DNA of 64,000 bases from Psococerastis gibbosa (lineage: Eukaryota > Arthropoda > Insecta > Psocodea > Psocidae), in contig OZ020491.1 in NCBI GenBank assembly GCA_963971405.1, forward strand, positions 27,489,019-27,553,018, written 5' to 3'. Shown piece after piece: positions 1 through 64,000 of the stretch (its first letter is position 1; every line of letters begins with the position of its first letter). Under the pieces are notes generated by a model. That model was not told the DNA's origin, made no database searches, and saw only the letters and a list, made by a program, of their open reading frames with translations. The translations under genes and the position numbers were made by a program.

Positions 1-207
1 GGTTGAAAGTTATATCAGTGATTTATTGTCAGATATACTGTATGTTTCAATTCTAATATAACAGAGTCAAGGAGTCCGTCGAGGTATAACATCAACAAAT
101 ATATAAAGGATAAAATACGTCAATAATACTACGCGATCTCGACGAAAGTGATGAAAGTATGATAAGGAACCCCATAATTATGTATATTCATCCTAGAATG
201 ATTGCAG

Positions 208-315
208 ACTGTTAAGCTTGGACACCCTACGACAAGAAATATTAGAGCTTGATGGTTATTACCAAATGTCCAAGGAGAGCCTCCGCGTATTTATGACTAG
301 ACGTCGTCACTTCAG
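208..315 (+). CDS. candidate internal exon of an unidentified gene (36 residues)
   Basis: A 108-nt segment lies between an AG acceptor (ATTGCAG, ending at 207) and a GT donor (CAG|GTAAAT, from 316). It is open in one frame and reads LLSLDTLRQEILELDGYYQM followed by a basic end, MTRRRHFR. The composition is amphipathic and charged, as in a real coding helix. One base completes an incoming codon and two bases are left for the next, so the exon could be skipped without changing frame. I see no matching neighbour exons: upstream would be outside the window, and nothing convincing follows before the Penelope-like fragment. The polypyrimidine tract is weak. I do not recognise the protein. A chance open segment remains possible. 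Confidence 0.35.
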
Positions 316-479
316 GTAAATTAACAATCTGTACTCTGTAGTTACCATGTATGAAATGTAGTTCCGAGAGAGATGAATTTCAATTTGCCAGTATTAGTAT
401 TTTGGTCTGTTAGATACAATATTTCAATAGGCTTCTCCATAATATAAAGAAATCAATGTAGGTAATCGATTAGTACTCG

Positions 480-1059
480 CATCAGAACTCATTGTGAAAA
501 TGTTTTTCTTTGTAAAGTTTTACGTAATAAAATAAAATACACAAACAGTTTCGACTCAAGCCATCGTCAAGTTACTAAGGAGACTATTATGTATAACCGC
601 ATCAGAAGTGCAGCAGAAACAAAGCAGTCATAATTTCAATGCTTTGCAGATTTAAGAAGTTTAACAAAAAACAACGTCTTGGTCGAGTCGCCAGTTCTTG
701 GCGTTATAGGTTTACAACGAATCCGGAACGCCAGGTCTGAAGGAAAGCGCTGAAGACAATTAACTAACATTCAGAAAATTTTTATTTTAATTTTGGTAAA
801 ATAAACAAAAAATAACAAAAACTTAGAGTTTTAGAAAAACTTGTTATAACAACCCGAATTAGTAAAACCCAAATAATCGTTAAGAAATTAACTTTGTCTA
901 AGAAACCCACTTGTGTTAGTATAAAACCCTGAGCGCTTTCGGCAAGAACTGCCATCTACAGAGGGAAACCCACTAGCACAGTTACACCTTATCTGCGATT
1001 TGAGACTTGCTCAACTCGAGGAGAAGATGCAAATGTGACTAGGGAGAGGAAACCTTGGT
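480..1059 (-). repeat. probable 3-prime non-coding part of the Penelope-like element
   Basis: This stretch lies directly downstream (minus strand) of the GIY-YIG reading frame and has no other recognisable feature. At 545-575 the minus strand reads ACGATGGCTTGAGTCGAAAC, a type of sequence I associate with 3-prime regions of animal Penelope-like elements. The outer boundary is not visible. Confidence 0.3.
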
Positions 1060-1975
1060 TTATATAGGACTGGGAGCGGGGGGAGGAGGGGGTGGGAGGG
1101 GGCGTGGCTGGTTACCTATTCCTAACCTAATAGCTAGATCTATTAGAGGGGATGATTGTGTGAATGTTATGTCGTTTGTTAATTTTTCCCTATTGTGTAA
1201 AGCTCTTTTGATTTCAACATTTTCAAAAAAATTTAAAGTGTAACTTTTCTTTATTTTGTGTAGGGCTGTCCAATTGTGAGGATCGAATGTGTGGTTTTCC
1301 GAGTTAAGGTGTTTCGCGAATGTGCTGTTGGTGTTGGTGTCTCCTATACCTGTTATATGTTCTCTGACCCTAGTTTTAAAGCTTCTGCCTGTTTGGCCTA
1401 TGTAAATTGCGTTACAATCGTTACAATTTAGACGATAAACTCCATTGCCTTTTTCTTTTTCTGGTTTGGTTTTGCAGTTCATGAGTTTATTGGCCAAATT
1501 GTTGCGATTGTACGGGGCTGGTGTTTTGTCTGTTGTAGAAGAAATGAGGTTACTAATTTTTTCTGTGATTTTTTCTATGTATTGTATCCTGAAATATGAT
1601 TTATTGGTTACCGGGTTTAAGCTCCCTGGGGGGTAAATTAGTTTGAGGTTGTGTTTGATTTTGTGATGTCGTAGGATTCTGTCTATTAGGTTGAGATTGA
1701 AATTGTTATTTTGGGCAATTTGTTTTATTGTATTTAATTCATTATTATAGTTGGTTTCATTCATAGGGATGTTAAGGAGTCGAAAAATCATACTATGGAA
1801 TGCTGCGTGTTTGTGCTGGAATGGGTGAGAAGAATCAACAGGGATTATATTATCGCTATGGGTTTCTTTACGAAATATCTTGAAGTCTAGGGTACTATTA
1901 TTTTTGGTGATGGTGAGGTCTAAGAAGTTCAGGGAGTTGTTTTCTTCTACTTCCATTTTGGTAAAGGTTAAGTTT
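1060..1975 (-). mobile_element. Penelope-like retroelement, C-terminal fragment with GIY-YIG endonuclease
   Basis: The minus-strand frame gives 298 residues from a Met at 1956, and the same frame stays open a little further upstream (LNLTFTK). The first ~60 residues, with NSLNFLDLTI and later SSHPFQHKHAAF, match the end of a Penelope-type reverse transcriptase. Residues ~173-200, GVYRLNCNDCNAIYIGQTGR, form a GIY-YIG nuclease core with the paired Cys and the Tyr-Ile-Gly that typify the family. The C-terminus is a proline run next to a G-rich tract. The reverse transcriptase palm and fingers are missing, so this is a 5-prime-truncated copy. The element would prime reverse transcription with its own endonuclease; this piece cannot act alone. 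Confidence 0.85.
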
Positions 1976-2560
1976 AGCTACCCCTCATAAAATTACAAAA
2001 TTTGGTTCTGTATCGTTGATTTAGCTTTAAAGAAACCAGTTTCCGAAAGAATTAAAAGTCGGAAAAGTATAGTTTTTGAGTTACAGCCGAACTTAGTTCG
2101 AATTTTTGCATGGGCAGGTATAGGGACAAATTGCTCATAAAATTTTTTATGGAAGGAACATTGTCAGAGGCATGTAAATAAGACAACCCTTGCTTAAAAT
2201 ATGAATTCCCTTGCAAATGGGATGTTTTCCTTCCATATTAAAAGCATTTTCATTCGACTTTTGATCCAGCGGGGTAGCCAAACTAGACCTTTACCTTAAA
2301 TTTGACATTGGAGCAGTAAATTCGTAAAAAGTGTAACAGATCGACAATTTTAGCTAAATAAATAAGCAATGTCCACTTTTGACCTTAATGCATTAAATTT
2401 GGAATGGAATCCCCATAAGTTTTGTGTAAACATGCAATGTAGTTCTATCTAATTTGAAAATGCAGCATAAGAAATTTGCATGGAGAGGCGGGACTTGGGA
2501 AGGCATTACGGGAATATCTATTGTGCATTTGCAAACCTTTCCGGGCGAACAGTACTAGCT
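1976..2560. other. unassigned AT-rich sequence
   Basis: No open frame of note, tandem repeat or fold-back arm is visible here. Confidence 0.4.
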
Positions 2561-2562
2561 AT

Positions 2563-2640
2563 TGAGACGGCGACCAATGTTCGACTTCCGGAACAATTCT
2601 TCATAACTTTTCATTTCATGACCGCATGAGCATAAAAGTC
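2563..2640 (+). repeat. dispersed repeat (GAGACGGCGACCAATGTTCG family), fragment
   Basis: Shares the string ATTGAGATGGCGACCAAT...TTCATTTCATGACC with copies near 7796-7858, 13672-13768, 24250-24358 and 26702-26770. Copies carry GTTTTAGGGAGATTCATCTA at the outer end. Confidence 0.55.
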
Positions 2641-2647
2641 AGGCTAA

Positions 2648-2956
2648 AGCTGGCCATTCACGAGGGCTCCAAATGGACTCGCGCCAAGCCAAATGGCGCG
2701 TCCTTTTCCATTTGGCGTTAGCGCCATTTAGAAGGGTCATTCACGACTACGCTGAACCAGTCGCTTCAAATCTTTCAAATTGTACAGTGCAAAAGTACCT
2801 CTTCCATATCGTCTCACTGTACAATTTGAAAGATTTGGAGGACTGGTTCAGCGTAGTCGTGAATGACCCCCTCTAAATAGCGCTAACGCCAAATGGAACA
2901 GGACGCGCAATTTGGCTTGGCGCAAGTCCGTTTGGAGCCCTCGTGAATGGCCAGCT
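2648..2956. mobile_element. fold-back MITE, about 140-bp arms
   Basis: Left arm starts AGCTGGCCATTCACGAGGGC and the right end is its reverse complement. The arms also share TGGCGTTAGCGCCATTT and ACTACGCTGAACCAGTC, with a short centre at ~2800. No coding capacity. The target duplication is not clear (CTA occurs near both ends). Confidence 0.8.
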
Positions 2957-3037
2957 CTACTATTGTAGAAAGGGTAGATTCGGGGTGGTCTAAACTCGGC
3001 GCCTCTGTACCAGGAACGGTTTCAGGAAAAAATTTCG

Positions 3038-3180
3038 GGGGGGGGGGGCGCGGTGGCCTGAAAAATATCGCGATTCTTCTACTTGAGTAATGATTTTGTT
3101 TAATTTACTTCAAAAGTCCATTCTATCTAGTATAAAGCTATTTCTCTCGGGGCCCCCCCCCCCAAGGATCCGTCCCTGCT
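3038..3180. mobile_element. G/C-run hAT-type MITE, degraded copy
   Basis: A G-run near 3038-3050 and a C-run near 3150-3165 flank a core containing CTATCTAGTATAAAG, similar to the cores of the copies at 45810 and 46910. Ends are not resolved. Confidence 0.4.
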
Positions 3181-3199
3181 CTGTACTAGATTCAAGGCT

Positions 3200-3440
3200 G
3201 TAATCAGAAGTCCCTAAACTGAGCATGCGGTGGTGAGCTGGTGATACAAAAAGGCATTTTTATATTGTATGAGGTGTTTTAATGAGATTGTAGTGAATAA
3301 ATAAAACACCAGGCGGATAAAAAAAACGTTACAATCTGCGATGCAAAGTATTGTACTAGTGCTTACTACTTTTAGTAAGATACTGAATAAAGTACTATAT
3401 TATTTCAATTATGAAAGTGTTGTAAGATGAACTAAAATGA
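3200..3440. repeat. segmental duplication block A, copy 1
   Basis: Aligns by eye with 8800-9070 and 14335-14560. Shared landmarks are GTGATACAAAAAG, a TTGTATGAGG.GT.TTAATGAG core and AAGTATTGTA.TAGT. The ~5.5-kb spacing equals the spacing of the pseudohelicase genes. Confidence 0.65.
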
Positions 3441-5365
3441 GGGCATATATAGTTAAAGAAAATTTAGTAAATTAGGTTAAGTCTGCCGTTGTATGGATAA
3501 GCTTCGTATAAGTAGGGCTTTTTAATTATATATATTGAATATAATTGAAGGTAAGCACATCAATATTATTTTTGTGCATAATCAGGGTCGACCTGTTAAC
3601 CATAAGGACTAAGGACCACCTCAAGAGGCAAAGAGGGGCCTTTCCGAAAGGCACCAAGATAGATCATAAAAATATTAAAATTAAAATTTATTTCTCAATT
3701 AATTTTAATTTTGAAAGCTTACACCGGATAGAAATAAGGGGGTTTTAGAAGAAGTTTAAATTATTATTAATAAATAAAATGGTAGGCTAATTAGGTGGCC
3801 CAGAGCCTCAGCAAAGGTTACATGGGCGTTGTGCATACTATTCAAAGACTAGACGTACATTAGAAAATAAAAATTGGGCCAGAAATATTGTATGTTTGCA
3901 GGTAGCTGAAGGAAATTTGGTAAATTACCACACGCAAAGGTATGCCACTCACTTTGCAATACACAGTAAAATGAGATTACATAAATTAGAAGCATGTATG
4001 GATAAGGCGATTTGTCACAACAAATATTTTTTGAGTTAGTGGTGTAACTGAAGACTTCGCATTGACTGCTACAAATGCTAGTTTGGTGTAAAACGTGAAT
4101 CAAAGAATATTAATCAAAATATTACAACCCATAATGTGCTTGTAGAAGCATTTTGATTGTACGTGTTTAGCCCCTGATCCAGTCACAGTTTCAAGTGACA
4201 AATCGCCTTTTGCATACAAGTTCCTCAAATATTTTTGAATGATATTAAATACCTTAACTTATGATAATTGGGGCTCAGAATATATACAGTTATTCTTACT
4301 CCGTCATTTAAGGTTTTAGGGGCACTGTGTTGGTATGCTAGGCATTGCAACAAGGGGGTGCCACCTTAATGCATAAATGGACTCCTTAAACTAATTCTTT
4401 TAGTTATGCAGTATGGAGGCACGCCCATGTTCCAATGCATAGCAGTGCGCTTGTACTAAGCCGTGGCTCAGAATTGACGTGCAGTGTAAGACTAACGCTT
4501 AAATAAATATTATGTGTTCCTTGTTTCAAAATATTTATTCCCAGTCTTACACATACAGCGCCAGTTTATTTAAATATATACGGCGGATTGATTATACCAG
4601 ATTATATAATATAAAGAGTCTTAAATTGATAATATAAAAGTACAGACACATGCTAAATATTATAAAACTTATAAAAATTGAGGTAAGTAATAAAAATCAA
4701 TTTGATGTAGACTACAATATCAAAAGTGAGGTAGGCCTAGTAATAAAATCAAAGAGTTGTCAAACTATAATATGATTTTTTTAGTTTAAGTACAAGTCAT
4801 AATAATTTGTTAGGATTAATAATTAAGAATGTAGCCTACTTAAAAAAATAGTTCGCCGACAGAGTAATATACATATATTGGACACCCCTGAATCAACCTT
4901 CAACTGCTATAGACCTGGTTTAAATTATTATATTTTATTTAATACGTAGGGAAAGTTGAATTGTCCCTCCAATAACCAGGGGACTATTTAAAACGCCATA
5001 TTATAACTATAAGGTAGGGCCTATTTTAATTGTTGACAATTTTTCCATGATTTTGATTTTTTTTTTATATTTTATAATTAATATATAAATACCTCTTATT
5101 ACTTTATCAGAAAAATCACATTACCAAAACTAAAACATGAATTAAAAATGGCTTGTACAACGGCTCAAGCATCAGGTACAAAGTTAATCTTTTATTCCAT
5201 ATTTGTTAAAATTTCACATGGCACCAAGTGCTTAGTATGTTACGTAATTAAAAAATTTATACACAGTATGCATATGCGTCTATATACTATGCTGTATGAG
5301 CTTACGCTCATCGTTGTACTGTCGGAAATGCGTGACTGATTTTGTAGTGATTCAGTAGTAACCAC
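3441..5365. other. AT-rich intergenic DNA of duplication unit 1
   Basis: No gene, SINE or clear fold-back is seen. The start (GAGGGCATATATAGTTAAAG) resembles 14835-14870, so part of this stretch belongs to the tandem duplication. The short open frames here look like chance. Confidence 0.4.
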
Positions 5366-5553
5366 TAAGATTTTCCAAATCCTCGTAGGCTAAGTAAAAG
5401 TTATAAATTTTAAGACATTAATAAAGGTTAAGAAACACCAGTCGTGACTTGTTGACCAATAAGATTTTCCAAATCCTCGTAGGCTAAGTTAAAGTTATAA
5501 ATTTTAAGACACTAATAAAGGTTAAGAAAAACCAGTCGTGACTTGTTGAAATT
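5366..5553. repeat. 94-bp tandem duplication in the gene-1 3-prime flank
   Basis: Two copies start at 5366 and 5460 with TAAGATTTTCCAAATCCTCG and end in CCAGTCGTGACTTGTTGA, differing at a few positions. The end part (TTAAGACA.TAAT..GGTTAAG) is also found 3-prime of genes 2 and 3 at about 11420 and 17045, so this is a local doubling of the shared 3-prime flank. Confidence 0.85.
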
Positions 5554-5633
5554 TAAATAAAACCCAAGTTGATATACATTCCAAGAAAGAGTCGCTTAAT
5601 TTTACCAACAAAATATGTGTCGGTAATTATGTT

Positions 5634-6073
5634 GCTATTCCACTTGTCAGTTTTTCTTCATTTGTGCATTAAAAATTGATTGAGATTTTAGTTTTAATGA
5701 GAATATTATGTAGATACTTAACTTATCTATTTTAAATTAAGTTATAATATGTTAAAGACACGTCAATATTAAGTCTCTAACATATTATAACTTAATTTAT
5801 AATAGATAGGTAAAGAATCTATACTATGTATACATAATAGTCTCCATAGGGGGGTATTCCATATACGTACAACGTCAACGAAAAATTGAAAAATGACGTT
5901 TTAGCAGACATTAAAGACATACTAAAAATTCTGCTACCACGTCAATTTTCGTCATTTTGACGTCATTTTTCAATTTTTCGTTGACGTTGTACGTATGTGG
6001 AATGGGCACCTTAAAACAAAAATCCCATCAATTTTTAATGTAGAAATTAAGAAAAACTAACAAGTGGAATAGC
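5634..6073. mobile_element. fold-back MITE with a second fold-back nested inside
   Basis: The outer arms are GCTATTCCACTTGT.AGTTT at 5634 and its complement ending 6073. Inner arms around TTATAATATGTTA (5740-5790) fold again. A second, separate fold-back lies at 5851-6008 (TATTCCATATACGTACAACG and its complement). Related ends (TATTCCA, GTGG.AGCAGACAT) tie both to the composite GGCGGGGTTTCCACC family. The right end lies about 20 bp from the gene-1 stop codon. Confidence 0.75.
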
Positions 6074-6094
6074 CGCTTTACGAAGACTACTTAA

Positions 6095-7234
6095 TTATCG
6101 TATTACCATTAATGTCAAGTCTAAGTTGAAAAACTCTTCGATATTCCTCATTTGGGACATCTCTTCATCAGTAACAAGACTGAGGAAATGGAGGTCATCT
6201 TGGCAAGAATACGACCTACGAAAATAATCCTTAAATCGTGTCGGCAGATCGTAGTTGACAACAAGGGGCACTTGATTTACCAACAGACAGCGGGGAAAAA
6301 GATCAGTTGTAACGAGCACTCTGCGGTCCCCATGGGTAAATTGCTCCAGAAGACATTGCCGTCCAGGCTTACTAGTATCAGAATGCAAGGCAGCGACTGA
6401 AAATCCTTCCTCCTCAAATACCTCTTTAACCACCTCAACTGTGGCTTTCGTATTACAAAAGATTACAGCTTGGTCACTGCCACATCTCATTTTTTCGCAT
6501 ATAAGGTGCAATTTTTCTAACTTGTCCTCTACTTTTACGTAACAGTTCATAACTCTTGTAATGTGCACCCATCTTTTTCTAGTACATAATATAGTCATAT
6601 TAGGGCTTGAATCGACTTGTTCAACGTTTAACATTTCTTCACCTTGAGCCAAGACAGGGGACAGAGTAATCAAGTTAGTATACGGTGGCAGTTTGCATAG
6701 AATAAAGTCAACCTCCTCCCTGTAATTACCGCTTAATAGTATCTGCGCTTCAACGAGGGCATAAACGTCAACAGTACCGACGAACAAGTGCTTGTCACGC
6801 ACTAATTCTGCAATACATTCTGGAGTGGCTACAACCACGTGAACCCCGTTTCGGATTTTTTCCGTCCCAAATCTGTCTACTTCCGAATCGTTTGGTTCGT
6901 TGCATATATTTTTGATGGGCTCTCCCAACACCATCAGTAACGATGAGACCTCGCGAGCTGTTTCCCATGTGGGGACTGCAATAATAGCCTGTACCGGACA
7001 CCGTCGATTTTTCGAGGGCTTGATTTTGTGCAAAATAGCAATGCAAAGTCCTGTGATCTTGCCGCCGCACCTGTCGGCCGTAACAATTACATTGCAACCC
7101 GATTTGATTGATTCTATCATAGACCGTTGAATAGGAAAGGGCTTCCTAATGCAAAGCACTTTCAATTGGTTGATAAGTTTCTCGCCCAGGCCCATTTCGC
7201 GAAAACTACGAGGTTCTAGATGTTCATCACTCAT
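6095..7234 (-). CDS. eIF4A-like pseudohelicase 1 (379 aa, catalytic motifs lost)
   Basis: The single uninterrupted frame aligns with eIF4A along its whole length, including the end (EEMSQMRNIEEFFN versus the eIF4A pattern EEDKRTLRDIETFYN). Q-motif Phe11 and Gln36 are kept. Walker A is ADRCGGKI (53-60): the Lys is kept and the Thr is lost. PTREL is PTWET (88-92). TPGR is TPEC (137-140). DEAD is VEAQ (161-164). SAT is SPV (192-194). IFCNT (258-262) and NYDLPT (327-332) are kept. ARGID is PRCLL (314-318), and motif VI HRIGR is RRSYS (339-343). With no Mg-coordinating Asp or arginine finger it should not hydrolyse ATP; RNA or eIF4G-like partner binding is only an inference. There are no introns, which suggests a retrocopy origin. 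The start ATGAGT after AATTTAAAA is shared with genes 2 and 3. At 379 residues it is slightly shorter than eIF4A (~406). Confidence 0.88.
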   Translation of the reverse strand: MSDEHLEPRSFREMGLGEKLINQLKVLCIRKPFPIQRSMIESIKSGCNVIVTADRCGGKITGLCIAILHKIKPSKNRRCPVQAIIAVPTWETAREVSSLLMVLGEPIKNICNEPNDSEVDRFGTEKIRNGVHVVVATPECIAELVRDKHLFVGTVDVYALVEAQILLSGNYREEVDFILCKLPPYTNLITLSPVLAQGEEMLNVEQVDSSPNMTILCTRKRWVHITRVMNCYVKVEDKLEKLHLICEKMRCGSDQAVIFCNTKATVEVVKEVFEEEGFSVAALHSDTSKPGRQCLLEQFTHGDRRVLVTTDLFPRCLLVNQVPLVVNYDLPTRFKDYFRRSYSCQDDLHFLSLVTDEEMSQMRNIEEFFNLDLTLMVIR

Positions 7235-7350
7235 TTTTAAATTGTTAACGTTTTAAAATGCAACAGCAACACAGTTATACGCGAACTGGACTGGTGCGGA
7301 TTGTGCTACAGCCTGCAAGCGCTTGTGGCTCTGTGAAACCAGTCAAAAAT

Positions 7351-7373
7351 CTGCGCAGAAGTGGGATTAACTA
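7351..7373 (-). promoter_or_regulatory. conserved upstream element with palindrome CTGCGCAG (gene 1)
   Basis: Plus strand CTGCGCAGAAGTGGGATTAA, ~117 bp upstream of the ATG. The same string, with small changes, precedes genes 2 (12821) and 3 (19192) at nearly the same distance. CTGCGCAG is self-complementary and resembles an NRF1 half-site. A second shared string, GGCGCAGACTT, follows at 7382 and 12850. Promoter role inferred from position and conservation. Confidence 0.55.
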
Positions 7374-7518
7374 AACACATTGGCGCAGACTTAGAAAAAT
7401 CTTGAGAGTTTTTACTTTTTCCGACGAAAAGTGTTTGGAAGTTGTTGGGAGGCACCCAATGATAATCCCCAGAAGACTTTTAGAGAGATTTTATTTACTA
7501 CCTTACGCTACTTTACAA

Positions 7519-7722
7519 GACATGTAATTAGGTAGAGTAATGGTACGGACTGTGACTTTCACCCGAAAGGTTGTTGGTTCGAGTCCTACACTGGCTAAAT
7601 TTTCTGGCCATTCTTCGGAGGGCATGTAAAGCAGGCGGTCCCGTTCCTTCCTAGTTGAATGTAAGGGAGGGTTTTATAGCCCTAACTCCGCCCGGTTGGC
7701 TTAATAATAGAACAAAAAAAGT
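7519..7722 (+). mobile_element. tRNA-derived SINE, family 1
   Basis: The head has an A-box-like GTAGAGTAATGGTACGGACT pattern and a perfect B box, GGTTCGAGTCC. The body is TTCGGAGGGCATGTAAAGCA then TAGCCCTAACTCCG, with tail AATAGAACAAAAAAAGTC. Seven more copies are in the window. Pol III promoter structure is seen; mobility depends on a LINE. Confidence 0.85.
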
Positions 7723-7792
7723 CCTTATTTATTATATTTTTATTTTATTTATTTACTTACTTACTTAGGTTAAAATAAAGTAAGTAGCTTTT

Positions 7793-7960
7793 GAAATGGA
7801 GACTTCCGGAAAATTTCTTCACAACTTTTCATTTCATGACCCCTTGAGCATAAAACCCCATTACATAATATGTTATTTTTATATAATAATATACTGTATA
7901 TACTATATACTATATATACTGTATGTATGTATTGTTTACGTATGTATGAACTGTGCCGGG
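7793..7960 (+). repeat. dispersed repeat (TTCATTTCATGACC family) with AT-rich tail
   Basis: GGAGACTTCCGGAAAATTTC and TTTCATTTCATGACCCC match the copies at 24250 and 26702. A TATA/TGTATGTA-rich tract follows, as in the copies at 13768 and 24190. Confidence 0.55.
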
Positions 7961-8459
7961 TTTGGCCTTAATTGTGGGCCGGAATTGTGTAAGGGCCTTT
8001 TGAGCTTAGACGAATCAATGATGCGATACATATCACTATCAATGATAAAATGGAGACCCAAAGTCCCGCCAAATATTTTGACAAGATAATTTTCTATTTT
8101 ATTTTTATTTTACTTTTTATTTTAATCAATTGTAGCCTAATTTTGAATTTAATTGAAAGGACTTTATTGAAATCCCAAAAGGCAAACAATAAGACTATAA
8201 AGTATTGTTTTTATGCTAACTTTAAAAAAGATTGTATTATTAATATGTTACTTAAAATTAAATCGAGAAGAAATAGCAACTACTGAGAAGAGAGGAGAAA
8301 AGGATAAAGTATATGCGCGGGGGGGGGGATTCATTTTGCAACTTTTGGTGGAGGCCTCTTCTTTGTGGGGGCCCTGGGGTCATGGCTCTCTTGGCCCCAT
8401 AGCCAAACCCGGCACTGTGTATGTAAGTAAGTAAGTAAGTAAAAAGTTAAACTGAAATG

Positions 8460-8640
8460 CTGTACCGGCCCTAGCACGTGGAAACACAGTTGGGCTGGTT
8501 ATAATTCCTTGTAAAGTATTGAATGTAATATAACTTAAATATTTTAGCGTATTTAAAGTTAATATTAATTTTGTCATTTTATGTATACTTCTCTTGTTGG
8601 AAAAAATTGGAATAAATAGATTTGATTTGATTTGATATTG
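8460..8640 (+). mobile_element. LINE 3-prime end with TTTGA tail
   Basis: Ends in GGAATAAATAGATTTGATTT, a short-unit tail typical of several LINE clades. A shorter relative lies at 12935-12992 (TTGATTAAAATATATTTGAT). No coding part is present. Confidence 0.5.
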
Positions 8641-8799
8641 AAACATGCAGGAAACAAATACACAATAATTGTAAGTTCGCCCTAGGTAGACCTATTGTAT
8701 GTCCAATTTCCCCTGCCTAACACGTACTGTATGTACAGAAATGTAATGTATGTAGTGTATTATAACTTCCATAGATATTACCGTTAGGTGCTTATCTTT

Positions 8800-9070
8800 G
8801 GCTCCTGGAGTCAGTTGGCGGAGTCAGTCCTAGTCCAGACTTAGAACCTAAATGTGAGTTACTCTTGAGTTACACTTCTAGAAAGATGTGGTTAAAAATA
8901 AAATAAAAATCGTATTGCATATGGTGTATTAAATGAGTTTATAAAAAAAAACACCTGTTTGATAATACAATGTAATGTCAAGTACTGTATTAGTATTTAT
9001 TAGTACTGAAATTATTATTTATATTATTTTAATAATAATAATAATATAGTAGGTAAACGATTATACAATG
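8800..9070. repeat. segmental duplication block A, copy 2
   Basis: CTGGAGTCAGTTGGCGGAGT matches 14342-14362, and AGTACTGTATTAGTA matches the AAGTATTGTA.TAGT of the other two blocks. See 3200 and 14335. Confidence 0.6.
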
Positions 9071-9276
9071 AGGACATGGTCAATGTTAAATTTAAATGTT
9101 TTTTAAATGTAATTTAATGTTAAAATGTTAAATTTCAAATTAGGTTCAGAGTCAAATTTTAAATTAGGTTCAGAGTCAAATTAAAATACAATACATTATT
9201 ATTAATGGTTGTGAAACAATATTTTTTTTAAACCTGTTTAAGAAAACGATTGCAAGAGGCTAAATTAAATTTAGGC

Positions 9277-9434
9277 CCGATCCGGCGATGATACTTATTA
9301 AGACGCTTGTAATTTTTTCATTATTATTACTTAATCGGCTGACATAGCCTAATTAAGGCAGCCGATTCAATAATAATAAAATAATAATAAAATCACAATA
9401 GAAGCGTCACTTAAATGATCTGTCGTCGGATCGG
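9277..9434. mobile_element. small fold-back MITE (CCGATCCGGCGA ends)
   Basis: CCGATCCGGCGATGATA at the left pairs with the GTCGTCGGATCGG end at the right. The interior has inverted TTATTATTA / TAATAATAA and GGCTGACATAGCC. It resembles the unit tandemly repeated at 14876-15580. Confidence 0.65.
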
Positions 9435-10218
9435 TTCTTAGTAAATTAAGGTAAGGTAAGGCCACTTACATAGGCTATATTGGAAATTCGGAGAGTTAAA
9501 TAAAATAGTGATATGTCAAATTAAAATATTAATTAGGTACACATTTTAATTTGACATGCTTAGTACAAATATAATTGTAATGTGCTAAAATTACAGAAAG
9601 CTGCAGTGGTTGACATTGGCTAACCCTGGATTGTTTGAATAATTTGGTTTATATTTTTTATTTATTTTTATATATGCTTACGTTACAACGATTTGTTCTG
9701 TTAAATTATCAGAAGACTATTTCAAAGCATACATAATAGTACTTTTTTTTGTTTTTTTTGTTTTTTGTTTTTGTGAAGAATGAAATTGATAGAAGATAGA
9801 AATTTACCAAACTACAGTATTAAATTCATGGCAAAATTAGGACAAAAAAAATGAAACTCGCCTTATTATATAGTGTACGAAAAAGTCCTATGATACTAAT
9901 TGAATGGACTAAAACTTTATGAAAATCTGACCCCCCCCCCCCCACAAAAAAAAACAATTCTGGCAACGCCATTGTCAACGGTAAGTTTCCCGTTAATAAT
10001 AAGATTGAGTTTTAGAAAGTTTTAACCCTTTGAGGTATACATTTAATATTTTATTAATAAAGAAAAATATGTGCTAGACTTTTCAATAAAAATGGACGCC
10101 GCACTCGTCAACGAAATTGGGCTATAAAATTTTTAATAATGAAGCTACTAGCATGTTTTTCTGTTGTGGTTTGAGCATGGGGCAGAACCGAAACCAGGAA
10201 AAACTCATTATCTGCGGT

Positions 10219-10606
10219 TTAAGAGTGTAGGAAATTGGCAGCCCGCAATTTAATACTTTTTAATTTTTTATTTAATTAACTAAGCTAGCTTTTAAAAATT
10301 TGGCTCGTTTAAGTTGTAGAAGACTACTTCATGCATCATATAATAAGGTATTTTTAGTTTTCGAAATTGGAGTTTTTTTTTATAAAATCGATTATACGTT
10401 AAAAGGTATTGTTTATATATAATATTATCATGTTTAAAAAAACTACAATTTCGAAGATTAAAAATATCTTACTATATGATGTATTAAGTAGTCTTCTACA
10501 ACTTAAATGAGCCAAATCTTTAATAACTTGCATAGTTAATTAAATAAAAAAGAAAAAGTATTAAATTTCGGGCTGCCACTTTCCTATTGGCTGTACACTT
10601 CTAATG
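10219..10606. mobile_element. TTAA-type fold-back MITE
   Basis: Arms GAGTGTAGGAAATTGGCAGC and complement, with inner arms TTGTAGAAGACTACTTCATG. TTAA precedes the left end; the right end is altered. Same family as 10824, 17064, 17520 and 20126. Confidence 0.75.
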
Positions 10607-10823
10607 AGTAGGTACCCAACACCCCTGAAAGGGTTAAATTTACCGAGTTTTTTGGATGGAAAAACTATTTTCTCGTTCCACAGTGTCTTTTATCGCGGAA
10701 ATAACCTAGAGGAAATTTCTAACACAAAGTTTTCTACTTTTCCAGGAAAGTAGGCTACATTTCACAGATATTTTGGAATAGTCGTAACAGAGTAGCAAAT
10801 CGGACTGCGATTGTATAATGCTC

Positions 10824-11227
10824 TTAAGAGGACATGCTACGTAGAAAATGAGCACCCCAAAATTTGTTGTTTTTATGGCATTTTTATGTTTTATTTAATT
10901 AACAAAGCAAGCCATTAAAAATTTGGCTCATGGAAGTTGTAGATGACTGCTTCATGCATCATGCAATAGGAAATATTAAATTTTTGGTATCTTAGTTCTT
11001 TCAAAAATACCAGAACGGACTATAATTATGCGTATTCTGGGATTTTTGGAAGAACTACAAGACCGAAAAGAAAAAAAAACTCGATTATATGATGCAAGAA
11101 GTAATCTTCTACAACTTCCATGAGCCAAATCCTTAATGACTTGCTTTGTTAATTAAATAAAAAATAAAAAGTCCATAAAAACAACAAATTTTGGGGTGCT
11201 CATTTTCTACGTAGCATGTCCTCTTAA
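10824..11227. mobile_element. TTAA-type fold-back MITE with intact target duplication
   Basis: Bounded by TTAA on both sides (10824-10827 and 11224-11227). Ends are GAGGACATGCTACGTAGAAA and complement. The arms cover nearly the whole ~400 bp. The TTAA target site is the hallmark of piggyBac transposase, but the ends do not begin CCC. Confidence 0.85.
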
Positions 11228-11254
11228 TAAATTGTTTTTATAGTGAATGTATTT

Positions 11255-11560
11255 TAATATGCTGGTTTTGGCTGTAGAACGCTATATTAATCAATTCTGC
11301 CGAAGTGTAGTGATTTAATTTTACTATTAAAATGCTACATCTACTTTTTGTTTCATATCCAGGAAAGCTAATTATAGATATTGGAAACCCTTAGCTTCCA
11401 GGAGCTTAAATTTTACATTAAGACATTAATCTGGTTAAAAAACAACATTCGTCACTTGTTAAAAATATGAAAAAGCTAAAATAAGTGGAAAGAAGACAGT
11501 CGAAGAAAGAGCCCATGCCGTTCAAATTTTGCCCACAACAAATCTGAGCCTGAAATGCTG
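11255..11560. repeat. duplicated 3-prime flank of gene 2
   Basis: Shares CGCTA.ATTAATCAATTC with 16780-16800, and TTAAGACATTAAT..GGTTAA plus CGTCACTTGTTAAAA with the flanks of genes 1 and 3. The flank was therefore part of the duplicated unit. Confidence 0.6.
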
Positions 11561-11564
11561 AAGG

Positions 11565-12692
11565 CTACAGAAAGTTGGTTTTTCTCAGTACAAAGTTGAA
11601 AAACTTACTAATTTCTATCATTTGGGGGAACTCTTCATCAGAAACAAAGCTCATGTAAGGCTCGTAATCACTGCAACTGCGAGATCTCCGAAAATAATCT
11701 TTAAATCGCGTCGGAACATCGTAGTTTAAAACAAGGGGCACTTTTTTTGTTAAATGACATCGTGGAAACATATCCATTGTTACGAGATGTTTGCGGTCTC
11801 CCGCCAAAAATTGATGCAGAAGACATTTCCGTCCCGCTTCACTGGTGCCTGAATGTATTGCCGCGATGGACAAACCCTCCTCATCTGCAACACCCCTAAC
11901 TACGTCAACGGTTTCTTTCGTATTACAAAAGGTTATCGACTGCAAATCCCTACTTTTCATCTTTATGCATAGCTCGCGGAATTTTTCCAACCTGTTCTCA
12001 ACTTTTACGTAATATTGCCTAATTCTCGGCATTACTTCTCCATTTGTATTATTGAAGTACACACCCAATTGTTCTGGAACGAAATCTTCAACAGTTGCCG
12101 ATACGTCAGGGGGTAAGACAGGGGATAGGGAAATCAATTGGACGTCTGACGGCAAATTGGTTCGAATATAGTTAATGCTGTCCATGAACTCATCTTTTAC
12201 CAATACCTGCGCTTCAACAAGGGCAAAAACGTCAACAAGACCTGTGTACAACTGTGCACGCATTAATTCTTCAATACATTCCGGAGTAGCAACAACCACT
12301 TGAACCCCTTTCCGGATTTTTTTCGTGTCAAATCTGTCCGATTCTGAGTTGTTCGGTTCGTTGCAAATATTTTTGACGGACTCGCCCAACGCCGTGAGTA
12401 GCCACGAAACTTCGCGAGCTATTTCCCATGTTGGCACAGCAATTATAGCCTGTGCCTGACATCGCCGACTTTTCGTGGGCTTTAATTTCTGCACAATAGC
12501 TATGCATAGCCCTGTAATTTTCCCCATACAATGGTTGGCTTCAACTACAACATTCTGACCTGATAAGATCGCTGCTAACATAGATACTTGAATAATAAAG
12601 GAACTGTCAATGCCCAATAATTTCATTTGCTTTAAAAGCACGTCATCCAGCATTTGATCAAAACCAAACTGTATCAAAGGCTCAGCACTCAT
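11565..12692 (-). CDS. eIF4A-like pseudohelicase 2 (375 aa, catalytic motifs lost)
   Basis: Uninterrupted intronless frame, second member of the array. Over the 60 residues from QAIIAVPTWE to ATPECI it is identical to gene 1 at 48 positions (hand count). Walker A is ANHCMGKI (52-59). PTREL is PTWEI (87-91). TPGR is TPEC (136-139). DEAD is VEAQ (159-162). SAT is SPV (190-192). Motif IV FCNT (255-258) is kept. TTD is TMD, and ARGID is PRCHL (310-314). NYDVPT (323-328) is kept, and motif VI is RRSRS (335-339). The N-terminal Q-motif region is the most diverged part, but Gln35 remains. The pattern predicts no ATPase activity. The start ATGAGT in the AATTTAAAA context is the conserved one. Function is not known; a decoy or regulator of translation initiation is a guess. 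Confidence 0.88.
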   Translation of the reverse strand: MSAEPLIQFGFDQMLDDVLLKQMKLLGIDSSFIIQVSMLAAILSGQNVVVEANHCMGKITGLCIAIVQKLKPTKSRRCQAQAIIAVPTWEIAREVSWLLTALGESVKNICNEPNNSESDRFDTKKIRKGVQVVVATPECIEELMRAQLYTGLVDVFALVEAQVLVKDEFMDSINYIRTNLPSDVQLISLSPVLPPDVSATVEDFVPEQLGVYFNNTNGEVMPRIRQYYVKVENRLEKFRELCIKMKSRDLQSITFCNTKETVDVVRGVADEEGLSIAAIHSGTSEAGRKCLLHQFLAGDRKHLVTMDMFPRCHLTKKVPLVLNYDVPTRFKDYFRRSRSCSDYEPYMSFVSDEEFPQMIEISKFFNFVLRKTNFL

Positions 12693-12820
12693 TTTTAAAT
12701 TTATAACGTATATTGATTATAAAACAGTAACACAACTATTCACGAACAACACTGAGCTATTATGCTACAGCCTGTAGCGTATGTGACTCTGCATGCCCCG
12801 AAAATCAACCAAACACTAAT

Positions 12821-12843
12821 CTGCGCAGAAGTGACAATTAACT
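12821..12843 (-). promoter_or_regulatory. conserved upstream element with palindrome CTGCGCAG (gene 2)
   Basis: CTGCGCAGAAGTGACAATTA lies ~129 bp upstream of the ATG, followed by GGCGCAGACTTGG at 12849. Matches the elements at 7351 and 19192. Confidence 0.55.
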
Positions 12844-12934
12844 AACAGTGGCGCAGACTTGGGGAAAATGTTGGGGTGCTTCTCATTGTGAACAAAATAA
12901 CTTTACAAAGTACGTTTGACAAATTTAATACGGA

Positions 12935-12992
12935 GACTATTTATGTATACTTGTTTGGTTGCAAAAATTGATTAAAATATATTTGATTTGAT
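12935..12992 (+). mobile_element. short LINE 3-prime tail (TTTGATTTGATT)
   Basis: TATACTTGTTTGGTTGCAAA and TATATTTGATTTGATT resemble the end of the 8460-8640 fragment. Confidence 0.4.
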
Positions 12993-13085
12993 TGGGATCA
13001 TGGATATTAAGGGTGGTTCCCACTAAATCCCGAAAAACTTTCCTTCTGTTATTATAATAAATAAATAAATAAATAAATAAATAAG

Positions 13086-13290
13086 GACTTTTGTTGTTCT
13101 ATTACTAAGCCAATCTAGCGGAGTTAGGGCTATAAAGCCGTCTCTTACACTGAACTAGGCAGGCCCGGGACCGCCTGTTTTACATGCCCCCCGAAGCAAG
13201 GTTAGAAAATGTAGCCAGTGTGGGACTCGAACCAACAACCTTTGGGATGAAAGTCAGAGTCATTACCACCACTCTACATGCCCTGACTTT
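13086..13290 (-). mobile_element. tRNA-derived SINE, family 1
   Basis: B box (GGACTCGAACC on the plus strand), CATGCCC and TAGGGCTATAAAGCC body, and the tail TTTTGTTGTTCTATTAC preceded by an ATAA microsatellite at 13060-13084 are all present. Confidence 0.8.
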
Positions 13291-13468
13291 TGATGGCTTG
13301 CATCTATAAATAGTGCATACAATTTCACAGTTTTGAACGTTTTTTTACTTTTACCAGTTCCCAAAGGAATTTTTTTGGGGGGCATATTGCCGACCACAAC
13401 ATTCCAAGTAGAGCAGTGGACATAGAGAATCCTCTACCTGTGCACTGACCTAGACCCTTATTAGGCTG

Positions 13469-13653
13469 CAAGGGCGGATTTTGCCTACAATTTAGGGGGG
13501 GGGGTCAGCGGGTAGGTTCAGTGGATTATAACATTAAAAAACATAATTATTTTTAATTCCCACTGTAAACCCATTGTTATATAGTGTAAGTTAATTTATT
13601 TAGGGGGGGGGGGTCCGGACCCTATGACCCCCCTCTCCTAAAATCCATCCTTG
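13469..13653. mobile_element. G/C-run hAT-type MITE
   Basis: Ends CAAGGGCGGATTTTG and AAATCCATCCTTG are inverted, each next to a G-run and GTCCGGACC/GACCCCCC. No clean 8-bp duplication at this copy. Same family as 62664-62737. Confidence 0.6.
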
Positions 13654-13671
13654 CCGTCGTGGCGTTTTAGG

Positions 13672-13850
13672 GAGATTCATGTACCTATTGAGATGGCAAC
13701 CAATATTCGACTTTCTTCAAAAAATTTCATTTTATGACCCCTGAGCCTAAAACCACCCTCCGTTCAAAATGTTATAGCATATATATAATATGTGTATGTA
13801 TGTATAAATTTATATCGATTTTAGGAAACACTCTAATTTCCGTAAATATT
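13672..13850 (+). repeat. dispersed repeat (GGGAGATTCATGTACC family)
   Basis: TTTTAGGGAGATTCATGTAC, TTGAGATGGCAACCAAT and ACCACCCTCCGTTCAAAATG match 24250-24358 in opposite orientation. Confidence 0.6.
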
Positions 13851-13894
13851 ATCCGATTTTTATGAAACTTGGCACAAAAAGTAATCATTCAAAT

Positions 13895-14143
13895 GAGTTG
13901 CCTATTAGCAAAAGCAATCCTCTCCATTTTTTTTTCAGTTTTGAGATATTCGCGCCATTTTTTTATTTTTCAATACTCTATCCGATGAATCAGATATTGA
14001 GACGCAAAAGCAATTCTAATACTGTTAAAATTAGCTTTAAAAACTGTAATGTTATACCTCATGGCGTTGCGGCACAGCTGTTTTTTGTGGTTTCTGAAAA
14101 ATCAACCTGGGTGGAGAGGATTGCTTTTGCTAATAGGCAACTC
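13895..14143. mobile_element. fold-back MITE with AAAT target duplication
   Basis: Ends GAGTTGCCTATTAGCAAAAG and complement, flanked on both sides by AAAT. An almost full second copy in opposite orientation is at 61168-61410, flanked by AATT. No protein is likely; the frame across it is a by-product. Confidence 0.85.
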
Positions 14144-14334
14144 AAATGTCTTGATCGAGTTCGTTGAATGAAGTATTTTTTATATTTTTTTATTACATAC
14201 ATAGCGTAGGTAGCGTAAAGGAAAAGAAGGGACTGCGGAATCTCCCTACACCTGATCGGCCAGAGCGGAAAGGGATTTTTTCTTAGAGGTAATTTACAAG
14301 CCTAAGTTAAAAGTTACATTAGCCTATATATATC

Positions 14335-14560
14335 TTATATTCTGGAGTCATTTGGTGGAGTCAGTTCTCGGCCATTAAATAGCCAACAGTCCGGACTGAA
14401 GTCACGGGCTTGAGAGGAGTATGTAGTGATACAAAAAGACTGTAATTTCAATATTGTATAAGGCGTATTAATGAGATTGTTGTACAAAAACATCATTTAA
14501 ACAATTTACAGTTCAAAGTATTGTATTAGTAACTGTTAATACTAATACATACCAATGGTG
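14335..14560. repeat. segmental duplication block A, copy 3
   Basis: TAGTGATACAAAAAGACTG, TATTAATGAGATTGTTGTAC and AAAGTATTGTATTAGTAACT match copy 1 at 3250-3365; TCTGGAGTCATTTGGTGGAG matches copy 2. Confidence 0.65.
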
Positions 14561-14698
14561 AATAATTCATTAAGCCTCCGTAGTTTAACACTCCACCGCC
14601 CCCCCCCCCCTCCATAGCCAGATAGTATAAGTCGCACACGGGCCCTTGCCTTGCGATATGGACTTAAGAAAACGCTGTAACATGGCATTTTTTGTATT

Positions 14699-14806
14699 GA
14701 ATTATTATATTATATTATATTATATTATATTATATTATATTATATTATATTATATTATATTATATTATATTATATTATATTATATTATATTATATTATAT
14801 TATATT
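14699..14806. repeat. pentanucleotide microsatellite (TATAT)n
   Basis: About 21 near-perfect copies of the five-base unit ATTAT/TATAT. Confidence 0.95.
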
Positions 14807-14875
14807 ACTACAGTACAGATAAACTACGATTAAGGGCATAGTGCTTAAAGTTGAATTAAGAAAATTTAATTAAGA

Positions 14876-15580
14876 CAGAAAATGATGTTACATAATTACA
14901 CTAACTGTTTTAAGGTCTGTTCCGATGAACTTTACTTAAAATTTAAGTAACGGTTATCTTTTCTTTATTTTATTATTATTAAAGAATTGGCCAAATACGT
15001 TGCCGATTCAATAATAATAATGACAAGTACGTCACTTAAATTTTAAATCGGATCTAGATTTAGATCGGATCTAGAATTGATCTAAAAATTACATTGAAAA
15101 AAGCACAGAAAATGATGTTACATAATTACACTAACTGTTTTAAGGTCTGTTCCGATGAACTTTACTTAAAATTTAAGTAACGGTTATCATTCCTTTATTT
15201 TATTATTACCAAAGAATTGGCCAAATACGTTGCCGATTCAATAATAATAATGACAAGATAAGTACGTCACTTAAATTTTAAATCGGATCTAGATTTAGAT
15301 CGGATCTAGAATTGATCTAAAAATTACATTGAAAAAAGCACAGAAAATGATGTTACATAATTACACTAACTGTTTTAAGGTCTGTTCCGATGAACTTTAC
15401 CTAAAATTTAAGTAACGGTTATCTTTCCTTTATTTTATTATTATTAAAGAATTGGCCAAATACGTTGCCGATTCAATAATAATAATGACAAGATAAGTAC
15501 GTCACTTAAATTTTAAATCGGATCTAGATTTAGATCGGATCTAGAATTGATTTAAAAATTACATTGAAAAAAGCACAGAT
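14876..15580. repeat. three tandem copies of a 230-240-bp MITE-like unit
   Basis: Units start with CAGAAAATGATGTTACATAA at 14876, 15106 and 15341 and are almost identical. Each contains GTTCCGATGAACTTTAC, an inverted ACTTAAATTTTAAATCGGAT, and a GATCTAGATTTAGATCGGATC palindrome. The fold-back resembles 9277-9434, so a small transposon seems to have been tandemly amplified. Confidence 0.9.
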
Positions 15581-15804
15581 TAAAAAATATTGAATATACA
15601 ATAGCAGATTCCTGAAATAGGTATACGATATATTGTATACATGTGTCACTTACATATAATCAGATAGTAAAAATATTTCCTATTGAAATTTAAGAACACT
15701 ACTTTTATGAAAATATTAAGGGACAACAGGCTAAATATTAAATAAATAAGAGAACAAAAATTAGAGGCACACGGAAAATAAATAAAAAATCTTAGTTTGT
15801 AGTG

Positions 15805-16218
15805 AACACAGACTCAAAAGAGAGCTAATTTAAAAGCAGTCAAAATGTGAATTTAGAACTATTTTTAATATCACATATTATTTAATTTGTACAAATTTAT
15901 TAGCAATTTGTTACAATTAACAATTAAGACTAAAAGTTTTGGTTAATACAGAGTCAAAATCGAGCTAATCTAAGAGCAGTCAAAATGTGAATTTAGAACT
16001 ATTTTTAGTATCACATAGGCCTATTATTTAATTTGTACAAATTTATTAGCAATTTGTTACAATTAATAATTAAGACTAAGTTTTGGTGATCACAGAGTAA
16101 AAAATGAGCTAATCTACGAGCAGTAAAAATGTGAGTTTAGAACTAATTTTAATATCACATATTAGTTATTTTGTACAAATTTAATAGCAATTTGTTACAG
16201 TTATTATTAAGACTAAGT
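15805..16218. repeat. three tandem copies of a ~140-bp unit
   Basis: Units begin near 15805, 15945 and 16088 with ACAGAGTCAAAA.CGAGCTAA and contain GCAGTCAAAATGTGAATTTA and TAGCAATTTGTTACAATTAA. More diverged than the array just before it. Confidence 0.85.
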
Positions 16219-16346
16219 ATTTTATACCTATATACAGTCATTGTGACCGAATTAGGGCTGCCTTGAGTTGTGAGAGAGATGGGACATTGGAGCGCGCCAA
16301 AATTATTTTTTGAATCCTGAGGCCGTCTGGTAAGTTTTCTCAACGA

Positions 16347-16480
16347 CAGCAGGCTGATCATGGCGATTATAATACCGGGTTTTTAAATAATACCCTGGTA
16401 TTAAGAATGTAAACAAACAAATTTTTAATGCCAGGGATTATTTAAACCCCGGTATTATAATCGCCATGATCAGCCTGCTG
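16347..16480. mobile_element. fold-back MITE (CAGCAGGCTGATCATGGCGA ends)
   Basis: Arms run through CGATTATAATACCGGG and back. Relatives lie at 46613-46776, 47388-47562 and, in part, 48401-48500. Confidence 0.85.
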
Positions 16481-16754
16481 GTCCTAGGAGGCGTGATGAG
16501 TGGCCCCAGAATTCGAAAAAATATATTTTTGGTGGGAAACGAATGTCCTACCTCTCCTATTTAGAAATCTAGACCTGATTACTTGTGCGGCCCAAAGCCT
16601 CAAGTATCATGAAAATAATCTTATGTAAATTTCATGGGACATAAAAGATTTTCCATTAAAGTTCAATTCATAGGGAAACTTTGGTAACAGGCTGCAATAT
16701 AAGAAATGGATTTTTAATATTACTTTTAATAATTTTAAATGTTCTCGTGGGAAT

Positions 16755-17063
16755 GTAAGCTGGTTATGGAAGTGGAACGCTAAATTAATCAATTCCGTTG
16801 AAATTACTCGGCAGCGCGTTGTGTACAATTACAAGGTCATATTGCCTTCCTTAAGATGTAATAGGCTATAACTTAAATTGACACGATGTGCTTTGGGTGC
16901 AGCTTTCTATAATTTGCCTCTTAAATTATATTATATTGTTAAGTATACATAATACATAAACTTATTGATTTTGGTGTAATCCAAGTGTGACTAGTATTTA
17001 AACTACTGTACGTATATTCTCTTAAGTAGGCTAACATTTAAAAATCTTAAGACATAAATCAGG
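16755..17063. repeat. duplicated 3-prime flank of gene 3, first part
   Basis: AACGCTAAATTAATCAATTC matches 11280 in the gene-2 unit, and CTTAAGACATAAATCAGGTT matches the flanks of genes 1 and 2. The flank resumes at 17441-17519 (ACACCAGTCGCCAGTTGTTA) after a MITE. Confidence 0.6.
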
Positions 17064-17440
17064 TTAAGAGGATATCCTCAGTAGAAAATTGGCACCCCAA
17101 ACTTAAAAAAACGTTTCATTTTTTATTTCATTAACTCAGCAAGTCATTAAAAATTTGGCAGATTTAAGTTGTAGAAGACAACATGGTGCATCATAAAATC
17201 GGGTATTTTTACTTGTCGGTTTTCCAAAAAATCCCTGATTACGTGAAATTTTAGTCCCCAATGGTATTTATAAAAATACCAAAGGTACAAAAAATTTAAT
17301 ATTTCTTATTATTTGATGCAGGATGTAGTCTTCTACAACTTACATGAACCAAACCTTTAATAACTTGCTTCGTTAATTAAATAAAAAATCAATAAAACGA
17401 CAAATTTTGGGGTGCTAATTTCCTACGTAGCATGTCTTAA
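17064..17440. mobile_element. TTAA-type fold-back MITE inside the gene-3 3-prime flank
   Basis: TTAA at 17064 and 17437. The arms share TTGTAGAAGAC.ACATGGTG with other members. It splits the duplicated flank, so it arrived after duplication. Confidence 0.8.
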
Positions 17441-17519
17441 AATACACCAGTCGCCAGTTGTTAAAAACGCTAATAAAAAAACACTAATTGAAACACGACA
17501 CTCGAAGAAACAGTTTGGC

Positions 17520-17915
17520 TTAAGAGTACACAGCCCGTAGGAAATTGGCAGCCCGAAATGTAATTCTTTTTATTTTTTATTTAATTAACTAAGCAAGTTA
17601 GGCTATTAAAGATTTGGCTCATTTAAGTTGTAGAAGACTATTTGTCTTCATGCATCATATAATAAGATATATATTTTTTATTTTCGAAATAAACATAAAC
17701 ATGACAAACAATAACTTTTCACGTATAGGCCTAATCGATTTTATAAAAAAACTACAATTTTGAAAACTATAAATACCTTATTATATATGATGCATGAAGT
17801 ACTCTTCGACAACTGAAATGAGCCAAATCTTTAACAACTTGCTTAGTTAATTAAATAAAAAATAAAAAGTATAAAATTTTAGGCCGCCTATTTCCTACGG
17901 GCTGTACACTCTTAA
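17520..17915. mobile_element. TTAA-type fold-back MITE abutting the gene-3 stop codon
   Basis: TTAA at 17520-17523 and 17912-17915; ends GAGTACACAGCCCGTAGGAA and complement. The right-hand TTAA contains the TAA stop of the minus-strand gene. Minus-strand AATAAA at 17576-17581 could now serve as a poly(A) signal. Confidence 0.85.
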
Positions 17916-19060
17916 GATTCGGGATAGAAAAGACGATGATTTTTTATCAATTGTAAGTTGTAGAACTCTTTAATTTCCATCAGTTGTGGTGTTTCTTCAT
18001 CATTAACTAACGTTATGATATCAAAATAATCTGCAGCATGACAAGATCTTCGTAAATAATCTTTAAATCGCGTAGGCACATCATAATTTACAACAACGGG
18101 TACTTGAATTCTTACAAAACAGCGGGGATACATATCTGTTGTAACAAGTAGCTGGCAACCATTATCTAGAAATTGTTTCAGTTGAATTTTTTGCCATTGT
18201 TTAACTGTACCAGAATCCATGGCAGCCACTGAGATTCCTTCTTTTTCAGCAATCTCCTTAACAATATCAACATTACGTTTCGCATTACAAAAGACTATCA
18301 TTTTATCAGGTACTTTTATCATATGTTTGCACATCAGACGAAATATTTCCAATTTGTCTTTTGTGTTTAGATAATAGTGTTTAATTCTCTCAAGTGTTTC
18401 TGTATCATCTCTAAACCCCATTACACACAAAGAGATTGGGATCAATTTCTTTGCAGTTTCAAACACGTCATCAGGCAAAGCAGTAGAAATGGAAATCAAT
18501 TGAGCATCTGACGGCAAACCCGTAATAAATGACTCAATTTTATCCTTGGACTCATCTTTTAGCAATATCTGTGCTTCAACGATACCAAAAACATCCACCA
18601 GGCCCATAAATAATTGATTTTCGCGCATCAATTGTTCAATCAATTCCGGAGTTGCTACAAAAACATGAACCCCTGTCCTAACTTTTTCCGTGTCAAATAT
18701 GTCCGTACCTAATTCGTTTGGTTCGTTGCATTTAATTCTCTTAAACTCCACAAAAGTCCGGAGTAACCATGAAACTTCTCGTGCTAATTCCCATGTGGGC
18801 ACTGCAATAACAGCCTGAGCTTGAAATGGCTCACATTTTCCACGACTTATTCTCATCACAACAGCCAAACAGAGAGCTGTAATTTTTCCAGTGCACCTTT
18901 CGCTCTGTACTATGGCATTACCACCTAAAGCGAGCTGCTGGAGCACAGTTTCTTGCACAGAAGTGGGATATTCTATGCACACACGTCTTAATAGTTTACA
19001 AAGATTCTTAGGTAGTCCCAGTTCACGGAAGGTTAAACGTGTCGGAGGTTCAACACTCAT
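17912..19060 (-). CDS. eIF4A-like pseudohelicase 3 (382 aa, catalytic motifs lost)
   Basis: Third intronless member. An in-frame ATG exists at 19075, but I place the start at 19060 because ATGAGTGTTGAACC after AATTTAAAA matches genes 1 and 2. Phe11 and Gln36 of the Q-motif are kept. Walker A is SERCTGKI (53-60). PTREL is PTWEL (88-92). TPGR is TPEL (137-140). DEAD is VEAQ (161-164). SAT is STA (192-194). FCNA is at 257-260. TTDMYPRCFV (307-316) stands for TTDLLARGID. NYDVPT (325-330) is kept, and motif VI is RRSCH (337-341). This copy keeps more eIF4A-like text elsewhere (DDVFETAKKLI). It matches gene 1 at 38 of 60 residues in the PTWE-ATPE block (hand count). The TAA stop lies in the TTAA target of a MITE. 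ATP hydrolysis is not expected. Confidence 0.88.
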   Translation of the reverse strand: MSVEPPTRLTFRELGLPKNLCKLLRRVCIEYPTSVQETVLQQLALGGNAIVQSERCTGKITALCLAVVMRISRGKCEPFQAQAVIAVPTWELAREVSWLLRTFVEFKRIKCNEPNELGTDIFDTEKVRTGVHVFVATPELIEQLMRENQLFMGLVDVFGIVEAQILLKDESKDKIESFITGLPSDAQLISISTALPDDVFETAKKLIPISLCVMGFRDDTETLERIKHYYLNTKDKLEIFRLMCKHMIKVPDKMIVFCNAKRNVDIVKEIAEKEGISVAAMDSGTVKQWQKIQLKQFLDNGCQLLVTTDMYPRCFVRIQVPVVVNYDVPTRFKDYLRRSCHAADYFDIITLVNDEETPQLMEIKEFYNLQLIKNHRLFYPES

Positions 19061-19191
19061 TTTTAAATTAATCACAAATTACATATATATCACAGTACTA
19101 CAACTACACACAAAATCCGGATTGTCTTAAGTCACGTTACAACTAGTTACGCATGTTCCTCTATGCACTTGACCGCAAATAAAGCTTTTAA

Positions 19192-19214
19192 CTGCGCAGA
19201 AGTGAGAATTGAAT
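19192..19214 (-). promoter_or_regulatory. conserved upstream element with palindrome CTGCGCAG (gene 3)
   Basis: CTGCGCAGAAGTGAGAATTG lies ~132 bp upstream of the inferred ATG at 19060. The rest of this 5-prime flank has diverged from genes 1 and 2, which makes the kept string stand out. Confidence 0.55.
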
Positions 19215-19359
19215 AGGCACCGACATGGTGGTGATGTTTTAGGAGCCGTGCTTGGATATTTAACTATTTTAATAAATATATTACAAATAATTTCGGCCTA
19301 TATATAGCCTACCATATAATGGTGCAATATAAAATAAATAAATAAATATTGAATTCAAC

Positions 19360-19533
19360 GAAGCCAACCTAGCTGAGTTAGGGCTATTAAGCCCTTACAC
19401 TCAACAAAGCCCGGGACCGCCTGTTTTACATGCCCTCCGAAGCATGGCCAGAAAATGTAGCAAGTGCGGGACTCAAACCAACTACCTTTCGGGTGAAAGT
19501 CGGAGCCTGTACCACTACTCTACATTCCCTGAC
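19360..19533 (-). mobile_element. tRNA-derived SINE, family 1 (left arm of a large fold-back)
   Basis: Shares with the copy at 19800 the private variants CTAGCTGAGTTAGGGC and TATTAAGCCC, which differ from the CTCCGCTAG and TTATAGCCC of other copies. The two are therefore an inverted duplicate pair. Confidence 0.8.
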
Positions 19534-19549
19534 TATATAAAAAATGAAT

Positions 19550-19800
19550 ATAAAGTTTATTAAAATACGTGACGAAGCAGTAGAATCCGGGATGATAGGC
19601 CGTGGTCGTTCTGAAAGCGTTTCGTCAACAAGGTGCTGAGCCTCGGAGATATAATCTTAAGAAGTCAATGCAGTTCCACTGAAGATGTCAACCGCAGATG
19701 TTGACGAAACGTTTGGAAGTACGCTTTCAGAACGACCACGGCCTATCATCTCGGGTTCTACTGCTTCGTCACGTATTTTAATAAAATTTATAATCAGTCT
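19550..19800. mobile_element. fold-back element with hammerhead-like string
   Basis: The arms read GACGAAGCAGTAGAATCC, GATAGGCCGTGGTCGTTCTG and complements. The right arm holds CTGAAGA, a GTCAAC/GTTGAC stem with a 7-nt loop, then GAAAC (19679-19710). Relatives are at 35090, 36757 and 59595. Confidence 0.7.
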
Positions 19801-20023
19801 TTTTATAGTCAGGGAATGTAGAGTAGTGATACAGACTCCGACTTTCAACCGAAAGGTTGTTGGTTCGAATCCCACACTTTCTAAATTTTCTGGTCATGCT
19901 TCGGAGGGCATGTAAAGCAGGCGGGCCCGGACCTTCCTGGTTGAGTGTAAGAGAGGGCTTAATAGCCCTAACTCAGCTAGGTTTGCTAAGCAAACTTTGC
20001 TTAGTATTAGAACAAAAAGTCAA
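19800..20023 (+). mobile_element. tRNA-derived SINE, family 1 (right arm of the fold-back)
   Basis: TAGAGTAGTGATACAGACTC then the B box GGTTCGAATCC, followed by the standard body. Head-to-head with 19360-19533. Confidence 0.8.
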
Positions 20024-20082
20024 TTTATTTTATTTACACTTATTTCACATTGCAGCGTTATGGTCCTATATACAGTTATAAT

Positions 20083-20580
20083 AATAATAATAATAAATTA
20101 ACTTTGTTTGAAGAGGTAAACCTCCTTAAGAGTGTACAGCCCGTAGGAAATTGGCAACCCGAAATTTATTCCTTTTTATTTTTTATTTAATTAACTAAGC
20201 ATGTTATTAAAGATTTGGCTCATCAAAGTTGTAGAAGACTACTTCATGCATCATATAATAAGGTATTTTTAGTTTTCGAAATTGTAGTTTTGTTATAAAA
20301 TCGCTTTTACGTGAAAAGTTATTGTTTATAAAAATATCTGCTTGTTTTTGAAAAAACTACAATTTCGAAAATTAAAAATATCTTATAATATGATGCATGA
20401 AGTAGTCTTCTACAACTTTGATGAGCCAAATCATTAATAACGTGCTTAGTTAATTAAATAAAAAATAAAAAGGAATTAATTTCGGGTTGCCAATTTCCTA
20501 CGGGCTGTACACTCTTAATTGTTTAACCGGAATTAAAGGATATAGAAAAAATGGACTTGTCGAGATTCAAACCCAGTTTC
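20083..20580 (-). mobile_element. SINE family 2 fragment, split by a TTAA MITE
   Basis: GAAGAGGTAAACCTCC (20110-20125) and GGATATAGAAAAAATGG...GAGATTCAAACCC (20537-20573) match the two body parts of the SINE at 30119-30245. TAATAATAA at the left end would be its tail. Confidence 0.5.
20126..20518. mobile_element. TTAA-type fold-back MITE, best-preserved copy
   Basis: TTAA at 20126 and 20515; ends GAGTGTACAGCCCGTAGGAA and complement. The arms are near-perfect over ~180 bp each, joined by a ~40-bp loop. Inserted in SINE family 2. Confidence 0.9.
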
Positions 20581-20747
20581 ATAGGCATATTCCCACATTT
20601 CGGTTATTTTAAAAACAAATAAAATAGTTCTGTCTATACAAGTCGAGGCTACCTATCGAAACTCACTATAAAATATATTGCAATTACAGCGAGATCGCTT
20701 TCAGCAGTAACTATTTTCCCTTCTTTACCCGCCTGGCTGTACCCCTA

Positions 20748-21144
20748 AGGCAGGGTTTCCACCGACCGGCTAGGGCTAAATCCAAATACGGTGACGTGGT
20801 AACAGACATTCAAGACTTAGGCGGGGTTTCCACTGACCTCGCATTGCAGAATGCAAATGACATTGACGGAAATGTTTGTTTTACTCTATGCCATAGTTAA
20901 AATTGATCAATGATCATACAGTAAAATCACAAACAAACAAACTAAAATTAAAAAATGGCGTCATGGGATATGTTAATTACAAACATTCTAATAGATTTCT
21001 ATAAAAAGAAAAACAAACATTTCCGTCAATGTCATTTGCATTCTGCAATGCGAGGTCTATGGAAACCCCGCCTAAGTTTTGAATGTCTGTTACCACGTCT
21101 CCGTATTTGTATTTAGCCCTAGCCGGTCGGTGGAAACCCCGCCT
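20748..21144. mobile_element. composite Tourist-like MITE (MITE nested in MITE)
   Basis: Outer ends GGCAGGGTTTCCACCGACCG and complement carry GGTGACGTGGTAACAGACAT. Inside, at 20819-21073, is a second element with nearly the same ends (GGCGGGGTTTCCAC) and the core GCAAATGACATTGACGGAAA. The same nested design recurs at 28062, 39235, 41587, 43083 and 54723. Confidence 0.85.
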
Positions 21145-21614
21145 TTGTATAGCCAGGTAGTCTACCTCCTAAATTAAGTTTTTATAATATTGTAGAAGCT
21201 TCACTGATTGGCCCCATCTTCACAGTTTATATATTTTCGGATGTTTTTAATGAGAAAATTGATGTCAATATCATAAGGACTCTGGACCGAGAAATCAATT
21301 AATTAACACACAATGTTGATTTTATACAAGATGCCCTTTAACAAAATAAATCGTGTGTTGCGACTATCCATATGTTGGTTCATGCGTTTGTCAGTAAGAT
21401 TAATTACCCTAACAAAACATGGCGTTTCGGAAATGATCGCGTTTAAGGACGCAAACAAGTTGTACAATCAGGTACGATAATTAAGTTTTTATTATCATAT
21501 TGCATGTCTGCATAACTGTCAGACTGCCATACACGTTTTTTGCTTTCTTATTTACTTGTATACGTTAGTCGGTCTTAGTATAAGGAAAGTTTATTTGTGA
21601 TGGTCTAAATTATC

Positions 21615-21712
21615 TTGTTGTTGTTGTTTCCAGCGCATGCTCTCAGCATTTCTGCTTTAAGCAACCCTGTCAGCCTCGCGGGGGGAGTGAGTCTGTACTC
21701 CAATAGGTTTGT
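21615..21712 (-). mobile_element. LINE 3-prime fragment with (AAC)n tail
   Basis: TTGTTGTTGTTGTTTCCAGC, CAGCATTTCTGCTTTAAGCA and CAACCCTGTCAGCC match 39764-39940 in the same orientation and the plus-strand copies at 26100-26235 and 38040-38185. Confidence 0.6.
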
Positions 21713-21840
21713 GCAGTAATAAAACAATTATTATTCATTTCTATTGTAAAGGTTAATGGTGATGGTGTGAATCTATGTAACAAAGGGTTAGTTTGACTTT
21801 CATTGCCTGCTGTGCTAATAGTCATTAGAGGCATGGCTCG

Positions 21841-22399
21841 TGTTACGCCCTAGGCCAAACACAAGAGCATACGCTCTTCTTGGCCTAGGCTCAGGGCTGA
21901 GGACAGACGACAAACCTCTGTTGTGTAAATGTTATATCGGTCGTCACGTACGCCCTCAGCCATAATGTATAAATCACGAACCCTCGGTTCGAAGAAGAGG
22001 CAAAGAGTATAGAGACTATAGATAGAGACTATAGATAGAGACTATAGATAGAGACTATAGATAGAGTCGATAGAGTCTAGTGAGACTGAACTGATTCACC
22101 ATGTGAGTTGATACACGGTGCAAGTAGGAGTAAGCTCCTATGGATGTATGAGTAAGTACGTTATCATGTAGCCCTTATGTAACTAAGTTCCCCCCCCCCC
22201 AATTCATTATGTTGTCCCTTGTCCCTTAAGTGCTTAAGTTGTCCCTAAGTTATTATGTGGTATTAATGTTAAGTGTATTAATATAATATAAGGTATTTGG
22301 TACCATCCTATAAGCTTATATATAATTCCCCTCTCATAAGTCCACTCTGAATACTCTAATCTGTAGAAGGTCCCAATTAGTGGTATTCGGAGTGTGACA
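21841..22399. mobile_element. solo LTR of an LTR retrotransposon (fossil)
   Basis: 559 bp beginning TGTTACGCCC and ending TGTGACA, flanked by GCTCG and GGTCG, which fits a 5-bp target duplication. A TATAAATC motif lies at ~21968. The TGTTACGCC start is of Gypsy type. No internal coding region is present, so this is a recombination remnant. The slightly differing flanks suggest moderate age. Confidence 0.65.
22007..22066. repeat. 13-bp tandem repeat inside the LTR
   Basis: GAGACTATAGATA repeated four to five times. Confidence 0.9.
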
Positions 22400-22539
22400 G
22401 GTCGCATAGTTATTGAACAATTAGGGCCAAGCCCATTTTCAAGAGAAATTAAATTAATTGTCCAATGACTGTGAGGCTCATGCCTCTAATGACTATCAAC
22501 ACAGGAGGCAATTTAAGTCCAACTAACCATTGGTTGAAT

Positions 22540-23660
22540 AATTATTATTCATTTATTTGTTAACTTATAAAAAGCAGGAACTTATTATGAGTAGGAAAAA
22601 AAATAAAGCCAGCTCGAATTCGAACCAACAACCATTCGAATGAAAGCCAAAGTTGTTATCACGGAACTGTGTGTGATAACTGATAGGTTGTTATGTAACG
22701 GATGCAGTTGATATCTTTATGCCTGGGACATTTATTACCCAAAGCTTCAGATACCGCCAGGAAATTTCGCGATAAATTACCTCCGCTGTGATTTTGCGTC
22801 AAAAACACACAACACTTCAGGGAGCTTTTTCTCCCCTGCTATGAAACCCCATATATCGTATATTATTGTATATGAAGTGTGTATAGCCTGCCATTTATCG
22901 TATCTTATTATACATGAAGTACGTTTATAGCCAACCGCATGCAGATAATCTATGGGAAGGAAGTTTCGAAAAGGGGAAAATTGGTTTCTAACTGAGCCCT
23001 GAGGTTGTGGTAAAATTTATTTGTAGCCATTACCTTCAAGTCAATATATCAAAATGTATTGCTTAGGTGACTATTCCACTGGTCAATTTTTCTTCAATAT
23101 TGGTAATGCCGTGTACTTTGATGAAGACGTTTGGGGCTTGCTCAATGCGTCTGCGAATTTCTTGACTCACCTTCCACTCACTGTTTATACAATGCATTCG
23201 AGGTACCTGTGCTGTAATATTAATAATATACTGTACGTTATTCGCCATACGAAGGAATAAAGGGGGGGGCGTCAGAAACATAAATCCAAGCCCTGTGTAT
23301 AGTTCAGTATTGATTTTCACTTAGAAAAGTACCTTCAACCTCACTCTAACTAAAAAAAAATTATTAAAGGGGGTTATAAAGGTAAAGGAACCTTCAGCTA
23401 ATTAACTTACACAGTTTTGCAAGTAATTAGCGAGAAAGTCACGTAATTACCCATTTTAAAACGTCAAAGAAATAATAAATATTTCACGAAAATAAATGGC
23501 GGCAAAATAATTTAGCGAAACCGTTGACGTTTTAAATAAATGGCCCTAAGCAAAGCGGCAGCTGATTAAACACTCCCCTGCTTACACCCCCCTCTCTTCT
23601 ATACCTCTCTCCCTTACTATTTAATATGCTCATTCATTTTAACCTATTGCGCCTCTGCTT
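22540..23660. other. unassigned intergenic DNA
   Basis: Contains a SINE-like string (CGAATTCGAACCAACAACC, 22615-22640), a GTGACTATTCCACTGGTCAA string at 23067 like the 5634 MITE arm, and AT-rich sequence. No supported gene. Confidence 0.35.
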
Positions 23661-23719
23661 AGGTTTTAAAACTCTTTGTAGTGGTTTTCAGCAATCAAGC
23701 AAATGAAAATATGTTTAAA

Positions 23720-24060
23720 AATCCCTTTCGGCTCTGGCCAATCAGGTGTAGGGAGATTCCGCAGACCCTGCTTTTCCTCTACGCTACCTACGCTATGTAT
23801 GTAATAAAAAATAAAGAAGTCTGCATTATTTTCCGTATCACAACATAACAAAACACTCTTGCGTTCCAAATTTCGAACCACTATGACGACTATGAACATT
23901 TAATTATGAAATTATTTTCACTTTGACTGGACGCCATCATGTTATAGTTGATTGGTAGTAAAAAGTTAATCTAACCATTATCGTAGATAATAACACGGGC
24001 TTTCAATCAGATTTTAATTCATTTCTCTGCGACCAATATTAACTGTGATATGAATTATAT
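23720..24060. repeat. dispersed repeat (CTTTCGGCTCTGGCC.ATCAG family)
   Basis: CTCTGGCCAATCAGGTGTAG, GAACCACTATGACGACTATG and TTTTCACTTTGACTGGACGC recur at 41390-41590; the first part also occurs at 14205-14290 (inverted) and 36395-36430. Confidence 0.6.
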
Positions 24061-24184
24061 AACGTTTCAATCGGCCGCCATCATGTAACTGAATAGTGGA
24101 TCTAGCTGGTTAACGAACTCGATCAAGACATTTGTAAGATCAAGTTTCTTCAAAATCAGATATTTACGGAAGTTAGAGTGTTTC

Positions 24185-24358
24185 CTAAAATCAATATACA
24201 TACATGTATATTGTATGTATATACACACAAACATATATATGCATAACATTTTGAGCGGAGGGTGGTTTTAGACTCAGGGGGTCATGAAATGAAAAGTTGT
24301 GAAGAAATTTTCGGAACATTGGTCGCCATCTCAATAGGTAGATGAATCTCCCTAAAAC
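24185..24358 (-). repeat. dispersed repeat (GGGAGATTCATCTACC family)
   Basis: Minus-strand copy of the repeat at 13672, from TTTTAGGGAGATTCATCTAC through ATGGCGACCAATGTTCCG to a TATGTATGTA tract. Confidence 0.6.
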
Positions 24359-24519
24359 TTGTACTTAACACAACAGACCAACTTTTTAATGCGTATGAAC
24401 AGCTGTAGTGATCAGACTTCTACTGTTTCCGCTAGCGCATTCCTCCAATTTGGCGCCATCATTCAGTGGTACCAACCTTTTGACGTGTTTGAAACGTAGG
24501 TATACAAACGAATGCTGCG

Positions 24520-24820
24520 CATATCCTAGAGAGATCGTGCCCCTACTGCTGAGGACCTGAAGAGAATAGATACAGAAGCCAAGTTGCTGCTGATGGTTAA
24601 GAAACGGAAACTAACACACCTTCCCATGTGATGTGGAACGAAAAATTCTCGTTTTCTGCATGAATAATACAAGGGAATTTTGAAAGAATGAGGGCTGCCC
24701 GTAGAAGAAGAACAGCCTGGTTGAAAAACCCGAGAGAGTGGTTTGGTCAGAGCAGCAGTCTCCAAGGTCACCATTGCCATGATGATCGCCAATCTTGGCT
24801 AGAGGATAAAGAAGATTGCT
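24520..24820 (+). mobile_element. RTE-type LINE, degraded C-terminus
   Basis: Translated pieces LKRIDTEAKLLLMVKKRKLT, TAWLKNPREWFGQSSSLQ and the AMMIANL end match the last part of RTE-like reverse transcriptases (pattern WLRNLR.WFG...AMMIAN). The frame is broken between pieces, so it is a dead fragment. Confidence 0.65.
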
Positions 24821-24949
24821 TACCGCTTTTAGCAGCTAGACGTCCATGCTGAGTCTGTGCAGTGTCTCTTAGCCAAACATAACAGGTTTTTCGAATTCTG
24901 AGCTCCCTCTCCTGGCGTTCAGAATCAGATTCTGGCAGTCAAGGGGTTT

Positions 24950-25240
24950 GTGTGTCAGGTATGGAGTTACTGCTGACGGTAACCGGCCGCCTTACCAAGT
25001 TGAATCCAGCGGACCAGAGCAGGTTCAAAGATGCAGTGGTCGTGTGCACAGTGCCGGTAGGGAAACATTGTAGGACTTGTCCTGGTCACCTCCGAACTAA
25101 TCGTGTGACTTCACTGTGTTTCCCAAGTGGTTCGGAATCCACTATAGTCAGGAGGTCCCCTGTCCTATGGGCCCACACCGTGGCCTGGGACTGTGTCCAA
25201 CCATACTACTGCTACTGCTGACGGTAAGAATGAAGGAAGC
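24950..25240 (+). mobile_element. LINE 3-prime fragment (AAGTTGAATCCA family), copy 1
   Basis: TACCAAGTTGAATCCAGCGG, CCTGGTCACCTCCGAACTAA and GGTTCGGAATCCACTATAGT match 25911-26110, 37812-38030 and 40020-40230. Confidence 0.6.
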
Positions 25241-25340
25241 TTCCGAGCTCTTGGTTTTTTCAATTGGTCTTAGACAGGAAGACTTGGGCCTTTTGGGATA
25301 AGGGTGGTTTTTATTACAACATTTCATTATGTATGGGAAA

Positions 25341-25893
25341 AGTGAAACCCCTCTGTACTCTATGTGCATGCTTCCATTTTCTTAGCATGAAACAACGGGT
25401 GAACACTATACTATTAAAAAAGTGAAACCCCTCTGTACTCCATTTGCATGCTTCCATTTTCTTAGCATGAAACAACGGGTGAACACTATACTATTAAAAA
25501 AGTGAAACCCCTCTGTACTCTATGTGCATGCTTCCATTTTCTTAGCATGAAACAACGGGTGAACACTATACTATTAAAAAAGTGAACCCCCTCTGTACTC
25601 TATGTGCATGCTTCCATTTTCTTAGCATGAAACAACGGGTGAACACTATACTATTAAAAAAGTGAAACCCCTCTGTACTCTATGTGCATGCTTCCATTTT
25701 CTTAGCATGAAACAACGGGTGAACACTATACTATTAAAAAAGTGAACCCCCTCTGTACTCTATGTGCATGCTTCCATTTTCTTAGCATGAAACAACGGGT
25801 GAACACTATACTATTAAAAAAGTGAAACCCCTCTGTACTCCATTTGCATGCTTCCATTTTCTTAGCATGAAACGACGGTAGAATACTATACTA
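25341..25893. repeat. 80-bp satellite array, seven copies
   Basis: Copies start at 25341, 25421, 25501, 25581, 25661, 25741 and 25821 with AGTGAAACCCCTCTGTACTC. They differ at only a few sites (AAACCC/AACCCC, CTATGTG/CCATTTG). Copies 3-4 and 5-6 repeat as a 160-bp pair, which suggests recent unequal exchange. Confidence 0.95.
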
Positions 25894-25899
25894 TATAAC

Positions 25900-26235
25900 T
25901 TCCCAAGGACCATACCAAGTTGAATCCACGAGAACGGAGCATGTTGCAAGCTGCGGCAGCTGGTATTGTGCACAGCGTTGGCAAGGGAACGTGGTACTAG
26001 TCAGTCTAAGTGCGTGTCGAGTCCTGGTCACCTCCGAATTAATCGTGTGACTTTACTATGTTCCCCAAGACATTCGGAATGCACTAAAATCAGGATGTCC
26101 GCCCTGTCAGTCAACTCCTCTGCTGATGGAGTCTGCCCTTAGGGTGCCTGAAGTTAATAAACAGGCTCAGTCCCCCCGCCAGACTGACAGGGTTGCTTCA
26201 AGCAGAAATGCTGAAAGCGGGCATTGGAAAACAAA
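25900..26235 (+). mobile_element. LINE 3-prime fragment (AAGTTGAATCCA family), copy 2
   Basis: Continues through CCTGAAGTTAATAAACAGGC to GGGTTGCTTCAAGCAGAAAT, the same end as the copies with an (AAC)n tail. Confidence 0.6.
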
Positions 26236-26701
26236 CAAAAACATATAATCTTCCAAGTAAAATGAAGCCAGTTTTATGTGAAACAATCCCTACATGGCCT
26301 ATATTTTATTGTAAGAAATATTGCAGTAGTTTGTGAATTTATAAGATGTCTTCACATTAAATCCCTGGGCGCCTTTGAAGAATTTTGGAAACAGGCCTTC
26401 AGGGGTTGATAATGTAACGGGGTGGTACCAGAGGGAGTCTGCAGCTTAGTTTACAAGTATTTTTAGTGCTCCAATGTCGTCTCTTGACAGCCGTTACAAC
26501 GCTTACTAACTTATTTAACTTATTGCTGAATTTTGAATTTCCTCAAGGTACCATTTCGAAGTGTCACTTGTTCCAGATGGAGTTGAAATATTGCGGGGGG
26601 GGGGGGGGTGAACTTGTGAATTGCGTCTTGTGTACATATTTCTTCATTACGTCTTGTAACATATTACTCGACCACAATACGAAAACACTCGGCGAGGTGT
26701 T

Positions 26702-27170
26702 TTTAGGGAGATTCATCTATCTATTGAGCCGGCGACCAATTTTCGACTTCAGGAAAATTTCTTCACAACTAATCAATAATCAGAGGTTCCCAAACTGTGG
26801 TCCTTGGACGGTGGTCCACAGGCATATATCAGGTGGTCCACGGACCAAAGAGAGAAATAAGAAAATAAAACAGCTGAGTTATTGGAGATTTAAAGAACTA
26901 AGTAAAATACAGTTACTCTTGGAACTGAACTATAACATCCAACCGATACCAGTCCTAAACATTAAATCAAATATTAGCACGTAGCCTAATTGTACTCTCA
27001 AACTACTTGATCTTGGTCCTAGAATTTGACGATTTTCCTGTCACACCCATGGTGGTCCACGAAAAATCATAAAATAAATCTAGTGGTCCACGGACAAAAA
27101 AGTTTGGGAACCCCTGAATAATTTCATGACTCCCTGAGACTAAAACCAACCCCCGTCAAAATGTTATATA
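26702..27170 (+). repeat. GGGAGATTCATCTATC repeat split by a hAT MITE
   Basis: The family repeat runs 26702-26770 and resumes 27120-27170 (ATGACTCCCTGAGACTAAAA), with the MITE at 26781-27116 between. Confidence 0.6.
26781..27116. mobile_element. hAT-type MITE (CAGAGGTTCCCAAACT ends)
   Basis: Ends CAGAGGTTCCCAAACTGTGG and AAGTTTGGGAACCCCTG are inverted, with repeated GGTCCAC strings inside. Sister copy at 44597-44920 shows a perfect 8-bp target duplication. Confidence 0.8.
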
Positions 27171-27653
27171 TATATACTTAACGGATCTTCAATTTCCAGA
27201 TGTACCTATCATTTGCAGTAAGAATGAAAAAATTTGTAAGAAAGTAAAAGTAAGAAAAATAAATAAATTTCAATCAACATCCTGATTATTATCGATTTGC
27301 TCACCTGTTAACAATAACTAATTAACAATTGCAGGTCTGGAACCGCCACTGTCGTTCCTAACCACAAAATTAATTATTTGTTAGGGAAATGGGTAAACAC
27401 TATTAAAATGTCAATTTCAGAATGTATGGAAACGTATAGGGAAAGGCGATAATGGAATTTGACTGCCACATTTTGATATTATCGTATGTATACACAGAGT
27501 AGTTACCTACCCCTTTCAGTAATAGGTTATTATTGATTCAATAGCAATGAATGTGGTTTATCTACTGGATGCACATTGTATATCCGTCCGATTGTGGACA
27601 AATCCAATATTGTATAGGTATACAGAAGGCGGCAGCGATGCATTAGGCCTAAT

Positions 27654-28454
27654 AAGGTGCGGTTTCCACCGACCTGCTAGTGCTAAATACAAAAACGGTG
27701 ACGTGGTAACAGACAGGATACAAAATGGCGGTTATTTAATATTTTTAATGATAAATATTTATTATCGGTTATTTAATATTTACAAAATTTTATTATTTTA
27801 TTGTAATTAATTATTTGCATGCAATTAAAGACTATTTTTTAATTATGCCAAAGAAGTATAACTTCTCACGCGCGTACATAAGTACACACACCCACTTTTA
27901 TTAAAAACCGCAACTTTGTTTGGGAAAGCAACCTATTTGGTTTTGCTACTCTATCTAATACTTAAGACATACCGGAAGTAAGAAAGCATCAATAGAAAGG
28001 TTCTGCAGAAAATTTTTTATTTTTTAGACCGGTTTCATGAAAATTGAGTCTTTTTATTTACGGCGGGGATTCCACCGACCTGCTAGTGCTAAATACAAAT
28101 ACGGTGACGTGGTAACAGACATTCAAGACTTAGGCGGGGTTTCCACCGGCCTCACATTGCAGAATGCAAATGACATTGACGGAAATGTTTGTTTTACTCA
28201 ATGCCATAGTTAAAATTGATCAATGATCATAGAGTAAAATCACAAACAAACTAAAATTAAAAAAATGGCTTCATGGGATATGTTAAGTACAAACATTTTA
28301 ATAGATTTCTATAAAAAGAAAAATTCAAATTTCCGTCAATGTCATTTGCATTCTGCAATGCGAGGTCGGTGGAAACCCGCCTAAGTCTTGAATGTCTGTT
28401 ACCACGTCACCGTATTTGTATTTAGCACTAGCAGGTCGGTGGAAACCGCGCCTT
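27654..28454. mobile_element. long composite MITE with a 350-bp unique core
   Basis: Outer ends GGTGCGGTTTCCACCGACCT (27656) and its complement (ending ~28453) enclose a unique part (27715-28060) plus a full composite MITE (28062-28450). The unique part and the MITE recur in inverted order at 41587-42340. Confidence 0.75.
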
Positions 28455-28623
28455 ATGACAACATAATAATGTGAATTAAAAGAAAATCGTTGGTGCTATT
28501 TTAAAAATCTTTTAGCCGTTTTTTTTTTTATTTCTTGGTTGGTAAAACCCCCCATAACTGACAAACTGAGGTAGCCAAAATAAAAATAGATTTCTGAGAT
28601 AAGATTATTGTGAAGCTACATGC

Positions 28624-28805
28624 ATGGCCCCGCCCAGGGGGGTGGTCCATAGGGTCCGGACCCCCCCCCCCCCCCGAAATAAATTTTTGTATGTAAACCT
28701 GTATGGTTTGAAGAATTTATTCATTAATTCATTAGTAAATTACGTACAAAATTTTTTAGACCCCCCCCCCTCCGCCGCCGAAATGAAAACCTGGGCACGG
28801 CCTTG
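28624..28805. mobile_element. G/C-run hAT-type MITE with perfect target duplication
   Basis: Ends CATGGCCCCGCCCAGG and CCTGGGCACGGCCTTG; GCTACATG flanks both sides (28616-28623, 28806-28813). G- and C-runs sit just inside the ends. Confidence 0.85.
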
Positions 28806-29410
28806 GCTACATGCAAAATGTCAGTCAGTTCGTAAAAACCAACGATCATTCGACCATTACAAAGCTTTCCTTATACGGACGTATAAATAAGTAAGCAAGA
28901 ATACTTTGTCACTGAAGCGCTTATTTTGAACTTTGGATTGCAATTATTGAATAATTTGGGCATAAATTTAAATAAAAATTAGTTCTTTCTCATGGTTGCA
29001 AAAAAGTAAACCTTTTCGAGCGTTTCTTACCCTCTTCCTGACCACTGTGTAATACTTTCGGAACGCATCGACAAAAAAAACGGGGTAAGTTTCATATAGG
29101 CTTACTTGTACATACTGCTGTACACGTACGAATACTTCTATTATAAAAAATGTCCACATTTGCGCCTGCCTGGGGCGACAGCATGTTCTTCCTTTTTTAT
29201 ACGTCCATAACCGGCTGAGTTTGGTTCTTTTCGCACTTACTGCAGCGTGTTTTTTTGCTTATTGAAACCTTGCTCACCTCCTTGTTTGTACCTTGAGGAT
29301 TTACATTGTGCCTCTCTGGTACGGTACCTTAATTTAGCTCACATATCGCTATCAACCTCTGGAATGTCTTGTTTTCGCTTTGCTTGTTCAAATTTCAATC
29401 GTCCCCGTTG

Positions 29411-29594
29411 CAGTGGCAGCGCTACGGGCCTGCCCCCCCCCCCCCAATTTTGAGATATTTTACATGTTGTTAAATTAAATTATTGAACGATATACCTACT
29501 CACAATGAAAATTTTTTTGTTTTTCCCCCCACCCCCAGATAGAAGTCATGCCCTCCATGGCCCCCCCGCCATAAAATTTCTAGCGCCGCCACTG
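29411..29594. mobile_element. hAT-type MITE (CAGTGGC.GCGCTA ends) with perfect target duplication
   Basis: Ends CAGTGGCAGCGCTACGGG and TAGCGCCGCCACTG; CCCCGTTG on both sides (29403-29410, 29595-29602). Confidence 0.85.
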
Positions 29595-29619
29595 CCCCGT
29601 TGCGAAGCCGCACAATAAC

Positions 29620-29812
29620 CGTCCCACAAACTTCTTCTTCTTTAAATGCATCTTCTACCAAAGGGGATCATCATGGCAATTTGTACCTTGGGGACTGCTC
29701 TTCTGAAAAGGAAAGTCGGGTGCTTGCCGAACCACTGGATGCCTCAGGTTTTTTTTAACCAGAATGTTCTTCTATAGGGAGCTCTGTGTCCTTCTATCTT
29801 CCCTTCTTTTGG
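29620..29812 (-). mobile_element. RTE-type LINE C-terminal fragment, inverted
   Basis: Minus-strand pieces EGKIEGHRAP, TFWLKK and the AMMI end near CATCATGGCAATTTG match the RTE C-terminus. Head-to-head with the copy that follows. Confidence 0.65.
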
Positions 29813-30014
29813 TTTATTATGATTATTATTAAGATCGTGTCCCTAATGCTGAGTTCCTAAGGCGAATGGATACAGAAGCCGAGTTGCTGCTGACAGTTAA
29901 GAAACGGAAACTATCATACGTTGGCCATGTGAACGAGAAGTATCGCCTTCTGCGTGTAATAATCCAAGGGAAGATAGAAGGACAGAGGGTTTCCAGGCAG
30001 AAAAAGACCATTCT

Positions 30015-30258
30015 GGCCGAAATTAGAGGATATGGAAAAAAACTGGGCTTGGCGGGATTCGAACCCACGATCTACGCCTAACCGGGGCGTCGTCTTAACC
30101 GCTGGACCACAAGCCCGTGGTTCGAATCCCGCCAAGCCCAGTTTTATCCATATCCTGTAATTTCGGCTATAACGAGGTGGTTACCTCTTTAACCAAAGTT
30201 AATTTAATGTCAGTGTGATATATACCATATAATACTGAAATATAAAGGCCGTTCTGGT
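30015..30258. mobile_element. SINE family 2, head-to-head pair with a tRNA-like head
   Basis: The minus strand of 30043-30118 folds like a tRNA: acceptor GGGCTTG/CAAGCCC, anticodon stem ACGCC/GGCGT, loop CCGGTTA, and T arm GTGGG-TTCGAAT-CCCGC. The 3-prime half is repeated inverted just after (GTTCGAATCCCGCCAAGCCC), followed by a body with GAGGTGGTTACCTC. AAAGACCATTCTGG / AAAGGCCGTTCTGG flank it as a ~14-bp target duplication. Confidence 0.65.
30049..30118 (-). tRNA. tRNA-like sequence, SINE head (probably not a working tRNA)
   Basis: All four arms can be drawn and the B box is perfect. Position 33 is C instead of T, the D stem is short, and the setting is a SINE. The apparent anticodon is GGT. 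Confidence 0.4.
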
Positions 30259-30668
30259 TGAAAACCCGGAGGCAGCGGTCTCGCAAGAGCACGACTCCGT
30301 TTTCAGAGCAGCAGTCTGTAAGGTCCAATTGCCATGATGATCGCCAATAGAAGAGGCATTTTCCGCATTTTACGGGAAAAGAAGTGAAACAAGGTAAGAT
30401 TGGATCTGATAATCTTGAGTAAATCTTACGTTACAAAGACTGGGTCTGTGAGGTATTCACTACTGAAGTATGTTTTCCTTATATTCTTCGATAGACGAGG
30501 CATTAAAAGAAGAAGATTATTTATCAAAGGTGTAGCGTTCTACGATAGCTCAGTAAATTAAATAAAGTACCTAACTCAGTACAGGGATGTATCCTAATAA
30601 ACTAATAACTATAGGAACTCCAAATTACGCTCCTGAAGGTTTAGATACCCATGAAAAGAGAGTGGTTT

Positions 30669-31195
30669 TTTGCTTTCCAATTTATACGTAGTATAAGGAA
30701 GGCTTTGTGACGGTCGAAATTTTCGATTCCGAGATATCAACGGATTTACACGTTTTAAGCTCCCAGGAACCCAAAAAAGTATTTTTTACGAAATGTCTGT
30801 CTGTCTGTCTGTCTGTTCGTCGATTTCCGGGCAAACTACTCAGTCGATTTTGATGAAATTCGGCATGTAGGTTCACAAAAATCATACCTCGGAACCATTG
30901 TTTGTATTTTGGGCTAACTCAATTTGGGGGGTTTTTATTTGCAAAAAACTTCAAAAAAACGTCTAAAAAAATTATTTCCCAGAAACGGCTCCAATGATTT
31001 CTTTTAAATTCTCATATATTGTAGTTGTTGTTAATGTTGATAAAATGCGGGGGGTCCTCACCTCCAGTGACGTTAGTGGACTACCCCCCCCCCCTGCCGG
31101 AGATATCGGAAATTTAACCATAGAAAAATTATTTACCATGAAATTACTCATTTTCTCTATCTACTAATTTTGATAAATTGGAAAGCAAGGAGTAA
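30669..31195 (+). mobile_element. dispersed repeat with TCTG microsatellite (CTTTCC...GGAAAG family)
   Basis: TTTCCAATTTATACGTAGTA, GGTCGAAATTTTCGATTCCG, (TCTG)n at 30797-30815, then GCAAACTACTCAGTCGATTT. Other copies: 35345-35760, 49095-49540, and a fragment at 41294-41340. Superfamily not recognised. Confidence 0.6.
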
Positions 31196-31654
31196 ACTCG
31201 GACCGGTTCTTTGTATTTATGAGAGAATAAGCGAACAAGCCTACCGTACTCTGCTTACTCGGTGGAGGTGTAGTACAGTAGGTAGACCTATTATAATATG
31301 TAATGTATAGTGTGGTGCTGTAAGGTGTCTGGGTGTATGTATTTTAAGTGAATAGGCTGCGCTACTTATCTACTGCTGGAGTCCGTGGCTTGTAAAGTAT
31401 CCGCAGAAATCCCAGCAGGGGCGAGCACAATAAACACTATATAATATATAAAATAACACGAATGACAGTACAACCACAACTAGACTAATTACATTAAATT
31501 ATAAAAAAAATAGGCAAATAAATACGGAACCTATTGGAGTCGATGCAAAATTAAGACTGAACTCTGAACTCTGAAGTAAAACTGTAAAACGCGGGGATGA
31601 GTACCTAGCCGATTTTAGGGGTACCTGCGACAAGAACCCGCGACTAAATTTAGC

Positions 31655-31860
31655 TTGTGGAATGCGAGGCATTCACGGACAAAAGGGTTAGTTGGACTTA
31701 CATCTGCTGTCTTAATAGTCATTAGAGGCATTGGTCTCATAATCATCGATCAATTAGGGCGGAGCCCATTGTCAGGCAAAGGGGTTGACGTTTCGGGAGT
31801 GGGTGCTACTCCCATCATCAGGCAGAATAAGAACTCATCTTGTTGTATTAGGTCTACATA
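31655..31860. repeat. one-arm copy of the 21783 fold-back element
   Basis: AAGGGTTAGTTGGACTTACA, AATAGTCATTAGAGGCATTG and CAATTAGGGCGGAGCCCATT match both sides of the solo-LTR insertion at 21841, giving an empty-site comparison. Confidence 0.65.
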
Positions 31861-32206
31861 AGTTTATTTGAGGCGCCACTGTGATGACAATAATTGACTC
31901 TATTAAGAAAGGTTAAATGCCTTTGATTGTGCCTTCAATTATACCGCAGGAAATGATGATGGAATTGATATCGTACATGCATGCTCTATCTATAGCAAAC
32001 ATATTTTTGACTCTTGCATGGGGTTGCTAAATTTTTCAACTTTTACATTTGGGCAAATTATCTCGGAAATGTAGCCTATCTGAAAAAAAATATTTTTTAA
32101 TAGGTCTAAAAGTATGCCAACAAAGCTTGAATTTTGTGTGCTCAGCATTTTTATAAATTTTTTAAGCATTAGAGGGAGAAGTTTCCAATTTTATAAGGCG
32201 GCTATT

Positions 32207-32395
32207 CCATTGTGCAATTGCATGACGTGGTAGCAGACATCATTAATAAGTCTCTACCATATTTTAAGTTAATTTATAATAGATAAGTTAAGTATCTACA
32301 TTATAGTACCCTTAAAATTTGGCAGGGACTTATTAATGATGTCTGCTACCACGTCATGCACAATGAAAAACGACGTCGGTGGAACAGCCACCTAA
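32207..32395. mobile_element. small MITE of the GTGGTAGCAGACAT group
   Basis: Ends GGCGGCTATTCCATTGTGCA and GTGGAACAGCCACC. Inner arms ATGACGTGGTAGCAGACATC and complement surround TAATTTATAATAGATAAGTT, shared with the 5634 MITE. Confidence 0.75.
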
Positions 32396-32639
32396 GTAAT
32401 GTCTGATCTGAGTTATTTTGACAAAATTAATTAGGCAAAATCTTGATCGTAGCTGCCCCCCCCCCAAAAAAAATTTGCCAAAAAAAATGGGCTGGATCCG
32501 CCCCTGAACTCGCCGGAGCAAGAGGGAAAACAATGGCCGAGCTCAAGGCGTTAATGTCCAACCGGGGCGAGTTCAGGAAAAGGGCTCGGGGCGTTCTGCG
32601 CATTAGGGGGAAGAAGAAGACTATTAACACAGCAGTCCA

Positions 32640-33070
32640 ACTAACTTTTTTTTAAATATAAAAAGGTTAATCGCATACAAACAATTTAATAAATGTATCC
32701 GATTGATCTCTTCAGTCGCCTCTGTAGGTTATTACCCGCGTTGAGTTACGACACGTCTCCGATCGCATGGCGTGTAAAGACTCGCACAAGTGCAAGCGCG
32801 TTACCACCTGGCCATCGAAGTCGTTTGTTAAATGAATGAATGAAACGTGTATTGAACATTAAAAAAAACAATTAATACACAATCGACAATAACGACTTCA
32901 ATGGCCAGGTGGTAACGTGCTTGCGCTCGTGCGAGTCTTTACACGCCATGCAATCGGAGACGTGTCGTACTCATCACGGGTAATAACCTACAGAGGCGAC
33001 TGAAAAGGTCAATCGGATACATTCATTAAATTGTTTGTATGCGATTAATCTTTTTTTTAAAAAAAAAAAA
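32640..33070. mobile_element. SINE family 3, head-to-head pair
   Basis: Minus copy (32650-32825) and plus copy (32897-33065) share ATGGCCAGGTGGTAACG (A-box-like), GCGAGTCTTTACACGCCATG, the AGGCGACTGAA.AGGTCAAT body and GTATGCGATTAATCTTTTT tail. They meet across ~70 bp containing an AATG microsatellite. Confidence 0.75.
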
Positions 33071-33769
33071 ACCAACAATTAACACATACATAGGTACTAT
33101 ACCTATAGGTATGCAGTTCTCCCCGAAATACAACCCTGGTTACGGGCGAGGGTAATAATATCTTGTCCATAGCCTAGTACTGACCAAAATTTCAAACTGT
33201 AGTTAGGGTATAAACTGCAGTAAACTACTTACTAACAATTAGCCCTTAAATCCAATTACACCCAATTAAAATCTTATTTAAAGGTCCCTTGAGGGAGATT
33301 CTGCAGTAACCGAACGAAGCAGTTCAAAACTTAAAACTTTCTCTTAACTTCCTATAAACTAATTATATCTTACCGGTTGGATTAAATCTTATCTTAACAG
33401 GTACACAGAATCATAGTCAGGAAGGGAAGCTACAAGCTATGTACGGTTATCGTCCGGAATAGGGCAGTTGGGAGAGAACTAGCCAATGAAACGGAAGACG
33501 GAGATTTGAGTCTCGATATAAATAAAGAAATAAATAAATATCCATGAATGAATGAATGAATGAATGAATGAATGTATTAAAAATAGAACAATTTAAATAC
33601 AATAATTGTAAAGCCCCACATGAAGATCTATAACAATTTACCCTACTCTAAAACTAAATAAAAAATAAAAAAATCAATTAGACTTAATTTAATATTTAAT
33701 GATATTATAATAATAAATAATAAATAATATATAATAAATATATAATAATATTTAATAATTTAATATTGG
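33071..33769. other. unassigned AT-rich DNA with (GAAT)n
   Basis: Only (GAAT)7 at 33545-33574 and ATAATA-rich sequence at 33690-33760 stand out. No gene. Confidence 0.4.
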
Positions 33770-33966
33770 CTTTATGTACTATTACTAAGCCAACATTGCG
33801 GAGTTAGAGCCATAAAGCAGTCTCTTACATTCAACTAGGAACACCTGGGACCACCTGCTTTACATGCCCTCCGAAACATAGCCAGAAAATGTAGTAAGTG
33901 TGGGACTCGAACCAACAACCTTTCGGGTGAAAGTTGGAGTCTGTACCACTACTCTACATGTCCTGA
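33770..33966 (-). mobile_element. tRNA-derived SINE, family 1
   Basis: Plus-strand GGGACTCGAACCAACAACCT and TCTGTACCACTACTCTACAT are the complement of the SINE head; the body follows to the left. Confidence 0.85.
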
Positions 33967-35089
33967 CAATGTCCGACATGACAGCAAAACTTTTAGCTTC
34001 TGGCCTGAGTCCACCCAATCCTGTTGGGTACCTTACCTTCATTGGTGACTCGTATCTGCACTTGCTTAAGTCATGTTTCATTTCGTCAATAGTAAGCTTG
34101 TCTTAGCTTGTCCATTATCGCTTGTAGCCGGTGTAGGTTGACATCAAGATCTTTTACCAGTTTGCCAATGGCCAAAAATTCATACGGAAACAATACAAAT
34201 AATGTCCGAAATCTATGGGGTCGTTAGTATTGGACAAGGCACCTATGGGCCTCTATAAGTAGGCTTAGATGTATAAATAGTCTATCAAAAATTAGAATAC
34301 AATTACAATTACCTACCTACCTTCATCGGTTTGATTTTCCCCTGAAAATACGCCACTGCCGGCAACCCGGCCACCCCATCCTGCCACCTGATAAGTGGTC
34401 AAAAAAGACGAACCTCTACCAGTCCTGAAGCCTAGACCATCGTTGGGTTATCGTGCCACTGTGATATATTTTAGTAAACGTAATAAGGTTGGTCAAACCA
34501 CGACAGCCAAAATCTTTGTAGGCTGTACGTAATAACGTTACCTTCTTTCCCAATTGGCAAAAATATTGCTAAAATTAATTAAAGTCGACCTATGGAACTC
34601 ACCTGACGTGATCTAAATTAAGAGAAAACCAGAAAAAACTCAGGTGACACAGTACACAACTATTTCCGATGGTTAATTTTAGATCGAAAACTTCGCGCGT
34701 ATGCCGGTAACGTAGCCACACAACCTACCTCAGCAACGGGCTAACTGATACTGAACAGCCAACAGAGGAGGCAGAGCGGAGATCGCAGCATCCCAACTTC
34801 TCAGCCTACTCAAAAGTACACTTGAAGCGATATTATTCTGTTAATAAGTGGGTTTTCATGCGTAGTGCAGTGGTAACGCTCCTGTCTGGTTGTGTGGGGG
34901 TCTTCAGTTCGACGCTGATGGGGCTTAAATTTTTTTTTCATTACTTATTTCATCATACTGTAGATTGACATTAGAAATTCTTCAGTCCATTAAAGGACAA
35001 TTGGGCCCTCCTGCAGTTCGTTTTTTGACAAGAAATATCAATCTTCACGTCATAAATGAGATGTTTTAAAGTTGTTGTAAAGTATGAAG
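33967..35089. other. unassigned intergenic DNA
   Basis: A tRNA-like stretch at 34860-34922 has a good A box (TAGTGCAGTGG) but a poor B box (AGTTCGACGCT) and no clear acceptor stem; it may be a decayed SINE. Nothing else is supported. Confidence 0.35.
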
Positions 35090-35300
35090 AAACAGTAGCT
35101 GATGGGCCGTGGTCAATATGAAATTGAACTCGCTACGGAGCTACCGAGGTGCAACCTTCGAAGTCTACGCTGCGCCACTAAAGATGTCGACCGCAGATGT
35201 TGACGAAACATTTGGAAGTTCACTTTCATATCGACCACGGCCCATCAGCGTGGATTCTACTGGTTCTTCATATGACTCAGACCGTGAAAGCCTTTGCAAT
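35090..35300. mobile_element. GGCCGTGGTC fold-back element, relative of 19550
   Basis: ATGGGCCGTGGTCAATATGA at the left and CATATCGACCACGGCCCATC at the right. GTCGACCGCAGATGTTGACG is kept, but the CTGAAGA string is altered. Confidence 0.65.
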
Positions 35301-35344
35301 TACATTGATGTAAGATTCCCCTTTATTTTCGGACACCCCTACAG

Positions 35345-35760
35345 TTCCTTTTTGCTTTCCTATTTATACGAAGTGTGAGGAAAGCTTTGTGATGGTCGAA
35401 ATTTTCGATTCCGGGATTTCAGTGAATTTACACGTTTTGAGGACCAAGGAACCCCAAAAAGTGGTTCGGCCTGTAACTTGATTTGGGGCCAAAAACGTAC
35501 CGCGCTCAATAAAATTTGATGAATAATTGTTTTTTTTTTACGAAATGCCTGTCTGTCTGTTCGTTGATTTGCGAGCAAACTACTCGGTAGATTTTGATGA
35601 AATTTGGCATATAGATTTACAAATACTTTACCTTAGGAACACTTTTTTGTATTTTAGGCTTACTCAATTTTGGGGAGTTTTACCAAGTTTTATCCAAGAA
35701 ACGGCTAAAAATAATTATTTCTCAAAACGACTCCAACGATTTCTTTTAAATTCACATATA
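35345..35760 (+). mobile_element. CTTTCC...GGAAAG repeat with TCTG tract
   Basis: TTTCCTATTTATACGAAGTG, CGAAATTTTCGATTCCGGGA and TCTGTCTGTTCGTTGATTTG. Its right end is cut off by the fold-back at 35761 and resumes at ~36266. Confidence 0.6.
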
Positions 35761-36265
35761 AGGGGTCTTCACAGTGTTCGTGTTATCGAGTTATACCTAG
35801 TTAAGTGTGTTATATCAAGCTAAGTTAACACAGCAATAACCCGATAACCAAGCTAACCAGCGTGCTATCCTAAACGCACTTCCAAGTCAGTTAAGTGTGT
35901 TATTTGGCTAGCGCTGCGATCGATAGCTCTGGTTTTACCGCCGCCATCTTTGTTTTTGTTGGTTGAATTGAAACACGCGTTTAAAATTTTGTGGTAGGCC
36001 TTTTTAAATTTATTTGTATAACCTATTATCACAAGCAATTACCGTAAATATTTAAAATTATAATAACCAAAAAATATAAACAAACGTGGCACTAGAATAG
36101 ATTTCTACTACTTTCTTCAAAACCGTGCCACGAACGTCTGACTACTACCACGTTGTTTACGCTGTTAAATATAGCATGATAACTCACTCCTGAGGTCCAC
36201 TCACGATTGTGTGTTAACTTGGATGGCACATCTAACTCGATAACACCAACACTGTGAAGACCCCT
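35761..36265. mobile_element. fold-back MITE (AGGGGTCTTCACAGTGTT ends)
   Basis: Left AGGGGTCTTCACAGTGTTCG and right CACTGTGAAGACCCCT are inverted; AACTCGATAACA pairs with TGTTATCGAGTT. ATA occurs on both sides. Confidence 0.8.
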
Positions 36266-36756
36266 ATAACGGCAATTGCAGTTGTTAATATGTAAATAAC
36301 GCAATGTATCACTTGCCACTTGATAGTTGTTTCTGGGGGTAAAAAATAAAAAATAGAAATGATTCAATTTTCATGAAAAAAGACTAAAAAATTCTTTCGG
36401 CTCTGGCTGATCACATGCAGGAAGATTTCTGTAATTTAGAACCTTTTTTGGGGTGATACAATGGTTGCCATTGTCTACGTTAAGCCACGTTACCAGAAAT
36501 GTTTCTGAAGATAAAGTACCGGTACTGTGGTAGGCATAAAATTCAAAACTAAAATAAACAAAACAAAAGAAATAAAATAAAAGGACAGTTGATGGAATTA
36601 CATAGCAGAGGCCCCCACATGGGGAATCCGCTGACAGGACCGCATTCAGTATTATTTATGTTGGGGTTAACTCCTCTTTTCAAAACAAAGCAAAGTCCTG
36701 TTTCACAATGCCCAGTGTCCTCTTAAATGTTTTTAATACTCTGTTGTATGAGGGGA

Positions 36757-37010
36757 CAGAAGAATCCGGGCTAATAGGCCGTGGTCAATTTGAAAGTAGA
36801 CTTCCAAACGTTTCGTCAACAACTGCGGTCGACATCTTCAGTGGCACTACGTACATGTATACTTCTAAGGTTGTATCCAGTTGCTACGGTACATCCGCGA
36901 TGTCGCCCACAGTTGTTGACGAAACGTTTGGAAGCCTACTTTCAAACCAACCATTAGCCTGGATTCTTCTGTCCCTTTATTAGACTCCGGCCGTGAAAGC
37001 CTTCGTTATT
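36757..37010. mobile_element. GGCCGTGGTC fold-back element, relative of 19550
   Basis: AGAATCCGGGCTAATAGGCC at the left pairs with GGATTCTTCTGTCCC at the right. Minus strand 36811-36845 carries CTGAAGA, GTCGAC/GTTGAC and GAAAC. Confidence 0.65.
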
Positions 37011-37071
37011 ATATTAATGCTGTTGTGTATTAAAAACAAACAAAAAATAAAAATATGTGGACAGTGGCGGA

Positions 37072-37508
37072 CACAGCCTTTTTTTATTGTCGGGTGGGTC
37101 ATCCCTCAAAATGCCGCTTCAGGTATAAACTGAGAATAAACACAATAAGGTATTTGATTTAAGTAACTGCTTTAGTTTTTCTGAACAATTCTGGTTGGTA
37201 CATAAAGAACGAAACCATTTAAAGGCTTCGATGGCAAGTCGGTAGCATGCTTGTTCTTGTTGTGCGAGTATCTACACGCCATGCGATCGTGGACTTGTCG
37301 CTACTCAACACGGGTACTAACCAACAGAGGCGACGAGGTCAATCGGATATATTGAATAAATTGTTTGCATGCGATTAACCTTAAAAAAAAGTATTACAAT
37401 AACACTTTTCATATTTCATGTTTTTTCAAAAGAAAATTAAGTTGTTATTTTGCTTCCTTTTTAACATTGGGGGGGGGGGGTCACGACCCCCAACTGTGTC
37501 CGCCACTG
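37072..37508. mobile_element. CAGTGGCGGACACAG hAT-type element holding a SINE
   Basis: Ends CAGTGGCGGACACAG and CTGTGTCCGCCACTG are perfect inverts. SINE family 3 sits inside (37218-37385). No clean 8-bp duplication seen. Confidence 0.65.
37218..37385 (+). mobile_element. tRNA-derived SINE, family 3
   Basis: GATGGCAAGTCGGTAGCATG head, ACACGCCATGCGATCGTGGA, and TTGCATGCGATTAACCTT tail. Confidence 0.7.
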
Positions 37509-37794
37509 GCAGTGGCACAACAATCCAAAGAAAAACCGAGGAATTCCAGCTTTATTATTATCCAAATTATGCATTGGATTATGTCGTTAGTCACATTCCC
37601 ATCGACCGCCATGCGTTACCCAAAACTCAAAAGTTGTGTTGACGCTTGTCGCCGGCTACATAGTATGTTGAAAAATGTAGAGGAACATTTCTTCTAATTC
37701 TTCCGCTCTCATTTATAGGCCCTATGATAAATTTTTTATGAGAAATTTGTCTTTGCACAAAAAGTCCCATTGTTATTTAAAAGTAATTAAATTT

Positions 37795-38185
37795 CTTTCT
37801 GCCGTCGGCTATACCAGTTTGAATCCACCAGAACAGAATCGGTTCAAAACTAGAGTAAACTTGGTAGTGTACACAGAGTTTGCAGGGGAACAAGACATGA
37901 CATGATAACGCGCTGAGACTACCAGTCTGTCAAAGTGCGTGTCGAGTTCTGGTCACCTCTGAATAAATCGTGTGACTTTACTATGTTCCCCAAGTGGTTC
38001 GGAATCCACTATAATCAGGAGGTCCACCCTGTCAGTCAACTCCCCTTCTCTCTGAGGTGAAGGAGTTTGCCCTAATAGTGCCTCAAGCTAATAAAGAGCC
38101 TCACTCGCCTCGCCAGGTTAGCAGGGTTGCTTAAAGCAGAAATGCTGAAAGAAGGCGTTGGAAAATAAACAAAGAACAACAAACA
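37795..38185 (+). mobile_element. LINE 3-prime fragment (GTTGAATCC family)
   Basis: TACCAGTTTGAATCCACCAG through GAGGTCCACCCTGTCAGTCA and CAGGGTTGCTTAAAGCAGAA to an AAACAAAGAACAACAAAC tail. Confidence 0.6.
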
Positions 38186-39230
38186 TGATATCGTTCTAAG
38201 CAATGAATTGAATTTCCTAACACAAATAAATATTTAAAGAAATAAATATATTACATTATGTGTTTATCCGTGTTAATAATTATTATTCAGATAAATTTCA
38301 AAAATCCAAAGGTTAATCTGAGATTATTAAAACAATGAATTGAGCCTAAGCACTAACAAATGCACAACAGCGAAACTTTTGACCGCAGCCAAAAAAAAAA
38401 ATCATAATTAAACAGGAGGTGACAAGAAGAAAAAGCGACAGTGTCGTCCAAAATGCCAATTCGCGTTAACAGACGCAAGGGCTGGCACAATTTGACGTCA
38501 TAATGCACTATTTTCATTACGGTATTGCAAAATTTGTAATCGACAGGAGCATGTGTCAACGATTTATGCGCCATTGAAGAGGTGGAATTTTAATTGTAAT
38601 TACCTATCCTTTTTATTGCATAGGTTAATCATCACTCTCTTTAAACGCCGCGAATTTTCTAAAATTACTTTTAATTTTGCCTAAAGAATTGGCTTGTTAT
38701 CAAATATAGGTTATTAAACAGAAACAAAAGTAAAAGTTATACCATAGCTTCAATCAATAATTAATTAAGTAAAACAGGACAGGACCATCCGGTTTTTTAA
38801 CAATCCAATTTTAGTACTAGTAGTACTAGTAGGGGGGGGGGTAGTTGTGGGTTAAAATAGCAAAAACATTGTGTATATAGGATCGATGAAATCAGAGTGC
38901 AATAAATTAATTTACAATGGATTGACCAAATTTGGGCCCCCCCCCCCCTGTATCCGTCCATGGTCCGATCACACTAGAAAACTTTCGTGAACATGTGAAT
39001 ACGGTAAGCAATGGGGTTTTCTAAATGATTATCCATTAAATCGTGGAGGCTTGCTATTAGCCAATGTGTTGGAAGTGATGAAATAAAATGGGTGTTGATC
39101 GTAATTTCTCCATTGACTATTGATAGACCCACCCACTCCGATAGCCGGAAGCCCTCTACGATTCTTCAGCTCTGTAAAACTGCTCCTACTGAAATATCTG
39201 ACCTGTCTTGGCATTAGGTGCTTAGGCGCG
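38186..39230. other. unassigned DNA with two G/C-runs
   Basis: G-run at ~38832 and C-run at ~38938 enclose GATTGACCAAATTTGGGC and may be another hAT-type MITE with unclear ends. ACTAGTAGTACTAGTAG at 38814. No gene. Confidence 0.35.
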
Positions 39231-39234
39231 GTTT

Positions 39235-39618
39235 CCACCGACCTCTAAGTGCAAAATACACATACGGTGACGTGGTAGCAGATATCATTAATAAAGGCGG
39301 GGTTTCCACCGACCTCTCATTGCAAATGCAAATGACATTGACGGAAATCTTTGTTTTACTCTATGCCATAGTTGAAATTGATCAATGATCACAGAGTAAA
39401 ATCACAAACAAACAAACTAAAATTAAAAAATGGCGTCATGGGTAATGTTAAGTACAAACATTTTAATAGATTTCTATAAAAAGAAAAATTCAAATTTCCG
39501 TCAATGTCATGTGCATTCTACAATGAGAGGTCGTCGGAAACCCCGCCTAAGTCTTGAATGTCGGCTACCACGTCACCGTATGTGTATTTTGCACTTAGAG
39601 GTCGGTGGAAACCGCGCC
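39235..39618. mobile_element. composite Tourist-like MITE with TTA target duplication
   Basis: GGCGCGGTTTCCACCGACCT and complement, TTA on both sides. The inner element is the GCAAATGACATTGACGGAAA type. Confidence 0.85.
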
Positions 39619-39763
39619 TTAGGCAAAGCAGTTTGGATCTTTTCCGTTATCATCCCACACGGTTGGAATGGGATTGGAATAGTATTGGAACAGTAACCGC
39701 TGCATATTGGGTCATGTCATACTGTGTATGTGTGTCACACTGTGCATTCTTTTTTTATTTAAA

Positions 39764-39765
39764 GG

Positions 39766-39837
<72 letters not shown>

Positions 39838-40640
39838 TTGTTGTTGTTCTTGTTCTTGTTCTTGTTGTTCTTGTTGTTTCCAACGTCAACTTTCAGCATT
39901 TCTGTTTTAAGCAACCCTGTCAGCCTGGCGGGGGTAGTGAGTGTGTTTATTAACTTGAGGCACCCTAAGGGCCGACTCTTTCACCTCGGGGAAAGGGGAG
40001 TTGACTGACAGGGTAGACCTCCTGATTATAGTGGATTCCAAACCGCTTGGGGAACATGGTAAAGTCACACGATTAATTCGGAGGTGACCAGGACACGATA
40101 CGCACGTAGACTGACTGGTATAGTCTCAGCGCGTTATCATGTCCCACCATGTTCCCCAGCCAACGCTGTGCACACTACCAATACAAGTTTGCCGCAGTTT
40201 GAATCATGCTCTGCTCTCATGGATTCAACATGGAAAGGTCCATTGACTATTTGAAGGCACGGGATCCTTGCGGATATCTGCGCTTTTAGGTTGGGGTTTC
40301 TGATGGATGTTGATGATAATTTTGTAACTGGTTTTTAGAAGTACACTGGACAACGAGGTTGCCCAGGACTGTCGGAGATAGGATGTTATGGTCTGTGTGG
40401 GTGAGGTAATTGATCGTTGGGATGTCTGACTAGAAATTACGCCGAACCGGTTGTGTATGAAGGTTGATATCTTTAAAAAAATATAATTGTGGAGTTGACC
40501 GTAGTGCTGTTGCCGAGAAGATGGGGTAGGTTTTGCCTGAATTGATTAAAACTGGGCAGTCCAGAAGTATGGAATTAATTCTGAGATTGGTGTTGTAATG
40601 ACAACATAGTGGAGCGCATCATTTGGCCATGGGTCAACCT
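39764..40640 (-). mobile_element. LINE C-terminus and 3-prime end with long (AAC)n tail
   Basis: The minus strand at ~40610-40540 reads CAPLCCHYNTNLRINSILL then DCPV, the Cys/His knot near the end of ORF2 in I/R1/Nimb-like LINEs. The 3-prime UTR family (GTTGAATCC...CAGGGTTGCTTAAAACAG) follows, ending in (AAC)n, seen on the plus strand as GTT repeats at 39764-39876. Confidence 0.55.
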
Positions 40641-41290
40641 TGTATGACCAATTCGCGGTCTATTCAACATTCGTTATTGTTCAGTTCGTTAACGTCTGTT
40701 AAACATGAATTTCCCAGAGTTGGCTGTTCTTGTCGGTACAAAGAAAGGTGCAGTTGATTTTTTTGGTAGAAGGAAAGCTTACAAGAAGCTTACAAGCCTA
40801 CAAGAAGAAGGGAAATAAGACAGCTGTATTTGCGCGAATTTTATATATTTTTTTACGTACTTTATTTTGAAGTGAGTAAACAGTAACCTACTGTTTCGCA
40901 AGTAGATATAACATTTTCCCCCTGGTGCCTATTTTTGAATAGGGTAAATCCGGGAAACGACTATTCCCACACATAAGCGATAGATATGCTTGTCAAGTAT
41001 GATCTTGTTGTCGCCTGCCGTGTAAGCCTATAAGTGAAAAACATCACTCCGATACTCCCATAAAAATTCATTTCATTAAGTGATGATTAACAATCCCACC
41101 GCAATCAATATTCCATTTCTGTACCTTAAAACGGTACCTGTATATGTAGCTTGAAAGTCATAAAGCCCGCCAGGAGCGCGTTACTCTCACAACTTACACT
41201 GTTCTGCCACTAAACGGTCCCGCCTTCAACATAGACTACTCCCAGAGAGTTGACGCCTGAAAATGTTTAATGAATGTCATTATTACTTTC
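40641..41290. other. unassigned intergenic DNA
   Basis: No repeat arm, tRNA-like or coding signal recognised. Confidence 0.4.
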
Positions 41291-41389
41291 CTACAGTACG
41301 CGTCGTACAAGGAAAGCTAGGCGATGGTCGAAATTTTCGCAATAGGTCGCTTGCCCCATGTTAGTTGGTTTCTAGGGGGGAAAAAAAAT

Positions 41390-41590
41390 CCCCTTCGGCT
41401 CTGGCCGATCAGGTGTAGGGTGATCCGATATTTCGAACCACAGTGACGACTATAAACTTTTACTTAAGTATCCCGTTATTTTCACTTTGACTGGACGCCA
41501 CCTTGAAATCGTTGATTTGTCGTAAAAAGTGTTGATTGCCATTATCGAATATATAATAATACTAGCTTTCGGTCAGATTTCATTCCTTTG
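41390..41590. repeat. dispersed repeat (CTTCGGCTCTGGCC family)
   Basis: Second copy of 23720-24060: GCTCTGGCCGATCAGGTGTA and TTTTCACTTTGACTGGACGC. Confidence 0.6.
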
Positions 41591-42340
41591 GCGCGGTTTC
41601 CACCGACCTCTAAGTGCAAAGTACACATACGGTGACGTGGTAGCAGATATCATTAATAAAGTCTGGGTTTCCACCGACCTCTCACTGCAGAATGCAAATG
41701 ACATTGACGGAAATTAGAATTTTTCTTTTTATAGAAATCTATTAAAATGTTTGTACTTAACATATCCCATGACGCCATTTTTTAATTTTAGTTTCTTGGT
41801 TTGCGATTTTACTGTATGATCATTGATCAATTTTAACTATGGAATAGAGGAAAACAAACATTTCCGTCAATGTCATTTGCATTCTGCAATGCGATTTAGG
41901 TGGAAACCCCGCCTAAGTCTTGAATGTCTGCTACCACGTCACCGTTTTTGTATTTAGCCCTAGCCGGTCGGTGGAATCCCCGCCGTAAATAAAAAGACTC
42001 AATTTTCTTGAAACATGTCTAAAAAATATTAATTTTTCTGCAGAACCTTTCTATTGATGCTTTCTTACTTCCGGTATGTCTTAAGTATTAGATAGAGTAA
42101 CAAAACCAATTAGGTTGCTTTCCCAAACAAAGTTGTGGTTTTTAATAAAAGTGGGTGTGTGTACTTATGTACGCGCGTGAGAAGTTATACTTCTTTGGCA
42201 TAATTAAAAAATTGTCTTTAATTGCATGCAAATAATTAATTACAATAAAATAATAAAATTTTGTAAATATTAAATATCCGATAATAAATATTTATCATTA
42301 AAAATATTAAATAACCGCCATTATGTATCCTATAATTCCT
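41587..42340. mobile_element. inverted copy of the 27654-28454 long composite MITE
   Basis: Composite MITE (41587-41985), then the unique core (41988-42335, e.g. AAATAAAAAGACTCAATTTT and TTACTTCCGGTATGTCTTAA) in the opposite sense to 27715-28060. Confidence 0.75.
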
Positions 42341-42404
42341 ATATGGTAAGAATTGTAAGGCGGCAATTAATATATATAATATATTATATTAGAAGTTCTT
42401 TGGC

Positions 42405-42545
42405 GGCAATTCCTCCGACCTCTTTTTGCTCCGTGAGCGTGACATAGACGTGGTAGCAGACATTAAAGACTGTCTAAAAATGTCTGCTACCACGTCAATG
42501 TCATGCTCACGGTGCCAAACGGGGTCGGTGGAATTGCCGCCTAAG
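42405..42545. mobile_element. short MITE of the GTGGTAGCAGACAT group
   Basis: GGCGGCAATTCCTCCGACCT and complement (ending GCCGCC), with inner ACGTGGTAGCAGACATTAAA and complement. Confidence 0.8.
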
Positions 42546-43082
42546 AAAGTAAAAGATTGAAAAGAACTAAAACACGGATACAAAATGGCGGATGACAATA
42601 ATTAATTTATATCAAGAAATAATACGTACGGATAATTAACCTCAATTATATTGGAGAACTTGAAAAAGTATATAAGCACAATGTTTTCACTAATATTCAC
42701 GAATAGTAGATAATATCAATCAATATATTCAATTTAAATCACTACTGAATATAATTTATTAGCACATATAATTCGCACTTGTATGAAAGTAAAACACGTG
42801 TTGTGAATGTAGAAACTAGAAATATGTTGATAAATATTATAAATATGAAAACAGTAAGGCACTATATACCCGGGTTTTGTCATCCGCCTAAAACACGGAT
42901 ACAAAATGGCGGATGACAATACCTGTCCAGGAACAGTGATCAGAGGTGACGCGTGTACCAACATGCGCGACTAATATCGAGGTTCTATTTCTATTTCTAT
43001 TCTGTGAACTTTTCTTCTGTGAACTTTTTGTGTTACAGATGCGCGCGCATCCTCAAAATTCACTCTCATCCTTTTTTCATAT

Positions 43083-43697
43083 GGCGCCCATTCCATTGAC
43101 CGGCTAGGGCTATTTCCAAAAACAGTGACGTGGTAGCAGACATCCAAGACATAGGTTGCGTTTCCACCAATCTCGCATTGCAGAATGCAAATGACATTGA
43201 CGGAAATTAGAATTTTTCTTTTTATAGAAATCTATTAAAATGTTTGTACTTAACATATCCCATACGAAAGAATACAATGCACCCCGATCTATAAGTATGC
43301 CGCGCCAACAAGGTGCCCATTCCATTGACCGGCTAGGGCTATTTCCAAAAACGGTGACGTGGTAGCAGACATTCAAGACTTAGGCGGGGTTTCCACCGAC
43401 CTCGCATTGCAGAATTGACGGAAATGTTTATTTTCCTCTCTGCCATATTTAAAATTGATCAATGATCATACAGTAAAATCACAAACAAGCAAACTAAAAT
43501 TAAAAAATGGCGTCATGGGATATGTTAAGTTCAAAAATTTTAATAGATTTCTATAAAAAGAAAAATTCAAATTTCCGTCAATGTCATTTGCATTCTGCAA
43601 TGCGAGGTCGGTGGAAACGCCACCTAAGTCTTGAATGTCTGCTACCACGTCACCGTTTTTGTAAATAGCCCTAGCCGGTCGATGGAATGGGCACCCA
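43083..43697. mobile_element. composite Tourist-like MITE, rearranged tandem copies
   Basis: GCCCATTCCATTGACCGGCT occurs at 43087 and again at 43315, each followed by ACGTGGTAGCAGACAT and an inner element. The right end GGTCGATGGAATGGGC lies at ~43693. One inner element is cut short. Confidence 0.75.
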
Positions 43698-44596
43698 ACG
43701 CGACTAAAGAAGTATAACTTCAATAAATAAAATAGTATTTTGTGAAGATATGACGGATGATTAATACCTTAATGCCTTGTAATACATACCCTGCCATTAT
43801 TACTGTTTTTTAATGTATTGATCTCCCCATTCTAGACAATGCAATCGTTCCGCCACGCAAAAAAGTTAAGTCGTCATCCACACCCAAAGAGAGAAGGAAC
43901 AATTGAATGAGGAAGCAGTTTACAATTTTCAGAGACCCAGGATATCTATACCATTACACAAATCTCTTCGCAGGAGAAGTAAGCATTTATTCAAAGACGT
44001 TTTTTGGTATTAATGTTTAGTTCTTCATTGGAGCCGTAAAAATGTGAAGAAGACGGCATTGAAGTCAATCACACCCATCTAACTTGTCCAGTTGATGCCC
44101 ACGTACATTGGCGTAAATTGCCAAAATACCTGGGGGGGACTCTTAGAACTCCACATGCGCGCCTAGTTGTTAAAATACGGGGGAGGGGGAGGTGGGTGAA
44201 GACCCTAAAAACTTTTAAATGTTAATATCCATGATTGCAGTGCAGATTCAAACATTAAAATTGACAAAGGAACAGTCCGAAACTTCGAAATTGCCAACAT
44301 AACTTAATAGTAATAATAGGCTAGATGTAAAAAAAATAGTCGAATTTTTGTGGATGCTAAAGTGGTTTTTTGTTTAATTATTGTTATGCTCTGCGAAAAA
44401 AAAACTCATTTTGAACGTATTTTCAATTTTTAATATTTAGCCTTTAAAAAAATATATATACATAGCCTATTTGTTTATTTATTAATTTTTTCAGTAAATT
44501 TATTGTATTTCCTTGAAAATCCTGGGAGGAAGGGTTGACCAGTACCTGCCAATGCCTTTGTAGCAGACTCAATTATAATATATTGATGCTATACAA

Positions 44597-44920
44597 CAGG
44601 GGTTCCCAAATTGTTTTGTCCGTGGACCACTAGATTATTTTATGATTTTCCGTGGACCCCCATGGCTGTGATAGGAAAATCGTTAAATTCTAGGACCAAG
44701 CTTAAGTAGCTTGTGCCTAAAATTACATGCTAATATTTGATTAAATGCTTAGAACTGGTATCGGGCGTATCCGTGCCAAGACTAATTAATTACTGTATTT
44801 TATCTCAAATTTCCTTAATTCAGCTGTTTTATATTCCTATTTCTTACTTTGGTCCGTGGACCACCTGATACATGTCTGTGGACCACCGGTGGTCCATGGG
44901 CCACAGTTTGGGAACCCTTG
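44597..44920. mobile_element. hAT-type MITE (CAGGGGTTCCCAAA ends) with CTATACAA duplication
   Basis: Inverted ends CAGGGGTTCCCAAATTGTTT and CAGTTTGGGAACCCTTG. CTATACAA lies directly on both sides (44589-44596, 44921-44928). Interior GTCCGTGGACCAC strings match 26781-27116. Confidence 0.9.
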
Positions 44921-45099
44921 CTATACAATATGCAATCCATATAATGCAATCAAGAAGCCCACCTTCAACACAATTTTCAAGCGTCAAACCCAGTCGACTC
45001 ATCTATGGAAACCATTACAAGATAATGTTTAGCTTATGGTGGAGCGTGTTTCTCATTTACGACATCCATTACGTCAAAATAAATGGTGAACCGAGAGAG

Positions 45100-45800
45100 T
45101 AGTTCCAGGACTTTGCAGTTCGAAAGACATCTCAGTGTAGTTACAGTATAAGTTTTTAACCTGCTTAAATTATCCTAAATAAAATAATGGGTAAGTGTCA
45201 ACAGGATTAGGTCTAGTGTACCTAGTTATTTGTAGATGGGTACACAACAAAAACGTCCTGTATTGCAATATGTAGTCTAAGCCTATGCGTAGGTTAGGTT
45301 AGTGACTGGAACTGGAAGGTTTACCTAATAAGACGATGTGACTTCAGAAGTTAAAAAACCCTATTATTATTATTCTTATTTATTTATTATTTATACACGT
45401 TATATTAGGTACGGTAAATGTTAAATATAATAGGCTAATTACATTTTAGTAAATTGTTCACAGTAGACAAACTGTTATTTTTATCCACTGTTGTTCATAT
45501 TCAAGTTTTTGAGAAGTCTACGAATGATGTTTCATTAGATATTTGATTTTTACACTTATTAGGCTTTTCTCCGATCGATTGTTATGTCACTCGGTGGATT
45601 TATGCATATATTAGGAGTACCTATTCAATTTTTCTCTACCTCTAAAAATTTTATAACATGCATAGTTTTTATCATGATTCTCTGGTTTTAGCGTATGTGG
45701 TAATAGGCTAAATCTGCCCCTAACTCTACCCCAAAGGTGTTAGCCTACTCAGCCTTTTTGTAAATCCGTCACTAGGTACTTATTTAATTACATTTTAGGC
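45100..45800. other. unassigned AT-rich DNA
   Basis: No coding, fold-back or tandem signal seen. Confidence 0.4.
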
Positions 45801-45809
45801 TTTGACAGG

Positions 45810-45976
45810 CAAGGTCGTAGACAAAGGGGGGTCCAGGGGGTTCGACCCCCCTCCAAAATATTTGCAGCGTACACTAGATAGAATGTAGTTTCTAATATAT
45901 TGAGGTTACCACGCCTCCGATGACGTCAGATGGACCCCCCCCGCAAAAAAAAAAAAAAAAATATTCCAGCTACTTG
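45810..45976. mobile_element. G/C-run hAT-type MITE with TTGACAGG duplication
   Basis: Starts CAAGGTCGTAGACA, ends CCAGCTACTTG; TTGACAGG is present on both sides. G- and C-runs flank TACACTAGATAGAATG. Confidence 0.85.
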
Positions 45977-46612
45977 TTGACAGGAAGTGTAACTGTCCAA
46001 TTGAGCTATTACAATGACAGTCAGCATCAAAAGTTAGCGTGATTTTTACTTCACCACGCTGGTTTGTTTGGATTTCATCTATTTCTGACGGTCATAAAAG
46101 TTTTGTGACTGGCTTTTCTACATCTGCTGACTGCTGTTTACTTGTTTACACTACCGGTACTACTAGCCTGATTTTAATTGGTTCTTAGAATTTCTGGTCG
46201 ATTTTTCATGTTATTTCTCGTGAGTTGGTATGTTTTAGGTTAGGTGCAGCTGTCAGCACGTATAGGTAGACAGGTCCTGTCCTACTACTGGTCGGTGAAG
46301 GCAGGCGCGCCAAGTTTTACAATTTTGGGGGAGGGGGGCCGGCCATTGACCACTAACCGATCCAGCTATGGGCTAATGGGGCAATAGTTTAAATTGTAAT
46401 CCATACATTACAATACAAGTTATTAAAGTGAATTTACCTTGCTTAAGTCTTCACTCTATCATAGAACCTCGATGCTGACTTTCCATCCACAAGTTCAGCC
46501 CCCCCCCCCTCGAAAAATTTCTGGATCCGCTAGTGCCACTAACCTACGACCTGACTGCGCGCCTTCCTTTCACCTTTCTCATCCCAAACTGCCGTAGCTA
46601 TGATTCGTTTTC

Positions 46613-46776
46613 CAGCAGCCTGATTGGGGCGTTTATAATACCGGTATTTATTTAATCCACTGGTAAACAAGATAATTTTATAATGGAAAGTGCTATTCAA
46701 AATTGGTTTGTTTACAGTTATAATCCTAGGGTATTTATCTAACCCCGGTATTATAAACGCCTCGATCAGACTGCAG
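46613..46776. mobile_element. fold-back MITE (CAGCAGCCTGAT ends)
   Basis: CGTTTATAATACCGGTATTT and complement; related to 16347 and 47388. Confidence 0.8.
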
Positions 46777-46909
46777 AGGGACTTGAAACTACCTCTACAA
46801 AACCGGATTTATATTTTTACCCCCATATGTTACACAGGTTGGGCATGTTGCTGACCACAACAAATAGTGCATTGGTCATGAGAGAGTATCCTCTACCTGT
46901 GCTCAGGCC

Positions 46910-47092
46910 CAAGGCCGTAGCCAAGGGGGGGGTCATGGGGGTTCAAACCCCCCCCCCCCCCCGAAAAGAAATGGCTTGACACTAGATAGAATCGGATTTT
47001 GAGAAGAAAAATGAAAACTGCTATGTAATATCCAATAAATTTTCTGAAACCCCCCCCCCCCCCCCGAAAAAATAATCCTGGCTACGGCCTTG
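46910..47092. mobile_element. G/C-run hAT-type MITE with CTCAGGCC duplication
   Basis: CAAGGCCGTAGCCAAGGG and CTGGCTACGGCCTTG; CTCAGGCC on both sides (46902-46909, 47093-47100). Confidence 0.9.
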
Positions 47093-47387
47093 CTCAGGCC
47101 TAGCCAATAATTGAACTGGATCGTGCATGTAACTTCCTAAAAATACACTAGATACAATTGAGTTCTGGTGGAAAAAATTTACACTAGATGGGATTGCAGT
47201 CACCACAGCCCTCCCCCCCCCTCCGTTTTTTCCGTTTTTTATATAGTATGCTACACAAGGGGGCTTCCCACGGGGAATTTTTTTTTGGAAAATACGGCGT
47301 ACTTGGCACCCCTGAGGTTAGGTACCTATGTCAAGGTAAGACTGTTGCTTACTTTACTTCCCAGACTTTAATTCATTCGTCGAATGT

Positions 47388-47562
47388 CAGCAGCCTGATA
47401 GAGGCGATTATAATACCGGGGTTAAATAAATACCCTAGGATTATAACTGCAAACAAACAAATTTTGAATAGCACTTTCCATTATAAAATTATTATGTTTA
47501 CATTTTTATTACCAGGGGATTAAATAAATACCGGTATTATAATCGCCTCGATCAGGCTGCTG
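47388..47562. mobile_element. fold-back MITE (CAGCAGCCTGAT ends)
   Basis: CAGCAGCCTGATAGAGGCGA and complement, internal GTGCTATTC/GAATAGCAC as in 46613. A half copy is at 48401-48500. Confidence 0.85.
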
Positions 47563-48519
47563 GTCGATATATTCATGTTTTTTTTTTCATGAGTTGGTAT
47601 TTTTTATATTCAAGCCCCGACCCTGGGATTTCGCCACCCTGGGCAACAAGTCTTCCAGCGCCCCCTACCCCCTTAAAACAAAATATTACGAAAGGAAATT
47701 GTAGGAAATACGACCAAAGTATAGGATGTAAACTCACAAGGTATACTTTAATTAACTTTGGTAAACAGCAATTCCAATAAATAGACCTCAAAGCTAGATC
47801 AGGATTAACAAAAATGCATTTTCCTTGCCTTTCGTTTTTGACACCTTTAGAATAGTCAGCACTTTCTTCAAAGCCATTACAGCATCTACTCTAGCCGATG
47901 ATTTGGTTTCTGACAAGTATTTCACAACAGGGGTTTTAGTTTTTATCTATGAGATATTTTTTCATGTTGACTGGGACCCCCCCCCCCCCCCCCCCGAAGC
48001 TTGGCTCCCTAACCTAATGCCCAGTCTGGTCATTTATGAAGGACAGGGCCTGTTTATATGAGGTACAGTAGGTATGGGCCCAGTCCTACACCAGGAGTAG
48101 GCTTAGGTACCTACATCAAGGTAAGGCGTGGGTTATTTACCGTAACCTTCTCTTCCCATGCTTTCATGGCTACTCTATACAGTTCACTGTATGGCACATT
48201 ATATGACTATAAATTAAGTCATTGTATGACTGTTACAGGCTATTACCTCGTCATGACGTCATGTTATGATGTGTAGCCTAAGAGTCCATTTGTATGTACG
48301 ATAGTAGCTGTTGGGAGTAATAGAAACGTAACCTTGCTTGGCCCTGTGTTTACATATTGCAAAGAGGCTGCTTTTTTTTACAAAGAGAACACATTGGACC
48401 AGCGCGCCTGCAGTGGCGATTATTTTTAATCCTAACCTGGGATTATAAAATGTAGACATGATTATTTTATAATGTAAAGTGCTATTCAAAATGGTTTTGT
48501 TTACTGTTTAATGAATTTT

Positions 48520-49080
48520 AAATTAATAAATTATAAAATTAGGTGTGGTTACCGAAACCACACACCCTGCCGAACTTAATAGGAGGCAAGTATGGGCCGG
48601 TCACGGCAACGTTAAGCTTTCTAAGCAAGACCGGAGTCATGCCCTACCTGTAGATAAACTCAGGAAAACCATTCTAAACCACCCATGACTTCCGCACACA
48701 CACACCGACCTGCGCAAATACTCGAAAGAGTCCCGCGCCTAAAAAAATTATTAGAATACAATTAAAGAATGGCTGCATTGTTTAATAATTGAAGGAAATA
48801 CTAATAAACATTAAAATGTACAGGTATAACATTGAAATATAATAAGAATTTTAATTAATGTGTCTAAGAGAGAAAAAATTGAAAACTCACAAAAAAAAAT
48901 TATCAATTTGAATTTCCCGCGTATTTCCCGGTATTACAAAAATCCCAATTCATTCGGAAAGTGCGGTGGATATTAACTTTTCTCTGCACCACACCATTAT
49001 CTACAAGTAGTTAGTTATTTATTTAAGGAATTTGTATGGACCCTACTTATATGCGGCCCATAAGTCCCTTGTCCATTGCC
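48520..49080. other. unassigned stretch with a GC-richer island
   Basis: 48550-48740 is GC-richer than its surroundings (GGTGTGGTTACCGAAACCAC, GGGCCGGTCACGGCAACG), has no repeat copy in the window and no long frame. Confidence 0.3.
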
Positions 49081-49094
49081 AACACCCAATGTAT

Positions 49095-49815
49095 TTCGGA
49101 CATTATTACTTTCCAATTTATACGTAGTATAAGGAAAGCTTTGTGATGGTCCAAATTTTCGATTCCGAGTTTTCAACGGACTTACACGTTTTGAGGTCCC
49201 AGGAATCCAAAAAGTGGTTTTTACGAAATGTCTGTCTGTCACTCTGTCGCTCTGTCTGTCTGTCACTCTGTCGCTCTGTCTGTCTGTCTGTCTGTTCATC
49301 TATTTCCGGGCAAACTGCTCGGTCGATTTTGATGAAATTTAGCATGTAGGTTCACAAAAATCATGCCTCGAGACGATTTTATTTTTATTTTGGGCTAACT
49401 CAATTTGGGGGGGGGGGGGGCTTTATTCTCGAAAAACTCTAAAAAAAAATATTACTAAAAAACGGCTCCAACGATTTCTTTTAAATTCACATATATTGTA
49501 GTCGTTACTAATGTTAACAAAATGCGGTGGGTCGCTTGCCCCTTGATAGTTTGCTTCTGGGGGTAAAAAAATAAAAATAACATAATTTTAATGAAACATT
49601 ACTAAAAAATAATTTTTCTGCGAAACCTATCTATCGATGATTTCTACCTTCAGGCATGTTTTAGGTGTTAAATTGAGTAACGAAACCGGACAGGTTGCTT
49701 TCCCAAAGAACTATTGGGTTTTGTGCAAAAAAAAAAATTTTGAAAAAATGATAGAAAATTCACGCTCAAATGCATTGCGTGCCCTGCCATTATTGCTGTG
49801 TGGTAATGTAATGTA
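49095..49815 (+). mobile_element. CTTTCC...GGAAAG repeat with TCTG tract, longest copy
   Basis: TTTCCAATTTATACGTAGTA, (TCTG/CACTCTGTCGCTCTG)n at 49229-49293, then after 49560 sequence like the unique core at 41990-42130 (TTCTGCGAAACCTATCTATC, AGGTTGCTTTCCCAAA). The core of the long composite MITE may thus be captured from this repeat. Confidence 0.6.
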
Positions 49816-50576
49816 ATGTCTGACCTATCGAGAATTTACTTCACCTCCAGTGACGTCAGGTGGACAAACCCCCCTCCCCCCCCCAGATGTCCGAAATTTA
49901 ACAATAGAAAATTATTTACCATGAAATTACTCGTTTTCTTTATCTACAAATTGATAAATTGGAAAGCATGTTCGAGTAAACTTTGTATTGTTTCCGTATG
50001 AATTTTTTGACCATTGGCAAACTGGTATACGTTCCCGATGTCAACCTACATCTGCTACAAGCGATAATTGACAAGCGAAGACAAGCTTAACATTGACGCA
50101 AAGTAACAGAAGAAAGCATGACTTAACCAAGTAGAAATACTAGGTACACTAACCCTTTTGTTCCCATGAAAAATTTCTCAGCGTTTCACACCGGCGTGAA
50201 ACGTCCGTTTGTACTGCGCCTTAGTGCAATTACAATAAGTGCACATGATTATAGTCCAGATTTTAATGTAATGGCTTCAAGGCAATATATAGAAAGTAAC
50301 ACGGAGAACATGTTAACATGCGAAAGTAGTGTATTAGCTATAAGTGAGCACCTGTAAACCTAGTGAATCAAAACTAGCCTATATAATTTTAGCGGTACAT
50401 ATTGCTTCGCTCTTCGGTATCTTGGGCGGTTACTGTACATTGCGCCATAGGTTATAGTCAGTGTTCTGCCGTAGGTACCGTAATGCGACTCCTATATTTT
50501 CAAAGAATATTAGTTAAAATACAAGTATTACCATCCAAAATGTAGAAGCATTTAGAATTAAAAAAATATATTGATT
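49816..50576. other. unassigned intergenic DNA
   Basis: 49835-49930 resembles 31055-31150 (TTCACCTCCAGTGACGTCAG and the C-run). The rest has no recognised feature. Confidence 0.35.
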
Positions 50577-50766
50577 TTTTTGTTGTTCTATTACTAAGCC
50601 AACCTAGCGGAGTTAGGGCTATATAAAGCCCTCTCTGAAACTCAACTAGGAGGACCGCCTGTTTTATATGCCCTCCGAAGCATGGCCAGAAAATGTAGCT
50701 GGTACTGGAACCAACAACCTTTCGCGTGCAAGTAGGAGTCTGTACCACTACTCTTCATGTCCTGAC
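50577..50766 (-). mobile_element. tRNA-derived SINE, family 1
   Basis: TTGTTGTTCTATTACTAAGC tail, TAGCGGAGTTAGGGCTATA body, GGAACCAACAACCTTTCG head. Confidence 0.8.
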
Positions 50767-51185
50767 TTTATTTACAAAATATGTACCATTTATTGATTTT
50801 AAACGTTTTTGTATACTCAGTTTCAAGTGACTAAATTGCCTTTTGCGTATATCTGATACTGCAAAAACTACTACATGTCGTATCTCCAAATATGCGGTTG
50901 ATCAGGCTATCAGGTTGACACACCATAATAATAAATGAATATACCTTGGAGCAAACAGTCGCTTGTCAACAGCTAATAGGAAGGAAGCAATAAATAAATA
51001 AAATAATAAATAAATAAATATCACGAAAGTTATATTTTTTTTTTTGCTCCTGAAAAGTACATAAGCTTGTTTCACATACGACATTTTGCAGTACCAGCGA
51101 CGATTTGCTCCTCACATAGGGAAGCGTAAATCCCCTAAATAAATTCTTGTGATGATTTTCAACCTATACGCTAAACACCAATATT

Positions 51186-51266
51186 CAAGGTCGTAGCCAG
51201 GTTTTTTTCGGGGGGTGGGGAGGGGGGGTTGAACCCCCATGAACCCGCCCCTTGGCTACGGCCTTG
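51186..51266. mobile_element. G/C-run hAT-type MITE, very short
   Basis: CAAGGTCGTAGCCAGG and CTTGGCTACGGCCTTG in 81 bp; CCAATATT / CCAATAAA flank it. Confidence 0.8.
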
Positions 51267-51639
51267 CCAATAAAAAAATTTAAACAAAATTTGGTACAGT
51301 CCTCTAAATTAGCTTGTTTCTTCAACTAGCTGGTCCAAGTAAATGGAGTTTCCTAAAGCGGAGCAGTTACTGCTATTTGAACCGCATTGTCACGCTATGC
51401 TAACAAATTACAATTGAACTCGTTTAATAATAAAACCAGTAGAAAATAATGAATAAGTGACAATAATGCCGTTTTCTTCGTCACTATAGACGACCTACTT
51501 CCTTTGCTATACAAAATAGGCATTGTATTACCCGGAAGGTACTTTCTGGCTTGTTAGGTAAGGCACGTATTGATGAACGGTACCCAATAAATGGAAAGTG
51601 GAAAATGTTGGCGAAATTTTCAGAAAATTGGAGTACCTG

Positions 51640-51836
51640 TCCTGTAGAGTAGTGGTACAGACTCCGACTTTCACCCGAAAGGTTGTTGGTTCGAGTCCCA
51701 CACTGGCTACATTTTCTGGCCATGCTTCGGAGGGCATGTAAAGCAGGCGGTCCCGGGTCATCCTAGTTAAGTGTAAGAGAAGGCTTTAGAGCTCTAACTC
51801 CGCTAGGTTGGCTTAGTAATAGAACAACAAAAGTCA
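51640..51836 (+). mobile_element. tRNA-derived SINE, family 1, well preserved
   Basis: TGTAGAGTAGTGGTACAGAC and GGTTGTTGGTTCGAGTCC, then ATGCTTCGGAGGGCATGTAA, to AATAGAACAACAAAAGTC. A good family reference. Confidence 0.88.
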
Positions 51837-52057
51837 AGATTTATTTAAACAATTTTTTTAACTAGTCGAGTATCGCATATCGATCATAGACCCGTCAAAA
51901 TAGCCGTTGAATCAGAAGAAATGCTCCTCTACGTTTCGATATTTGACATGAGGCCTTTTTTTACACCAATTGGCCACAGTTCTTCTCCTTCCTCGAGACT
52001 ACCAAACAATAGTTTTTTGTTCAAATTAAATAATTGCGGCCTTTCTGTGTTAGAAAG

Positions 52058-52117
52058 ACATCTACTTCTTCTTCTTCGAATGCCTCTTCTATCGAAGATT
52101 GGCGATCATCATGGCAA
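52058..52117 (-). mobile_element. RTE-type LINE 3-prime stub
   Basis: Plus-strand CTTCTATCGAAGATTGGCGA followed by TCATCATGGCAATCG is the complement of the AMMIAN end seen at 24770 and 30330. Confidence 0.5.
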
Positions 52118-52829
52118 TCGTAGACACCTAGATACCGTACTTCGGACTCCCCAAAAAGAAGTCCATAATGTATAGTATTGAATGCACTTCCAGTCATGAC
52201 GACTGTCCTAGAAAATTGTAATGCAGTGGTTTCCCGTTGCCTTCTGCATCCTTATGCCGTTGACTCTTCATTGAGTTCCTCCACGTTGGCATCCAACCCC
52301 AGGACAAAAGTGTGGCCTAGTAGTGGTTGCTTATATTTAGTGGCGGCAACTTTTCGCCCCGTCAGATAGCCATCCTCGGGCTACTGTGACTTTTTCTAGA
52401 CAAGCCTGCACCACCAGACTTGCCACCACACCCTCCGATAATGCCACTGCTTGGCCGGGGACTGCTTATTCGTTATATTCGCAGCTAGTCACCATATCGA
52501 TGAATACCTAAAACAAGAAGAGATGCAAGTTGTCAACAATACGGCAGTAGCAATACATTCTTTACGTCATTATGAAATGACATGAGGAAAATAATGAAAA
52601 TGTGCGATGCCAAGAAAATTTATTTTTGATGTACGACTCCCCCGATTGTATCGTCAGATTGTGATATTTCTGTCAGATGCTGCTGTGAGACCTTCACGAT
52701 CAAGTTCAATTGCAATTAAAATTGCCCGTAATCCCCGTGCCAAAATGCCTGCGGCATCAATCAATAGCCCAAAGTGACGACCGGCAAACTAAATTTGATT
52801 TTCTATCTTTACCATTCGAGTGGCTTCGT

Positions 52830-54060
52830 CTGACAATTGAATATTGATTATAAGGCATCAACCTCATTGTGCCTTGCTGGAGGAAGTACATTGCGGCTTT
52901 GGGTTCCTACATTTAGTAGCTCGGGGCTTAGTGACTTTGGGTTCCTACTTACTAAACTTCTTGAGTTTCTATGTCCACCTTTCGGGCTGCTTCGTCTCAC
53001 AATTGAAAATCAGTTATAAGGTATCAACCTCGCTATACCTTGCTGAAGGTGGTAGCTTGGGACCTTGAGGCTTTGGGCTCCTACATTGTAAACTTCTTGA
53101 GTTTCTATGTCTACCTTGCTGAAGATACAATAGTAGCTTGGGGTTTTGCGGCTTTGGGTTCCCACATTATAAACTTCTTGGGTTTCTATGTCTACCTTTC
53201 GAGCGGCTCCGTCTGACAATTGAAAATCGGTTATAAGGTATCAACCTCGCTATACCTTGCTGAAGGTGGTAGCTTGGGACCTTGCGGCTTTGGGCTCCTA
53301 CATTGTCAACTTCTTGAGTTTCTATGTCTACCTTGCTGAAGGTACAATAGTAGCTTGGGGCTTTGCGGCTTTGGGTTCCCACATTGTAAACTTCTTGGGT
53401 TTCTATGTCTACCTTTCGAGCGGCTCCGTCAGACAATTAAAAATCGGCTATAAGGCATCAACCTCGCTGTGCCTAGCTGAAGGAAACTGCTTGGGGCATT
53501 GTAACTTTGGGTTCCTACATTGTAAACATCTCGAGTTTCTATGTCTACCTTGCTGAAGGTAGTAGCTTAGGGCTTTGCGACTTTGGGTTCCTACATTGTA
53601 AACTTCTTGAGTTTCTATGTCTACCTTGCTGAAGATACAATAGTAGCTTGGGGCTTTGCGGCTTTGGGTTCCCACATTGTAAACTTCTTGGGTTTCTATG
53701 TCTACCTTTCGAGCGGCTCCGTCAGACAATTAAAAATCGGCTATAAGGCATCAATCTCGCTGTGCCTTGCTGAAGGAAACTGCTTGGGGCATTGTAACTT
53801 TGGGTTCCTACATTGTAAACATCTCCAGTTTCTATGTCAACTTTGCTGAAGGTAGTAGCTTAGGACTTTGCGGCTTTGGGTTCCTACATTGTAAACTTCT
53901 TGGGTTTCTATGTCTACCTTTCGAGCGGCTCCGTCAGACAATTAAAAATCGGCTATAAGGCATCAACCTCGCTGCGCCTTGTTGAAGGAAACTGCTTGGG
54001 GCATTGTAGCTTTGGGTTCCTACATTGTAAACATCTCGAGTTTCTAGATCAACCTTTTTG
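52830..54060. repeat. minisatellite with higher-order structure (82 + 134 bp)
   Basis: The core CTTCTTGAGTTTCTATGTCT recurs about a dozen times. Alternating ~82- and ~134-bp units make a ~216-bp higher-order repeat; the long unit carries GAGCGGCTCCGTC.GACAATT. It ends ~100 bp before the 54165 exon. The open frames across it follow from a repeat length divisible by three. Confidence 0.9.
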
Positions 54061-54164
54061 GAGGCTAGGTCTGAAGCTTGCGTCTATGCGGCATTAGGTA
54101 ACACCCAATAAAAAAATGTGTCCGACTTACACCATTATTTTCATTTACATTTCCAATGTTGCAG

Positions 54165-54445
54165 GTACCATCTACCACCTAATTCTTCTGATCGTCGCCA
54201 TGCTGGCCCTCGTTGAAGCCGGTGACATGATGCGAAAGTCCATAATCTACGACAAGAATACGCCCCACGTTTTCTACTGTCCGCAGAAGAAACCCAAGGG
54301 TGTCGACAAGATGATCGTGAAAGCCAAGCCACTTTCCAAACTCTGCGAGTATGAGGGGACACCCCTGCCGGAGGACTACAAGAGTGATTGCTACAACGAT
54401 GTCGATGAGACTGAATACGCTTGCAAAGAGAAGAGAAGGATACAG
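54165..54445 (+). CDS. small secreted four-cysteine protein, penultimate exon
   Basis: The acceptor TTCCAATGTTGCAG ends at 54164, and the donor CAG|GTGTGT starts at 54446. The exon is open throughout. It starts in phase 1 and its last codon ends exactly at the donor. It begins GTIYHLILLIVAMLALVEAG, a hydrophobic stretch with a small-residue cut site typical of a signal peptide, so the start codon and a few residues should lie in an upstream exon I could not find. Then come DMMRKSIIYDKNTPHVFYCP, KLCEYEGTPLPEDYKSDCYN and YACKEKRRIQ, with four cysteines. The family is not recognised. The product is probably secreted with two disulfides. Codon use and charge pattern look coding. The 5-prime side is crowded by a minisatellite. 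Confidence 0.75.
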
Positions 54446-54722
54446 GTGTGTGTGTGTTAGAGTGGTGCAGGAAGTATAGGGCTCATGTCTAAAACATTTG
54501 GCGAGGGGATTTAAAATGGAAACAATTGGGATTCCTATTAGTGATGTGTAACTCCGCTCATTTTGTCGACTTAAGTTCGGATGTACGAGGTGTTCATCTT
54601 ACGATGCAATGAACAGAAGAGGCACACGCGTGACCTACTGGAGCTGCATCCGGTGCATCGAGTCCGCCGGCTCGGCTAGTCAAAGCCCAGTGTACACGCG
54701 ATGTGATGGTGCAGTTGGCTAA

Positions 54723-55117
54723 GGCGGGGATTCCACCGACCGGCTAGGGCTAAATACAAAAACGGTGACGTGGTAGCAGACATTCAAGACTTAGGTGGGG
54801 TTTCCACCGGCCTCGCATTGCAGAATGCAAATGACATTGACGGAAATGTTTGTTTTCCTCTATGCCATAGTTAAAATTGATCAATGATCATAGAGTAAAA
54901 TCACAAACAAACAAACTAAAATAAAAAAATGACGTCATGGGATATGTTAAGTACAAACATTTTAATATATTTCTATAAAAAGAAAAATTCTAATTTCCGT
55001 CAATGTCATTTGCATTCTGCAATGCGAGGTCGGTGGAAACCTCGCCTAAGTCTTGAATGTCTGCTACCACGTCACCGTTTTTGTATTTAGCCCTAGCCGG
55101 TCGGTGGAACCGGCGCC
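54723..55117. mobile_element. composite Tourist-like MITE in the intron
   Basis: GGCGGGGATTCCACCGACCG and complement, flanked by TAA and TTA. The inner element is complete (GCAAATGACATTGACGGAAA). Confidence 0.85.
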
Positions 55118-55149
55118 TTACTCATTTAAGTCTGGGCTGGATTTAATGG

Positions 55150-56320
55150 AATAGGAATCGGAACTAGTGGAGTTACTTCCGCTGACAAAACATCGGGTTC
55201 AGTCCGTAGGAATCTATTCCAACTGGAGTTACATATCACTAATCCCTACAATGGTAAATTAACAAATCAATCCTCTAAAAGTCGATTAAGTGGAATTACT
55301 CATCACTGGAGAACCATTGCTTTATTTTTTATAGACAGATAGTTTATTAATTATAAATCGTTTACGGAACCATAAAAAAATAGATGTAGCAGTGCAGTAG
55401 CACACATGCTTCTAACAACATACGGTAATAGGCTTAGGCTAAATTAACTGCTGCTATGTAATGAACTTACAATGTTTTCTTTATTGAATTAATTATATAT
55501 GTTCATGGTTTAGCCTTTATTGACAAGACCATTGACGCAAAGCTCTACTGCGAATACTTTGTAACGTAAATCATTGGAAAATACAATGCCCGACGAAATA
55601 AAATGTGAGTCAAGAGAAGAAGAATATCTTGCCCTCAGCCTTGTCTGAAACTCCTGAAATAAATGCACTTAGGCAGATGGAAAGCAAAGTAAAGATGACC
55701 AGATAATTTTTTGTTTGTTTATATTTAGACTAAGTAATTTTGTAATTTTAATTTATTGGACTATCTTGCCAGTTTACTGATTGTCTTTGAATCGGCATCA
55801 TTCTAACCGCCGTTAGATTTTGTTACTGAATTCAGCAGCCGCTTGAAGGCTTTCCCAAAATTTTCAATGTCTCGTAGGCCTATATAGCTGTGTTCATTCT
55901 CACATCATCTAAAATTCCAAAGGGTATCTTAAGGGTTTTTGCTGTTAACATGGGTGTAAAAGCATTTGTCCTGTTCCGTTATCTGGCTAAACCATTAACG
56001 ACTACGTATACCGAAACTGACTGCAAGCCTAATGAGCTACATCAACTTAACTGACTCTGCGGATCCATCTGATACAGAAAACATCCATTAGGCTACTTGT
56101 TCCTGACACCATTTGGGACAAGTGGCACATGATACATGCTCTTACATCTTATAACCTTTACTACTCTCGCGTCGCAACAATAATAACAGAAATATTTATC
56201 GAGTATATATCAGTTGTAGCATACTCAAAGACATGCGACAAATCAATTGGGGACATGGATTCTGTTGTCAACTTCTGGATTAACATCCTAGTGTCCTGTT
56301 ACGCATTGACGTTCAATAAT
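55150..56320. other. intron sequence without recognised features
   Basis: Part of the 3566-bp intron 54446-58011. A 64-residue frame at 56129-56320 has no visible domain. Confidence 0.4.
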
Positions 56321-56329
56321 TGACTCCTG

Positions 56330-57960
56330 ACAGCCTACCCAACAAATTCAAAAATCTCAGTCCGAGGATCATCGTAATGAGAAGTTATATCTATTATACA
56401 CAAGTGACATCAGCTAATAACCATTAATTATAACTGACTACATGGCCAGACGTTCTTACTATGAAACATTAGATACATGGACTCTTCTGACCTGCTGGCT
56501 GCTGTTAACTCCTTTTAACTACAGTTAACTATAATAAGACTCCTGACAGATTCTGAATCCGAGTATCATCGTAACAACAGCTGACGATTTATATTCATTA
56601 GACACAACTGACATTTACCAATAACCATTAGTTATAGATAGCCCCATGGACAAACGTTGCTACTTTGAAGCAATTAGATACATGGACTCTTCTGACCTGC
56701 TGGACGCTCGTAGGCTAAATACTACTTAACTACTTCGAGTGCACTGCATGTTAAGTCTTGACTTTTATTACCCCAATAAAGACTTCTGACAGCCTACCCA
56801 ATAAATTTAGAAATCTGAATCCGAGGATCATCGTAGCAACAGCTGACGATTTATATTCATTAGACAAAACTGACATTTGCCAATAACCATTAGTTATAGA
56901 TTATGACTCTATGGATTGTTACGATGAAATAATTAGAGACATCTTGGACTCTTCTGACCTGCTGGCTGCTATTAACAGCAATGTGATTGCACTTCGTGTA
57001 ACGTCTTGACTTATATTACTCGAATGACAGCATATCCAACAAATATTGAGAAATCGGAATCAGAGGATCATCGTTATGATCAATTATATCCACTGGATAC
57101 AACTGAAATCAACCAATAACCATTGGTTATAGCTGAATCCATGAACAGACGTTGCTACGATGAAACTTGGACTCTTCTGCTGCTGCTGTTAACTACTGCT
57201 GCGAGTGCACTACATATTACGTCTTGACTTTTATCTCTAGTACCTACTCGTACGACGTCTCCCTTAATAATACAACTTATACCTGATCGTTCTGATCCAA
57301 CATCGGGAAAGATGGTTCCAAGGACCATCGCAACAGAAACAGGCCAACTGTTGAAACTGTTGACCAGGGACTTTGCATTAAACGAAGTCAATTATTGACT
57401 GAATATCCAAATTGCTCTAGTAGCCGACTCGTTACGTCTTGACTTAACTGTAACTCGTACATCAACACAATTTACTGGACCCAACAGAAGTCTAGACACA
57501 AATAACCACCACGCATTGAATCTGTGGACCGACATAACAGAAACAGACCAACTGTTGAAAAGGAACGTAGACTTTGCATTAAATGAAGTCAATTATTGAC
57601 TGAATATCCAAATTGCTCTAGTAGCCGACTCATTACGTCTTGACTTAACTGTAACTCGTGCATCAACACAATTTACTGGACCCAACAGAAGTCCAGACAC
57701 AAATAACCACCACGCATTGAATCTGTGGACCGACATAACAGAAACAGACCAACTATTGAAAAGGAACGTAGACTTTGCATTAAATGAAGTCAATTATTGA
57801 CTGAATTTCCAATTGGTTCTACTATAGTTGCTGACTTGTTACGTCCTGACTTAACTGTTACTGTTGACCCATCAGAGGTCCAGACACAAATACGCTTCGA
57901 ATCTGTGGACCAACGTAACAACAGACAGATTCAGGGGACACGGACTTTGCGCTAACTGCT
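56330..57960. repeat. diverged intronic tandem repeat, ~200-240-bp unit
   Basis: Landmarks GACTCTTCTGACCTGCTGG, CGAGGATCATCGTA and ACCAATAACCATT recur near 56340, 56550, 56800 and 57050. The last copies, 57392-57592 and 57593-57793, are 201 bp each and nearly identical. Older copies are progressively diverged. Confidence 0.8.
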
Positions 57961-58011
57961 GGGTTAATGTGTGCTTCCTAACCTAACATGGAATTTAACA
58001 TATATTTACAG

Positions 58012-58089
58012 AAAAGGATGAAGAAGGAGGAACAGGAGAAGTTGGAGATAAAGGAAGCTAAGAAAGCTGCGCGCCAATTGAAGGCATAA
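58012..58089 (+). CDS. small secreted four-cysteine protein, last exon
   Basis: The acceptor TATATTTACAG ends at 58011. The frame continues in phase 0 from the 54445 donor and reads KRMKKEEQEKLEIKEAKKAA then RQLKA and TAA at 58087. This gives the protein a highly charged, helical C-terminal tail of 25 residues after the cysteine region. The matching phase, and the Lys/Glu run continuing from the KEKRR of the previous exon, support the join. About 150 nt downstream is an ATTAAA. Confidence 0.75.
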   Translation, partial: KRMKKEEQEKLEIKEAKKAARQLKA

Positions 58090-58236
58090 CACTGGTATTG
58101 TATTAATGAATTCCTGATTGATTTTAACTTGAAAGCGTTTTTTGTTTGTTTGTTAATTTGTGTTTACAATGTGCTGTGTTTGCTTTGTTGCTGTGGTTAT
58201 CTGAAGTGAAGGAGTCATGCCTAGTTGAATTTCAAC

Positions 58237-58242
58237 ATTAAA
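58237..58242 (+). terminator. probable poly(A) signal ATTAAA
   Basis: ATTAAA 148 nt after the stop, followed by the GT-rich GTTGTTTTTCTG. Variant signal in the right place for the two-exon gene. Confidence 0.5.
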
Positions 58243-58790
58243 GAGTTGTTTTTCTGAGCCTTCAAAGTGCTCGGTCAGCAGTCTGTGCGTAGTCTCAGTT
58301 ACAGTCCAAATTAACCACGATATCAGACTCCTTTACTTCAGCTAATATTTTTTAAGCCAACCGTTAAAGCTAGTGGATGTTTTATTATATTATGGTGATG
58401 TATTAATGACAAAATTATCAGATGATCATGTCTGGTCGTGTTGGGGGGGTTTTCCCTGTTTACCACTCATTGTTTCATGAACTCAGATAATTTCAACTAA
58501 GTCAACTGGCAGGGTATTGGCGGGACCAAGTGCGGCCAATATCCTATAGAAACTTAACCTAGGTACATTTTCCTACATTTTCACAAAGGCCCCTGATTAT
58601 TTGTGTTTTTTCTTAAGCCCTAGCTCGTATCGTACAATTTAGGCTACATTTATGATATCAAAAAAGACTTTCGCGCGATAACATGACAAAGATAATTATT
58701 GACTCAGTGTTTTGGCTGAAAATCCTATGAATATGTGTCGAATGAATGCGAGGAATTACGAAAATTGCTGAAGAATGCGAATACGAAAAA

Positions 58791-59264
58791 TGCTGGCCTG
58801 AATGCAACCAGTATGTACTGGATTTTGATCATAGCATACCTACCTACCTATAGGTTTTACTTTTAGGCTATATTTTTAAATTCTGGAATTTTGACTTTAT
58901 CAAATGGTCAATTGTTAGGTATTATTAATTATGACAGCTAACTTAATTAGCTACCTACTGTTTTGACTATTTTCCGTGACGAAATCGAGAATCTACTGAA
59001 TTGTATTATATGTCGTGCATTATGGTTCGAAACGGAATAAATAGCCTAGACTACTAATTTGCATATAGTAACTGCCGTTAAGTAACTATATTATATAGTA
59101 ACTAGTTAAGTTAGCTGCCAAAATTAATAATATCCGACAATTAACCATTAATTTTGATAAAGTCAAAGTTTCAGAATTTAAAAATAATTTATAGGCCTAG
59201 CCTAAAAGTAAAACCTATAGTTAGGTATGCTATGATCAACATCTAGTACATACTGGTTGCATTT
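58791..59264. mobile_element. fold-back MITE (AATGCAACCAGTATGTACT arms)
   Basis: Left AATGCAACCAGTATGTACTG, GATCATAGCATACCTACC and TATAGGTTTTACTTTTAGGC have complements at 59190-59264. TGCTGGCCTGAAT at 58791 pairs with ATTCAGGCCAGCA at 59431, so the full structure may reach 59445 with a later insertion. Confidence 0.75.
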
Positions 59265-59594
59265 AGACTTATAATAACGTTTAAGGACCATGAATAGCTA
59301 TTGATAAAAATGAGTGCTGGAGGTTTTACTTTTAGGCTATATTTTAAAATTCTGGAACTTGTAAGTTGTACACCTTCCTCGTTGGAGGGGTAGATTGGAA
59401 CAAGTCCTGACACATGCGCAGTAACACGGATTCAGGCCAGCATTTAAGTTTTCGTGAGGATCGAATTGCCTAGTGGGGTTTCGTGAACCTTGAGCGATCA
59501 ATCATCTTTTAAGTCTGGAAGTAGACCTATATGACTTCACTATTAAATCACACTTAGAAAAACCACTTTTTGCTACATTTTGCAAGAAATTTGT

Positions 59595-59775
59595 TGGAGC
59601 AGTAGAATCCGGGATGTCCGTCAGAAAGCATACTTCCAAGCGTTTCGTCAACATCTTCAGTGACTTCTAAGAGACTAAGATTGTATCTCGGAGGCTCCGC
59701 AGCAATGAAATTTGGAAGTACGCTTTCAGATCGACCACGGCCCATCATCCCGAATTCTACAACTTCATCAGTAAA
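59595..59775. mobile_element. GGCCGTGGTC fold-back element, relative of 19550
   Basis: AGCAGTAGAATCCGGGATG at the left; GATCGACCACGGCCCATCAT and CCGAATTCTAC at the right. The stem part of the hammerhead-like string is missing here. Confidence 0.65.
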
Positions 59776-60206
59776 AGATTATATATATATATATATATTT
59801 TACTTAAGTTCTGTTCCAACTAGCTCCTCATACTTTCTCCATTATGATTTCAGAAAAGAATGAACCCGCCTGGCATGGAACTACTACGCGAAGCAGAGTC
59901 TTCTTACAATAGGGTCAAGCTGAGGGGAAAGCCCCATCATAAAAAGCAACATATTAACTTATAACCATTCATTCCCATGTACCTAGCTAATGTCATTTAA
60001 CTAGAATAGGCCTTTGGTAACTCCCACCATCTTTGGTGGAATCAGAAGGTAGCCTCCTGGAGTTATACTGCAGGGTGGCCAACTTTGATTAGATCTATGA
60101 TCTACTGTTTATTGACGAAACCCTGTGCAATCTATTAATTACGATTACTTAGTTCTTGAAATCTTCAAAGAAAGGCAAAATGGCGTCTCAATGTTTTTTA
60201 ATGAAA

Positions 60207-60362
60207 TCAAGGCCGTGCCCATGTTTTTGTTTGCAAGGGGGTCCAATTTTTTTAAACGTATTTTATTAACGATAGCCCATTCTATCCAGTGTAACTGTGT
60301 AAAGCCGTTTTAGTTCGGAGGGGGTCCGTACCCCTTGGACCACCCCCTGGACACGGCCTTGA
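60207..60362. mobile_element. G/C-run hAT-type MITE
   Basis: TCAAGGCCGTGCCCA and TGGACACGGCCTTGA; AATGAAAT / AATGTAAT flank it (7 of 8 bases equal). Confidence 0.85.
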
Positions 60363-60622
60363 ATGTAATTGTGTCATATTTAATTCATTAATTTGAAGCT
60401 GCTATTTGCCAGAAATTGTGCAGCATTAGTCGTCAAAAGGTTGGGGTAATTTTCGAACGAAAACAAGGTGCGACACCATACGGAGTGTCTCTTAGTTGAC
60501 TTATGGGAAATTATTAAAAATTATTGACTATTTACGAGCCACAATGTCTCAAGAGAGGCTTTCCAATGGCGTCCATTAAGCGAATAAGGCGACCACTTAA
60601 AGCCCCGCGCATCTGTAGAAAC

Positions 60623-60905
60623 CAGGGGCGGATTAAACAAAAAGTTTTGGGAGGGGTGGATGGCAATCTGAAGCTTTGTTATTACTAGCTAGTAAAAAAA
60701 ACAACGTAAAAACATGGCAAATAGGCGCTTGTACACAGTGATTGACATTTTCGCGCCAATTCCTTATTTTTCTTTTTTTTAACTAATTTGCGCAAAGTAA
60801 TTAATTGTGTACTCTTCGTGATAGAAAATGCTTCTTTTTTTATAGCTTTGGGTGCTTTTAGGGGGGTGATCGCCCCCACCGCCCCCCCCCTTTAATCCGC
60901 CACTG
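60623..60905. mobile_element. hAT-type MITE (CAGGGGCGGATTAAA ends)
   Basis: CAGGGGCGGATTAAACAAAA and TTTAATCCGCCACTG; GTAGAAAC / TTAGAAAC flank it. G- and C-runs inside. Confidence 0.85.
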
Positions 60906-61167
60906 TTAGAAACTCACTATTTTGCGCCTAATTATTTTCAAAAATCCCCCGGAGCAACACCCATCTGTTTCCAGTTTTGTAAATAAACACTGATCTAAAA
61001 TTAAAAAGTAAAATTTTAATAAATTTAGTCTGACTGGTTTTGGTAAGATGATTGTATATCTAGATTTCAGTCTGATGATGGTAGCCTATCTTATCGAAAC
61101 CGGTTACATTTAGTAAAATGTATTGTGGATCAGTTAGTTGTGTTTTTCAATTTTATATGTTATAATT

Positions 61168-61410
61168 GAGTAGCCTATTAGCAAAAGCAATCCTGTCCAC
61201 CCAGGTCGATTTTTCAGAAACCGCAAAAAACTGCTGTGCCGCAACGCCATGAGGTATAACATTACAGTTTTTAAAGCTAATTTTAACAGTATTAGAATTG
61301 GTTTTGCGTCTCAATATCTGATTCATCGGATAGAGTATTGAAAAATAAAAAAAAATGGCGCGGATATCTCAAAACTGAAATAATGGATTGCTTTTGCTAA
61401 TAGGCAACTC
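61168..61410. mobile_element. fold-back MITE with AATT target duplication
   Basis: Inverted near-copy of 13895-14143 with the same ends; AATT on both sides. Confidence 0.85.
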
Positions 61411-61419
61411 AATTTTAAT

Positions 61420-62660
61420 ACCATGTAATGTTTATACTGTTGACAAATAAGACGGCGGTGTCGCACGTTGTTTACATTCGGCTAGTGTTTTCATATATAT
61501 AAGGGTAGGAGTCACTTCAAAAGTCCTACTGTATATGCACCAGTATCTAAGTTTAAAAACGGTTGCATAGCCATAGATCTGCAGGGGTGAAAGATATAAA
61601 ATGTAACCAAATAACCGACCTAGGCTATTACTATATGATTAATAATTGTACTTTTATTGCTATTGCCTACCAAAAATTAATAGACTTATTAACCTAAATA
61701 AATTTTCTACCTATAATCATTTTTATTTTTTATTTTGCCGTACCTATACTGTCGATTACCACTTCATTCTAAAGAGGAGTGGTCGATGTGACTGAAGTTA
61801 TGGATTTAGGCTTAGTTTTCTACCTGCTAAAAGTAGGTGGACAATACTTTTTGGAATTTCTTTGGCTAGGAGTCAGTGCTTAGTTTAAGTTACCTATTGC
61901 AATATTATAGGTATGTATAGGCAATATTTCATACCTATGTAAAGTAATAAAGTAATTTTTATTTCCTTCAAAATATAGATTAACAATTATTTTATAAGTG
62001 TAATAGCAGTAGGAGGGGACCCAGGCCATAGTTGTTGGACTTGGCTTTTAGTAGCTTTTTTATTGTCGTAGCCTATATATATATATTTAAGGAAACGAAA
62101 CTTAGCCTATGTAAAAAATTATACTAAATCCTTTTATTCAATATAATGACGAAACACTTACCTACTTGGTAATCAAATGCACCGGAAGACACAAGAAATT
62201 GAATTACTAGAAATTGAAGAAATTGAATTACTGCTTACTGGTACCATAGAAGATAGGAATGGCCCAAATGTTATTCAGAGAAGCTACGACCATTCTTGGA
62301 AAATTATATTAACTCAGGGGAAATCATGGCAAACTAAATTTAAATTAATTTAGACGGTATTGTACAATAAATAATGTTGGCCGTATAAACGCCTGCAAAT
62401 TTGAGGTTATGCTATCACAGCGATGAACTGCTAGTTTGAAGATATGCCGCAAGATGACGCAGCCCAAACAGCCAAATATGAATTCAAATTTGGCGGTTAA
62501 AAGTTGAACTGTTAAATAGTTTGTCATTTTCTTTATATTTTTATGCTTCAGCTTCTTCTATGTAAGACGCATAGTGTATAATAAACATTACCATCTATGA
62601 CTGGAACGACGATGGTTATGCCGATAATCTCTGTTTTGACTGTACTCTATTCCCAACCAC
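61420..62660. other. unassigned AT-rich DNA
   Basis: Many TAGGCTA/TAGCCTA words. A 58-residue frame (62177-62353) with a doubled GAAATTGAATTACT has no splice signals or recognisable motif. Confidence 0.35.
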
Positions 62661-62663
62661 AAC

Positions 62664-62737
62664 CAAGGGCGGTTTTGCCCCCAATTTAGGTGGGGGGGGG
62701 GGTCCAGACCCCCTGACCCCCCTAAAATCTGCCCTTG
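62664..62737. mobile_element. G/C-run hAT-type MITE, 74 bp, with ACCACAAC duplication
   Basis: CAAGGGCGGTTTTGCC and AAATCTGCCCTTG; ACCACAAC on both sides. GTCCAGACC lies between the G- and C-runs. Confidence 0.85.
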
Positions 62738-63164
62738 ACCACAACATCAACACTCGAGTGTTCCAAATTTTGAACCACCACAACGTATAGACGATTTTTT
62801 TTAATTTTGCTTAAGAGTTTACCATCCATCGCCGGGCTGTAGACCGTTATCAATATGGCGGCTAGTGTAGCCTGCACAAGATAAGTACGCAATTTGGCTG
62901 GGTAAATAGCCTGCACAAGCTAAGTACAGAGTTTTAACCGGGGCCAGGTGATATTTTTTACGTTGGTACTTATCTCTCATAGTTGGCTTATGGTTAACGG
63001 GTGCCCCGTAAGGGATATTGTAGCTTTCAGTTAATATAATTATTTATAATACTACCCGACAACGATTGGATGGAACAATTGTTTATTCGAAAACTTGTAT
63101 AAGCGGAATACCGATTTTATTCGATCTTTATGTGCTTCAAGTGCCATCCTATAGTGGTCGGGTA

Positions 63165-63510
63165 ATGCGTTCCCCGTAGGAAATAGGGACCCTAAAATCC
63201 TTATTTTTTACAGACTTTTAATTTTTTATTTAATTAAAAAAGGAAGATACTGAAGATTTGGCTCATTTAAGTTGTAGAAGATTACTTTATTTGTCATATT
63301 TTTAATGTTTGGTACCGTAGATTCTTCAAAAAAAAAAAAAAAAAAAAATGATTCAGGTTTAAAATTTCATATAAAATTGATAATAGGTGGCTTACCAAGA
63401 AAAAAACTACAAAATCAAAAATTAATAATACCCTATTTGGCCTATTATATGATAAAAGTAGTCTTCTGCAACTTAAATGAACCAATATTTTAAAAACTTG
63501 CTCAGTCAAA
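63165..63510. mobile_element. TTAA-type MITE relative, degraded
   Basis: CCCCGTAGGAAATAGGGACC, TTTTTTATTTAATTAAA and TTTGGCTCATTTAAGTTGTA match the left arm of the TTAA family. The right arm is partly kept (TAGTCTTCTGCAACTTAAAT). Confidence 0.6.
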
Positions 63511-63536
63511 AGAGCATCTAGGTTAATAATAAATAT

Positions 63537-63715
63537 TGACTTTTTGTTCTATTTCTAAGCCAACCTAGCGGAGTCAGGGTATAAAGCCCTCTCTTACACT
63601 CAACTAGGAAGACCCGGGACCAGAAAATGTAGCAAGTGTGAGACTCGAACCAACAACCTTTCGGGTGAAAGTCGGAGTCTGTACCATTTCTCTCACTACT
63701 CTCACATGTCCTGCA
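63537..63715 (-). mobile_element. tRNA-derived SINE, family 1, with internal deletion
   Basis: GACTCGAACCAACAACCTTT head and TAGCGGAGTCAGGG body; the stretch with CATGCTTCGGAGGGC is missing. Confidence 0.8.
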
Positions 63716-63769
63716 TGTTCCACGTCGGCACATTAGGAGGAAAGTAGAACTGGCCCCGACTAATAAGAG

Positions 63770-63965
63770 CAAGTCCTTTTACCCCAGTCCTTTAAAGAAC
63801 AGCCCTACAAGAAATTCAAATCCACCCTCAAAGTGTTTCTCATACAAAATGTTTTTTACACAACGGACGAAGTAACGGCAGCTATCTCAAGCATCCTTTT
63901 AAAATAGAATTTAGAAAGACTTTAAAAAGAATTGTAACTGAATTGTTAATGTAACTGTAAGTGTA
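63770..63965 (+). mobile_element. LINE ORF2 C-terminus
   Basis: Reads QSFKEQPYKKFKSTLKVFLI then QNVFYTTDEVTAAIS and a stop at 63904-63906. The FK..LK..L....FYT.DE pattern is typical of the end of CR1/Jockey-like LINE reverse transcriptases. A TGTAA-rich 3-prime part follows. Only the last ~45 residues are present. Confidence 0.55.
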
Positions 63966-64000
63966 ATTAGTGTAATTTGTAACGCCATTTCTTATATTCT

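Follow-up and report, generated by a model that had tools for sequence, protein, structure and literature searches.

A multigene family of eIF4A-derived pseudohelicases, probably non-catalytic binding platforms, in the bark louse Psococerastis gibbosa

The 409-Mb genome of the bark louse Psococerastis gibbosa carries at least 16 full-length, uninterrupted reading frames on six large contigs that are homologous to the helicase eIF4A but have lost residues that it needs for catalysis, and that can therefore be described as pseudohelicases. The mitochondrial gene order agrees with that of a psocomorphan bark louse. We consider it probable that a retrocopied eIF4A, equipped with a promoter of its own, was duplicated into these selected genes, and that their products act as non-catalytic binding platforms. 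The presence of copies that are catalytically dead but still open suggests that an enzyme has been turned into a non-enzymatic building block.

Three members lie on the minus strand of the 64-kb stretch of DNA that was analyzed (the window): W1 (6095–7234, 379 amino acids), W2 (11565–12692, 375 amino acids), and W3 (17912–19060, 382 amino acids). All three are open and intronless, as an earlier note on this DNA had described. Each contains the Pfam domains DEAD (PF00270) and Helicase_C (PF00271), with E-values of 2.2e-10 or lower. The best PDB match of W1 is eIF4A-I (E 1.4e-41), and that of W3 is eIF4AIII (123.2 bits), narrowly above eIF4A-I (118.6 bits). An in-frame GTG is found at 19075, 15 bases 5' of the W3 ATG; the ATG at 19060 is located in the start context common to the family. 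The earlier description of a tandem family holds for the three window frames, but not for its size of three. Two family proteins used as queries against this genome alone returned an identical set of 16 frames, distributed over contigs C19 (seven), C12 (five), and C3, C20, C15, and C14 (one each), with one additional decayed copy at 656 kb on C12. A fourth tandem member is located at C19:27485952–27487067, about 2 kb to the left of the window. The genome also retains an intron-bearing eIF4A, present as a tandem pair, and eIF4AIII.

The proposed eIF4A-type origin is supported by profile scores and phylogeny. A 16-row family profile identified eIF4A as the closest DEAD-box relative, scoring 282.7 bits for eIF4A-I, 270.4 for eIF4AIII, 192.5 for Dhh1, and 177.9 for Dbp5. 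In the phylogeny, an analysis the earlier note had called for, the 16 members form one clade (support 100/100) on a long stem of 1.46 changes per column, placed as sister to the P. gibbosa eIF4A with a support of 80/87; a grouping with eIF4AIII was not rejected (p-AU 0.124). The exon breaks of the insect's own eIF4A fall within the stretch that the family genes read through. The earlier note had also pointed to TDRD12/Yb, which are germline helicase-like proteins. Although both groups resemble helicase-like RNA-pathway proteins, W1–W3, the three of the 16 members that were scanned, contain DEAD and Helicase_C only, with neither a Tudor domain nor added length (375–382 amino acids), and this identity was rejected for them. 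A viral or bacterial origin was likewise rejected: with one or two short peptides as queries, none of 29 pattern matches in viral_contigs and none of 10 in genome_contigs was confirmed as a relative.

The motif variants VEAQ, GKI, PTWE, PRC, and RRS, which had been read in the window frames, are present in W1, W2, and W3 alike. GKI does not extend to the whole family: 8 of the 16 members carry Ile at position 83, and two (F12 and F16) still have Thr there. In the Walker loop, Gly81 and Lys82 are retained in 15/16 members, so that GK is kept and the complete GKT/S signature is not, while Gly79 is replaced by Cys in 15/16. Both DEAD aspartates (Asp182 and Asp185) are gone in all 16 members; the intervening glutamate, Glu183, is retained in 15 and is Asp in the remaining one. 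The motif VI arginine finger, Arg362, is absent from all 15 members that have a residue at this position, and neither motif II nor motif VI is that of a DEAD-box ATPase. Furthermore, the RNA-contact residues Arg110 and Arg161 are gone in 16/16 members, and no member has both glycines of the GG pair, with a single Gly left in one. The earlier claim that the ancestor was inactive before it duplicated is upheld, since Asp182, Asp185, Arg110, Arg161, and Arg362 are missing from every member with a residue there. ATP hydrolysis appears to have been lost in the family, a conclusion supported by the motif sequences.

The replacements are themselves conserved, including R110W (15/16), D182V (14/16), A333P (16/16), and G335C (15/16). 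Among 212 columns that are invariant in the canonical eIF4A/eIF4AIII rows, only 35 are retained at 80% or more in the family, and a further 23 carry a replacement that is conserved at the same level. Columns of this second kind show no significant excess within motifs (11 of 69 columns, against 12 of 143 elsewhere; Fisher p 0.10). Homology spans both domains, as indicated by Pfam for W1–W3 and by the match of the family profile to full-length eIF4A, and a RecA fold with two lobes is probably still adopted by the proteins.

Two lines of evidence agree with the earlier proposal that the frames have been preserved by selection, namely dN/dS below 1 and the lack of stop codons expected by chance. 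The dN/dS ratio was 0.38–0.64 in 13 of 14 comparisons, and it was below 1 in eight groupings (0.41–0.64), six of them with p ≤ 4e-4; the likelihood tests gave 2dlnL values of 29.5 for F10–F15 and 120.9 for all 16 members. Pairwise values were significantly below 1 in five of six pairs. The exception is the youngest pair, F04–F06, with an omega of 0.758 that is indistinguishable from 1 (p 0.24). Maintenance by selection is supported by the family groupings, and not by this pair taken alone. Overall, omega values of 0.38–0.76 represent weak constraint. As an open-frame control, random substitutions were introduced at half the nearest-paralogue distance (200 runs per gene). This control produced a mean of 2.1–8.8 stops per gene, whereas all 16 full-length frames are open; the probability of zero stops was at most 0.005 for 13 genes and 0.075–0.11 for the three youngest. 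Constraint is uneven along the protein, with a mean omega of 0.33 at motif Ia sites, 0.26 at motif II sites, 0.88 at the eight weakly constrained Q-motif sites, and 0.74 at non-motif sites. A signal of diversifying selection was obtained by comparing M8 with M8a in a custom script that took its branch lengths from M0 and did not re-estimate them (2dlnL of about 17 for all 16 members and 10.5 for F10–F15). The signal is absent from the C19 clade, which includes the window genes (2dlnL 1.2), and over the whole family synonymous sites are close to saturation.

A short sequence, TTCTGCGCAG, is found as an exact match on the minus strand upstream of each window gene and represents a putative promoter element of W1 (7351–7360), W2 (12821–12830), and W3 (19192–19201). 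These are the only exact matches in the window. Allowing one mismatch, the window contains six matches compared with a shuffled mean of 1.69, the additional ones being the palindromic W1 and W2 sites on the opposite strand and one site elsewhere, at 32594. Across the family, the element occurs with at most one mismatch in 10/16 upstream regions (shuffled mean 0.10) and with two or more mismatches in the other six. An extended form has 28 matches in the genome, a total barely above the 25 of a reversed control, of which eight, including the top three, are family promoters. Closer to the genes lies a proximal block comprising an initiator-like stretch, the 5' UTR, and the start context AATTTAAAATG, with approximate boundaries at 7235–7313 for W1, 12693–12772 for W2, and 19061–19144 for W3, where it is more diverged (all on the minus strand). 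The block pattern, derived from the family, matches only 2/16 members at up to three mismatches. Because the promoter patterns were taken from family sequences, matches at family genes speak for specificity rather than independent discovery.

We propose that retro-copying of an eIF4A messenger took place within the bark louse lineage, and that the retrocopy gained its own compact promoter and lost the motifs for ATP hydrolysis and RNA contact. Duplication at the DNA level, with the promoter included, then gave rise to the present genes. The data support this course of events, although the sister placement has a support of just 80/87. Their products would probably be two-lobed scaffolds that bind without catalysis. 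The motif Ia/II region and some of the inactive ATP cleft may have been rebuilt into a conserved structural or partner-binding core, and the linker and other sites may diversify as in proteins whose binding partners keep changing. Reproductive and host-defence settings often harbour duplicates that lack introns, turn over fast, and have a promoter to themselves, and for this reason a ribonucleoprotein of one of these settings would be the most likely context.

An alternative that we regard as unlikely is a natural dominant-negative eIF4A, which would take the place of active eIF4A on eIF4G or eIF3 and so reduce protein synthesis, be it in a particular tissue or upon infection. The descent of the family from eIF4A and the complete absence of Arg362 are consistent with it, and a laboratory precedent exists in eIF4A-R362Q, which is reported to inhibit translation in HeLa extract (PMC10362145). 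The RNA-contact motifs, however, are dismantled and only 35/212 canonical columns are retained, which makes retention of the eIF4G surface doubtful; on the same grounds, the competition for eIF4G or RNA that the earlier note had proposed finds little support. Cys264 is retained in just 3/16 members, and its modification is reported to block eIF4G binding (PMC6262856). This argument is weak, since 12/16 members have a Cys three columns further, where the alignment may be shifted, and since the same paper describes a C264S mutant that still binds eIF4GI. Nucleotide could also persist as a ligand bound without hydrolysis, a residual switch suggested by the retained motif I GK and motif II glutamate. 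We judge this improbable given the Cys at position 79, Thr83 in only 2/16 members, the loss of both aspartates and Arg362, and the weak Q-motif constraint.

Processed pseudogenes that are open by chance would explain the lack of introns, the decayed copy, and the omega of the youngest pair, but are very unlikely in view of the 16 open frames against the stops expected, the omega values below 1, and the promoter element common to the family. Equally slight is the prospect that the gene was spread as transposon cargo or by viral capture. Members are scattered over six contigs, and W2, W3, F07, and F16 have downstream repeats in common, some of them palindromic. The region at 10433–11171 was searched as a possible mobile carrier; its left half has no other match among the matches listed, while its right half is a high-copy dispersed element (at least 4413 candidates), and among 40 scored places only the query's own is a family locus. 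For these two latter reasons, the repeats near W2 and W3 are disfavoured as a carrier. The phylogenetic placement of the family next to the host's own eIF4A and the unconfirmed matches in viral_contigs and genome_contigs also argue against such a route. The selected, retrocopy-derived scaffold family is the reading we prefer.

The best sequence matches, eIF4A (DDX2) and eIF4AIII (DDX48), share with the family two RecA-like domains of the same order and length, starting ahead of the Q motif and running to the C-terminal FYN. Unlike these enzymes, the family lacks both DEAD aspartates, Arg110, the GG pair, the TPGR arginine, ARGxD, and Arg362, and it is intronless, present in 16 copies, and richer in cysteine. 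Few pseudohelicases have been described. Utp25/Def, a DEAD-box pseudohelicase of the SSU processome, is similarly a catalytically dead relative under selection, but it is the product of one gene, both essential and conserved, that serves ribosome assembly and has only vestigial motifs, whereas the present family is multigene, fast-evolving, and nearer to eIF4A in sequence; to its authors' knowledge, Utp25 was only the second proposed pseudohelicase (PMC9539457). The mutant eIF4A-R362Q (PMC10362145) shares the loss of the motif VI arginine, but differs from eIF4A by this one change, while most other conserved residues are missing from the family as well. The earlier note knew of no described gene family of this kind, and nothing among the papers listed in our literature search contradicts this. 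With at least 16 copies of a highly conserved eukaryotic enzyme whose active site was partly exchanged rather than eroded, the family would provide a test of how a motor becomes a scaffold and of what drives the expansion of the set. Should eIF4F or eIF3 turn out to be the target of the proteins, the dominant-negative eIF4A made in the laboratory would have a natural equivalent that is encoded by genes.

The family alignment also reveals newly conserved cysteines at motifs I, V, and VI. A set at human positions 79, 87, 335, and 363 might form a disulphide or metal site that replaces ATP-driven lobe closure, a non-enzymatic latch that would lock the scaffold of this lineage-restricted family for use within a rapidly evolving complex of the germline or of defence; we consider this unlikely. 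Positions 79 and 335 are both Cys in 15/16 members, and the exception, F11, has neither. As the latch was noticed post hoc in the alignment, the simultaneous loss in F11 does not test it independently, and as a single case this loss can be due to chance. Per protein, the family has 9–16 cysteines, compared with 4–6 in five canonical rows, two of which are partial.

Three intronless frames on the minus strand of the window, W1 (6095–7234, 379 codons), W2 (11565–12692, 375 codons) and W3 (17912–19060, 382 codons), each match both the DEAD and Helicase_C domains in Pfam. In protein alignment, W2 and W3 are 54% and 43% identical to W1. Among solved structures, the best match of W1 is eIF4A-I and that of W3 is eIF4AIII, with eIF4A-I a close second. 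The earlier note had listed altered helicase motifs in W1–W3, and every one of these changes is present in our alignment.

Using W2 and the distant member F15 as queries, we searched the whole genome (409 Mb in 68 contigs; the window is C19:27489019-27553018). The same 16 full-length open frames were recovered among 21 and 22 matches, respectively, together with one decayed copy at C12:656 kb. The family thus numbers at least 16, as the search scores the best candidates only; queries from its two ends agree. Seven members lie on C19, four of them in tandem at 27.486–27.508 Mb, five on C12, and one each on C3, C20, C15 and C14.

The 16 members were aligned with five canonical eIF4A/eIF4AIII rows and numbered as human eIF4A-I, with Cys264 and Arg295 falling as in PMC6262856. 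Three residues are replaced in all 16 members: Asp182 (Val in 14, Ala and Tyr in one each), Asp185 (Gln in 14, His in two) and Arg110 (Trp in 15, Cys in one). Ala333 is likewise Pro in 16/16, Gly335 is Cys in 15/16, and Asp337 is Leu in 14/16 and Val in 2/16. Arg161 is lost throughout and Arg362 in all 15 members having a residue at that column, while Thr83 is retained in 2/16 and is Ile in 8/16. Gly81 and Lys82 (15/16), Glu183 (15/16) and Arg359 (14/16) are retained. Judged from sequence, catalysis by the family proteins is very unlikely, as is RNA binding through the usual motifs. The canonical rows share 212 invariant columns. At a threshold of ≥80%, the family keeps 35 of these and has a conserved replacement at 23, the remainder being variable; the corresponding figures from an earlier alignment were 34 and 24. 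Fixed replacements were not significantly enriched in motifs (11/69 motif versus 12/143 other columns, p 0.10).

Family proteins contain 9–16 cysteines, compared with 4–6 in the canonical rows. New cysteine columns at positions 79 (15/16), 87 (16/16), 335 (15/16) and 363 (14/16) fall in or next to motifs I, V and VI, which line the ATP cleft of DEAD-box proteins. F11 is the sole member without both Cys79 and Cys335. We hypothesize that a cysteine link could span the cleft.

Under purpose-written codon models, omega was 0.566 in the trio of youngest genes and 0.450 in W1–W3 together; three pairs gave 0.412, 0.532 and 0.524, the C19 members 0.528, F10–F15 0.644 and all 16 members 0.618. Pairwise values were 0.489 (W1–W2), 0.397 (W2–W3), 0.377 (W1–W3), 0.401 (W1–F06), 0.620 (W1–F04) and 0.758 (F04–F06, p 0.24). 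A random-substitution control predicted 2.1–8.8 stops per gene; none was found in the 16 genes. In the C19 members, M1a placed 41% of sites at omega 0.16, the others being fixed at 1. A site class above 1 was favoured by M8 over M8a for F10–F15 (2dlnL 10.5) and for all 16 members (17.0) and not for the C19 members (1.2); its existence is tentative because synonymous sites are saturated. Posteriors exceeded 0.9 at 9/15 sites of a linker-region stretch (W1 211–225, human 230–243). Mean omega was 0.61 at 54 former motif sites versus 0.74 at 301 other sites (p 0.013), lowest in motif II (0.26) and motif Ia (0.33); motifs Q, III and QxxR (0.85–0.94) showed no extra constraint.

The genome also holds normal, intron-containing genes: eIF4A as a tandem pair (L028 and L029, C3:32.403 and 32.418 Mb) and eIF4AIII at C2:32.339 Mb. 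Their motifs are intact in the exons read, which for eIF4A do not include the last exon, the second copy being read to before motif V only. The family frames run uninterrupted through the intron positions of these genes. In the tree, the 16 members form one clade (support 100/100, stem length 1.46) adjoining the insect's own eIF4A (80/87); the alternative grouping with eIF4AIII was not rejected (p-AU 0.124). An eIF4A retrocopy is the simplest source of the family, and the likeness of the upstream regions suggests that later copies arose as DNA.

Ten of the 16 upstreams contain TTCTGCGCAG (≤1 mismatch), beginning 124–205 bases 5' of the ATG, compared with a mean of 0.10 and a maximum of 2 in shuffled upstreams. 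It is followed by an initiator-like stretch and then by a start context of the AATTTAAAATG type. F11, excluded from the upstream alignment, has a similar stretch farther upstream. All three exact TTCTGCGCAG matches within the window sit at W1, W2 and W3. Genome-wide, an extended form (≤2 mismatches) gave 28 matches and its reversed control 25; eight of the 28, among them the top three, are family promoters. A proximal-block pattern (≤3 mismatches) matched twice, both times at family promoters, and its control not at all.

The main rival account of function is that the family proteins compete for eIF4F, for which eIF4A-R362Q (PMC10362145) offers a precedent. We favour instead a non-enzymatic scaffold role within a germline or defence ribonucleoprotein, whose tissue and partners are guesses. 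The protein would be left as a binding body of two lobes, conserved and partly rebuilt at its centre and changing fast elsewhere. Among the matches listed from the open-licence literature, we found no description of an inactive eIF4A-derived family, an absence that is not proof; the nearest described case is Utp25.

Elsewhere in the window, a 298-aa minus-strand frame at 1060–1956 carries a GIY-YIG domain (E 1.7e-5) and is presumably the end of a Penelope-like retroelement. AT-rich repeats, some palindromically arranged, occupy 10247–11171, 17102–17916 and 20162–20519; the part at ~10819–11171, which we take to be a probable MITE, is high-copy genome-wide on both strands, with the best 40 of 4413 first-look candidates scored. 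Tandem arrays lie at 52914–54056 (reported periods 76, 212, 217 and 293 bases) and 57332–57812 (201 bases). A 115-aa plus-strand frame at 54113–54460, hydrophobic at its start and containing several cysteines, has no Pfam match. At C13:14.569 Mb, a helicase-like frame in one stretch with an internal TAG, which we assume from its motif to be UAP56-like, is perhaps a retro-pseudogene of another helicase.

A COX1 search gave 43 matches, 27 above the cut-off, counting the mitochondrial gene; nuclear copies lie at C14:11085363-11086704 and on other contigs. The mitochondrial contig, its protein genes except cox1 identified by eye, reads M, C, I, Q, nad2, W, Y, cox1, L, cox2, K, D in one stretch and cox3, G, A, R, F, nad5, nad3, N, S, E, H, nad4 in another. 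Such an arrangement fits that of two bark lice of the Psocomorpha described in PMC3632521, where nad3 and trnN, S1, E, M and C are translocated. Nine of the contigs examined exceed 20 Mb, together ~392 of 409 Mb; the bark louse Loensia variegata likewise has nine chromosomes (PMC13219991).
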